A stretch of 45,880 bases of DNA from Candidatus Thalassarchaeum sp. (lineage in GTDB: Archaea; Thermoplasmatota; Poseidoniia; Poseidoniales; Thalassarchaeaceae). Positions 1 to 45,880 of this stretch are shown piece after piece (position 1 is the stretch's first letter; every line of letters starts with the position of its first letter). Made by a program: the position numbers and the translations under genes. The stretch covers positions 1 through 45,880 of the forward strand of contig JASMMD010000008.1 of assembly GCA_030748335.1 (NCBI GenBank), written 5' to 3'. The notes under the pieces were generated by a model that did not search any database, was not told the origin of the DNA, and saw only the letters and a list, made by a program, of their open reading frames with translations.

Positions 1-558
1 GCCAATGCGAGTGACGAGGATTTCAGAATCTATGTTTCCGTCAGGGACAAGGCCAACAACACCTATCCCGACGTAGAGATTCACATCATGACGTCCATGC
101 CTGTTCTGAGCATCGAGTCCCACCAACTCTACAGCGGAGGGTTGGATGCGGTCTCTGGACAGGTCGAGGTCTACACGGTAGTCGTCAGAAACGACGGACT
201 AATCGACGCGCAGATGGTTCAACTCAATGGGACCCTGTGCAACGACCTGAACTGCAACGACCCGACAGCGATCAGCGGCACTGACACTAGGGATGTGCCG
301 GCAGGCTCCGAGGCCGTGTTCGATATTGCGCTGGACCTCACGAGCATCGACCCTAATACCTACTACATCCAGTTCGAACTAAACAGTTCAGGATTCGATT
401 CCGTGGAGGAATACGCCTCCGATCAAATCAAGGTCCGCTCCCCGGCAATCGAGGAAACCACGGACTGGATTGGGTGGCTCTTGGGTGCATTGCTCGTGGT
501 AGCACTCCTGCTTCTGACGAGGGGCGGCGGTAGACGAAGGTCGTCAGCACCGTTCTGA
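1..558 (+). CDS. C-terminal part of a membrane-anchored surface protein with a CARDB-like domain (5' truncated)
   Basis: The reading frame is open from the first base of the window, so the gene starts outside it; 185 codons plus stop are visible. The visible part contains a beta-sandwich-like segment with the features of CARDB/NEW3-type domains: alternating hydrophobic strands, a phrase like VVVRNDGLIDAQMVQLNGT, and a DVPAGSEAVFDIALDL strand. Near the end is one strongly hydrophobic helix (WIGWLLGALLVVALLLL), followed by a short Arg-rich tail (RGGGRRRSS). That pattern is a C-terminal membrane anchor with the bulk of the protein outside the cell. The next gene, a subtilase, starts about 60 bp downstream on the same strand, so the two may be co-expressed. 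The catalytic or binding role cannot be judged because the N-terminal portion is missing. Confidence 0.75.
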   Translation, partial: ANASDEDFRIYVSVRDKANNTYPDVEIHIMTSMPVLSIESHQLYSGGLDAVSGQVEVYTVVVRNDGLIDAQMVQLNGTLCNDLNCNDPTAISGTDTRDVPAGSEAVFDIALDLTSIDPNTYYIQFELNSSGFDSVEEYASDQIKVRSPAIEETTDWIGWLLGALLVVALLLLTRGGGRRRSSAPF

Positions 559-618
559 TGCATCTGGTCTGACCTATAGGGCTATGACTCCTCAGCGGTG
601 CGGCACGGCGAGGTAAGT

Positions 619-1854
619 ATGGGATCCATGGACAACCTCGAGCTTCTACCCGAGCCAGAAGAGCCCAGGATGATGACCACCATCGATCCTGATGCCCCGG
701 GCTACCCGGGCGAGGCCTACGGAGTCTCGGACGAGGAGGCGAGGGAGTTGCGCTCGCCCGCCTTCCCCCTGAAGGAGATCCTGTGGCCATGGGGAGCGAT
801 CACATTCGCATTCGGAGCAGCATTCATGCTTCTTGTCTGGCCCCACATCAACGCCTACCTCGCTCCCGTTTTGCCTGAGACGGAATGGGCTTACGATTCG
901 ACCGGAATCCGGGAGCTGCAGGAATCCGGGCTCGACGGCTCTGGGGTTCACGTGTGCATGGTCGACACGGGAATCGACGCCTCGCATCCGGACTTCTCGA
1001 ATCTGACTTTGGCAGGGTTCAGGGACTTCTATGAGGGGGAACACGACGTCGTCAGGGACGTAGGGGAGGACTCACACGGGACTATGATGGCCGGACTTCT
1101 GGCGGCCGACGGCAAGTTCCGAGGGGCAGCCCCCGAAGTTGACCTCTCCGTCGCCTTGGCCCTCGGCCCCTCAGGAACATCCGGACAGGAGGACAGGGTT
1201 GCCCAGGCCATCCGATGGTGCAGGATAACCCAGAAGGCAGACATAGTCAGTCTCAGCCTCGGCAGCGAGCCTGGCGACGGCATGGGGATTCAATCCGAGA
1301 CCACACTAGCTGTGCAGGAGGCTCTGGACGCAGGTATCTTCGTTGTCGCCGCGGCCGGTAACACCGGGGACGATCCCGAAATCTCCGATGTTTCGGTTCC
1401 CGCCAACCTCCCCGGTGTGATAGCAGTAGGATCATCCACACGCAGCGGCGGTGTGTGGTCGAACTCCGCAGGCGGTTCCTTGACCAATCCCTACGGCGAT
1501 GGGAACAGGAGCTACCCCGACCAAAAGCCCGAGGTCACCGCCCCTGGAGTGCTGCTGTTTTCGACGACTACGACGCTAATTGAGCCGCCTTACGCGTATT
1601 CCACTGGGACTAGCGACTCGACAGTCTTGGTTACCGGCGCACTGGCGTTGATTCTCGAACTGCATGGCGCCGCGCTGGCAGGAGATGACGGGGTCATCGA
1701 TTCAGATGAGATGGGGATTGTCAAGAGGGCCCTAGCGAGTTCTTGTGACAAGACCGGCATCGACGGCAGTCCGCACGATGCCCGAGGGGGGTACGGAATC
1801 CTTGATGCAGTACAGTGGGCTTCCGACATCGCATTCGAGTTGAATTTAGCCTGA
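619..1854 (+). CDS. Membrane-tethered subtilisin-like serine protease (peptidase family S8)
   Basis: This is a subtilase with all catalytic motifs. Counting from the ATG at 619, Asp116 lies in MVDTGID, His153 in DSHGTMMAG, the oxyanion Asn248 in AAAGNTG and Ser332 in GTSDS. The first ~55 residues are polar and acidic and are followed by one hydrophobic helix (about residues 58-80, WPWGAITFAFGAAFMLLVW). The protein therefore looks like a type II membrane protein with the protease domain outside the cell. There is no obvious inhibitor-type propeptide. A GTG at 598 would add 7 residues; I prefer 619 because GAGGT at 610-614 precedes it, and ATG 628 is a further option. The Ser motif is unusual in carrying Asp-Ser after GTS instead of the common Met-Ala. 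It sits between two anchored surface proteins and may process surface or extracellular proteins, which is an inference. Confidence 0.9.
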   Translation: MGSMDNLELLPEPEEPRMMTTIDPDAPGYPGEAYGVSDEEARELRSPAFPLKEILWPWGAITFAFGAAFMLLVWPHINAYLAPVLPETEWAYDSTGIRELQESGLDGSGVHVCMVDTGIDASHPDFSNLTLAGFRDFYEGEHDVVRDVGEDSHGTMMAGLLAADGKFRGAAPEVDLSVALALGPSGTSGQEDRVAQAIRWCRITQKADIVSLSLGSEPGDGMGIQSETTLAVQEALDAGIFVVAAAGNTGDDPEISDVSVPANLPGVIAVGSSTRSGGVWSNSAGGSLTNPYGDGNRSYPDQKPEVTAPGVLLFSTTTTLIEPPYAYSTGTSDSTVLVTGALALILELHGAALAGDDGVIDSDEMGIVKRALASSCDKTGIDGSPHDARGGYGILDAVQWASDIAFELNLA

Positions 1855-1909
1855 ATACCGGGAATTGGCCCCAAACTCCAATCGAGCCTACGGCTCGACG
1901 CTACCCTAT

Positions 1910-1917
1910 GATTAAAT
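1910..1917 (+). promoter_or_regulatory. TATA-like element of the beta-helix surface protein gene
   Basis: GATTAAAT is centred about 27 nt before the ATG at 1941. That is the spacing expected for an archaeal TATA box of a leaderless transcript, and it favours 1941 over the upstream in-frame ATG at 1908, which the box would overlap. The element resembles GATTAAAG in front of the S15 gene. Confidence 0.45.
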
Positions 1918-1940
1918 CCGTTCCCGATTCCCCGTGGCGC

Positions 1941-4900
1941 ATGGCTAACGCCAGACGCATGCGCAGCCACCTTCTCGTCATGCTGATGCTGACGAGCCTC
2001 TTCGTCGCCCTTGTCGGTCCTGCTGCCCCTGTCTCAGCCAACAACGAGACCACCTCCGGGACCGTCTCTGGCACCGAGACCTGGTCGGGCACGCACACCC
2101 TCTCGGGTGATGTCGTGATTGCGTCCGGAGCCAAACTCATCATCCAACCCGGTACCACGGTCATATTCCCCAATGGCACCCATTTGGACGTCCGAGGCAA
2201 CCTGTGCGCCGGGGTATCCAACTGCGGCGCGAGCTCCAACTCTAACTCGGCTTCGAAGATTACCATGCGCTGGACTGACCCAGCCAACGGCAGCGCCACC
2301 GGAGAATGCTACGGGATGAGCTACGGAAACCAGCAGATCTGGGTCAGGGACCCATCGTGCTACGAAGGGGTCTTGATTCGTAACTCAATCGACCTATCTC
2401 AGACCGGCTTGAGGCACATCACCATCGACGGCGCCTGGGGAATCCCCTACTACATCCCGACAGTGTATCAATGGAGGTACGGCGCCCTAGTCATCGATGG
2501 CGCAGCCCCAGTCCTTACAGAGATGGTATTCACTGACATCAACACCACCAGCCTCCTGACCACTAACCTCGCTCAGCCCCATCTCGTGGGAGGGGAGTTC
2601 ACTGTTGGCACCGACGAAGAGAGCAACGTGCGCGGCTCGGCGATACAGATCTACGGCTCCGGAACGCCGGTGACGCCCCTGATTCTTGATTCTCCTGAGT
2701 TCATTGGCACCAACGTGGGCTGCAGTCGACAGGCTCCCAGCCGCCCTGCAGTGTGGGCTGAGGACACATTCATCGAGGTTAACGACGCCAGCGTGATTGG
2801 CGACTACGGCATCAGCATGCGACATTCCGCAGGTATCATCTCCAACTCGGTCTTCACCGTGAACTGCAACGGCATCGACATCAACAGCAGGAAGTCGGTC
2901 TCCAATGTCGATTACTCTATCGAGGTGGTCGCCAACGAGATAGAGACCGGGGATGGCGCCCCGATTACCGTCTTCCAAGGTGGTTTGGCTAATATCATCG
3001 CCAACGACATGGAGGGTGCCGCTGAATCATCCGGAATAGCCATCGAGTCGAGCGAGGTGACAATAAACAACAACGATATCGGACCGGTCGGCGGTTGGAA
3101 TGGGCTCTGGCTCCTCGGCTCGTTCGACGTCGTCGCGGAGAACAACACCATCCACGGTATCGCCAGGGAGCCTGTTCGAGCAGGTGAGTACGGTAACAGC
3201 GCTCCCGCGCCTTCGGCATCTAGGATTTACCTCGCTAACAATACCATATCCAGCGATGGTTCGGGAGTTTGCTCACAGACCAAGTACGACGACTGGGGCG
3301 GCGACTTCACCTGTCCTGTGGTGCACGCATACAGGGCCGGCGTCTCGATGTATGACAACACCATCAACGTGCCAGATGGCTCCGACGCTGATGGAATACG
3401 GGCTGTGGGTGCCCTGTTAGACATCCAGAGGAACACCTTCAACATCCCGGGTACGGGGGCAATAGTGACCAATTACAACGACGGCTACGCCGGCTCCCAA
3501 CACTACGGAACACTCGGCTTCTTCTCGCAGAACACGTGGTCTGGCGTGGGCATGACATACAACGTAACGAACAGCGCGATCACCGTACAGTCTGAGTACA
3601 TCCCGAGTCCTCCCCCGGGAGAGTACCCCGTCCAGCTCGTCTGGTCGGACCAAGAGGCTTGGCCGGCCAACCAGTTCCAGACTTCGATTGTGCCGACCTT
3701 CGTCAAGGAGTGCCCGAATTGCGACGACTTCACCCCCCGGGGGTTCCCCTTGGCTGTCAACATGGATAACAACTCCACTACCTTCACCTTCGCCAACCTG
3801 TCCAATCTTGATCGCACCAAGATACACATCGAGACCCAACCAACCCCCTACGCGGTCCAGGTGCGCAGAGCCGAGATGGTACGCTTCCAGACGCTGGTCG
3901 ACGGCGAGCGAGTCCAAGACACCAATGTACTGATCGAGGATGCCTTGGGGAACGACCTTTACTCGCTTTACACCGACAACGACGGCTACACACCGTGGTT
4001 CGCCCTACCCTCAGACTTCCATCTGGATATTAGGGGGCTAGGGGGAGGGGACAATCCCGACGGCTTCGCCGATGACGAGTACGAGGACTCCTGCTTCGAC
4101 GGCATCGATAATGACGGGGATCTAACCGTCGACGCCGATGATGAGGACTGCGACCACCTCGCTGGCACCAGAGAGATGTCCCGCTACTACTACACCGCGT
4201 ACAAGTTCGGCTCAGGGTACGACCGCAGCGACTTCACCTTGTCCGACACCACCCTGCAGGACACAATCAACCTCGTCAACGAGGCCCCTACTGTCTACGT
4301 CACGCAGTCCGACGGTCACTCATACCGCAGGGTGGTCAACCTGTCTGGCAGTGCTCACGACGGGCAGCTAGCGGGCATCTACGCCTCCGACGAGCTGGCG
4401 CAGTGGGACCAGGGGGGATACGTCCACGAGGTTCAGGTCAGAGACCCCTTCACCAGTGAATGGAGCTCTGCGGGGCTCGCCGTGGACACCAGCGGCACGG
4501 CCGAGGGACAGGTCACCAAGGCCAACCGGCCGTTCAGCTCTTGGTACTACGAAATGGACATGGGCAACAGAGAGGAGGGCGACTACGTGTTCGAGATCAG
4601 GGCGTTCGATGGCATCGACTACAGCCCCATCATCTACCGCACGATCAAGCTCAACGTGCAGGCTCCGACGATATCGGTGACCTCTCCGAGTTCGTTCTCC
4701 ACCCACTCAGAGGGGACCGTTACCTTCGAGGGCACGGCCTTCGACCACTACGGCTGCCCGATACAGTGCAGCTCCGACATCCATGACATCTACTTCCACA
4801 TCGAAGGTCCAAACTTCGACGTGACCACGCCTGCAGAGGGTGGGCCCGACTGGTCATGGACTTGGGACTTCAGCGGCCTGCCGAAGGTGACCTCAACCTA

Positions 4901-6260
4901 CACGTTCACCGTGTGGGCCTCAGACTCCGACTTCTGCGAGGGCTTCGTCGACGAGTGCGAGCCTGTGGAACTTACCCTAACCATAGACAACTCGAACAGC
5001 GCCCCGTTCATCAGCGTCATCGCCCCTTACGACGGCCAGAGGCTGTCGGTCTCCACGGAGACTGTGTTTGAGGGGGTAGCTCGGGACAACGACGGCTCGG
5101 TATCAAGAGTCGACTTTGAGATCAAGGATGTCGCCAACAACTACCTGTTGGTGCTGTCAGACTCGATTACCGACTTCGCACCTAACGGGGCTTGGTCCAT
5201 GGAGTGGGATTCGACCAACCTCATGCACGACATGCAGTACCTCGTGCGCTTCCGCTCTTACGATGGCTATGACTACAGCGAATGGGAAGAGGTCGTCATT
5301 GTCGCTGACAACCCGCCGGACGCTGGCAACAGTCAGCCTACCTTCGACTCGATGGGATGGTCGGATGAAATCACCCTCTTCTGCGAGACTGAGTCGCAGT
5401 CCCAGGATCGCTGCACTAGAGGAGAGATAGACCTACTCGATTACTTCGACGACGTCGATCCCGGCCAAGAACTCATCCTGTCGGTGTATGACGACGAATC
5501 GACCGCCAGCGATGACCACTTCGGCATCGTGATTAACGTCGCGATGAGCGGTGTGACCACCTACAACCCAGTGTCGATGTTCTTCTACGACACCGACATG
5601 ACGACTTGGACACTCGAGAACGTCGTCTTCGTCGCGACCGACACTTATGGCTCGAAGATTAACTCCAATCCAGTCACCTTCACCGTGGTCGGCATCCAGT
5701 TCGCCATTACCCCGCCCGAGCAGACCACAATCCCCGAGGACGGTCGGGCCATATTCACCGGGGTCGGTTTGCCCGGCAAGACCGTCAGCGTCACCATCGC
5801 CGGCAACACCGTGAACAACACCGTGGTCGGTGAGGACTCTACGTGGTCGCTGGGAGTCCCCGCCTCGAGGGTAGATGGGACGACAACTCCCGTTTTCAAG
5901 TACGGTGGAAACAATTTCGAGAGCGCTAGCATCACCGTGTCCGACTCCGCTGGAGGGGGAATGGGGCTTGGTTCGATTATCGTCCTACTATTGGTCGTCA
6001 TAGCCGTTATCGGCGGGCTGGTCTACTTCTTCGTCGAGTTCGAGGAGGAGGAGGATGAGCAGTTGGACGGCACCTCCGAGGCCAAGCAGGAGAGTGCGGA
6101 GGAGGATGACGACGACTACGCATGGGCCAAGGAGGCCGGAATCGTACAGAACGAGCCGGAACCGGAGTCTCGATTGCAGAGACACGACGATCACCCTGGG
6201 TGGTTGTGGGACCCCGATAATGAGGAATGGGTCCCCGACCCCGAGCATTCTGACGCTTGA
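1941..6260 (+). CDS. Giant surface protein: beta-helix, metal-binding motif, Ig-like repeats, C-terminal anchor
   Basis: About 1439 residues. It starts with a classical signal peptide (basic MANARRMR, hydrophobic core LLVMLMLTSLFVALVG, cleavage near PVSA-NN). Roughly residues 40-530 are parallel beta-helix-like, rich in Asn ladders and short rungs such as INNNDIG and AENNTIHG. Around residues 712-735 is a CFDGIDNDGD..VDADDEDC segment matching the Asp-rich Cys-flanked metal-binding motif of MopE-like proteins. Three or more Ig/fibronectin-like modules follow, beginning near APTVYVTQSDG, APTISVTSPSS and APFISVIAPYDG. The C-terminus has one membrane helix (about residues 1339-1362) and an acidic cytoplasmic tail ending in a Trp-rich PGWLWDPDNEEWVPDP motif. 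Beta-helix plus Ig modules suggests polysaccharide or surface binding; no catalytic residues were recognised. The ATG at 1908 is an alternative start but places a TATA-like box inside the gene. Confidence 0.85.
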   Translation: MANARRMRSHLLVMLMLTSLFVALVGPAAPVSANNETTSGTVSGTETWSGTHTLSGDVVIASGAKLIIQPGTTVIFPNGTHLDVRGNLCAGVSNCGASSNSNSASKITMRWTDPANGSATGECYGMSYGNQQIWVRDPSCYEGVLIRNSIDLSQTGLRHITIDGAWGIPYYIPTVYQWRYGALVIDGAAPVLTEMVFTDINTTSLLTTNLAQPHLVGGEFTVGTDEESNVRGSAIQIYGSGTPVTPLILDSPEFIGTNVGCSRQAPSRPAVWAEDTFIEVNDASVIGDYGISMRHSAGIISNSVFTVNCNGIDINSRKSVSNVDYSIEVVANEIETGDGAPITVFQGGLANIIANDMEGAAESSGIAIESSEVTINNNDIGPVGGWNGLWLLGSFDVVAENNTIHGIAREPVRAGEYGNSAPAPSASRIYLANNTISSDGSGVCSQTKYDDWGGDFTCPVVHAYRAGVSMYDNTINVPDGSDADGIRAVGALLDIQRNTFNIPGTGAIVTNYNDGYAGSQHYGTLGFFSQNTWSGVGMTYNVTNSAITVQSEYIPSPPPGEYPVQLVWSDQEAWPANQFQTSIVPTFVKECPNCDDFTPRGFPLAVNMDNNSTTFTFANLSNLDRTKIHIETQPTPYAVQVRRAEMVRFQTLVDGERVQDTNVLIEDALGNDLYSLYTDNDGYTPWFALPSDFHLDIRGLGGGDNPDGFADDEYEDSCFDGIDNDGDLTVDADDEDCDHLAGTREMSRYYYTAYKFGSGYDRSDFTLSDTTLQDTINLVNEAPTVYVTQSDGHSYRRVVNLSGSAHDGQLAGIYASDELAQWDQGGYVHEVQVRDPFTSEWSSAGLAVDTSGTAEGQVTKANRPFSSWYYEMDMGNREEGDYVFEIRAFDGIDYSPIIYRTIKLNVQAPTISVTSPSSFSTHSEGTVTFEGTAFDHYGCPIQCSSDIHDIYFHIEGPNFDVTTPAEGGPDWSWTWDFSGLPKVTSTYTFTVWASDSDFCEGFVDECEPVELTLTIDNSNSAPFISVIAPYDGQRLSVSTETVFEGVARDNDGSVSRVDFEIKDVANNYLLVLSDSITDFAPNGAWSMEWDSTNLMHDMQYLVRFRSYDGYDYSEWEEVVIVADNPPDAGNSQPTFDSMGWSDEITLFCETESQSQDRCTRGEIDLLDYFDDVDPGQELILSVYDDESTASDDHFGIVINVAMSGVTTYNPVSMFFYDTDMTTWTLENVVFVATDTYGSKINSNPVTFTVVGIQFAITPPEQTTIPEDGRAIFTGVGLPGKTVSVTIAGNTVNNTVVGEDSTWSLGVPASRVDGTTTPVFKYGGNNFESASITVSDSAGGGMGLGSIIVLLLVVIAVIGGLVYFFVEFEEEEDEQLDGTSEAKQESAEEDDDDYAWAKEAGIVQNEPEPESRLQRHDDHPGWLWDPDNEEWVPDPEHSDA

Positions 6261-6326
6261 ATCAACGTCGCTCGCCATTCGCTAACATTCTTGAGTGGAC
6301 TGTCGCGCTCACAGAGTGTGACCACC

Positions 6327-8843
6327 ATGACAGTTCCCCGTCCAGGGGTTCAGGAGCGCATCTTGCTGCATCTGAGGGACTACGTCGATCACGCCGACAA
6401 GGTCGAGGTCCCATTCGCCCTCTCACAAATGGGCATCGCCAACGCAGTCGCCATCGCCCGCTCGAATGTGCCAAGGGCGATTGCCGGGATGAGGGAGCAG
6501 GGGCACCTGATAGAGAGGCAGGCTCACGTCACAGGGGTGTCACGCAAGAGGAAGGCCTACTTCCTGACCGAGGACGGCGCCAAGATTGCTGATGACATCT
6601 GGAATAAGGTCAGCACCCAACCGGTTCGCTTGGTCCACCCCGATGGCCGCTCCGAGACCCTAGAGCTGGCTCAGGCACTGCAGTCAACCGACCTGCCTCT
6701 GCGCCACGTTGACTTCCTGAGGTACATCGATGACACCGGAACCGTTGACCTCTCAACCCTGTCTGCCGAGTTGATCGAGAGAGACCTCTCAAAACACATC
6801 GAGAAGCAGCTGGTCACCTCGCTGAACGACCTGCCGAGGATAAGACGATTCTTCGGCAGAGAATCCGAGATAGACAGTATGGTCGCGTTGCTGGAGGATC
6901 ATTCCAGCTCGATACTGGTACCGGGCATAGCCGGCATAGGGAAGACAGCACTGGCCGGCAAGCTGCTGGAGAGATTCACCCACAGGAGGAACCTGCTGTA
7001 CCACAGGTGCCAAGACTGGGAAGGATCGCGTGCATTCTTCGAGGCCACCTCGGAATGGCTCTCCGCGTTGGGTCACAACGACTTGTCGGATTATCTCGCA
7101 GTAACTCCCGTACCGCAGGCCTCGATGACTGTCAATCTGATTGTTGAGGGGTTGCAGGACTCTCCTGCGCTGATTGTCGTCGATGACCTGCACAAGGTAG
7201 GGGACGAGGCTCTAATCTCGGCTCTGAGGGCCCTGACTCTGAAGATCCCAGAGCTCAACAGCGTCGGCCTCGTCATGTTCTCTCGCTCTTTCAGGATGGT
7301 GGTCCCGGAGGAGGACTCCTCAGGCAGGATAGTCACTCTAGTGATGCCTCTGGAAGGCCTCGACCAAGATTCGAGTCGGCAGATTCTCACTGCAATGCCG
7401 AATTTGGAGATGACCCAGTTCTTGCATATCTACACCCTTTCGAGAGGCCACCCGCTGGTGTTGGAGCTAATCAACAGGGGGAGCGTCGGCGAGACCTTCC
7501 ACGCCACACTGGAGGCGTTCGTGGAGCAGGAGATATTCAGTCGCTTGTCCGGACCCGAGAAGCGCCTTTTGGGGGCTATCGCCGTGTTCAGGGAACCGAT
7601 GCCACTGGAGGCCATCAGCGACATCGAGACCGAGACCGACCTTCTCGACGGATTGGTCGAGAAAGGGCTCGCCCGGCAGGCCGACAGCGAGAACTACGAT
7701 GTCCACGACCTAGTCCGCGAGTTCCTGACCCGCTCAATGGATGAGTCACTGCGCCAAGAGCTGCACTCGAATGCCAAGACCTGGTACCGCACTCGTTATG
7801 GGGCCGCTGCAGAGCGCATCGAGTACATACACCACCTCAACGAGTCTGGCGACATCGAAGGTCTCGCAGAGGTCCTCTCCACTGAGGGCCACGGACTAGT
7901 CAACGCAGGGCACACAGAACTGCTCGGAATTCTCAGGGCTCTCGATGGCCAGAGCTTCGACCCCGAGAGCTGGTGCGTCATCAGGGAGCTGCGCGGGGAC
8001 ATCCTGTCAATTCAGGGTCGCTGGGACGAGGCTGAGAACGAGTACGAGGCCGCCATCCCGCTGGCTCGCAAGCACAAGATGGGGCGCGAGCTGGCGAGGC
8101 TACTGTCCGCCAGGGCCGACATTGCAGTCAAGCGCGGCGCGATGGACGACGCGCTCGAGATGCACCGCAAGTCACTGGAGATCCAGATCTCCATGAGGGA
8201 CGCTGTCGGTGCGGCCCGATCCTACAACAACATGGGCTACATCTACAGGCGCAGGGGCGACAACCGACGCGCTTTGGAGGTGTACGGCAATGTGGAGGGC
8301 CTGCTCGACGCCGAGAGCGGCCCGGAGCTATGTGACGCTAGGATCCGTCTTGCATCGGCCTTCCTAGAGATGGGCGAGATGGATCGAGCTGGGGACCATG
8401 CAATGAAGGCGTTCGAGGAGTCCGAGGAGCAGACGGACATAGTCCACGCTCGCGCAAGGGCGGTACTTGGGAGGTATTACGCACGCGCTAAGGAGAACGA
8501 GCTGGCCATGCAGTACTACTCGGAGGCATTGGAGATACTATCGGACCAGGCCGACCCCGGCAGCGCAGTCGAGGTCGCGATGCTGCTCGGACAGGTCTTA
8601 AGCGACGCCGGGCGCAGAGAGGAGGCCGCAGAGCACTACATGGACGCGCTCCTGCTGGCCGAGGCAAACGACTTCAGAATGCTGCAGGGAGAGCTTCTGG
8701 CACGTCTGGGAGAGGTCGAGAGCGACCGCTCGCAGAAAGTGGAGTATCTGCAGCGCTCGTTGACCGTGTTCAGGGAGCTCGGCGCCGTCGACAGGATGAG
8801 GGAGGTCCAGACCTCGGTCCATAGGGCAGTGATGGGCAACTAG
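6327..8843 (+). CDS. Winged-helix / STAND NTPase / TPR regulator
   Basis: About 838 residues in three parts. The N-terminal ~95 residues look like a MarR-like winged helix, with a recognition region around NVPRAIAGMREQGHLI and a wing near SRKRKAYFLTEDG. From about residue 175 comes an NTPase of the STAND/AP-ATPase type: FFGRESEID, a Walker A motif GIAGIGKT (about residues 200-207) and a Walker B ALIVVDDLHKV (about 281-291). After a winged-helix-like section, residues ~500-838 form tetratricopeptide repeats (e.g. GRWDEAENEYEAAI, GDNRRALEVYGN, NELAMQYYSEAL). This architecture is known from MalT/AfsR-like regulators, in which TPRs sense a signal and the NTPase controls oligomerisation. Start choice: ATG 6327; in-frame TTG 6291 and GTG 6318 are alternatives. 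It overlaps the convergent hydrolase gene by 4 nt. The ligand is unknown; adjacent surface-protein genes are possible targets. Confidence 0.8.
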   Translation: MTVPRPGVQERILLHLRDYVDHADKVEVPFALSQMGIANAVAIARSNVPRAIAGMREQGHLIERQAHVTGVSRKRKAYFLTEDGAKIADDIWNKVSTQPVRLVHPDGRSETLELAQALQSTDLPLRHVDFLRYIDDTGTVDLSTLSAELIERDLSKHIEKQLVTSLNDLPRIRRFFGRESEIDSMVALLEDHSSSILVPGIAGIGKTALAGKLLERFTHRRNLLYHRCQDWEGSRAFFEATSEWLSALGHNDLSDYLAVTPVPQASMTVNLIVEGLQDSPALIVVDDLHKVGDEALISALRALTLKIPELNSVGLVMFSRSFRMVVPEEDSSGRIVTLVMPLEGLDQDSSRQILTAMPNLEMTQFLHIYTLSRGHPLVLELINRGSVGETFHATLEAFVEQEIFSRLSGPEKRLLGAIAVFREPMPLEAISDIETETDLLDGLVEKGLARQADSENYDVHDLVREFLTRSMDESLRQELHSNAKTWYRTRYGAAAERIEYIHHLNESGDIEGLAEVLSTEGHGLVNAGHTELLGILRALDGQSFDPESWCVIRELRGDILSIQGRWDEAENEYEAAIPLARKHKMGRELARLLSARADIAVKRGAMDDALEMHRKSLEIQISMRDAVGAARSYNNMGYIYRRRGDNRRALEVYGNVEGLLDAESGPELCDARIRLASAFLEMGEMDRAGDHAMKAFEESEEQTDIVHARARAVLGRYYARAKENELAMQYYSEALEILSDQADPGSAVEVAMLLGQVLSDAGRREEAAEHYMDALLLAEANDFRMLQGELLARLGEVESDRSQKVEYLQRSLTVFRELGAVDRMREVQTSVHRAVMGN

Positions 8844-9649
8844 GTCAGGTTACTGACTTTACATGGCTCCCCTTGGCCCAGCCAGTTGCTGAACTCAGGC
8901 CCATTCTGCTTGGAGATTGAGATGCTGCCCGAGTATTCCTCGCCAATCTGCATCAGGACCTCGCTCTCAGCGAGGTGGGGGGCGTTGTTCTTCTCGGAGA
9001 GGTGGCACAGCACGATGCTGTCCAGCTCGTCGGTAAGTACCTCGGCTAGGATTCGCGCGGTCTGGGAGTTTGATAGGTGACCACCTCTGCCAGAGATTCT
9101 CCTTTTGAGTGATTCAGGGTAGGGGCCGGCCATCAGGCGTTTACTGTCGTAGTTAGCCTCGATTGAGATGTGACTGCACCCGGTAAGGTGCTTGTTCAGT
9201 TCCACGGTGGACTCTCCGAGATCGGTGACGATGGCAGCCCTGCGGCCATCGCCGTTGGTGGCGATGACTGCGACGTTGTCAGCATCGTCGTGCGGCACCG
9301 GTATGGGCAGAAGGCTGAGCTCATCAGAGATCGCAATTCTGTCCAGTCCGCCGAAGGTCCTGCACTCCGACATTGGCTGCCAACCCATCTTGGTCGCTGT
9401 CTCGAGATTGGCGTGCAGGGTCGCCCCCCACTTCTCGGACGCACTCTTGGCTGTCCTCGAGTGGTCAGAGTGGTGATGGGTCACGAGAATCGCATCTACA
9501 GATTCCGGCTCGACACCTACCAGAAGCAACCTGCTTTCCATCTGACGAAGAGAGAACCCGCAATCCACCAGGACTCGGGTCCCCTCGGAGCACAGGAGCA
9601 CCGAGTTCCCCCTGCTGCCCGAACCGAGGTGCGTTATCTCCATTCCCAT
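8840..9649 (-). CDS. Metallo-beta-lactamase-fold hydrolase, WalJ/YycJ-like
   Basis: 269 residues from the ATG at 9649, with a second ATG two codons later and an upstream frame that stays open to 9832. The start fits because the fold begins immediately with EITHLGSGSRGNSVLL, matching the LGSGSxGNS opening of the YycJ/WalJ family. The metal-binding motif HHHSDH lies at residues 58-63, preceded by the strand DAILVT. Later metal-ligand regions are VTDLGES (an Asp) and LCHLSEKNNAPHLA (a His). Family members are phosphodiesterases, and the bacterial WalJ has been described as a DNA exonuclease; the substrate here is not known. The gene converges on the regulator, with both TAG stops sharing the palindrome CTAG, and is divergent from the giant calcium-repeat gene. 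Confidence 0.82.
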   Translation of the reverse strand: MGMEITHLGSGSRGNSVLLCSEGTRVLVDCGFSLRQMESRLLLVGVEPESVDAILVTHHHSDHSRTAKSASEKWGATLHANLETATKMGWQPMSECRTFGGLDRIAISDELSLLPIPVPHDDADNVAVIATNGDGRRAAIVTDLGESTVELNKHLTGCSHISIEANYDSKRLMAGPYPESLKRRISGRGGHLSNSQTARILAEVLTDELDSIVLCHLSEKNNAPHLAESEVLMQIGEEYSGSISISKQNGPEFSNWLGQGEPCKVSNLT

Positions 9650-9728
9650 CACAATCGGGGTAGTTCGGCCGAGCACCCCCCTTGAAGGAATCCATCGGAC
9701 TCGCTGGGTCAGGGCGATTTCACGCTGA

Positions 9729-9745
9729 CGACGGCTACGCCGTCG
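9729..9745. other. Perfect 7-bp hairpin in the divergent spacer
   Basis: CGACGGC - TAC - GCCGTCG forms a 7-bp perfect stem with a 3-nt loop. It lies in the 186-bp spacer between the divergent hydrolase and calcium-repeat genes, just after an ATTTCACGCT motif at 9717-9726. It could be an operator or an RNA hairpin; there is no U-run to suggest a terminator. Confidence 0.35.
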
Positions 9746-9808
9746 CGCTCGACACCCCCGGACGTGTCCGAACGACGCTCCATCATCATCATAAGTCAGC
9801 CAACGGCG

Positions 9809-9818
9809 CTGAAAACCG
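9809..9818 (+). promoter_or_regulatory. TATA-like element of the giant calcium-repeat gene
   Basis: CTGAAAACCG is centred about 23 nt before the ATG at 9836, near the position expected of a TATA box for a leaderless transcript. A similar TTGAAAACAG lies upstream of dnaJ. CGTATACAG at 9817-9825 is an alternative but lies too close to the ATG. Confidence 0.35.
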
Positions 9819-9835
9819 TATACAGAGGTCATACC

Positions 9836-12800
9836 ATGCGTCGCAAGCAGACAGCGCTACTGATTACGATGCTGCTTCTCAGCAGCCTTGCCTTCATCTC
9901 GCAGACTCGCCCTCAGTCATCGGTCTCCTCGACCGACCCGATAACGGCGGACAGGGGAGGGCCTCCCGTGACCGATGAGGACGGTGACCGTATCCCGGAC
10001 CTACACGAGTCAATTTTCGGTGATGTCAGATTCGTCGAGAGTAGCACGGGAGTGGTCTCGGTCAATGGCCTGAACCCGATGAACGCCACCGACAACATGT
10101 CCGATCACGACAACGACGGAGCCAGCGCACTTCTCGAGTTCTGCTGGCCTTACACCCTCGACACCTGCTTCGACCGCCTCTCCCTCACCGGCAAGCCCCC
10201 TCAGTTCACCGATTCCGGACTGAGGGAGTACCTCGATCCGAGAGTCGCCGATACCGATGGGGACGGGCTTCCCGACGGGTACGAGATTTACATGTGTACC
10301 GAGGGCGGTTTGGGCTATCAGAACGCAACCAATTCGTGGCAGTGCCTCTGGTTTGACCCGCTCGACCCCTCTGACTCCATCGAGGATATCGACAAGTGCG
10401 ATGACTTCAGCTTCGGCTGCGGCGACGGCTTCGACGTCGACAGGGATGGAGATATCGATGTCGGCGAGCGATACACCAACTCGGAGGAGTACCTGTATGG
10501 CACCCCGGACGACTGGCTCACCGAGCGTGATGGCCTTTGGTGCGCCGGCGAGATTCCCGGGCTCTCCGAAGACTCCTGCCAGACCGAGGTCGCTAGGGCC
10601 ACCGATGACAGCGGCTGGCTCGGCAGTGATCCTACCGAGCCGGACTCCGACTACTACACATGGTCTGAGGTGATGGCGGTGGGCCTAGCTGTCCCTGGGG
10701 ACGGGATTCCTGACGGATGGGAGGTCCACTACGGGCTGGACCCCCGCAACTCCAGCGATGCCATAATGGACACCGATCTAGATGGTTGGGACTTGGACAG
10801 AGACGGATTCATCATTCCAGACATCTCCACCTCAACGGCTCACTGGGGCGAGGCGTTCAGCAATTACGAGGAGTACATGATTCACCATGACGACGGTGCA
10901 TGGGTCACTCCAGGTCTGAGGGGGGCCTCGTTCTCGGATGGCGAGTCCGAAACCTCCTCGTTCGATCAGAGTACCAGTCCCGGGCTGGTCGATGGCGCCG
11001 TGCACACGGTACTGGCCGATTCTGCTAGGGATAGGATGCTGGTCGGGTCTAGGTATGGCATCTCGGTGATAGATCCGTTCGGAGGCACCGCATCCCTCCA
11101 CGAGCTTCCCTCTGGGATGGAGATGCACACCATGGTCAGATGGTCGCCGGACGATTCGGACTTCCTCATCATCGGCTCCAACAGGGGGCTGCACACCATC
11201 CCCCTCGAGAATGGACTACCTCAGATGGATTCGATGTCTGAGTCTGATATAGGCCCGGTCGAATCAATCTACCCTCTTGATACCGGAAGCGGTGATTTAG
11301 ACCTAATCTTGTTCGGAAACCGATCTGCTTGGACGGCAACGGTATCAGTTCAGGGCAACGGCGACGAGGCCAGCGTAGGCGAGGCGGTACCCAACACAGC
11401 GATGACGGACCTGCTGGTTGACTCCGAGGCCGACGTACTCAGCACCGTGCACGTGCCCATGTTTGGCAGGGGTCCGCTGCTGCTGATTGGCACCGATGCC
11501 GGACTGATTGCATGGAACACCACCGACGGCTCCACATCGATTGGGGAACCTTGGTGGGTATTCGATCGGGAAAACGCCGAGGACTTCGTGCAGAGGGCGG
11601 ACCTGCTGAATGTGACCAAGTCAGCGGTGGTCAACGCATTGGTCGCCGCCGGTCCTCTCGACGCGTTAGGTGGGGTCGAGGAGGTCACCGGAGTATGGGT
11701 AGGGACCGCTGGGGGGCTGCACTTGCTGGACCTACAACTCCTAGTGCAGATGCCTCGAACGGCGTTCGATTCGGAGAGGATGTACAACCTCGAAAGATGG
11801 GCCGAGGGGGCCAATGACGTCCGCTCCATACTGCCGATGGACGACAAAATACTGATTGGTTCGCGAGATGGCACGTGGTGCCTCGAGGGCGGCCACTCTG
11901 GAATCCTTGGACTGTATCTAAATCAGACGAGGATACCTGGTCTGGTGACATCTCTGTCCACCCTTGAGTACGGCAGCAGCCTATGGGTATTCGCCGGCAT
12001 CTCGCCGGGCCGATACATGAATATCATGCCGATAGACCCCACCTCAAAGGACTCTGACCTAGATGGGATGCCTGATGGATGGGAGTTCATCTATGGCCTC
12101 GATCCCACCGACCCGCACGACAGGTACAGGGACGCCGACGCCGATGGGGTCCACTTCTCCACCTCGGACGGCTTCGAGTTCGACCGCGACTGGACGAATC
12201 TCGACGAGTACAGGTTCGTGTCGGTCACGGAGGGCGGGTTCAACGGCACCGATCCACGTGACACTGACACCGACGGCGACGGCCTGACTGACGGCGAGGA
12301 GTACTGGGGGTGGTTCGCAGAGTCGACCAACTTCGACTGCCATTACCTCAACGACGAGTACCTGTGTGACGAGGAGACGGGCGAGCTGGCCGAGCAGGTC
12401 CACCTCGAGGGATGGCTGGGTTCGGGCGCCGGAGGGGGTACCGACGGCCCTACTGACCCTACCAATTCGGATACGGACGGCGACGGCATGCCCGACGGTT
12501 GGGAAATGGAGCATCGCAGGTGGATCGGCGACGTCTACAACGGAGGCAACCTCTGGACACTCGACCCGCGCGATCCTTCGGACAAGGATGGGGACGCGGA
12601 CGGCGACGGCCTGAGCAACCTGTGCGAGTATATGTGGGGGAATCTGCTGGAGAACGTGCTCCGTGAGGGCCTAGCGTCGCATGGGGAGACCTCCGAGGCC
12701 GCGGTCAACTGGACCGCGACCGATCCCAATAACATCGACTCTGACGGGGACACCCTGCCCGACGGTTGGGAGGCCCGCTACGCCTGCTCTTGGAAGAAGG

Positions 12801-15553
12801 ACAACGCCGGAATCAACCCACTGAACGGCTCCGACTATCTGAACAATCCCGATGGGGATGGTTACGATATCAACCATGACGGCGTCCTCGATATCGAGGA
12901 GAGCCTAGTCAACTGGCTCGAGTACCACCTCAAGTCCGAGATACTGTATGGCGATCAGTCAGCCTCCGGCATGGAGTACCCAGAGAACTTCACCACCCTG
13001 CTGTGGAACGAGACTTGGATGGACTTCGCCGATGACTCGTTTGGGTACTTCACCAGCCCTGCCTACAGCAGCCTAGTGAACGGCACCACTCCTCAGGACG
13101 TCGGTTCGTCCAATCCCCTCTCGTCCGATTCGGACAGAGATGGCATGCCCGACGGATGGGAGTTCTACCACGCTAGATGGAGTTTGTTCGACGGACAGTG
13201 GACACTCAACCCGGTCGACGAGAGAGATAGGACGGGCGACCCGGACGGCGACGGGATGAACAACTGGGAGGAGTACAACGTAATCGATAGCAACTTCAGT
13301 GAGACCGACGAGCTGATCACCGTACCCCAGTTCTACCTCCTCAGTGTGGGCGGTGAACTGCTGGCATCGCCATGGCTGTCGGCCGAGTCAGCAGCCTCGT
13401 TCGGGACCTTCCTCACAGAGGAACAGATCAACAAGAGCGGCATGACCGCAGACCCGAACGATCCAGACACCGACGACGACGGACTGCTCGACGGAATCGA
13501 GTTGATATTCACCCGCTGGAACTCGACCGATGAGATATGGACGCTGAATCCGCTGGTCGCGGGTGACGGTAACTACGACTCGGACAGGGACGGCATCACC
13601 GACCTCGTCGAACTAAACCTGACATTGAACAACCCCGCCAACGGAGGACTCTCGCCCCCCGACGCCCCGAGGATGTGGGAGGAGGCAGAGCAGCTAGATC
13701 CCGACGAGGCGGTCAACCGTGTGTACAGGATTCTGTTCAACAAGGAGGGCAGGGCCGAGCTGGCGATAGCCCAGTTCGAGTCTTGGCAGGATGGCTCGGC
13801 CGCACAGCCGGTGGTCTCGGCCCTGCTGGGTGCCTCGGACCCCAATGCCGAGGACACCGACCGGGACGGAATGAGCGACGGCTACGAGTACTGGTTCACC
13901 GAGTGGGACCTTGAGGACAACAAGTGGGAGATGAACCTCCTGACCGACAGTGACATCCACGTCGACTCGGACGACGACTCGTTCGATTGCAACGGCGACG
14001 GACACATCTCAGACTCGGAGTCCTTCGACAACCTCGCCGAGTACGACGCTAGGGTATACGGCAAGCGCTCGGCCGTCGACACCATCCCAAACGGCACTGG
14101 ACTCGTGTCCTACGGCGCAGATGCGGTGACTGCACAGATAGAGGAGAACGGCTTGACGTACGAGGCAGCATTCGCACAGCTCTACGTCATGTTCTCGACC
14201 AAGAGCCTAGTCTCTGCCGAGCGCGCCGGATTAATCAACGAGATTGACCCTGACACCTTCAACTACAGCATCGCCGGAGTCAGTGACCCGACCGACGACG
14301 ACTCGGACAGGGATGGGATGCCCGACGGTTGGGAGTTCTGTTACTCTATCTACGGTGAGTTCCTGCCGGTGAATGCCTACAGGTGGTCGATGAACCCAAT
14401 TAATCCCTTGGACGTCGACTACGATCCTGATGCGGACGGCTGGTACGACAGGTCGTGGGAAGACGTCCCGGCTCCGCAGGGCACTTGGGAGGCGAGGCAG
14501 TTCACGCCCGCGCCCCCCGAGCAGCAGCTCGAACAGGGGTTCCTAGGACTGTATTTCAGCAACCTGATGGAATACCTGAACGGCACCCACCCTCTGGACA
14601 TCGACTCGGATGACGACTCCATGGTGATGAAGCCAATCATGCAGAATGGGGGCGTAATTGACTACGTGCAAGACACTAACCTATCGGATGGCAGAGAGGT
14701 CTTCAAGTACGGCACCAATCCGCTTGATAACGACACTGACGGCGACATGATGCCCGACTTCTACGAGTACTATCGGGGTTGGAACGAGGACAACGACAAC
14801 TGGTCTTCCTACCTCAAGATCTCTGTGGTCTGGCAGCAGATCACCGCGACCAATTGGAAACCAGTCAACATAACTGGGTCGAGTATCGCGAGGCCCGAGC
14901 TGACTTGGACTTGGTTCACCCACGACGCCACCGATCCATCGGACGCGGGCCAGGACGCAGACAACGACGGCAGCTGGGACTGCTCGAGTGGTAATTGCCT
15001 CTATGTCCCATACAACAACTTCCAGGAGTACTACGGGCTCGTCAACGCCTCTCTGGCCTCGCCCTCGCTGGTCAGGCAGGCCGGGCTGTACGACTGCTCG
15101 GGTAACATAGTGCAGGAGTGGTGGCAGCTACGAGAATCCCTGCTTGGGACCTGCTCGGGCAGCGCTGCTCTGAGCTCCAACTACTTCCGGATGTACCGGG
15201 TCAACAACGCCGACATGCTGTATGCACTAATCATCAACGACAACGACCTCGATTATGAGGACATAGATACCAGCAACGACGAGGTGCTGGTGAATGGAGC
15301 TTGGACCGACGAATACCAGAGGTTCGCAGGGGACCAATACCACCTGCCCAACACTGGGCTGGGCGAGTACGTCTACGGATGGTGGCTGATCGACATCGAC
15401 GGCGATCAGATCGCTGACGGCACCGACCCGGCCAACTGGGATACCGACGGAGACTGGCTGAACGACTTCTTCGAGATCGAGGATGACATGCTGGATGGGG
15501 TAAGGGGCAACAGCGGCTCTCCTATCAGGTACGACGACCGGACCACTAGTTGA
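9836..15553 (+). CDS. Giant secreted protein with thrombospondin-type-3 calcium repeats and a propeller-like insert
   Basis: 1905 residues. I chose the ATG at 9836 because it gives a signal peptide (MRRKQTALLITMLLLSSLAFI, then SQTRPQS); the frame is open upstream to 9764. The protein contains about twelve D-x-D-x-D-G-type calcium-binding units, mostly of the form DxDxDGMPDGWE followed by a Trp-rich stretch, LNPxDxxD and DGDGxxNxEEY. Examples are DTDGDGLPDGYE near the start and DSDRDGMPDGWEF later. Between about residues 365 and 730 the repeats are interrupted by a segment with sensor-propeller-like strands: LVGSRYGISVIDPF, LLIGTDAGLIAWNTTDG and VWVGTAGGLHLLDL. There is no C-terminal membrane helix, so the protein is either released or held non-covalently. 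Calcium-stabilised adhesion or a surface scaffold is the likely role, by inference from the repeat family. Confidence 0.85.
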   Translation: MRRKQTALLITMLLLSSLAFISQTRPQSSVSSTDPITADRGGPPVTDEDGDRIPDLHESIFGDVRFVESSTGVVSVNGLNPMNATDNMSDHDNDGASALLEFCWPYTLDTCFDRLSLTGKPPQFTDSGLREYLDPRVADTDGDGLPDGYEIYMCTEGGLGYQNATNSWQCLWFDPLDPSDSIEDIDKCDDFSFGCGDGFDVDRDGDIDVGERYTNSEEYLYGTPDDWLTERDGLWCAGEIPGLSEDSCQTEVARATDDSGWLGSDPTEPDSDYYTWSEVMAVGLAVPGDGIPDGWEVHYGLDPRNSSDAIMDTDLDGWDLDRDGFIIPDISTSTAHWGEAFSNYEEYMIHHDDGAWVTPGLRGASFSDGESETSSFDQSTSPGLVDGAVHTVLADSARDRMLVGSRYGISVIDPFGGTASLHELPSGMEMHTMVRWSPDDSDFLIIGSNRGLHTIPLENGLPQMDSMSESDIGPVESIYPLDTGSGDLDLILFGNRSAWTATVSVQGNGDEASVGEAVPNTAMTDLLVDSEADVLSTVHVPMFGRGPLLLIGTDAGLIAWNTTDGSTSIGEPWWVFDRENAEDFVQRADLLNVTKSAVVNALVAAGPLDALGGVEEVTGVWVGTAGGLHLLDLQLLVQMPRTAFDSERMYNLERWAEGANDVRSILPMDDKILIGSRDGTWCLEGGHSGILGLYLNQTRIPGLVTSLSTLEYGSSLWVFAGISPGRYMNIMPIDPTSKDSDLDGMPDGWEFIYGLDPTDPHDRYRDADADGVHFSTSDGFEFDRDWTNLDEYRFVSVTEGGFNGTDPRDTDTDGDGLTDGEEYWGWFAESTNFDCHYLNDEYLCDEETGELAEQVHLEGWLGSGAGGGTDGPTDPTNSDTDGDGMPDGWEMEHRRWIGDVYNGGNLWTLDPRDPSDKDGDADGDGLSNLCEYMWGNLLENVLREGLASHGETSEAAVNWTATDPNNIDSDGDTLPDGWEARYACSWKKDNAGINPLNGSDYLNNPDGDGYDINHDGVLDIEESLVNWLEYHLKSEILYGDQSASGMEYPENFTTLLWNETWMDFADDSFGYFTSPAYSSLVNGTTPQDVGSSNPLSSDSDRDGMPDGWEFYHARWSLFDGQWTLNPVDERDRTGDPDGDGMNNWEEYNVIDSNFSETDELITVPQFYLLSVGGELLASPWLSAESAASFGTFLTEEQINKSGMTADPNDPDTDDDGLLDGIELIFTRWNSTDEIWTLNPLVAGDGNYDSDRDGITDLVELNLTLNNPANGGLSPPDAPRMWEEAEQLDPDEAVNRVYRILFNKEGRAELAIAQFESWQDGSAAQPVVSALLGASDPNAEDTDRDGMSDGYEYWFTEWDLEDNKWEMNLLTDSDIHVDSDDDSFDCNGDGHISDSESFDNLAEYDARVYGKRSAVDTIPNGTGLVSYGADAVTAQIEENGLTYEAAFAQLYVMFSTKSLVSAERAGLINEIDPDTFNYSIAGVSDPTDDDSDRDGMPDGWEFCYSIYGEFLPVNAYRWSMNPINPLDVDYDPDADGWYDRSWEDVPAPQGTWEARQFTPAPPEQQLEQGFLGLYFSNLMEYLNGTHPLDIDSDDDSMVMKPIMQNGGVIDYVQDTNLSDGREVFKYGTNPLDNDTDGDMMPDFYEYYRGWNEDNDNWSSYLKISVVWQQITATNWKPVNITGSSIARPELTWTWFTHDATDPSDAGQDADNDGSWDCSSGNCLYVPYNNFQEYYGLVNASLASPSLVRQAGLYDCSGNIVQEWWQLRESLLGTCSGSAALSSNYFRMYRVNNADMLYALIINDNDLDYEDIDTSNDEVLVNGAWTDEYQRFAGDQYHLPNTGLGEYVYGWWLIDIDGDQIADGTDPANWDTDGDWLNDFFEIEDDMLDGVRGNSGSPIRYDDRTTS

Positions 15554-15583
15554 TTTCTTGTGTGGGGCCACTCACGCTCCGGC

Positions 15584-16054
15584 ATGGACGAGGATGCGAG
15601 GGTCCCTCCGCCCGAGGCACCCGTTGAGGAGAGGTTGCTGTTCCTACAGGAGAATATGGTCAACCTCACCAATCAACTCAGCATGCCGGTGATTGAGGTG
15701 GCACTGGTTCTTTCGAAGTACATCCGAATCCTGCTCGACTCACTGCAGAACGCCGCTACCAGCAACGACGAGGCCTTACCGCAGAGGCTGACCGAGCCGT
15801 GGCAGATAGAATCCAACGCCGATGCGCCAAGCATAGACTCGTTTCCGCTGGACAAGCTATTGGGGAGCCTGGACGAGGACAGGATGGACATCCTTGATAC
15901 CCTGATTCGGACCATCCTGAACGAGAGCCAACTCCCGTTCGCTCCGGCCCTAACACTGCTCAGGGAGTGGGAGGCTCTGACTCGGACTCAACTAGCAGGT
16001 GCTAGCGGGCCGGGGCAGCTGTTTAGCCCCATTGATTTGCCCGAGGGCTTCTGA
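15584..16054 (+). CDS. Hypothetical acidic, mostly helical protein
   Basis: 156 residues from the ATG at 15584; an upstream TTG at 15560 is less likely. The family was not recognised. The first 12 residues are acidic and Pro-rich (MDEDARVPPPEAP). The middle consists of predicted amphipathic helices (EERLLFLQENMVNLTNQL, VIEVALVLSKYIRILLDSLQNAA), and a second helical block surrounds LGSLDEDRMDILDTLIRTIL. There is no signal peptide and no clear membrane span, so it is probably a cytoplasmic, helix-bundle-like protein. The gene begins 30 bp after the giant calcium-repeat gene on the same strand and may be cotranscribed with it. Its stop is 1 bp from the stop of the convergent membrane-protein gene. 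Confidence 0.6.
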   Translation: MDEDARVPPPEAPVEERLLFLQENMVNLTNQLSMPVIEVALVLSKYIRILLDSLQNAATSNDEALPQRLTEPWQIESNADAPSIDSFPLDKLLGSLDEDRMDILDTLIRTILNESQLPFAPALTLLREWEALTRTQLAGASGPGQLFSPIDLPEGF

Positions 16055-16055
16055 G

Positions 16056-16388
16056 TCAGTCACTCTCAGCCTTGGCGACGATTCCGCTCGAGACCCACCA
16101 AGCATCGATGACCGACCATATGAACAGGACCGGCCACAGGACGACCGAGAAGATCAGTGGGAGCTGGATTACGAAGCACCCGAACGCCTTGCGGTGCTGG
16201 CGGTTGAAGTGCTGCCCGAGGTAGAGGAAGGGGACGAACGATAGAGCGAGGGCCACTAGCGGGCGAAGTGCCCCCCATGGCCCGATTCCCCCGCTCAACT
16301 CGTGCCATATCACCCCGATGACACCGAGGGCACTAGCCTCACCAGGTTCTTCGTCCGAGGCGACGCTGACCACGTACTCATCCGCCAT
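16056..16388 (-). CDS. Small membrane protein, TM2/DUF5683-like
   Basis: 110 residues from the ATG at 16388 (MADEYVVSVAS); the frame extends upstream, but an earlier start would run into the divergent gene. An acidic N-terminus is followed by two hydrophobic helices (LRPLVALALSFVPFLYLG and FVIQLPLIFSVVLWPVLFIWSVIDAWW). They are separated by a short basic turn (QHFNRQHRKAF). The order LGQ-FNRQ-hydrophobic-IDAW resembles TM2 or DUF5683-type small membrane proteins, which have a similar GQ-x-YN-x-Q turn. The function of that group is not established. It is divergent from the pyroglutamyl-peptidase/Nudix gene (68-bp spacer) and convergent with the upstream hypothetical gene. Confidence 0.65.
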   Translation of the reverse strand: MADEYVVSVASDEEPGEASALGVIGVIWHELSGGIGPWGALRPLVALALSFVPFLYLGQHFNRQHRKAFGCFVIQLPLIFSVVLWPVLFIWSVIDAWWVSSGIVAKAESD

Positions 16389-16456
16389 CGAGGGCCCACC
16401 TGCGCACCCGATGCATGAATCTGACGCCGACTCGTTCGGCGAAAAGGCTACTGCGA

Positions 16457-17464
16457 ATGCGCCGACCGCTACGCGTGAGCGAGCCACGCCTACTGGTCAC
16501 AGGATTCCCGGCATTCTCCAACTTCGAGAGCAACATCTCTGAGGAGGTGCTCTCTAGGCTGGAAGAAACGGGACTTCCTGGCATCGATGTCGTGACATGG
16601 CTGCTCAGCGTGGATGAGGATGGTTCGCGCGCGGTCGCCGAGCAGATTAGCGATGGCATACTGGTCGACGGCATCCTCCATTTGGGCTTGGCAACGAGGA
16701 GGGATTCAATTTGTCTCGAGAGGCAGGCCCGTAACAGATTCTCGATGAGGGAGTCGGACAACTCCGGGAGGCTCCGCGACTCGGGTGAGATAGTCGAGGG
16801 CGGTCCTCCTACGTTGCTCACCACCGCATCTATCCACGTCATGGACGAGGAGTTTGAGCACGACGACAACGTCGGCTGGAGCGAGGACGCGGGCGGCTAC
16901 GTTTGCAACGAGACCTTCTACCGCACGCTGCTTGCGATTCGGGATTCTGGAAATAATCCCATTCCGGCGCTGTTCGTGCACCTGCCGCCCGAAGCACAGG
17001 TCGCTCTAGACACCCAAGTTGATGTAATCAGGCGCATAGCTGCCTGCCTAGTATCGAGACCGACCTACGAAGTCGTCGGCGGAATGTTGTTCGATAGCGA
17101 AGGAAGAATCCTAGCTTGCAAGAGGCCCGAGGGCGATGCCTGGGCCGGTTGGTGGGAGTTCCCAGGCGGCAAGATTGAAGCCCACGAAGGGCCTGAATCG
17201 GCTCTTATTAGGGAACTGGTTGAGGAGATTGGAGTCTCCACGAAACCTATACGCAGAATCGAACAGACTCGCTACGAGTACTCAGACAGATCCGTGAACC
17301 TACAGCTCTGGGACTGTGGAGTGGTGGACCCGGACTCGATAAGACTGGTTGAGCATGATGAGGTCAGGTGGCTGTCCGATGAGGAGCTGCTGGACGTCAA
17401 GTGGCTGCCTGCCGATCTACCAATAGTCGAGAGGTGGTGGCGCGAGGGCATCCCGCGTGGTTAG
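16457..17464 (+). CDS. Fusion of pyroglutamyl-peptidase I-like domain and Nudix hydrolase
   Basis: 335 residues from the ATG at 16457; ATG 16415 would add 14. The first ~200 residues match peptidase family C15: an LLVTGFPAFSNFE opening, the Glu motif LERQARN (Glu88), the Cys motif GGYVCNETFY (Cys150) and the His motif FVHLPPE (His175). The full Glu/Cys/His set of pyroglutamyl-peptidase I is therefore present. The last ~125 residues are a Nudix domain of MutT/NudG type: ILACKRPEG, WWEFPGGK, and a complete Nudix box running GKIEAHE, seven residues, then RELVEEIGV. The two halves would act on different substrates: N-terminal 5-oxoproline in peptides, and probably oxidised or non-canonical nucleotides. 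The stop overlaps that of the convergent UPF0201 gene by 4 nt. This domain combination is unusual to me. Confidence 0.85.
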   Translation: MRRPLRVSEPRLLVTGFPAFSNFESNISEEVLSRLEETGLPGIDVVTWLLSVDEDGSRAVAEQISDGILVDGILHLGLATRRDSICLERQARNRFSMRESDNSGRLRDSGEIVEGGPPTLLTTASIHVMDEEFEHDDNVGWSEDAGGYVCNETFYRTLLAIRDSGNNPIPALFVHLPPEAQVALDTQVDVIRRIAACLVSRPTYEVVGGMLFDSEGRILACKRPEGDAWAGWWEFPGGKIEAHEGPESALIRELVEEIGVSTKPIRRIEQTRYEYSDRSVNLQLWDCGVVDPDSIRLVEHDEVRWLSDEELLDVKWLPADLPIVERWWREGIPRG

Positions 17465-18012
17465 CCTTCACTAATCGTCCGATTGCCCTCGCGATCGAAC
17501 CATTCCACGGGCTCACCCTCATCAGTCATGGCCAATTCGTCCCCCACGCTGCGTGGCACGGAATCACGACCTGCATGCCATGTTCGCTGTTCCAGCCAGT
17601 TCGCAAGTCCGTCTCCAGTCAGTCCAACCCTCATTTCCCCGCCCATCGCCCTCTCGGAGATGACGAACGACGCCTTGCCGGCCAGTGCGGCCTGACGCGA
17701 CAGGGAAAACCCGGTCGACCCTCCGTCGAGCTCCATTGTCATCGCATCTAACGCGGTGTCTAGGATTCTCTGATTCTTCGTCGCCTCCAACAGGGTGTCT
17801 AGGGACTCGGACGAACCGGTCATCATCACCGCCGACCTTTCGTTCGGGAAGTTGGTGTTGGAAGGTGACACGTCGGGGCTCCAATCGGGAAACATCACCC
17901 TGACCGCTTCGACAACCCTGCGAGGGTCCTCGTGCGGCTGGACCACCGTTGAGATGCTAATCAGCGGTGTCACGGCCGCTCGAGGGCGTTCATACCCATG
18001 AGTTCTCTGCAT
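17461..18012 (-). CDS. UPF0201 (DUF54) family protein, possible RNA-binding
   Basis: 183 residues from the ATG at 18012; ATG 18039 is an alternative. The opening TPLISISTVVQPHEDPRRVVEAVRVMFPD matches the start of archaeal UPF0201 proteins (strand, then P-T/H-EDP, helix, FP). A further family signature is the block SLDTLLEATKNQRILDTALDAM followed by STGFSLSRQAALAGKASF. UPF0201 proteins are archaeal, about 130-150 residues long and L5-like in fold, with a presumed RNA-related role that is not experimentally settled. This one carries a C-terminal extension of about 30 polar residues. It is convergent with the Nudix fusion (4-nt overlap at TTAG) and divergent from the zinc-ribbon membrane protein (34-bp spacer). 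Confidence 0.75.
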   Translation of the reverse strand: MQRTHGYERPRAAVTPLISISTVVQPHEDPRRVVEAVRVMFPDWSPDVSPSNTNFPNERSAVMMTGSSESLDTLLEATKNQRILDTALDAMTMELDGGSTGFSLSRQAALAGKASFVISERAMGGEMRVGLTGDGLANWLEQRTWHAGRDSVPRSVGDELAMTDEGEPVEWFDREGNRTISEG

Positions 18013-18046
18013 CAAGGGACTCCCGGGGACGCGAATCATTCAAACG

Positions 18047-18796
18047 ATGCGAGAATGGGCCCGGAGTATGGCTCAACGCTCACCTATGCTCGGAGTCGCG
18101 CTGCTGCTGGCACCCACCCTCTGCGTCGTCGCTCTGCGCTACGGCTTGGAAGCCGTTGAGGAGATCATCTCGCAGGATGACACCCTTAGGTACTCGATAC
18201 ACGGCACGGCTCTCTTGGTGGGCGTACTGATGTTCATGCGGTATCGTAAAGTCGAGGATCACGAGTTCCACAGGTCGAGGGCGATACGGAAACTCTCTAG
18301 GACGTACTCGCGCGAGGACCGTGGCCTATGGGACAAGGGCGACGCCGCAATCAAGCGCATGGAGGCTAAGGCCAACTCGCCTCAGACCGGGCGCACTGCA
18401 CTGAAGGTGCAAGCGCTGAAGTCTGGGACAGTAGGATCTCTGAACACCGAGCGCTCGGAAGAGGACATAGGAGAGTTCAGCGAGGCACCCCAGCCCGCCA
18501 CCGGAATCAGCACCATGGTTGATGAGGAGGCGGTGACCGAGCCGAAGCGCCCGGGCGTACTTTCAAGGATGTCTGAGGCAATCAACAGTAGGCTCGACGC
18601 CTCTGCAGAGCGCAGGATGGAGCGCAAGGCCTCGAAGGCCAGCAAGAAATCACAGAAGGAGAGTCCGTCCGAGGAGCAGTGGTCGACCCCAGCGCCATCG
18701 TCATTGACTCGCTCGGTCGTCTCTTGCGGGGCTTGCGGGGCCCTGAACAACTCCGGAACTCCCTACTGCACTTCGTGCGGCGAGTTCTTGACTTGA
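18047..18796 (+). CDS. Membrane protein with C-terminal cytoplasmic zinc ribbon
   Basis: 249 residues from the ATG at 18047; ATG 18068 is a close alternative. Two hydrophobic helices lie near the N-terminus (MLGVALLLAPTLCVVAL and SIHGTALLVGVLMFM). They are followed by a long, charged, probably disordered region (about residues 70-220) with a Lys/Glu-rich stretch near RRMERKASKASKKSQ. The protein ends in a zinc ribbon, CGACGALNNSGTPYCTSCGEFL, two CxxC pairs 15 residues apart. This layout suggests a membrane-bound adaptor, but no partner is evident. The family is not otherwise recognised. It reads towards dnaJ, which starts 48 bp downstream. Confidence 0.7.
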   Translation: MREWARSMAQRSPMLGVALLLAPTLCVVALRYGLEAVEEIISQDDTLRYSIHGTALLVGVLMFMRYRKVEDHEFHRSRAIRKLSRTYSREDRGLWDKGDAAIKRMEAKANSPQTGRTALKVQALKSGTVGSLNTERSEEDIGEFSEAPQPATGISTMVDEEAVTEPKRPGVLSRMSEAINSRLDASAERRMERKASKASKKSQKESPSEEQWSTPAPSSLTRSVVSCGACGALNNSGTPYCTSCGEFLT

Positions 18797-18844
18797 GGGT
18801 GGGGTTGAAAACAGTCGGTCCAGAGCCCCGGGTAGGCGAGCTCC

Positions 18845-19990
18845 ATGGCAGGCAAGAGGGACTACTACGAAGTCCTAGGCGTGACTAGGGAAGCGACCGA
18901 TTCGGAGATCAAGCGCGCCTTCAGGTCACTGGCCCGTGAGCACCACCCTGACAAGAACCCCGACGACCCCGAGTCCGAGAGGAGATTCAAGGAGGTCCAA
19001 GAGGCCTATGCCGTCCTTTCTGACCGTGAGGAGCGGAAGAAGTACGACACCTTCGGTCACGAACAGCCAGGTGGATCGCCCTTCGGACCAAGCGGATTCC
19101 AGGGAGTTAACATCAGCATAGATGATCTGTTCGGCGGCGGCTTCGAGAGCATCTTCAGCCAGATCTTCAGTGGAGGAGGTACAACTCGCAGGAACAGAGG
19201 AAGGGATCTGCTGGTGGATCACGAAGTGCCTTTCCAAGCGGCAATGGACGGGCATGAGGACGAGATCGAGATAGACATCATGAGAGCCTGCGAGCAGTGC
19301 GACGGCTCTGGCTCGGAGAGCTTGGAAGGGGTCAGGGAGTGTCCAGCCTGCGACGGCAGAGGAAGAATCCAGAGGATAGAAAAGGCCGGATTCTTCACCA
19401 AGCAGGTCGTCACCGATTGTTCCTCCTGCCGAGGAGAGGGCAGAATAGTCAGCGATCCCTGCCCGTCATGCGACGGCCAAGGCCGGGCTAGGCAGGCGAA
19501 GCAAGTCAGATTCACTGTTCCTCCAGGCGTCACTACTGGGACTAGGCTTAGGATGAGAGGTCACGGCGAGGCAAGTAGGGGCAACAGGGGCGAGAGCGGG
19601 GATCTGTACATCCAGATGAGCGTACAGCAGCATCCTTGGTTTGAGAGGGACGGCCCCGATCTGCTGATGGCACTCCCTCTTGGATATGTAGACCTAGTCC
19701 TAGGGACCCTAATCGAGATCCCCCACATCGATGGGTCCGAGCTTTCGATAAAGGTCCCAGCGGGATCGAACCCGGGTGAGACCATCACAATCTCCGGCCG
19801 CGGTCTCCCAGGAGGGAGGGGGCGTAGGGGCAGGGGTTCGGTCACTGTACTGCTGAAGCTGGATATGCCTAGCAAGGTACCGCGCTCGCTGAAGAAATCC
19901 CTCGAGGGAATGAGGGAAGACATCGGTACTGATATGGACTCACTGCTCGACTCGATTAGGTTCGAGGCAGACAAGAGGCGAAGGCCCTGA
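18845..19990 (+). CDS. dnaJ: Chaperone protein DnaJ (type A Hsp40)
   Basis: 381 residues, typical of full-length DnaJ. Domains in order: J domain (residues 5-70) with the HPD motif at 34-36; a Gly/Phe-rich linker (72-110); four CxxCxGxG zinc motifs (Cys149/152, 166/169, 192/195, 206/209); and C-terminal substrate-binding domains with the usual GDLYIQMSV and LPGG features. It stimulates the ATPase of DnaK and delivers unfolded proteins. dnaK and grpE are not in this window, so the gene stands apart from its partners. DnaK/DnaJ systems in mesophilic archaea are generally viewed as bacterial acquisitions. A GTTGAAAACAG TATA-like stretch at 18804-18814 precedes it. Its TGA directly abuts the stop of the convergent membrane-protein gene with no gap. 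Confidence 0.97.
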
Positions 19991-22138
19991 TTACTCGGAC
20001 TCACCCCAGTCCAGAGCCCGGTTCGGTGTAGCGGCTAGGGGCTCGCCGCCCACAAGTCCTGAAAGCTGGAATCCGAGGCTTGTCGGGTTGCCCTGAAGCG
20101 TCAGGCTGAGGAACACCTTGCTACCAGCGGAGAGGGTGTCTAGGAATATCTCGTCGTCCTGGAACAGCCGGCTAGGCGAAACCGAGGAGATCCCGACCTT
20201 CGCTCCCTCGGGGGCATGCACCCTCATGGCGGCCAACTCCCATGGTTCATCCTCGACCCTGATTCCCAGGAGTAGCGATGCCTCTCCCTCGGCGATCTTC
20301 CACACGCAAATCTCCACCTGTCTCGTCATGTGGCGCAGCAGTGGCTCGCCCCAATCTTGGAACACCGCCCTCCAGGGGCTATCACCTAGCTGCTTCAGCG
20401 AGTACTCAATCTCCCCTTCGTCCACGACTTTCGCAGACACCGCCTCGGCCAGTCTCTCGCGCAGGCGGCGCAGCCTCCGACGCTCGTGTGCCTCTATGTC
20501 GCTGACCAGTGGAGCCCCGCTGAAGATGGCCGCTCTGTTCCACCAAAGCACCACCGCCAAGGGGGCTAGCAGCACGAAGCCGGCGAACACGTAGAAACCC
20601 CTAGCCTTGTGCGACAGATCAACGAACTCGTTCTCCTGGGGCTCGTAAGGGCCGTTGTACGGAAGTGAGAACTGGTATTCTCCGGTATCACCTCCTCCTT
20701 GGCCCATGCTCTGCCCCAAGTCGACCTTCAGAGCATGGACTCCGGGAGGTACAATCATCATCGAGCCGTCGGTGAAATTCACCACCTCCCCAGTTCCTTG
20801 GTCTAGTGTCATCAGCGTGAATGTCCCGGGTGAGTCTCCAATCCTCTGGATACGGACGTAGGACCCGTTCTCCTCGGTCACGGAGATAGCGTACACGTCA
20901 GTGGTGTCCGAAACGCCCAGACTGCCCTCGATGGTCGCAGAACCCAGGCTCAGTACCTGCCATCTCGAATCTGGTCCTCCTACCTCCCAGATTGTATCCG
21001 GCGCATCTCCGATCAGGGTGCCGTCACCCGGCTGAAGCGAACTGAGCATGATGGCCCAAGCAGCGGTAACGCCTTGAGTCGTAAGGCCGAACTCTACCGA
21101 TATCGTGTTCATGGTGGTCTCGAACGCTTCCTCACAACCACTCTCCACGGCCAGACTCGTGCCGTCCATCTGGTGCAGCGTGATTTCGACCTCGACTTCG
21201 TCCGTAAATGAGCAGTGCGGATCGAGATGCATCTTGGAACCGGAGGCTATGAGCAATGAGTCCCCCTGTGAATCAGAGCCAGCTATGTGCCCGTAGTACA
21301 GGAGCGACGAATCCTCGTAGAAGGGCATGGCCTCACCGTGACTCCACGGGTTGCTCAACTCTCCCGCGTCCGGGGCCTCGGTGTCGTCATCGTAGCGAAT
21401 AATCTCGAACTCGTACGGCGAGTAGCCCTCCTCGGCCGAGTGAACCAAGCGTATCCACAGCTCCCCTTCGGCCGGATACTCGAAGTAGTGCCCCATATCT
21501 TCTCCTTCTAGGGTGTTTACGAGCGACTTCGACTCACTCCCTCTCTGCCAGATTTCGATGCTGACATCACCTGGCCCCCTCAGGCCATTGAGCAGTACTA
21601 CGTCACCCGGGTCACCCACAATCATCACTGAGTCTTTGTCGCTCTCGTTCTCCAACGCCCCAACGTACAGGACCCCCTCGGAGATGAGGTCCATCGCGCC
21701 ACAGAAACGCATCTGGCACGGCGAAGCTGTGTCTATCGTTGGATACTCCACCTGGCTTCCTGGGGGCGGGACGATGTTGGGCAGGTCATCGTACTCGGTC
21801 CATTCATCCATCCTGCTGAGTATCACTTCAATCCGCACGTCCCCTTGCTGCGTCCCGGAATCGACGATTAGCCTCCATGACACGTTGCCATCAACCCAGC
21901 CAGACCACTCGACGAGATGAGGGTCATCGTGACTGTGCTCGATCCCGTCAGTCATGACCACGAGCTCCATTCCCGGACAGCCGACCTTTAGGCACTCAAC
22001 TTGTATCCAGACCGGCCCAATGGTGCTGAACGACTCATCTCTGAGCACCACCTCCGTGTCCCCGTCGGCACTGACGGCAGCGCCGAGCGCAGCCATCGCC
22101 ACTAGACAAGCCAACAGCCCCGCCCGCACGCCTCGCAC
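19991..22138 (-). CDS. Signal-peptide, single-pass membrane protein with PPC-like ectodomain and cytoplasmic domain
   Basis: About 715 residues. No ATG fits; GTG at 22138 (or 22129) places a signal peptide right at the start (VRGVRAGLLACLVAMAALGAAVSADGD). Longer versions of the frame would run through the divergent archaeosine synthase promoter. The ectodomain (~550 residues) contains beta-rich modules like pre-peptidase C-terminal domains: SDKDSVMIVGDPGDVVLLNG with VSIEIWQRG, and TDVYAISVTEENGSYVRIQRIGDSPGTF. One membrane helix follows (GFYVFAGFVLLAPLAVVLWW). A cytoplasmic domain of ~180 residues then starts with a basic helix (EAHERRRLRRLRERLAEAV). The tail family was not recognised. It could transmit an extracellular binding signal, but this is speculative. 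Confidence 0.75.
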   Translation of the reverse strand: MRGVRAGLLACLVAMAALGAAVSADGDTEVVLRDESFSTIGPVWIQVECLKVGCPGMELVVMTDGIEHSHDDPHLVEWSGWVDGNVSWRLIVDSGTQQGDVRIEVILSRMDEWTEYDDLPNIVPPPGSQVEYPTIDTASPCQMRFCGAMDLISEGVLYVGALENESDKDSVMIVGDPGDVVLLNGLRGPGDVSIEIWQRGSESKSLVNTLEGEDMGHYFEYPAEGELWIRLVHSAEEGYSPYEFEIIRYDDDTEAPDAGELSNPWSHGEAMPFYEDSSLLYYGHIAGSDSQGDSLLIASGSKMHLDPHCSFTDEVEVEITLHQMDGTSLAVESGCEEAFETTMNTISVEFGLTTQGVTAAWAIMLSSLQPGDGTLIGDAPDTIWEVGGPDSRWQVLSLGSATIEGSLGVSDTTDVYAISVTEENGSYVRIQRIGDSPGTFTLMTLDQGTGEVVNFTDGSMMIVPPGVHALKVDLGQSMGQGGGDTGEYQFSLPYNGPYEPQENEFVDLSHKARGFYVFAGFVLLAPLAVVLWWNRAAIFSGAPLVSDIEAHERRRLRRLRERLAEAVSAKVVDEGEIEYSLKQLGDSPWRAVFQDWGEPLLRHMTRQVEICVWKIAEGEASLLLGIRVEDEPWELAAMRVHAPEGAKVGISSVSPSRLFQDDEIFLDTLSAGSKVFLSLTLQGNPTSLGFQLSGLVGGEPLAATPNRALDWGESE

Positions 22139-22199
22139 GTGGGGCCGACTCGGCTGCACCTTAGAATCCTTCAAGCGAACCGCGTCAGTGCGTTGGCGT

Positions 22200-23984
22200 A
22201 TGGCAGAACGTCCACTGGCTCGCGGTGCCACCGCAAGGCAACGTTTCGCGAGGCTGATGGCACTGGGTGACCGGAATGATCCGGTCGGGTGGGCACCTGG
22301 GCTCGTATTAGGCCCGGAAGACCCTGAACTCGAACCATCCGTGGCGCCGTTCTCGTACTCTAGGAGCCAAGGCTCCGTGCCAGCCACGCTCTCGGTTTCA
22401 ACAAGGGCCGAGATGTGCTATCCCTTCGACTCCATCGACACATGGCAGGCTTCCGAGGGACTTTCACTGCCCCCCAGCCTCGTGGATGCCGACTCGGGGA
22501 AGTCGGGCAAGGGCTCCGAACTCCTCCCGGTCTCGTGGCAGTCCATGCACCATGATCAGACGCTCAACGAGCCCGGCCTGCAGCCATCGGTGGTGGCTCT
22601 GGTGGATGCAGCACAGCTCGCTGAGCGTCCGGGCTTGCTGGTAAAAGCCCTCGATGCACTGAGGGTGCGCTTCCCATCATCCCTGATATGGACTCCCGGG
22701 ATCGCGGGTCCTGACAACTGCGCCCTACTATCTTGGATGGGAGTGGACTTGTTTGACATGTCGCGCTCGAGTGCGGCTGCGGCCCGAGGCGTCATACTCA
22801 CTGAGGACGGCCCGAGGCTGCCAGAAACTACGCTCGGCGAGAGCGCCGACACAGAGGCGCAGTGTGCTGCGTGGAGGCGTGCCATCGCAGCCACGAGGAC
22901 CGCGATTCGCAGCGCCTCCCTTCGTGAGCTGGCGGAGCGTCAAGCGGCATCGAGCCCACGCTCGGTAGAGCGTCTCCGTCGCCATGATGCCATGATGAGA
23001 GGGTACGAGGGTGGCCGTTCGGGCCTGTCTAGGGTGGTCGGTCATGAACACAGCCTGAGGTGCCACACACACTCGAGCCGGGATGACGCGCTGATTCACG
23101 ACTGGCGCAACAGGGTCGCCGACCATCACCAGCCTCCCGAGCACCAGAGGCAGGCTCTGTTGCTTCTGCCTTGCTCAGCGGTGAAGCCGTACCGTACTTC
23201 TCAGAGCCATAGGAGGTTCCTGAGGTCGATCGGCTCTGACGCAGTTCACCAGGTCATGGTCACAGCCCCCCTAGGTCTGGTCCCTAGGGAACTCGAGGAG
23301 ATATGGCCCGCTGCCAACTACGACATCCCTGTAACCGGGGAGTGGGATATCGACGAGTTAGCTGTTATTCGTGACATGCTCGCTCGACTCGTGCCCAGAG
23401 TCGGCTATTCAAGAGTAATCAATCACTCGGGTATCGACATTGAGTTGGAGCGAGTAGAATGCGTAGACACCCGCCTAGGCGATTCAGCGGGCTCGGCCCA
23501 AGCACTATCGAGATTGGAGGAGGAGGTTGACAGGGCGTCCTCGGAGCTGAGCCTACAGAGTCCGCCGAGACCTGCTCACAGGCTTGACCAGATGCGAGCA
23601 CTGTCGCGCTTCCAGCACGGCACCGATGCTTGGTTGGATGGATCCAAGGTGCAGGGGAGGCCCCCGATCTTCACGATAACCAGTGGGGGTGAGCAGATAG
23701 CGCAGTGGAATCCAAGGAGCGGCAGGTTCGCATTCTCCAAGGCATCCCTCCCCCTGCTCGACGCCTGCGATGCCGTTCCTAGGGCTAATCTGGCACCCGG
23801 TTTCGATTGGCGGGGCGACCTATTTTCCACCAACGTTGAGTCGGCGGATTCGCGAATCAGGGTCGGCGACGAGGTGCTGGTGATGCAGGAGGGTCGACTG
23901 ATTGGCTCGGCACGAGCCGAGGCGCCGGGCTGGGAGTGGCCTGACGGGCCGGGAAGGCTGGCCCGCTCGCAGCACAGGCTGTAG
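22200..23984 (+). CDS. arcS: Archaeosine synthase ArcS-like (TgtA2) with C-terminal PUA domain
   Basis: 594 residues from the ATG at 22200; the frame is open much further upstream, but that part overlaps the divergent gene. The diagnostic block is LLLLPCSAVKPYRTSQSH (Cys325), matching the PCSxxKPYxxSxSH motif of archaeosine synthase. It is followed by VMVTAPLGLVPRELEEIWPAANYDIP, also typical. The N-terminal ~300 residues correspond to the degenerate TGT-like domain. The C-terminal ~90 residues are a PUA RNA-binding domain (QWNPRSGRFAFSK ... VGDEVLVMQEGRLIGSARA). ArcS converts preQ0 at position 15 of tRNA to archaeosine together with TgtA. It faces a signal-peptide protein across a 61-bp divergent spacer and precedes the S15 gene by 67 bp. 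Confidence 0.85.
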   Translation: MAERPLARGATARQRFARLMALGDRNDPVGWAPGLVLGPEDPELEPSVAPFSYSRSQGSVPATLSVSTRAEMCYPFDSIDTWQASEGLSLPPSLVDADSGKSGKGSELLPVSWQSMHHDQTLNEPGLQPSVVALVDAAQLAERPGLLVKALDALRVRFPSSLIWTPGIAGPDNCALLSWMGVDLFDMSRSSAAAARGVILTEDGPRLPETTLGESADTEAQCAAWRRAIAATRTAIRSASLRELAERQAASSPRSVERLRRHDAMMRGYEGGRSGLSRVVGHEHSLRCHTHSSRDDALIHDWRNRVADHHQPPEHQRQALLLLPCSAVKPYRTSQSHRRFLRSIGSDAVHQVMVTAPLGLVPRELEEIWPAANYDIPVTGEWDIDELAVIRDMLARLVPRVGYSRVINHSGIDIELERVECVDTRLGDSAGSAQALSRLEEEVDRASSELSLQSPPRPAHRLDQMRALSRFQHGTDAWLDGSKVQGRPPIFTITSGGEQIAQWNPRSGRFAFSKASLPLLDACDAVPRANLAPGFDWRGDLFSTNVESADSRIRVGDEVLVMQEGRLIGSARAEAPGWEWPDGPGRLARSQHRL

Positions 23985-24006
23985 TCGCCCCGGGTGGCTA
24001 CGCAGC

Positions 24007-24014
24007 GATTAAAG
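24007..24014 (+). promoter_or_regulatory. TATA-like element of rps15
   Basis: GATTAAAG is centred about 42 nt before the S15 ATG, implying a short 5' leader. GAGG at 24041-24044, seven nt before the ATG, could serve as a Shine-Dalgarno sequence. Confidence 0.45.
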
Positions 24015-24051
24015 AGGGGGAGCAGGTCGCCCGGACGCCTGAGGATTGGAC

Positions 24052-24507
24052 ATGTCACGCATGCACAGCGGAGGTAAGGGTCGCAGCGGCTCTAGCAAGC
24101 CGGGGGCGAGCGAGGCGCCCGCATGGTCGGAATCAGATAAGAAGGAGGTCGAGGAGCTAATCGTGAGGCTGGCTCAGGAGGGGAACTCCACTGCTATGAT
24201 AGGCACTATCCTGCGCGACCAGCACGCCGTACCCGATGCCAGACTCGTCACAGGCGAGAGAATCTCCCAGACCCTATCAAGGAACGGCATCACCAGCAAG
24301 TACCCTGAGGACATGATGAACCTCATGCGCCGCGCGCTCAGCCTAATCGACCACCTGTCTGCCAACAAGAAGGACCTCCACAACCGCCGTCAACTGGAGC
24401 TGTGCGAGTCGAAAATCCGACGTCTGGCCAGCTACTACAAAGGCACCGGAAGGATAGACGAGGACTGGGTGTACAAGCAGAATCAACTGCGACTGATGGT
24501 CGAGTGA
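24052..24507 (+). CDS. rps15: 30S ribosomal protein S15 (archaeal uS15)
   Basis: 151 residues, the expected size for archaeal/eukaryotic uS15 with its N-terminal extension. The start MSRMHSGGKGRSGSS matches the archaeal MxRMHSxxKGxSGS opening. The C-terminal half carries the conserved S15 helices: LMRRALSLIDHLSANKKDLHNRRQLELCESKIRRL and the SYYKGTG loop. It binds the 16S rRNA central domain. I chose ATG 24052 over ATG 24046 because of the family N-terminus. The TGA overlaps a GTG start for the downstream RecJ-like gene in the form GTGA. In many archaea S15 lies next to a RecJ/GAN gene, so this neighbourhood is partly conserved. Confidence 0.95.
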   Translation: MSRMHSGGKGRSGSSKPGASEAPAWSESDKKEVEELIVRLAQEGNSTAMIGTILRDQHAVPDARLVTGERISQTLSRNGITSKYPEDMMNLMRRALSLIDHLSANKKDLHNRRQLELCESKIRRLASYYKGTGRIDEDWVYKQNQLRLMVE

Positions 24508-25415
24508 CGCAGCGCAGGGGATTTGAACCCCGACTCCACAGGGAGGGCATGCGCTCGCTGCTGGGGACCGAACCATTCGCTCCGGTGTCGAGCGTCCTGT
24601 CGCAGGCAGCCGGCCAACTCCGCAGTTCTAGTAGCCCCATACTGCTTCTGGCAGCCCCCTCACTCCAGGGTGCTCTAGCCATCGCGCCGATAGAGGCGGC
24701 CTTGGTCGACGCCGGGTTACCCTACCGCCGCCGGTTCAGGCTGCAATCCCCCTCTGACGGCTCGTGGGTACATATCCTCGGGCCGGCGGACGAAAGCGGC
24801 CCGAGGCTGTCATCAAACCCCACGCAGCTGTCTCTGGCAGGCACCGTGGTCGAGGGCCTCGCCGGACATCAGGGTGACTCACGCAAGGGTCCGCTGACCG
24901 CTGTCGCGCAGTCCCATGCCTTGGCGCAGGAGATTTCTCCTGATGGAACTAGGGTGCGCCGACTCAGGCCTTGGGCGATATCGGGGAACTGGCTACATTC
25001 TGCCTTGGACACGACCTACGATCCGGTTTTCACCGCACTACGAGACGTCCTAGCAGAGGACGGCTCAATCAGAGTGGTCCCCCTGCCCGAGGTCCCCGAG
25101 CCGAACGTCTCGTCAAGCAACTGGATTGGCCCAGAGGCGCTGGACGCAGTGACATCGCGCTGGCCCAGTCTAGATATGGAAGGGAGGGCACGGACCCTCT
25201 CGCACCTGATGCGTCCAGCGCTGTCCCGTTCCACTCCCTCCACCGCTAGACTCGAGGAGATTGGATGGCACTGCGTGTTGGGTCCGGGGTGGTCCACGGA
25301 CCTCGCCGGGCAGATCTCCTCGGCAGCCGCCCTGTGGAAGGAGGAGCCGGCAGTGATTGCCGCGGGAAGGGTGGTGGACTCGCTGCTCAGGCGAGGGGTC
25401 ATTCCTCGATTCTGA
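24504..25415 (+). CDS. Degenerate RecJ/GAN/Cdc45-like DHH-family protein (probably non-catalytic)
   Basis: 303 residues from a GTG that overlaps the S15 stop (GTGA); ATG 24549 is an alternative. The opening LLLAAPSLQGALAIAPIEAALVDAGLPY has the spacing of DHH motif I, but the D-x-D-G acidic residues are replaced by PSLQG. Next, SLAGTVVEGLAGHQGD with a following G..TAVAQSHAL parallels the G..GD-x-Q region of archaeal GAN/RecJ. Then LRPWAISGNWLHSALDTTYDPVF parallels the GAN segment with ETRPLHKAL.YS.DPF. With the metal ligands missing, a structural Cdc45-like replication role, binding GINS/MCM, is more likely than nuclease activity. This assignment rests on motif comparison by eye and on S15 synteny. 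Its end overlaps the convergent membrane-protein gene by 17 nt. Confidence 0.5.
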   Translation: MTQRRGFEPRLHREGMRSLLGTEPFAPVSSVLSQAAGQLRSSSSPILLLAAPSLQGALAIAPIEAALVDAGLPYRRRFRLQSPSDGSWVHILGPADESGPRLSSNPTQLSLAGTVVEGLAGHQGDSRKGPLTAVAQSHALAQEISPDGTRVRRLRPWAISGNWLHSALDTTYDPVFTALRDVLAEDGSIRVVPLPEVPEPNVSSSNWIGPEALDAVTSRWPSLDMEGRARTLSHLMRPALSRSTPSTARLEEIGWHCVLGPGWSTDLAGQISSAAALWKEEPAVIAAGRVVDSLLRRGVIPRF

Positions 25416-27417
25416 GCATGCTGCTGCAGTTGGGGCACTCGACCCTGAGCGGGCGCACATCGGATTCTACGGGAACCCTAGTGGAACACGCAGGGCAGTC
25501 GATGTACGGCCCAGTGCTGCGCCCACCGATCTTTTGGATAGTCTCAGTCTTCGGTGAGACGAGAGCCACGGGGAGGGCCAGTAGGATTGATGAGACCGAG
25601 ACTCCGAAGACAATGGGCATCGGCATCCCCAAGACGTAGATTACCAGTGCGAGGCAACCCAGAGCGACCACGGTTACCAGCGCGGGAACACTTGACCTTC
25701 GCTTGGTCATCGCCATCGCGGCTCCAATTCCAACGGACAGAAACAGTACCGACATCATCGCACCGTACAGCACGCTGTACAATGCGAAGCCGGACGGTTG
25801 GTACTCAACTCTGAAGTCGAGTTCTGGATCGAGCTCCGGCTCGTCCACGACGAGCACCTCTAGGACCACCCATCGCCTGTGCTTGTACTCGATGTCGTCG
25901 GCTGCAACCGCCCCCAAATCCTCCAGCAGCGTGGATTTGATCTCGGCAGTCAGCTCGATCTCGGTCCAGTACTCCTCCGTGGATGAGCGCACGAAAGTCT
26001 CCACGAGGACCTGCCTCTCTGCTTCCATCGAGTCATAGTCGTACGACGTGTCGATGAAGATGGTGACGGCATCGGCGCTGAATGCCCTAGTTCCTCCCAT
26101 GTCGATCGTTATCTCGGTTGGCCCGAGCTCGATCGGGTTGACGCCTAGGATTGCCTCTATCTCCAACGAAAGCCCGTTGGACATGAACGAGCGCAGGTTC
26201 GTGGCAGATCCCGTCAGGTGCCCCTGCAACGCCAGCAGCTCGGAATCGTCCACTCTGCCGTTGTGCTTGTCGGTGGAGGGTACAGAATCGGCGTAGGAGT
26301 TCAGGTTCCGCCACCAACTGTTAGAACCTAGGCTCTGGTTTCCTATGTTGTCGAGTCCCCAACGCATCCACTGGGACATCGAGCCGTCGAACTTGATCAT
26401 CGCCTCCCGTTCCACCACATACCCGTTCCACTTCGCATCTATCTCGAGGTCCAATGTCGAGCCACCGGTCCTCAATGGTTCGTTCGCAGGGTACCACCCC
26501 GGGTCGCCCGTATCCTCTCCGAAGACTATCTCATGAGTCCTGGTCGTGTCGATCTGTAAGTTGCTCTGGGGTTTCAGTTGGAAGTCGACGCGTATGCTGC
26601 CGCCCACCGAGTCGTCAGGGGCCTCCCATACGAAGGTCACCTCGACGCCCCCATCGACGGTTGTGGCAATCGGCATCTGGCTCACCTCAGCGCTCTGCAC
26701 CGAGATGCCTCCGGTGGAACCTGTCCACATCCTGTCGTCGAAGCCTGACTTGAGTACTATAGGGAAGTAGACCAGCCTGCCCAGCACGCTGGCGTCCTTC
26801 ATCTCGATGTCAACTAGAGGGAAGCGCACGGAGATGCGAGCGTCGTTGGCTTCGGACCCCCACAGAAACCTGATTCCTGCATCATCCCCTGGTTGCGAGA
26901 AGAGCAGGCTGCGAACTGTGAGGGTGAGTTCGAGGAGGTCGCCGTCATTGACGTTACCCGAACCTACATCGACATTGATTTGCAACACCCCCGAACCGGT
27001 CAGATACGGGTCGATTCCACCGTCTCCATCGTAGAACGAGCCCCCAATCCTGATTTCGAGCGTTGAGTTGATCGTGACTCCGACGGCACCCTCGACCTCG
27101 TACGGGATGCTGAACTCCCAGGTCGAGTTCTCGTAGTCTCCCTCGGTCCCCCACACGACCCCCCAGGTCCCGATTTTTATCTCGCTGAGGATTGAGGGGG
27201 TGACTAGTGTGGATTGTGAGTCAGACTCATCGCTCTCGAGTTCCTCGTCGAATGGGGTGAGGGTTCCGTCATCGGCCTCGTCCATCAGATAGAGGTCGAA
27301 ATCAGTCGAGTTGCAGCAGGTCACATCGTCCTGAGCAACCGCTACATACGGGGACATGCTCATCGCGATAAGTAGCGTTACCAAGGCCAGTGCGCTGGGG
27401 CGTCGCTCAGAAGGCAT
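25399..27417 (-). CDS. Secretory membrane protein with beta-rich ectodomain and cytoplasmic zinc-ribbon tail
   Basis: 672 residues from the ATG at 27417, chosen because it gives a signal peptide (MPSERRPSALALVTLLIAMSM, cleavage near VAVA-QDD). A ~540-residue extracellular part follows, rich in beta strands and acidic residues (DADDGTL-like and GDGGIDPYLTG turns). Then come three to four closely spaced membrane helices (ALYSVLYGAMMSVLFLSVGIG; VPALVTVVALGCLALVIYVLG; PIVFGVSVSSILLALPVAL). The last ~35 residues are a zinc ribbon, CPACSTRVPVESDVRPLRVECPNC, which should lie in the cytoplasm. I do not recognise the family. It is the last gene of the leftward cluster after gltX, and its end overlaps the RecJ-like gene by 17 nt. 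Confidence 0.75.
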   Translation of the reverse strand: MPSERRPSALALVTLLIAMSMSPYVAVAQDDVTCCNSTDFDLYLMDEADDGTLTPFDEELESDESDSQSTLVTPSILSEIKIGTWGVVWGTEGDYENSTWEFSIPYEVEGAVGVTINSTLEIRIGGSFYDGDGGIDPYLTGSGVLQINVDVGSGNVNDGDLLELTLTVRSLLFSQPGDDAGIRFLWGSEANDARISVRFPLVDIEMKDASVLGRLVYFPIVLKSGFDDRMWTGSTGGISVQSAEVSQMPIATTVDGGVEVTFVWEAPDDSVGGSIRVDFQLKPQSNLQIDTTRTHEIVFGEDTGDPGWYPANEPLRTGGSTLDLEIDAKWNGYVVEREAMIKFDGSMSQWMRWGLDNIGNQSLGSNSWWRNLNSYADSVPSTDKHNGRVDDSELLALQGHLTGSATNLRSFMSNGLSLEIEAILGVNPIELGPTEITIDMGGTRAFSADAVTIFIDTSYDYDSMEAERQVLVETFVRSSTEEYWTEIELTAEIKSTLLEDLGAVAADDIEYKHRRWVVLEVLVVDEPELDPELDFRVEYQPSGFALYSVLYGAMMSVLFLSVGIGAAMAMTKRRSSVPALVTVVALGCLALVIYVLGMPMPIVFGVSVSSILLALPVALVSPKTETIQKIGGRSTGPYIDCPACSTRVPVESDVRPLRVECPNCSSMLRIEE

Positions 27418-27488
27418 CGAACCCCGTGGCTGGCTAGCATCCCTTGAATGCGCCGCCTCGAGAGCCGCCTTGCGCGCGATTGCGCATG

Positions 27489-27505
27489 CGGCGCCTCCGG
27501 CGCCG
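27489..27505. other. 7-bp GC hairpin behind gltX
   Basis: CGGCGCC - TCC - GGCGCCG forms a perfect stem 5 nt beyond the gltX stop, in the 92-bp gap before the next leftward gene. On the minus strand the T-run precedes the stem and none follows it, so a classical terminator is unlikely. RNA processing or attenuation is possible. Confidence 0.35.
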
Positions 27506-27509
27506 AAAA

Positions 27510-29219
27510 CTAACTGTGAAGCCAAACCAATGTGGCTGGACCACCCTCTGGCAGAGACTCCAGCCTAGCGAACCCGAATCTCTCCAGTTGGTAGACCTCT
27601 CCGACCTCTAACTCGAAACCCTCGAGGAGCCCCTTGTGCTCGACTAGGCCGCCTCCGTCGGTTCTCAGCAGCACGGCCTCGCGAGCCATGGACATCGGGA
27701 CCCAGTGGATGATGGGTCTCTGATCCGACCTCTCGAGAGACTCCACGGTCACCTCGTCCCCGGAGATTTCGACATCTGCGAACTCCTTCAACCGCACCTT
27801 GCCCGGTGACAGGTCCGAGGCCTGGATGGCAATCGAGTCTGACAAAACCCATTCTCGCGACCCCGGTATGGTCCCGTCGGGGTGCTTGGGAATCAGGACT
27901 GTCGTACCCACTTTTTCGCCGAGTCGCAAGGTCACCGGAGAAGCCACGAAACTGCGCCTCTCCGAGGATGAATCGATGAGGCTTGAGTTGAACGCCTCTA
28001 TCGTCTGCATTGATATCGAGATATCCTTCTGCGTTAGACCTAAGTCTATCCAGAAATCCCGCAGCGCCTGCGAGCAGAAGCCGCGTCGCCTGAACGCTTT
28101 GAGGGTGGGCAGTCTCGGATCGTCCCAGCCGTCATACCCTCCGGATTCCATCGAGGCGCGCATCTGCGAGGTCGAGAAGCCGCCGTACTCGTGGATCTTG
28201 ACCCTGCCCCAATACAGCGTCTCGGGGTACTTCCAACCGAAGTGTTCGTACAGTAGCGTCTGCTTGCGGGTGCTGTCCATGAGGTCCTTGCCACGCACGA
28301 TGTGAGTGACTCCTTGTTCGTGGTCTTCTATAGCACTCTGGAAGTCCAAAAGAGGCCACACCTTGTACCTGTCTCCTTCGAGGGGGTGAGGGGTGTGCTG
28401 GATCCTCAATGCAGGCCAGTCTCGAAGGGCGGGGTTAGGCAGCGTCATGTCAGTCATTACTCTGACCACAGCCTCGCCCTCGCTCATCTCGCCGGCATTC
28501 ATCGATTCCCAATCAGACAGGCTCTCAGCAGTGTTTCTGCCCCTACAAGGACAGTCTTGCTTGTCCTCCCTGAAGCCACGGAAATCGTCAGCACTGCATC
28601 TGCATACGTAACCGAATCCACCTGTAATCATCCGCTCTGCGTGCTCCAAGTAGACCGGCATCCTCTCGCTCGCCCTGACGACCACGTCCGCTGGTCCGCC
28701 AGTCAGCCACTCGTACTCGTCCTCTATCCAGCCGTAGGCATCCGGGAGGGCGGGCTTCACCCTCGTGTCCGTGTCGTCGAATCGCAGCACCACCCTACCT
28801 CCGTGCATCTTCGCGAACTCCGAGTTGATCACGACACCTCTTGAATGCCCCAGCGTAAGGGGGCCGTTTGGATTGGGGGCGAACCTCAGGACGACATCGG
28901 AAGTGTCTCCAGGCAGCTCCTTGAGCCCTTCTGCCTTGCGGTGCTTCTCGCGTTCGAGTGCCTCGGGAGCAGTCCTCTGCAGCACCTCCCTGACGTGCTC
29001 GACCCCCTCGGCCTTGGCCAGCGAGTTGGCTGCAATCACCTCCTCTTCGACCAACTCTCGGAGCCGCTTGGCCATGCTGCGGAGGTCCTCGCGCTCGGAG
29101 AGCAGTCTACCAAGCACGCTGCCCGCCTGCCCCTGCCCTGAGTACTCGACCGCGTTCTGCAGCGCATACTTGCGGACGGCAGTGACGATATCTGGGTCCC
29201 AATCGTCCGAATCAGCCAT
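27510..29219 (-). CDS. gltX: Glutamyl-tRNA synthetase (archaeal type)
   Basis: 569 residues, the normal size for archaeal GluRS. The HIGH-like motif is FAPNPNGPLTLGHSRG at about residues 113-128. YVCRCSADDFRG with a later CPCRG gives a possible zinc-binding Cys cluster. The second signature region is GGFSTSQMR, where archaeal GluRS more often has STSK. A WDDPRLPTLKAFRRRGF block is typical of archaeal/eukaryotic GluRS/GlnRS, and the C-terminus is an all-beta anticodon-binding part. In archaea this enzyme usually makes Glu-tRNA(Glu) and misacylated Glu-tRNA(Gln) for GatDE. ATG 29219 was chosen because the family N-terminal helical region (ADSDDWDPDIVTAVRKYALQ) starts there. rnhB ends 47 bp upstream on the same strand. 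Confidence 0.95.
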   Translation of the reverse strand: MADSDDWDPDIVTAVRKYALQNAVEYSGQGQAGSVLGRLLSEREDLRSMAKRLRELVEEEVIAANSLAKAEGVEHVREVLQRTAPEALEREKHRKAEGLKELPGDTSDVVLRFAPNPNGPLTLGHSRGVVINSEFAKMHGGRVVLRFDDTDTRVKPALPDAYGWIEDEYEWLTGGPADVVVRASERMPVYLEHAERMITGGFGYVCRCSADDFRGFREDKQDCPCRGRNTAESLSDWESMNAGEMSEGEAVVRVMTDMTLPNPALRDWPALRIQHTPHPLEGDRYKVWPLLDFQSAIEDHEQGVTHIVRGKDLMDSTRKQTLLYEHFGWKYPETLYWGRVKIHEYGGFSTSQMRASMESGGYDGWDDPRLPTLKAFRRRGFCSQALRDFWIDLGLTQKDISISMQTIEAFNSSLIDSSSERRSFVASPVTLRLGEKVGTTVLIPKHPDGTIPGSREWVLSDSIAIQASDLSPGKVRLKEFADVEISGDEVTVESLERSDQRPIIHWVPMSMAREAVLLRTDGGGLVEHKGLLEGFELEVGEVYQLERFGFARLESLPEGGPATLVWLHS

Positions 29220-29266
29220 GATATCGGGAGATACCGCCCAAAAGCAGCATTTCACGCTTCGCGTGC

Positions 29267-30001
29267 TCACCACTGGTCGAGTGATGATTGGCGGGCCACA
29301 GAGCCATCGCCGTCCCGGACTGGCACGGGCCCACTGTGGACCTCCTCCCAGATGTCTGACACGGTGGACCAGCTCCACCTGAGGCACTCGTGCGGCAACT
29401 CCCCTGAGACCAACACCCTGACGGCTTGTCTAGTCAGAGGGTCGGAGGGGTAGCCGGACCCGATTCTGATTCCCAGACTCTCCTCTAAGTCTGCGATTGA
29501 GGCGTCGCGTTCCACCTTGGCGAGCACGCTCGCAGCCCCCGCCACCACGTCCCTAGAGTCCATGCCGTGCTCAGACACCACCTCCCACCTCGACCACTGG
29601 CTGCCTAGACGGGAGGTCAGACGGGTCGTGAAACGCCTCTCGTCGACATCGCAGGCATCCGCCATGACAGTCCCCTCAGAGGAATCTTCCGCAGCGACCT
29701 CGATGGCCTCAGCGAAGAGCTCCACCTCGAGACGGTTCAGGTCCGATGACAGGCTGTTTGCATCTATCCTCCCGGGGCTGCAGCTCACGATTCCGATCCC
29801 CCATCCTTTGGTTTCTGCCAGCGAGTAGATACTCTCCGATATGCGCTGCCGCCGTTCCGGCGACAGCTCCTTAGAGTCCTTCGCACCGAGTTCACGCAAC
29901 ACGCTCTGGTCAGCCTCGGGTACGCACAGCGCGCAGACCACCAATGGCCCTATCACCGGCCCCCTACCGGCTTCGTCGACCCCGATTTTCAGCGCACTCA
30001 T
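29267..30001 (-). CDS. rnhB: Ribonuclease HII
   Basis: 244 residues. The N-terminal catalytic signature is GVDEAGRGPVIGPLV (Asp9, Glu10), followed by LGAKDSKELSPERR with the conserved DSK. The third acidic region is VMADACDVDE and the last is VVAGAASVLAKVERD, matching the A-S-x-x-A-K-V-x-R-D block of RNase HII. The enzyme cleaves RNA in RNA/DNA hybrids and starts ribonucleotide excision repair. The gene is coupled to the upstream SGNH-domain gene by a 4-nt ATGA overlap (29998-30001), so a housekeeping nuclease is translated directly behind a surface protein. Confidence 0.96.
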   Translation of the reverse strand: MSALKIGVDEAGRGPVIGPLVVCALCVPEADQSVLRELGAKDSKELSPERRQRISESIYSLAETKGWGIGIVSCSPGRIDANSLSSDLNRLEVELFAEAIEVAAEDSSEGTVMADACDVDERRFTTRLTSRLGSQWSRWEVVSEHGMDSRDVVAGAASVLAKVERDASIADLEESLGIRIGSGYPSDPLTRQAVRVLVSGELPHECLRWSWSTVSDIWEEVHSGPVPVRDGDGSVARQSSLDQW

Positions 30002-32877
30002 ATCTCTAGGTCGTAGTCGTCCGGGCTATCATCATCTCTGCTCTTCCTCGGCACGACCCTGCGAGTCTCTCGCTCGGCCGGGTCCAGCATGACGTTGCTC
30101 GGGTGGGGCATCTCTCCCTCCGTAATCCTGTCCGCGATTTCGGTTACCGACTCTATGTCATCCTTGGCTTGGTGCTTGTCTATCACGTCGCTGGCAGTCT
30201 TCACCACCTCCTCGCCGGGTCCCGCACGCGGCTTCTCGGGCAATCCACCAGACTTCTCGATGAACTCGGCAGCGAAGTCCCGCGCTCCTATCCTAGGACT
30301 CTCGACGAGTTCTGGCGCCTGTCCTCCTCCCTCTTCGAACCTCGCCATCCATTCCTCAGCACTCTCTTCGCCGGACTGCTCCGGCTCCATTAGTGCGAGT
30401 TCGCGCTGCTTCCTTATCCTCATGGCCACAATAACTCCGATGCTGCCTGCGATGACGACGATGGCGATTAGGATGAGTTCGTGCCATGCCTCGAGCCAGT
30501 CGATAGCGATCTGCAAGCCCGCCCCGCCACCTTGTTCAGCAGCGGGCACCGAGGTCGCAGGCACAGAGGCGGTGTCCCGGTCCGTGAACACAATGTCCGG
30601 ATCCCGAATCGATCGGACCTCGACAGTCAGGACCGCAGTGGTCTCGACTGGAGCCTCTGATGGGACCACCATCCACGCGCTGAATACCACCGAGTCACCC
30701 GGTTCGACGTCCATGACCTCGAAAGACCGGGGATTGCCGCTCGCGGTGCTGGTGGAGGACCCTGGGGGCGGCTGCAGGCCGAAATCTGTGACCATGTTGA
30801 CGTCGAGGTTGACCACTAGGCCGTCGGGCTCGTTCCCGGCGTTGGTTAGCGTCCATTGGGAAGTCAGGTTGTTGTCTTCAGAGAGGTCCGAGGAGATCCT
30901 CTCGAGAAGCCATTCGTACCTCTCGTCAACCGTGACCTCGAACTGAACTGTATCGGGCGACCAACCTCCAAGCCAGATTCGTGCGTCGACCGACGCAGCC
31001 AGATCAGCGAACGTGCCTTCCGAGACGGTGCAGGAGACTCCTATGCCGCTCATCGACTGTCCCGGCCCGAGGGTGATCATGTCCTGACTGACCTCGACTG
31101 ACAGCCATCCCGCTCCCTCCGCTCCCACTGCTGTCAGCAGGAATGAGGAGGTGACATCGCCGGTGTTCTCAACCCTCAGCGAGACGTGGCAGGACTCCCC
31201 GGGTTGGGTGTCTCCCTCACATCCGTTTGAATCCATAGAGAGCAGTCCGCCGGTTCGCGGGGTGATGCTGACACTCTGCGAAACCGTGGACACATCCTCA
31301 GGGGCGGCGCTGCTCCAGACGAGGACGTCGAAGAACAGGGACCCCGGGTACCTGTCGGGTGCCTGAACTTGGATGTGGACCTGGCCCGATTCGTTCGGCG
31401 ACATGGCGTCCAGTTCGACCCTGTTGAGCACGATTGCGGCCCAACCGTCGCTTGAGAGCGACATCCCCGGCTCCCCGGCCAAAGTACCGTTTCCATCAGT
31501 CTCGGCGATTCCGACTACTAGGTCCCGAACTGAGTTGCCTAGGTTCCTCGCCGTGACGGACAGGTCAATCACCTCACCGGGGGAGAGCGAGGCGTTGCCG
31601 CCCCCTACCTCGATAGATGCACCGTGATAGAAACCGTATCGCAGGGAGAAGTTGTACCAGTCCCTAGAGCCGTCCGACCCGCTGGTGAGCTGCATGTTGA
31701 ACTGGTGGAGCGAGCCGGCTAGCGGGTAGCCGTCGGAGACCGATGGGGCTGTGATTGAGAACTGTACCCACTGGGCCACGTCTGAGGGCGCCTCGAATAA
31801 GTGGCCCGCCTGTGGACTACCGGGGTTTTGCCACGTGATTTCCCAGCCCTGCGCTCCGGTGATGGCTATCATAGCGGTGTCGTCCACCTCGGCGTGGTTG
31901 GTGAAGTTGAAGTTGAGACCGATGCTGGCACCCGGGTCAATCTCGAACACCGAGCCGGACTCGGGGCCAAACCTCACGTTTGATCTCTCAATTTGCCAGG
32001 GGTAGGTGTAGTCAAGGGTCTCGTTGAAAACTGTGTCAGCCGCTGCCTGCTGCAGCTCCAATGCGCGCCACGGTGCTATCTGACTGGGTGCCGCGCTGCC
32101 TACCGACGACTCTCCTGTTATCGTCGAGTGGAACACGCATGCAGTCAGGTATGTCCCGTCTATCGACGGGTGAGAACCGTCGCTGCTATACAGGGTGGAG
32201 AATGCGGTACCATCGTCCGTTGCGTTGATGCCCGAGGCCTCGACGGCGTCGTGGATGTGCTTGAAGGCTAGGCCCACCGGAGCGATGTAAGTGGGACGGT
32301 CTGAAGTCGAGATGTTCTCGTTGTACATCTCGTAGCCTCTGGAGACACTGTCTTGCATGCTGCTGAAGTCGGGATGTAACCAATCTCCCTCCTTGCGTCC
32401 CCAGGTCATGAACAGGATGGTATCGCCTCCCTGAGACTCTATTCGCTGGTTGAGGTATTCGAGTCCCTGGAGGCTTTCCTGCCAGTATTCTGTCTCAGTC
32501 GACAGACCCGGTACTTGTGATTGATCTTGGAGGATGACGTAATCGTGCTGTTGCTGCAGGCTAGCGTTCCACGAGTGTCCAGGGGTATCAGCCCTCTCGG
32601 CGTGCTCGTTCAGTTTCAGTCCACCGCTGGTCAACGACGTGACCACCGCATCCTCTCCCGAGTCCGTTAGGATACTGTCCAGCCTGACTGCCAGCGAGTT
32701 GGTCGAGGTGTACGAATTGCCCAGCATGAGAATGTCCAGCGAGCTGTCTCTCGCCTCTGAGCCACGGTCGCCATCTTCCATTCCCAACAGTGTCGGAGAG
32801 CTCATGTGCAGAATCATGACCAAGGTCATGGCAAGTGCCAGAGAACTCCTTCCCATGCCCCGTGCCACTTCCGTCAT
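29998..32877 (-). CDS. Surface protein with SGNH/DUF4886-like hydrolase domain, NEW3-like domains and C-terminal anchor
   Basis: About 959 residues from the ATG at 32877; ATG 32913 is an alternative. A hydrophobic signal follows MTEVARGMGRSS (LALAMTLVMILHMSS). Residues ~45-290 form an SGNH-like domain: block I is DILMLGNSYTS (GNS in place of GDS, as in DUF4886), the mid-domain has DYVILQDQSQVP and ILFMTWGRKEGD, and the catalytic Asp-His pair lies in DGSHPSIDGTYL. Several CARDB/NEW3-type beta domains follow (ARNLGNSVRDLVVGI; RVENTGDVTSSFLL; TLTNAGNEPDGLVV). A membrane helix (LILIAIVVIAGSIGVIVAM) and a ~130-residue charged cytoplasmic tail end the protein. The hydrolase may deacylate carbohydrate or lipid esters. 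It shares an ATGA overlap with rnhB. Confidence 0.8.
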   Translation of the reverse strand: MTEVARGMGRSSLALAMTLVMILHMSSPTLLGMEDGDRGSEARDSSLDILMLGNSYTSTNSLAVRLDSILTDSGEDAVVTSLTSGGLKLNEHAERADTPGHSWNASLQQQHDYVILQDQSQVPGLSTETEYWQESLQGLEYLNQRIESQGGDTILFMTWGRKEGDWLHPDFSSMQDSVSRGYEMYNENISTSDRPTYIAPVGLAFKHIHDAVEASGINATDDGTAFSTLYSSDGSHPSIDGTYLTACVFHSTITGESSVGSAAPSQIAPWRALELQQAAADTVFNETLDYTYPWQIERSNVRFGPESGSVFEIDPGASIGLNFNFTNHAEVDDTAMIAITGAQGWEITWQNPGSPQAGHLFEAPSDVAQWVQFSITAPSVSDGYPLAGSLHQFNMQLTSGSDGSRDWYNFSLRYGFYHGASIEVGGGNASLSPGEVIDLSVTARNLGNSVRDLVVGIAETDGNGTLAGEPGMSLSSDGWAAIVLNRVELDAMSPNESGQVHIQVQAPDRYPGSLFFDVLVWSSAAPEDVSTVSQSVSITPRTGGLLSMDSNGCEGDTQPGESCHVSLRVENTGDVTSSFLLTAVGAEGAGWLSVEVSQDMITLGPGQSMSGIGVSCTVSEGTFADLAASVDARIWLGGWSPDTVQFEVTVDERYEWLLERISSDLSEDNNLTSQWTLTNAGNEPDGLVVNLDVNMVTDFGLQPPPGSSTSTASGNPRSFEVMDVEPGDSVVFSAWMVVPSEAPVETTAVLTVEVRSIRDPDIVFTDRDTASVPATSVPAAEQGGGAGLQIAIDWLEAWHELILIAIVVIAGSIGVIVAMRIRKQRELALMEPEQSGEESAEEWMARFEEGGGQAPELVESPRIGARDFAAEFIEKSGGLPEKPRAGPGEEVVKTASDVIDKHQAKDDIESVTEIADRITEGEMPHPSNVMLDPAERETRRVVPRKSRDDDSPDDYDLEI

Positions 32878-32949
32878 GCTATGATTCCTACCCCCTCGTG
32901 ATATCGAATCCATCGAAGTGTTGATGGTCTGGAGCGTTGTTGCATGCAC

Positions 32950-33147
32950 ATGGCGGGAATATGGCCGTTCGGGAAGAAACCGGCCGAACCGCGTCAAGTC
33001 AAACAGCCCGGGAAGCGTAATATCGTCGAGTACGAGAGGAAGAAGGACGAGCCCTCCAAGGCGAAGGTGGCCGACAGGAGCCACCTTGAGGACGCTTCAT
33101 TCAAGGATGCGATGGCGCTGCTCGGAAACGACTCCAAGAAGAAGTGA
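32950..33147 (+). CDS. Small basic hypothetical protein
   Basis: 65 residues from the ATG at 32950; ATG 32944 adds two. It begins MAGIWPFGKKPAEPRQ and is highly charged (Lys-rich with interspersed Asp/Glu), with an amphipathic stretch DASFKDAMALLGND and a KKK terminus. There is no membrane span or signal peptide. I believe it is real because it exactly fills the space between the divergent SGNH gene (72-bp spacer) and the convergent pheT stop (3-bp gap). Its composition is also protein-like. Nucleic-acid binding is possible from its charge only. Confidence 0.55.
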   Translation: MAGIWPFGKKPAEPRQVKQPGKRNIVEYERKKDEPSKAKVADRSHLEDASFKDAMALLGNDSKKK

Positions 33148-33150
33148 ACT

Positions 33151-34905
33151 TTAGAGAACGGCTCTCGTACTCAATCTGCCGACGAGTTCGACGTCAAACT
33201 CCCCAGCATGTATGGGGGACCTCAGCCCGAACTCGTGGCTGACGGTTGGATCTATCTCTCCGAACTGCCCAATCTCCGTACCTGAGACCATCGCCCTTGC
33301 CCCCCGTCCAGCAATCCAAGGTCCATGCGAATCCTCGGTAGGTTCGAAGGAGACCTCGCTCGCCTCGACACCTAGGTCCCTCAGAAGGGCCTGTGTGATT
33401 CCCTTGGCCGCGGTGAATCCCCCTCCGACCTCGGCACATGCCCAAGCGACCCTCTTGGAGTTGCCCGAGTCCCTGACCACCTCGCCCAATTCGTACACCT
33501 TCTGCGGCAACTCGTGATGCCTATTTGCCGCAAGCAGTCCGAGCAGTGAGGGCAGGACGTACTGGCGCAGTATCGTGTGCTCAACGGTGATGGGGTTGGA
33601 AATCACGGATTTACCACCTCCCTCTGGCCACCTGACTCGCTCAAACTGATCCCTCTCGTTCGACAGAGTGAGTCCGAGAGTCTCCTGTATGCCCAGAGAC
33701 CTCAGACTCGCCCTAACCCTGCGTTCAAGGTGTGACGATTGCAGCGGAATCGCATCCATGTGAGTCTCCGACAACTTCTCTGGCATGTTCTCGTATCCGT
33801 ATCCTATCGCTATGTCCTCGACTATGTCTACCGGGTGCATGATATCGCTTCGCCAACGCGGCATCTCCACCACATGCTCGCGCTCACCCACCGCGCAATC
33901 GGCCCACCTCTCGGCCTTGTTCACACCGTCGGTGACAGTCCTTGACTCGATTAGCCTCCCTCCCATCTTGACCAGAGCTCCGGCAATCTCGTCGGAACCA
34001 AGGTCGAGGCCCAGCACCTTACCTATCAGACGGTCCGGGACTCGGTGCCTGACCGCATCCCCACGCGGGTTGATGCTGGTCTCGCCGTCCCACCCGGCGA
34101 CCCTGACGCTCTCGATGGATCCGCCCCTCTCATACAAGGAAAGGCAGACCAGCATCAGGCATGCCTCGCAGGCCCGCTGGTCCCATCCGGTCACGTCGAT
34201 GAAGAAGTCAGTCGTGGACTCAGTAATGGTGGTGTGATCGCCGTTGATAATCGGTGGGAACGATAGGATGTCGTCGTTGGAGTCAAGTATCACCGGGAAC
34301 GACTGTAGACCATCCATCAAGTGAGCGTACTCGACCCCTTTGGGATGTTCTTCGAGAATCTGGCGGATGGTCATCTCCTCGGTCATCATCAGCGGCACGA
34401 AGGAATGCGATTCTGGGACGGTGACGACCTTGAACGGCGCGGAGATGGTCGAGAGATCATGTACACCAATCGAAGCGAACCTGCGCTTACGTCCCAAAGT
34501 TAGGTGAAGCTTCTCTTGGTGATCCATCAAGGACTGGATAAAATCGTCCTTTTCAGAGTCGGTTTTTCCGGTGTCAACGCCTCTTACTACGGCCGCCATT
34601 ATCACTGGTCTGACCTGCTCTAGGGATGGGTCTACGGCCATCTCAGTCGCACTGTCGGAGACCTCAATCGAAGGACTCTCAAGTGCGCCCCCTGAGAAAC
34701 TCCTAACGGCGCGGGCCAGTGATTCGTGGCTGAGCAGGTCCGGACGGTCCGGAAAAACCTCTACTTCGATTACGTCGTCGTCGTTGCCCTCGACGGGGCA
34801 ACCCATGCTCGGCAGCCAGTCGGACCATCTGTCCGATGAGTGCTCTGACTCATTGATTCCCTGTATGTGCCGCAGGAGTGAGTGCTGGAGATTGAGAGTC
34901 GGCAT
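33151..34905 (-). CDS. pheT: Phenylalanyl-tRNA synthetase beta subunit (archaeal type)
   Basis: 584 residues, near the usual archaeal size. It begins MPTLNLQHSLLRHI and has early PheRS-beta features: an EVEVFPDRPDLLSHESLARAVR segment like the conserved ExxxxRPDLLS region. B3/B4 sequence follows, then a B5 domain (RVPDRLIGKVLGLDLGSDEIAGALVKMGG). The degenerate catalytic-like domain contains MHPVDIVEDIAIGYGYENMP and VISNPITVEHTILRQYVLPSLL. It forms the alpha2-beta2 synthetase with PheS, but pheS is not in this window. The gene follows the GXGXG/GOGAT-like gene by 8 bp, so they are probably one transcript. Confidence 0.95.
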   Translation of the reverse strand: MPTLNLQHSLLRHIQGINESEHSSDRWSDWLPSMGCPVEGNDDDVIEVEVFPDRPDLLSHESLARAVRSFSGGALESPSIEVSDSATEMAVDPSLEQVRPVIMAAVVRGVDTGKTDSEKDDFIQSLMDHQEKLHLTLGRKRRFASIGVHDLSTISAPFKVVTVPESHSFVPLMMTEEMTIRQILEEHPKGVEYAHLMDGLQSFPVILDSNDDILSFPPIINGDHTTITESTTDFFIDVTGWDQRACEACLMLVCLSLYERGGSIESVRVAGWDGETSINPRGDAVRHRVPDRLIGKVLGLDLGSDEIAGALVKMGGRLIESRTVTDGVNKAERWADCAVGEREHVVEMPRWRSDIMHPVDIVEDIAIGYGYENMPEKLSETHMDAIPLQSSHLERRVRASLRSLGIQETLGLTLSNERDQFERVRWPEGGGKSVISNPITVEHTILRQYVLPSLLGLLAANRHHELPQKVYELGEVVRDSGNSKRVAWACAEVGGGFTAAKGITQALLRDLGVEASEVSFEPTEDSHGPWIAGRGARAMVSGTEIGQFGEIDPTVSHEFGLRSPIHAGEFDVELVGRLSTRAVL

Positions 34906-34913
34906 TTCTCACC

Positions 34914-36455
34914 TCAATTGCCTAGCCACATGGGTAGCGGGCGATCGAAGCCCACCAGCCTCAGCCCACTTATCGAAGCCGTGTCGTAATCAAGGGCCCT
35001 GAGGTTCCTTCTACTCAGTTGCTCCAGTCCGTCTATGCCCAACTCAAGCATCCAACCTCGAACCGTCGAGTCCAGCCATACCAGCGTCTCCTCAAGACCT
35101 TCTGCAGGAGGGGGTGCCACCAGTATTGGACACCCAGCTGCGACAGCGATCAGCATATCCTCCGCGCTAGGCGCCTCGTCCATCTCTATGAGCAAGTGGC
35201 GCCCCTGCTCAGTCAGGTTCATCGCTCGGGCGGCGAGCCCTATTCGGGGTAGGGCTGATGCAGCGCGGCTACCGCCGGGCGACGCCGCGTCTATGACTGC
35301 CCCGTCCAAGTCTAGGTCTACAACCAGCCTGAACAGGTGATCGGCTCGATCGACGCAATCGCGCAGTAGGATTAGCGAGTCATCCTTCATCTTGCATGTG
35401 ATGGACACTAGGACCGCCTCAATCTCAGCATCGTTCAATTGAGGTAAATCCGCGAGATCGAGAACCACTCCGGCACAACTCCCCAGCCACTCTGTGCAAT
35501 CGATGAGATTGCCCTCGCCCACCAGAACTAGGTCATGCTCGCGAGGTGACTCCCTGACCAGTGCCGGCTGAGACTGCGAGGCCGCCCCGACCCAATCGCT
35601 GGACGAGTCTGACTCCACCAGCCAGGGGACGGGAAACAGAACGCCGCCTTCCTCAGTGCCCAATGGCATCAAGAGAGTAAATGGGTCAAGTGGGGAGTGC
35701 TCGGCCAGCCTTTCAGAACTCGAAGGGACTAGGGATATGCTTTCGAATCCCTCGGCTACAGAGGAGTCTGGCATCTCGGCGATTCCAGCGGATGACTCGG
35801 AGGGAACCAAAACCAAAGCGTCCTCTTCAAGAGTCAGGCCCAGCGGCTCTAGGTACTCTGCCAACTGGACCATCTCGGCTACCTCGACGCCTCGCATGGC
35901 AGCACCCTCTCCGGGAGGGGGACAGCTGCCGGCGATTACCACACGCCCCCCGGTCATCCCCATTCCGGGTTCCGATCCGACTGAACCAAGCACGACTATC
36001 GTGCCATCACTCATTCCAGCCCCTGTTCTCTTGCCGACATGACCCCGGACAATCACCGTCCCACCTGACATGCAGGCCCCGACTTCGTCGCCAGCCGAGC
36101 CCTGCACCGTGATGGTGCCGCCGGCCATCCGGTTCCCGAGGCGATCGCCAACGTCCTTCTCCACCACGATGCGACCGTCTCTTTGGAAAGCCCCGACCAT
36201 CGAGGTACTCGATCCTTGGAGCGTGAAGTTCCCCCCATTGTTCATCGCGCCTGCGCACTCGCCAAGGTCCCCCAGTAGAAGCACTCTGGACTTGGCGGGA
36301 AGGTGGGTAATTGCCCCGATCTCACCCTTCTTGGGCTTCTCGTCCCCCCCGCGACCCCATCCAATCCTGACCAGCAGGTCCCTCTCCAAGGCCTCGGAGA
36401 GCATTCCATCGAGGTCGCGGCCCAGTTTGATGCTCTTCGCCGTGACCTCGCGCAT
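34914..36455 (-). CDS. GXGXG-domain protein fused to a degenerate glutamate-synthase FMN-domain-like region
   Basis: 513 residues. Residues ~60-185 are a GXGXG right-handed beta-helix, as at the C-terminus of glutamate synthase large subunit and in formylmethanofuran dehydrogenase subunit C: LGECAGAMNNGG, GDRLGNRMAGGTI, GDEVGACMSGGTV, GKRTGAGMSDGTI, GSEPGMGMTGGRV. The C-terminal ~200 residues resemble a worn glutamate-synthase FMN barrel: LDGAVIDAASPGGSRAASALP, GLAARAMNLT, and a terminal WMLELGIDGLEQLSRRNLRAL. The Cys cluster for the 3Fe-4S centre is absent, as is any amidotransferase domain. It is unlikely to be a working GOGAT alone; a scaffold or a new enzyme are options. pheT follows 8 bp downstream. 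Confidence 0.65.
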   Translation of the reverse strand: MREVTAKSIKLGRDLDGMLSEALERDLLVRIGWGRGGDEKPKKGEIGAITHLPAKSRVLLLGDLGECAGAMNNGGNFTLQGSSTSMVGAFQRDGRIVVEKDVGDRLGNRMAGGTITVQGSAGDEVGACMSGGTVIVRGHVGKRTGAGMSDGTIVVLGSVGSEPGMGMTGGRVVIAGSCPPPGEGAAMRGVEVAEMVQLAEYLEPLGLTLEEDALVLVPSESSAGIAEMPDSSVAEGFESISLVPSSSERLAEHSPLDPFTLLMPLGTEEGGVLFPVPWLVESDSSSDWVGAASQSQPALVRESPREHDLVLVGEGNLIDCTEWLGSCAGVVLDLADLPQLNDAEIEAVLVSITCKMKDDSLILLRDCVDRADHLFRLVVDLDLDGAVIDAASPGGSRAASALPRIGLAARAMNLTEQGRHLLIEMDEAPSAEDMLIAVAAGCPILVAPPPAEGLEETLVWLDSTVRGWMLELGIDGLEQLSRRNLRALDYDTASISGLRLVGFDRPLPMWLGN

Positions 36456-36577
36456 GACACTCCCTGTACGGACATGGCCCCATCCGTCTTCATTCTGACG
36501 GGCAGAGTGTGTCTGAGCCGCTGCTAATCAGACAAAACTCGAGGTTCGGGTCGAAGGGTATGTTGATAGAGGGCTGG

Positions 36578-36598
36578 CAGGGGCGACGAAACGCCCTG
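36578..36598 (+). other. Possible hairpin in the leader of the GAPDH gene
   Basis: CAGGGGCG and CGCCCTG can pair (seven pairs with one bulged G) around an ACGAAA loop, 21 nt before the GTG start at 36620. It sits in the 164-bp divergent spacer. It could be a leader hairpin or chance; no other structure was recognised in this spacer. Confidence 0.2.
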
Positions 36599-36619
36599 AG
36601 GGGCATATGGGGTCGAGGC

Positions 36620-37654
36620 GTGATTAGGGTCGCCATCAACGGCTACGGGACTATCGGCAAGAGAGTCGCCGATGCAGTAGACGCTCAGGACGACATGGAA
36701 GTCGCTGGAGTGACCAAGACCGGGCCGAGCTTCGGCTGCTCCCTAGCGGCGAAGAAGGGCTTCCCATTGTACTGCACCAGCGACGACCCGGATCGCATAG
36801 CCTCATTCTCGTCGGGCGGATACGATTGCCAAGGAGGACTTTCCGATCTGCTTTCCTCGGCCGACGTCGTGGTCGACTGCGCTCCCGGGAAGATGGGTGC
36901 AGCCAATTTGGCCAAGTACGAGGCAGCAGGTATCAAACACATGTTCCAAGGTGGCGAGAAGCACGAACTGACCGGCCTCTCGTACTCCTCGAGCGCCAAC
37001 CACACCGAGAACCTGAATGCCAGAGGGACCAGAGTGGTCTCCTGCAACACCACCGGACTCTCACGCACTCTGGTGCCGTTGTACGAAATCGCTCGTTCGC
37101 TCAGGGTCGAGTGCACCATGATTCGCAGGGCAGCCGATCCAGGGGACTCAAAGAAGGGCCCTATCAACGCCATCAAACCGGTCCTCAAGGTGCCTAGTCA
37201 CCATGGCCCAGATGTGATGACTGTGAAGCCTGAGATAGAGATCAACTCGTTAGCTGTGGCGGTCCCGACCACCCTGATGCACGTTCACGCCATCATAGCG
37301 GATTTGCCCACAGGTCACGGCCAGACCACCGAGTCCATACTCGATCTGTGGAGGCACACACCTAGGGTCATAGTGATGCACGGAGAAGGCGATCGCCTGA
37401 CGACCACCGCAGAGGTCATGGAGATGGCGCGTGACATAGGCCGCAAGTGGGGTGACTTGCACGAGGTCTTTGTCTGGGAGGACGGGGTGAAGTTAGTGGG
37501 TGACAGACTGTACTACTTCCAAGCCATACACCAGGAGAGCGACGTGATACCTGAAAATATCGACTGCATACGCGCCCTGATGGGGGTCGAGGCAGACTGG
37601 AAGACATCTGTGGCTAAGACGGACAGCGCGATTTCGGACTACTACGGACTCTGA
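36620..37654 (+). CDS. gap: Glyceraldehyde-3-phosphate dehydrogenase, archaeal type II
   Basis: 344 residues from the GTG at 36620. That start gives the canonical N-terminus IRVAINGYGTIGKRVADAV (Rossmann GxGxxG) of archaeal GAPDH; the frame is open upstream to 36509 but has no family match there. The catalytic Cys142 lies in VSCNTTGLSRTL. The block IRRAADPGDSKKGPINAI is diagnostic of the type II archaeal enzyme, and PTTLMHVHAI is also conserved. It catalyses the NAD(P)-dependent oxidation of glyceraldehyde-3-phosphate, mainly in gluconeogenesis or the lower Embden-Meyerhof route in archaea. It is divergent from the GXGXG gene, and the giant subtilase starts 76 bp downstream. Confidence 0.96.
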   Translation: MIRVAINGYGTIGKRVADAVDAQDDMEVAGVTKTGPSFGCSLAAKKGFPLYCTSDDPDRIASFSSGGYDCQGGLSDLLSSADVVVDCAPGKMGAANLAKYEAAGIKHMFQGGEKHELTGLSYSSSANHTENLNARGTRVVSCNTTGLSRTLVPLYEIARSLRVECTMIRRAADPGDSKKGPINAIKPVLKVPSHHGPDVMTVKPEIEINSLAVAVPTTLMHVHAIIADLPTGHGQTTESILDLWRHTPRVIVMHGEGDRLTTTAEVMEMARDIGRKWGDLHEVFVWEDGVKLVGDRLYYFQAIHQESDVIPENIDCIRALMGVEADWKTSVAKTDSAISDYYGL

Positions 37655-37701
37655 GCTCACCCCGTGGTCGGTGAGTTTCGTTGTACACCTAGCATGAACG
37701 G

Positions 37702-37709
37702 TCAAAAAG
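37702..37709 (+). promoter_or_regulatory. TATA-like element of the giant subtilase gene
   Basis: TCAAAAAG is centred about 26 nt before the ATG at 37731, consistent with a leaderless transcript. Confidence 0.4.
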
Positions 37710-37730
37710 CCCCCTCGGGTCGGCTGATGC

Positions 37731-40700
37731 ATGACTAGGACTCGCTCGACAGTGCTAGTGCTCGCAGCACTCGTCCTGTCCACGTGGTCAGGCGCGCTCG
37801 CGAGCGTCTCCGCAAACCTTCCCTCCGGCAGTGATTCACTAGGCTCCTCGGTGCCATCTCAGTCAGAGTGGTCACAAATCGATGCCTTTGGGGCCTACTA
37901 TCCGCTGCGTGAGTCATCGGGCCTCCTGCACTCACCATTTGGGTCGTTCGACCCGTTGCGCGATCCGATTCCACTCGGCCCGGAGAACCTGTACGACCCG
38001 AAAGCCCTCGAGCGCACTGGAATGCTCCTCGTACAATCCTCCAGCGCCGACATGACGGACGTGTTTGACTCCCTGTCCAGCATGAGACTGGAGGTCCTCG
38101 ATGTGTTCCCTGACGAAGCCGTCGTGGTACGTGTCGATTTCTCAGACGGTGACGGCGTTCTGGCGGCGATTGACAGCATCCCAAGTGTCAGATGGGCTGG
38201 GGAACTCCCTGTGTCATGGCGAGTGGCCCCAGAGTTGATACCGCTTTCCGCAAGACACGGGATGCTGGTGGATCTGGATGTAACTCCCGCTCCCGATCTC
38301 AGCACTGACGAGTTGGCCGAACTCTCACAGGACCTATTGCTGGTCTCGGGAGAGACAGGGCCCAGAGAGGTGTGCGACGCCTACCTGTGCCAGCCTCGCT
38401 CGGTTGATGCGAAGTGGATACCGATATTGGCTATGGACGGGAGGATTCTGCATATTGGTTCGGCCCCTCAATTGGTCGTCCACAATACCAACGCTAGGAC
38501 AATCAGCGGAGTCAACGACGCCTTGTCTAATTCGGGAGGTGCACTGAATGGCAGTGGAGAGGTGCTTGCCATCTCCGACACCGGGTTGGATGGCGACCAT
38601 GGAGACTTCACGAATAGAATCAGGGGGATCTATGACCAGTTCGGTCCTGACAATTCGAACGCCGACGTCAACAGCGGCCACGGGACTCACGTGGCGGCCA
38701 CGCTCCTCGGTGACGGTTCGGGCGACTCCACTGCTTTGGGCATGGTCCCAGCCGCCACCTTCCACTTCTATCAACTCGAGGCCGACAGCTCAGGAGTACT
38801 GGCTCGATGGGGTTCGCTATACGACATGTTCACTCACTCATGGCAGAACAGCGCACGCATACAGACCAACAGCTGGGGCAATGAGAACCTAGTCGGTGAA
38901 TACAGCTCTGATTCAAGGTCCGCCGACGCCTTCCTAGTGGATTATCCACGCTTCCTCGTCCTGTTCTCTGCAGGAGACCTTGGTTCAAGTGGAAACAGCG
39001 TCACACCTCCCGGAACCGCGAAGAACGTCCTGACGGTCGGAGCCTCCACCACAGGGGCGCAGGGCAGCATTCCAGAGGGCTCGGTGCCAGGCTTCTCGTC
39101 GAGGGGTACGACCCTAGACGGGCGCATCAAGCCTGACCTGGTCGCTCCGGGAGTGATGATCTGCTCAGCAAGGGCCGAGGAAGCGCAGTTCGCCAGTGGC
39201 GCCACGTGCTCTAGCGCGACCCACGGCGATGGTAGCACTCCTTTGTACATGGCCCTCAACGGCTCTTCTATGGCCACACCGGTGGTCGCCGGTGCCGCAA
39301 CCATGGTCCGGCAGTACCTCAGGCAGATGGAGGGGATAAGCGAGCCACGCTCGGACCTGATTAGGGCCATCCTGATTAACGGCGCCGAGGACATCGGTAC
39401 TCCCGACATCCCGAATTCCGCCGAGGGCTGGGGACAGGTAGACGTGCAGAACAGCCTCTACCCTTCTTCGGGAGGGCAGGATCTGTCTGTCCTGTATGAC
39501 TACTCGCGCGAGCTGCTTCCCGGCCATTCCTTCATCTACACCTTCGACATCGATGCGAGCCAGAGCATCGATATCACGCTGGTTTGGAACGACAGGGAGG
39601 GCTCTGCCGTGGCCGACCAGAGCGCCGCCAGACTGGTGAACGATCTAGATCTGAGGGCGACTTCCCCTGACGGCACCGTGTACATCGCGAACCAGTTCTC
39701 CAGCGGGTTCAGCGTCTCGGGTGGTAGCGAGGACCGCCTCAATAATGTGGAGAGGGTGCGACTGGCTACGGGTACCTCGGGTACATGGACCGTCGAGGTA
39801 GGCCACGCAGGAGGCACCCTACAGGACTACGCGATAGTCGTGAGTGCGGCGGCCACGGAGTTGGAGCAAGCAGACCTGACTGTGTTCGGGGGCTCACTTT
39901 CGAGCTCCGTGGAGAGTCCATTGCAGGGCGACACCTTACTGATCGAGGCAGCTTGGAAGAACCAGGGCGCCGCTGAAACGGGCATCTACTCGATTGAGGT
40001 CGAGGACCTCACCGACGGGACGGTGATTCACACCTCCCAACGTTCCTCGCTTGGCGGTGGCATGCTCGACTCACTGTCATTCCCGCACTCGTTCTCCACC
40101 ACGGGGCTGCACGTACTCGAGCTGAGGCTGGATTCCGAATCGGAGGTCGACGAACTCAACGACGAGTCTACGGGGACGGACAACAACAGGATGCTGCTGC
40201 ATGTCAACGTCTCGCAGATCGGGGTCAGACTAACTCCTCTCATGGGGGACGGAACCGTCCCGAGCAACCCAGCTGAGGTGAGCCAGGCGATGACTAGGAC
40301 CCTAGATCCAAGGACAGCCAGTTGGGTTCTCTTCGATCTCGAGATGCGAAACGAGGGTACCTCCGAGATATCAGTCGGTCTGAGCGTTTCGCCTGTGCAG
40401 TTGCTCGGGGATGATGGGGTTCTCTACGCCCCTCAGGACGAGTGGTGGAAACTGATCAACGAGTCAGGTCCTTGGACGCTGGCACCATACGGAGAGGAGG
40501 GCGACAGGATGGTCGTCACCCTGAACATGTCGGACATGGACACCGACTTGTCCAGCCCCTCCGATGTGGTGTATGCCCTGCCTGGGACTTTCGTCTCCGA
40601 CCTGACCCTGTTCGACACCAACGCCCCAACAGTCTCGCACAGCATCAGGCTGACAGCGATAGTCGAGAGGGTTGAGGGGTTGTACACCATAGTCGCTGGA

Positions 40701-42521
40701 ACCGAGGGGTTGGGTGCGGAGCCCGGCGATTTCGCCGTCTTCTCCCTATCCATAAAGAACACTGGCAACGGACCGACCCAGTATATGGTCAGTTGCGAGA
40801 CTGACGATCGGTGGACCATACACCTCGGCAACAGCCAATCCTCCGAAATCACGCTCGAGCCGCTCAGTCGTCTGCAATTCCTCCCACTCCCCGTAAGGGT
40901 CAGAGTTCCCGATGCCCATGGTGGGCAGCCTTCCGCCGGGCTGACCCAAGATATCCTGTGCGTAACGACCTCTGTCAATGACCCGACATTGGAGACCACC
41001 GAAGGGGCGCTGCTGACTGTTCTCGAGAAGCTCGACTTCTCACCCGAGTTGTTCGATTCCGAGGGAGTCGCGCTAGGGCCACTCGCCATTGCCGAGCCCA
41101 GACCAGTCCTGAACAACGACGTGATTACGACCGAACTGATTGTCTCAAACGACGGAAACGTCCCGATGCAGTTCGTAGTGCAGGCCTTCTCGTCGCTGAA
41201 CAGCTGGCCTATCCAGATTACCGTGGGCTTGGACGTCCAGACCGAGGAGATATCCCTCGACATCCCGGCTGGCTCATACGCCAGCGTGAGCATCGCCACA
41301 ATAGTGCCGCCTGCTGCGGAAATGGGGGCATCCAACACCATCACGGTACGCACTACCCTCGCTGACGGTCCGACCGTCACCAATGCCTCGCGCCTAGTGG
41401 TGCAGGAGGTCGCCACCTTGGACCTCACTTGGAACGCCACCATGGCCATTTCTCTAGGGATCCCCGGTACTGCGGACATCCATGCTCACAACACCGGCAA
41501 CGTCGAGCTCGGCATCAGCCTGACCATGGGCACGCTGCCGGAGGGCTGGTCAGGAGGGTTCCTGTCTGGCAGAGACTTCTCCATGGGGATGAACCAAGAG
41601 GCGACTATCACCGTCGGGGTCGACCTCCCCGGCATTCTCCCTGCCGGGTTGACAGGTCAGAAGGTCTCGGTCATCATCGAGTCCACCTCGCCCTCGGGAG
41701 GTGACGTGCGCGTGTACACTGTGGAGATGGACGTGGAGGTGCTGCCTTCGATCTGGCTCGGCCTGACTTGCGAATCGTCCACCTTTGAGAACATCGACTC
41801 TTCGGGCACGACCTTCGAGATTGTGGTGACCAACCTAGGCAACACTCAGGCGGACGTGTTCGTCTCCACTGAGGGGGCGGAGGGTTGGGACATCTTGCTT
41901 GAGCACCTGTCAATCTCCTCATCAGTCACCCTGGCCGCAGGCGAGTCATTGTCAGTGACGGCCACGGCCATCCCCGGAGAAGGAGCTTCCAATGGCTTGA
42001 CTCACATCCAATTCAGCGCTAACTCCACGGGTGAGGGAGGGGTTGCAGCAAGCATCACAGGAGGCAGCATCGAGATTGGAATCAGCAAGGAGAGGGGTTC
42101 CAGTAGAGGCGGTCTGGGAGGGATTCTGGACAGTATAGGACTTCCCGATTGGACACTAGCCCTGACTTTCCTCTTACTGCTAGGCTTTGCGGTAGTATCA
42201 GGAGTCAAGATGAGAAGGTCATCCGCGCAATCGCTCAGCCCCGAGGAGGAGTTGATCCCAGAGGGCTCGGCCCTCCTTGCAGGGACTCAATCCGAGAGAA
42301 AAGCCGCCGCCTTGGAGACTTCGGCATCGGGCGAGGTATTGACTGGCGGAGTCAGCGACGACGAGATTCAGGCCGCCATAGCTCAGTCAGCCCCGATGCT
42401 CAAACCGCCTACTGCGGACGAGGGCGCTCCCCCACTCCCTCTCGGGGGCCTCCCTGAGGGGTGGACCATGGATCAGTGGAAAACCTACGGTCACCTGTGG
42501 TGGGAGCAGAACAAGCCCTAG
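37731..42521 (+). CDS. Giant secreted, C-terminally anchored subtilase (S8) with Asp at the oxyanion position
   Basis: 1596 residues. Signal peptide: TRTRSTVLVLAALVLSTWSGALASVSA. A ~240-residue pro-region precedes the S8 domain: Asp283 (ISDTGLDGDHGD), His317 (GHGTHVAATLLGDG) and Ser513 (NGSSMATPVVAG). The oxyanion residue, normally Asn in A-G-N, is Asp416 in FSAGDLGSSGNS. After the protease come a jelly-roll/P-domain-like segment (FDIDASQSIDITLVWND) and about five CARDB/NEW3-type Ig modules (KNTGNGPTQYMVS, SNDGNVPMQFVVQ, HNTGNVELGISL, TNLGNTQADVFVS). One membrane helix (WTLALTFLLLLGFAVVSGV) leads to a ~90-residue cytoplasmic tail ending GLPEGWTMDQWKTYGHLWWE. Digestion of external or surface proteins is the likely job. 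Confidence 0.9.
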   Translation: MTRTRSTVLVLAALVLSTWSGALASVSANLPSGSDSLGSSVPSQSEWSQIDAFGAYYPLRESSGLLHSPFGSFDPLRDPIPLGPENLYDPKALERTGMLLVQSSSADMTDVFDSLSSMRLEVLDVFPDEAVVVRVDFSDGDGVLAAIDSIPSVRWAGELPVSWRVAPELIPLSARHGMLVDLDVTPAPDLSTDELAELSQDLLLVSGETGPREVCDAYLCQPRSVDAKWIPILAMDGRILHIGSAPQLVVHNTNARTISGVNDALSNSGGALNGSGEVLAISDTGLDGDHGDFTNRIRGIYDQFGPDNSNADVNSGHGTHVAATLLGDGSGDSTALGMVPAATFHFYQLEADSSGVLARWGSLYDMFTHSWQNSARIQTNSWGNENLVGEYSSDSRSADAFLVDYPRFLVLFSAGDLGSSGNSVTPPGTAKNVLTVGASTTGAQGSIPEGSVPGFSSRGTTLDGRIKPDLVAPGVMICSARAEEAQFASGATCSSATHGDGSTPLYMALNGSSMATPVVAGAATMVRQYLRQMEGISEPRSDLIRAILINGAEDIGTPDIPNSAEGWGQVDVQNSLYPSSGGQDLSVLYDYSRELLPGHSFIYTFDIDASQSIDITLVWNDREGSAVADQSAARLVNDLDLRATSPDGTVYIANQFSSGFSVSGGSEDRLNNVERVRLATGTSGTWTVEVGHAGGTLQDYAIVVSAAATELEQADLTVFGGSLSSSVESPLQGDTLLIEAAWKNQGAAETGIYSIEVEDLTDGTVIHTSQRSSLGGGMLDSLSFPHSFSTTGLHVLELRLDSESEVDELNDESTGTDNNRMLLHVNVSQIGVRLTPLMGDGTVPSNPAEVSQAMTRTLDPRTASWVLFDLEMRNEGTSEISVGLSVSPVQLLGDDGVLYAPQDEWWKLINESGPWTLAPYGEEGDRMVVTLNMSDMDTDLSSPSDVVYALPGTFVSDLTLFDTNAPTVSHSIRLTAIVERVEGLYTIVAGTEGLGAEPGDFAVFSLSIKNTGNGPTQYMVSCETDDRWTIHLGNSQSSEITLEPLSRLQFLPLPVRVRVPDAHGGQPSAGLTQDILCVTTSVNDPTLETTEGALLTVLEKLDFSPELFDSEGVALGPLAIAEPRPVLNNDVITTELIVSNDGNVPMQFVVQAFSSLNSWPIQITVGLDVQTEEISLDIPAGSYASVSIATIVPPAAEMGASNTITVRTTLADGPTVTNASRLVVQEVATLDLTWNATMAISLGIPGTADIHAHNTGNVELGISLTMGTLPEGWSGGFLSGRDFSMGMNQEATITVGVDLPGILPAGLTGQKVSVIIESTSPSGGDVRVYTVEMDVEVLPSIWLGLTCESSTFENIDSSGTTFEIVVTNLGNTQADVFVSTEGAEGWDILLEHLSISSSVTLAAGESLSVTATAIPGEGASNGLTHIQFSANSTGEGGVAASITGGSIEIGISKERGSSRGGLGGILDSIGLPDWTLALTFLLLLGFAVVSGVKMRRSSAQSLSPEEELIPEGSALLAGTQSERKAAALETSASGEVLTGGVSDDEIQAAIAQSAPMLKPPTADEGAPPLPLGGLPEGWTMDQWKTYGHLWWEQNKP

Positions 42522-42527
42522 ATGCGC

Positions 42528-42538
42528 TTTGCTTATGG
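42528..42538 (+). promoter_or_regulatory. TATA-like element of adk
   Basis: TTTGCTTATGG lies about 30 nt before the adk ATG (42563), directly after the subtilase stop. The spacing supports a separate leaderless adk transcript. Confidence 0.4.
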
Positions 42539-42562
42539 CCCGGACCGCCTCGCCGATGGCTG

Positions 42563-43198
42563 ATGACCTCCATTGTGCTGTTCGGCCCTCCGGGCGCAGG
42601 AAAGGGCACCCAAGCCGCTCGCATCTCGTCCCTTACCGGCAAGCCTCAGGTATCCACGGGTGACATGCTCAGGGCTGCTGTCGCATCCGGTTCGGATCTG
42701 GGCACCAAGGCCAAGGACTACATGGATGCGGGACTACTAGTTCCCGACGAGGTCATTATCGGACTGATTTCACAGAGGCTTAGGGAGCCAGACGCCGAGT
42801 CGGGCTTGTTACTGGATGGCTACCCGAGGACCATCGCCCAGGCCGAGGCCCTCAGCGAGGTGGAGGACGTATCCATGGTGATTTCAATCGAGGTCCCCGA
42901 CGACGCGATAATCGAACGAATAGTGGGTAGGAGAATGGATCCGCATGACGGCACAATCTACCACATCAGGTTCAACCCACCTCCTGCTGAGGCGGCCTCA
43001 AGGGTCGTTCAGCGGGAGGACGACAACGAGGCGACCGTGAGAAACAGGCTTTCGGCGTATCACGAGCAGACCGCGCCTCTTGCAGAGTGGTACCAAGATA
43101 GGGGCATACTCGTCAGGATTGATGGCGACCGCACCATCGAAGAGGTGGAGGACGCCATAGGAAACGCCATCGCAAGCATGGGGTCTCGAGATGTCTGA
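42563..43198 (+). CDS. adk: Adenylate kinase, bacterial/eukaryotic type
   Basis: 211 residues from the ATG at 42563. The P-loop FGPPGAGKGTQ (Gly8-Thr16) starts right after MTSIVL, so longer starts are rejected. Other AMP kinase signatures are STGDMLRAAVASGS, the DGYPRTIAQAEAL motif, and a LID region GRRMDPHDGTIYHIRFNPP without the four zinc Cys. It interconverts ATP+AMP and 2 ADP. The GPPGAGKGT type is the bacterial/eukaryotic Adk family, not the archaeal AdkA found in many Euryarchaeota. It overlaps rnp4 by 8 nt, so the two are probably cotranslated. Confidence 0.96.
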   Translation: MTSIVLFGPPGAGKGTQAARISSLTGKPQVSTGDMLRAAVASGSDLGTKAKDYMDAGLLVPDEVIIGLISQRLREPDAESGLLLDGYPRTIAQAEALSEVEDVSMVISIEVPDDAIIERIVGRRMDPHDGTIYHIRFNPPPAEAASRVVQREDDNEATVRNRLSAYHEQTAPLAEWYQDRGILVRIDGDRTIEEVEDAIGNAIASMGSRDV

Positions 43199-43520
43199 CC
43201 GCTCGCGCAATCGGAGCTCTAGGAGGAGGAGCAGGGCTTCCAAAGCAGTAGATGAACTGTCCTCGGTACTCCTGTCTCGATGGGGCGACCAGGAGATGGT
43301 GGACGCCGCCGCTAGGGACATACTCAGAATCGGTAAGCGGCACGGTGAGCGCCCCACTCCCCACGTCAGTAGACTAATCTGCAGGGGCTGCGAGGCAGCA
43401 TTGGTTCCCGGCAGGAACGCGAGATTCAGAATCTCGGATGGCATGCTCGTCGTCACCTGTGAGGACTGCGGAAGGATTGAGCGTGCGGGACCTGATTTCA
43501 AGGGGGGTGCTTCCGATTAG
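43191..43520 (+). CDS. rnp4: RNase P protein component 4 (Rpp21/Rpr2)
   Basis: 109 residues. A basic N-terminus (SDRSRNRSSRRRSRASK) is followed by helices (VDAAARDILRIGKRHGER) and a zinc ribbon: ICRGCEAALVPGRNARFRI, then VVTCEDCGRIER. Two CxxC pairs with the LVPG-x-NAR-x-R phrase between them are diagnostic of the Rpp21/Rpr2 family. It binds the specificity domain of RNase P RNA in 5' maturation of tRNA. It overlaps adk by 8 nt and the CRM-domain gene by about 14 nt; rnp4 next to a YhbY gene is a conserved archaeal arrangement. Confidence 0.9.
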   Translation: MSDRSRNRSSRRRSRASKAVDELSSVLLSRWGDQEMVDAAARDILRIGKRHGERPTPHVSRLICRGCEAALVPGRNARFRISDGMLVVTCEDCGRIERAGPDFKGGASD

Positions 43521-43794
43521 TGGCGATGCGCCCAAGGCGATTATACGTCAGGCCAAGGATAGGTCACTGGCTGTGACCATCAGGATAGGTAAGGAAGGAA
43601 TCACCGATTCGGTGGTATCCGAGTTGAGCGACCAGCTCGGTAAGAGGGGGCTGGTCAAGGCAAAGGCGAACCGAGGCATGCTGAACGGCTCGTCAGAGAG
43701 ATTAGAGGCATTCGCAGCACTCGCCGATGCCACTGGTTCAAAGTTGATTCACAGCAGGGGCAACACTGCGGTTTTCTGGTCCGGCTCAAGTTAG
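43507..43794 (+). CDS. CRM-domain (YhbY-like) RNA-binding protein
   Basis: 95 residues from a GTG at 43507; GTG 43483 or ATG 43438 are possible but lie further inside rnp4. It is a single CRM domain: a helix (PKAIIRQAKD), a strand plus GKEGIT (IRIGKEGITDSVVSEL), then the LGKRGLVKAKANRG loop-strand with the conserved LVK, and a final SKLIHSRGNTAVFW strand. CRM domains bind rRNA or intron RNA, and YhbY associates with pre-50S particles in bacteria. The likely role is ribosome assembly or RNase P-linked RNA work, an inference from the neighbour rnp4. Confidence 0.85.
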   Translation: MLPISGDAPKAIIRQAKDRSLAVTIRIGKEGITDSVVSELSDQLGKRGLVKAKANRGMLNGSSERLEAFAALADATGSKLIHSRGNTAVFWSGSS

Positions 43795-43834
43795 TTCGAG
43801 AAAACTATCACCTCGCGAAGGCTCACGATGGTCA

Positions 43835-43843
43835 CATATTTAG
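43835..43843 (+). promoter_or_regulatory. TATA box of the NhaD/ArsB-type transporter gene
   Basis: CATATTTAG is centred 27 nt before the ATG at 43866. It is the best TATA match in the window, and its spacing implies a leaderless transcript. Confidence 0.55.
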
Positions 43844-43865
43844 AGGCGACAATGCTCGCCGAGCC

Positions 43866-45236
43866 ATGGTTACTGAGGAACAGGTTGTTCTAGCCGTATT
43901 CGTAGTATCTTTCGTACTCATCCTGTCGGAGTACCTCCACCGTACCATCGCCGCCTGGTTCGGCTCGGTCGTCCTGCTACTGTACGGTCACTGGTCCGGC
44001 GTGTTCGACACCCATGGGGACTCGCTAGAGCACACCATGTTGGGGTGGATCGAGTTTGAGGTAATCGGGTTGCTTCTCGGAATGATGGTGTTCGCTGCTA
44101 TACTGGAACTCTGCGGATTCTTCGAGTTCATAGCAGTCAAGGCGGCCAAGATGAGCGGAGGGGACCCTTGGAAACTCATCGTTCTCCTAGGCACCTTCAC
44201 CACTCTAATCTCCCTCGTCATCGACAACGTGACTGCGATAATCATCATCGCTCCGGTGACTCTGAGAATCTGCAACAGGATGGAGATCAATCCCGTGCCT
44301 CCCCTTCTGGCTGAAGCGATTCTTTCAGACACAGGTGGGGTGGCCTCGATGGTTGGCGACCCGCCCAACGTGATGATTGCAGCCGAAGCGGCCAGTCGTG
44401 ATATGGAGCACTTTGGGTTCAACGGATTCCTGTTCAGACTTGGGATTCTGACTCTCATCGCATGGGTGGCGACCTTGGGCTACTTGCGGTGGTACTACCG
44501 CGACTGGACCGAATCCAAGCCGCACAGCGTGGAGTCCCTGCTCGCAGAGGACGAGTGGGACGCGGTCGACGACCGGAAGTTGATGTACACGACCTTAGTC
44601 ATATTGCTGCTAACCGTGATGATGTTCTCTGCCAAGGAGTTCCTCCATATGGAGATTGAGATACACGCCATCGCTCTGGCAGGAGCCGGACTCGCGCTGG
44701 TTGCTGCGAGGCCCGAGGACAACGAGCTCAGGGGTGGATTGATGCACATGGTCACGGAGAAGATAGAATGGGCTGCCCTACTCTTCTTCGCCGGCCTCTT
44801 CATCTTGGTGGGCGCTGTGGGCAACGTCGGTTACCTCTCCGATCTTGCCTACTGGATCTACAACAACTTCGGCAGCAGCGAGGTCACACTCGCCGTGGCA
44901 ATAGTTTGGGTCTCTGCCATAGCCAGCGCCATTGTCGATAACATCCCGTTCACTGCTGCGATGATTCCGGTCATCGTGAGCATAGGCGAAGCAGATCCCT
45001 CCATCGACATAGAGCCATTGTTCTGGGCCTTGGCAATGGGCGCGGGATTCGGGGGTAACGCCACCCCCATAGGATCCAGCGCGAATGTCATGACGGTGGC
45101 AATCAGCGAGCGAGGGCCACGACCAATCACCACGAAGGAATGGGCGAGAGTCGGCTTCCCAGTGATGGTAATCACATGTATCGTAGCCACGTTGTTCATC
45201 GTGGTGTTCCACGGCACCCTGTACTCTGCCCCGTGA
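43866..45236 (+). CDS. NhaD/ArsB-family ion transporter (probable Na+/H+ antiporter)
   Basis: 456 residues with about 11-12 membrane helices. It belongs to the IT superfamily (ArsB/NhaD/P protein, citrate-transporter fold). Family features are two inverted half-repeats with a helix break each: LVIDNVTAIIIIAPVTL with DTGGVASMVGDPPNVMIA in the first half, and SAIVDNIPFTAAMIPVI with GAGFGGNATPIGSSANVM in the second. The paired DN-(V/I)-(T/P) and G-(D/S)-(P/S)-(P/A)-NV motifs are typical. Na+/H+ exchange fits a marine organism, but arsenite or anion transport cannot be excluded from sequence alone. A hydrophilic loop (about residues 215-240) joins the halves. Confidence 0.88.
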   Translation: MVTEEQVVLAVFVVSFVLILSEYLHRTIAAWFGSVVLLLYGHWSGVFDTHGDSLEHTMLGWIEFEVIGLLLGMMVFAAILELCGFFEFIAVKAAKMSGGDPWKLIVLLGTFTTLISLVIDNVTAIIIIAPVTLRICNRMEINPVPPLLAEAILSDTGGVASMVGDPPNVMIAAEAASRDMEHFGFNGFLFRLGILTLIAWVATLGYLRWYYRDWTESKPHSVESLLAEDEWDAVDDRKLMYTTLVILLLTVMMFSAKEFLHMEIEIHAIALAGAGLALVAARPEDNELRGGLMHMVTEKIEWAALLFFAGLFILVGAVGNVGYLSDLAYWIYNNFGSSEVTLAVAIVWVSAIASAIVDNIPFTAAMIPVIVSIGEADPSIDIEPLFWALAMGAGFGGNATPIGSSANVMTVAISERGPRPITTKEWARVGFPVMVITCIVATLFIVVFHGTLYSAP

Positions 45237-45285
45237 CCATTCTTCCTTCCGACAGCGTGAAGCGTGAAATCCCGCAGCGGGCAGC

Positions 45286-45612
45286 GTGTACGAGTGCCCG
45301 ATTTGCGGATTGGTCTCATCGGGATCCCCCTCGTGCCCAGCGTGCGGGAGTGACGAGGAGCCCCCTAGCACCGAAAGGGACAACATCCCTGCAGGAGGGA
45401 TGTCGGCTGAGGAACCATCAGCCCTACCCTTTGGCTTAGATGGCGGATCTCCTCCTGCCCCATCCTCGGACCTTCCGTTTGACATAGAGGAGGCGCCTAA
45501 GGGAGATTCTCCCGAGGCCCTAGCATTCGGCCTCGAGGAGATTCCAGAAGAACTGGTCGACCCTCTGCTGGCATTTGGTCTAGAGGACATGCCAGAAGAG
45601 TTTGAGGACTGA
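45286..45612 (+). CDS. Small zinc-ribbon protein with an acidic repeated tail
   Basis: 108 residues from a GTG at 45286. The first 22 residues form a zinc ribbon (YECPICGLVSSGSPSCPACGS). The rest is acidic, low in complexity and probably disordered. It carries four spaced copies of a short motif, L-(P/A)-F-(G/D)-(L/I)-(D/E): LPFGLD, LPFDIE, LAFGLEEIPEEL, LAFGLEDMPEEF. Such repeats look like docking peptides on a flexible tail. No family was recognised. It is the last coding gene before the 23S rRNA. An AGCGTGAAAT motif lies 16-25 nt before the start. Confidence 0.65.
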   Translation: MYECPICGLVSSGSPSCPACGSDEEPPSTERDNIPAGGMSAEEPSALPFGLDGGSPPAPSSDLPFDIEEAPKGDSPEALAFGLEEIPEELVDPLLAFGLEDMPEEFED

Positions 45613-45631
45613 CTCCGAATAAGCCTCACAC

Positions 45632-45649
45632 CGCCCCCTTTAGGGGGCG
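45632..45649 (+). terminator. Candidate terminator hairpin behind the zinc-ribbon gene
   Basis: CGCCCCC - TTTA - GGGGGCG is a perfect 7-bp stem, 20 nt after the zinc-ribbon stop and before the rRNA region. There is no U-tract behind it, so termination is only suggested by position. Confidence 0.3.
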
Positions 45650-45671
45650 CGTACACCCCGCTTAGTTCAAA

Positions 45672-45787
45672 TACCAAAGGCAGGTCGCCCACCTGCATTT
45701 AGTGCGCCTTGGTACTTTCAGGTATTGGGGTAAGAGGTTGAGGCCGCCCCGCCCTGCGGGGAGACGAGGTGGCCTGAGAGACCTGAA
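45672..45787 (+). other. Structured spacer upstream of 23S rRNA (possible leader or ncRNA)
   Basis: Two consecutive self-complementary units can be drawn. First, TACCAA(A)GGC at 45672-45681 pairs with GCCTTGGTA at 45706-45714 (one bulged A), enclosing a small AGGT/ACCT hairpin. Second, TTCAGGT at 45717-45723 pairs with ACCTGAA at 45781-45787. That stem encloses GGCC/GGCC and the hairpin CCCCGC-CCT-GCGGGG (45747-45761). No tRNA, 5S, SRP RNA or RNase P RNA signature was recognised. It may be the 5' leader of pre-23S rRNA or an independent small RNA. The rest of 45613-45837 holds the hairpin at 45632 and no open gene that I trust. Confidence 0.45.
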
Positions 45788-45837
45788 TTGATATGCCTGG
45801 ACACCAGAGGACTCACAAAGGTGGGATTGTAGAAATC

Positions 45838-45880
45838 AAGATGCTACAACCCGACTGGGGGATGGCTCGGCTCGAGAGCC
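45838..45880 (+). rRNA. 5' end of 23S ribosomal RNA (truncated by window)
   Basis: The sequence from about 45841 contains GCTACAACCCGACTGGGGGA and then TGGCTCGGCTCGAGAGCC. This matches the conserved beginning of archaeal 23S rRNA (GCUAC...CUGGUGGAU-GCUCGGCUC). The mature 5' end is estimated at 45835-45842. No 16S rRNA or tRNA-Ala lies upstream; protein genes precede it. The gene continues beyond the window. Confidence 0.85.

Follow-up and report, generated by a model that had tools for sequence, protein, structure and literature searches.

A C15 peptidase–Nudix hydrolase fusion found nearly throughout the Poseidoniales: a candidate bifunctional house-cleaning enzyme

A single gene of the Poseidoniales (Marine Group II) encodes, in one reading frame, a C15 peptidase-like domain and, directly behind it, a MutT/NudG-type Nudix domain. 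This pairing, apparently new although both enzyme types are well known, occurs nearly order-wide at one fixed genome position, and its function is predicted. Marine Group II ranks among the most abundant archaeal groups of the surface oceans, and we know of no member in culture. Its sole C15 peptidase and its sole strong MutT/NudG-type sanitiser are the same protein in nearly all genomes examined, and the fusion may bear on protein-end repair as well as on the cleaning of the nucleotide pool in the group. We lean towards viewing it as a cytoplasmic house-cleaning enzyme that is bifunctional, its two active sites working independently; the activities, the substrates and the reason for the fusion are all predictions.

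Both domains lie in one intact gene

The gene was analysed in a stretch of DNA of 45,880 nucleotides, here called the window. Its features are as follows:

16457..17464, + strand: C15 peptidase–Nudix hydrolase fusion gene, 335 aa; GTG 16475 is a possible start
16487..17053, + strand: predicted C15 (pyroglutamyl-peptidase I) domain, residues 11–199; PF01470, invariant triad, Foldseek matches to Pcp
16718–16720 (E88), 16904–16906 (C150), 16979–16981 (H175), + strand: predicted C15 catalytic residues
17066..17446, + strand: predicted MutT/NudG-type Nudix domain, residues 204–330; PF14815 at 5.4e-19, NCBIfam MutT and NudG models
17168–17236, + strand: Nudix box GGKIEAHEGPESALIRELVEEIGV, residues 238–260; complete, invariant in 73/73 fusions

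The gene is a single + strand frame without an internal stop. Its longest ATG form spans 16415–17464 (349 aa). Many homologues begin at about residue 7 of the 335-aa form, and the true start may therefore be GTG 16475 and not ATG 16457.

Pfam searches matched the first half to Peptidase_C15 (PF01470; E = 1.5e-15, residues 11–185, 58.2 bits against a cut-off of 22.7) and the second to NUDIX_4 (PF14815; E = 5.4e-19) and NUDIX (E = 4.2e-18) over residues 206–323, all above the curated cut-offs, with no stop codon between the two halves. The preliminary description, which had read the gene as a one-frame fusion and had proposed this domain search as a check, is borne out. The Glu88, Cys150 and His175 motifs that it named line up with the catalytic triad in Pcp structures, and the Nudix box that it called complete fits GX5EX7REUXEEXGU.

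An AlphaFold2 model of the fusion was confident throughout (pLDDT 95.8, pTM 0.89), and in it the first half is predicted to adopt the C15 fold. Foldseek returned the Pcp structures 6ltq, 2ebj and 5z48 as the best PDB matches of the C15 half (E down to 5.5e-17) and, separately, the MutT-type structures 3grn, 3r03 and 2rrk as those of the Nudix half. The linker between the domains is about 4 residues long (3–4).

Distribution of the fusion

The order-level search sample comprised 194 Marine Group II (Poseidoniales) genomes, in which each of the two families and nearly every genus yielded the full-length single-frame fusion. The C15 profile alone gave matches in 173 of the 194, with one C15 in each except for one genome with two, and frames of at least 305 codons hold 140 of the 150 C15 matches listed. 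The two closest copies elsewhere are 90% and 73% identical to the gene in the window. An artefact, in which a frameshift or an assembly error had joined two genes, was considered: its one point in favour is that the window comes from a metagenome-assembled genome (1.16 Mb, 81% complete). The order-wide survey refutes it, leaving it virtually no chance, since independent assemblies from throughout the order share the single-frame fusion, one of them a 2.06-Mb genome in a single contig. The survey of related genomes suggested in the preliminary description thus found the homologues fused, not separate, and no frameshift. The fusion gene is real and intact, neither a frameshift nor a local accident.

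A pattern scan of 84,980 species, which reaches close relatives only, gave full-length matches only in Marine Group II, and a scan of IMG/VR with the same reach gave no viral copies. In the sister family of the same class, matches were weak at most among the 6 genomes listed. Other Thermoplasmatota carry stand-alone C15 genes and separate Nudix genes. A pair of adjacent separate genes was considered as the precursor of the fusion and rejected: no Nudix gene lies beside the stand-alone C15 gene at any of 19 Thermoplasmatota loci, within the few kilobases fetched. No description of a C15–Nudix fusion was found in the literature searched, and the main text of the Marine Group II papers searched makes no mention of pyroglutamyl or Nudix enzymes. 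The architecture appears to be undescribed, while both component enzyme types are well known.

The C15 half retains the features of pyroglutamyl peptidases

Judged by its sequence, the first half is a member of peptidase family C15. Compared with Pcp (MEROPS C15; 6ltq, 2ebj, 1iu8 and 5z48), it has a common predicted fold (TM-score about 0.8 by target length), the Glu-Cys-His triad and the phenylalanine and HLGL motifs; it differs in being only about 25–31% identical, in being shortened after the catalytic His and in having a Nudix domain directly behind it. The triad of E88, C150 and H175 is invariant across 82 Marine Group II sequences, one Cys cell being an unresolved X, and the pocket-lining motifs TGF.PF, HLGL and CN are retained. 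Both halves of the gene are under purifying selection. For the C15 half, dN/dS was about 0.08–0.26 in close pairs of fused genes, and it was 0.12–0.29 in pairs of C15-only genes.

The preliminary description had also raised the idea that the peptidase was repurposed. In this scenario the C15 half would have shifted to another substrate, such as a lactam, a hydantoin-like or a gamma-glutamyl damage product, and the fusion would serve one type of damage; we regard it as unlikely, though it has the strongest case among the alternatives to be weighed here. The score against the NCBIfam pyroglutamyl-peptidase I equivalog (TIGR00504), 69.9 bits, is far below the cut-off of 201.75, and the named enzyme is not assigned by the model. 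R105 (in DNSGR), G56 and E152 are invariant across Marine Group II and variable in stand-alone Thermoplasmatota C15 proteins. Among 60 Poseidoniales genomes, with positive controls included, a PxpA-type 5-oxoprolinase was found in none and an OplAH-type enzyme in one. Because known 5-oxoprolinases are nearly absent, any pyroglutamate released would have no recognised recycling route, and it is mainly this near-absence that keeps a changed C15 substrate in play.

Against a shifted substrate stand the conserved triad and pocket motifs and the fact that solved Pcp enzymes share the odd-looking residues: 2ebj carries HLGLAEDR and DNRGR, and 6ltq carries CNE. The equivalent of Gln71 is Leu in the fusion, and this replacement was rejected as a sign of repurposing because Leu is also found in 2ebj and 1iu8, the solved enzymes of Thermus and Pyrococcus. 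Since solved Pcp enzymes share it, the sequence gives no good reason to propose a new C15 substrate, and repurposing to another lactam finds no support in the pocket.

The Nudix half is of MutT/NudG type

By profile score, the Nudix half is closer to the MutT and NudG models (81.7 and 81.6 bits) than to other Nudix types, RppH included (at most 38 bits). Both scores fall short of the equivalog cut-offs (148 for MutT, 156 for NudG), and no subtype is assigned. With MutT/NudG-type hydrolases (3r03, 5x1x, 2rrk and 3grn) it has in common the complete Nudix box and the WEFPGGK motif, and it also carries the C-terminal PAD motif of NudG. Unlike them it is a domain of a larger protein, and its equal likeness to both models does not decide the substrate. 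The top NCBIfam model for this half is PRK08999 (103 bits against a cut-off of 245), a MutT–ThiE-like fusion whose members we take to be two-domain proteins that join a MutT-type domain to a thiamine-phosphate-synthase-like partner; in the gene described here, the partner is the C15 domain.

In nearly all of 60 Marine Group II genomes, the fusion was the best match to the NudG profile, and the runner-up was usually weaker by many orders of magnitude. A stand-alone NudG-like protein of 135 aa besides the fusion was noticed in one genome only (G041, contig C181, 4022–4411). For the remaining Nudix proteins in the window's genome, the best-scoring models are those of other Nudix types, and one of these proteins forms the N-terminal portion of a protein resembling polyprenyl synthases.

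Some bacterial regulators, NrtR among them, use a Nudix domain to sense a ligand, and the Nudix half might likewise sense a nucleotide and regulate the peptidase. The C15 half can exist alone, which suits such a role. We nevertheless hold it to be very improbable, since the catalytic residues E244, R252, E253, E256 and E257 are invariant in 73/73 fusions, the domain is of MutT/NudG type and not of ADP-ribose type, and in most close pairs conservation is stronger in the Nudix half, whose dN/dS is 0.04–0.15 in all close fused-gene pairs but one. A further copy, L022, from a genome of the window's genus (G023), is full-length except that an in-frame TAA interrupts its Nudix part, and represents either a decaying copy or an assembly error.

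Origin and losses

In the C15 tree, the 82 Marine Group II sequences form one group (support 0.81), and the C15-only forms of two genera (g4 and g5) are nested among the fusions. The C15-only loci have cleanly lost the Nudix coding sequence, and their C15 stop lies directly against the usual convergent neighbour; these forms, present in several lineages, keep the triad intact. The matches listed for the order include no intact Nudix-only gene; the Nudix-only matches of the fusion's type in that list lie at contig ends. Because the C15-only forms are nested and Nudix-only genes were unseen, the fusion is taken to be ancestral to the order as sampled, with C15 as the half that is kept when one is lost. 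A single fusion event, in the Poseidoniales ancestor or earlier, was followed by losses of the Nudix half alone or of the whole gene. Transfer of the Nudix half to another site in the lineages that lost it was considered and rejected, as no NudG-like match of comparable strength was found there. The whole gene is lost in genus g10 and part of g4, where the neighbours have closed up, indicating that the fusion is dispensable. The repeated loss of one half only is a natural experiment on the importance of the fusion.

These losses bear on whether the two domains act in sequence on one molecule or pathway, by coupling or channelling. Retention of the fusion across both families, the short linker, the confident domain arrangement and the lack of an intact Nudix-only gene among the matches listed all favour such coupling. 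It is set back by the several lineages that retain the C15 half without the Nudix half, and we know of no metabolite that bears both a pyroglutamyl and a nucleoside-diphosphate group; on balance, we find coupling improbable. The interpretation offered in the preliminary description therefore holds in part. The fusion and its two intact active sites stand, and nothing was found showing a joint pathway; we doubt that a C15-derived hydrolase and a MutT-type Nudix enzyme handle a single damage product or pathway that connects nucleotides with pyroglutamyl-like lactams.

Predicted function as a house-cleaning enzyme

The best-supported part of the earlier interpretation is that of two damage-cleaning enzymes joined in one protein. 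In the bifunctional house-cleaning enzyme that we favour, the C15 domain would cleave pyroglutamate off the N-termini of peptides or proteins by means of its Glu-Cys-His triad. The Nudix domain, with Mg2+, would break down (d)NTPs that are damaged or non-canonical into NMP and PPi by hydrolysis. The two sites would work independently, and fusion would provide fixed co-expression and a rigid scaffold, not substrate channelling. If the two sites do act independently, the C15 half should be able to survive alone, with its triad intact, after clean loss of the Nudix half, as it does in several lineages. Weighing against the house-cleaning proposal are the near-absence of known 5-oxoprolinases, the scores of both domains below their equivalog cut-offs, an uninformative neighbourhood and the dispensability of the gene.

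Genomic neighbourhood

The fusion had the same neighbours at 53/53 loci inspected, in both families. In the window they are:

16056..16487, − strand: small membrane-protein gene, divergent, constant left neighbour; weak PF14373 match, real start probably near 16388
17461..18039, − strand: RNA_binding (PF01877) gene, convergent, constant right neighbour; its stop abuts that of the fusion

Beyond the PF01877 gene lie a zinc-ribbon gene and then DnaJ; these conserved neighbours (membrane protein, RNA_binding, zinc-ribbon and DnaJ) gave no functional clue. A 165-aa gene precedes the fusion at 52 of the 53 loci. In genomes that lost the fusion, the PF14373-type and PF01877 genes stay adjacent, with a gap of about 45–105 bp between their tblastn matches.

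Elsewhere in the window, positions 9764–15553 (+ strand) encode a giant surface-type protein of 1929 aa full of DxDxDG-type repeats, a same-strand relative of which lies upstream at 29/53 loci. Positions 21954–23984 (+ strand) encode a protein with a DUF5591 domain and a weak PUA domain that resembles archaeosine-synthesis enzymes.
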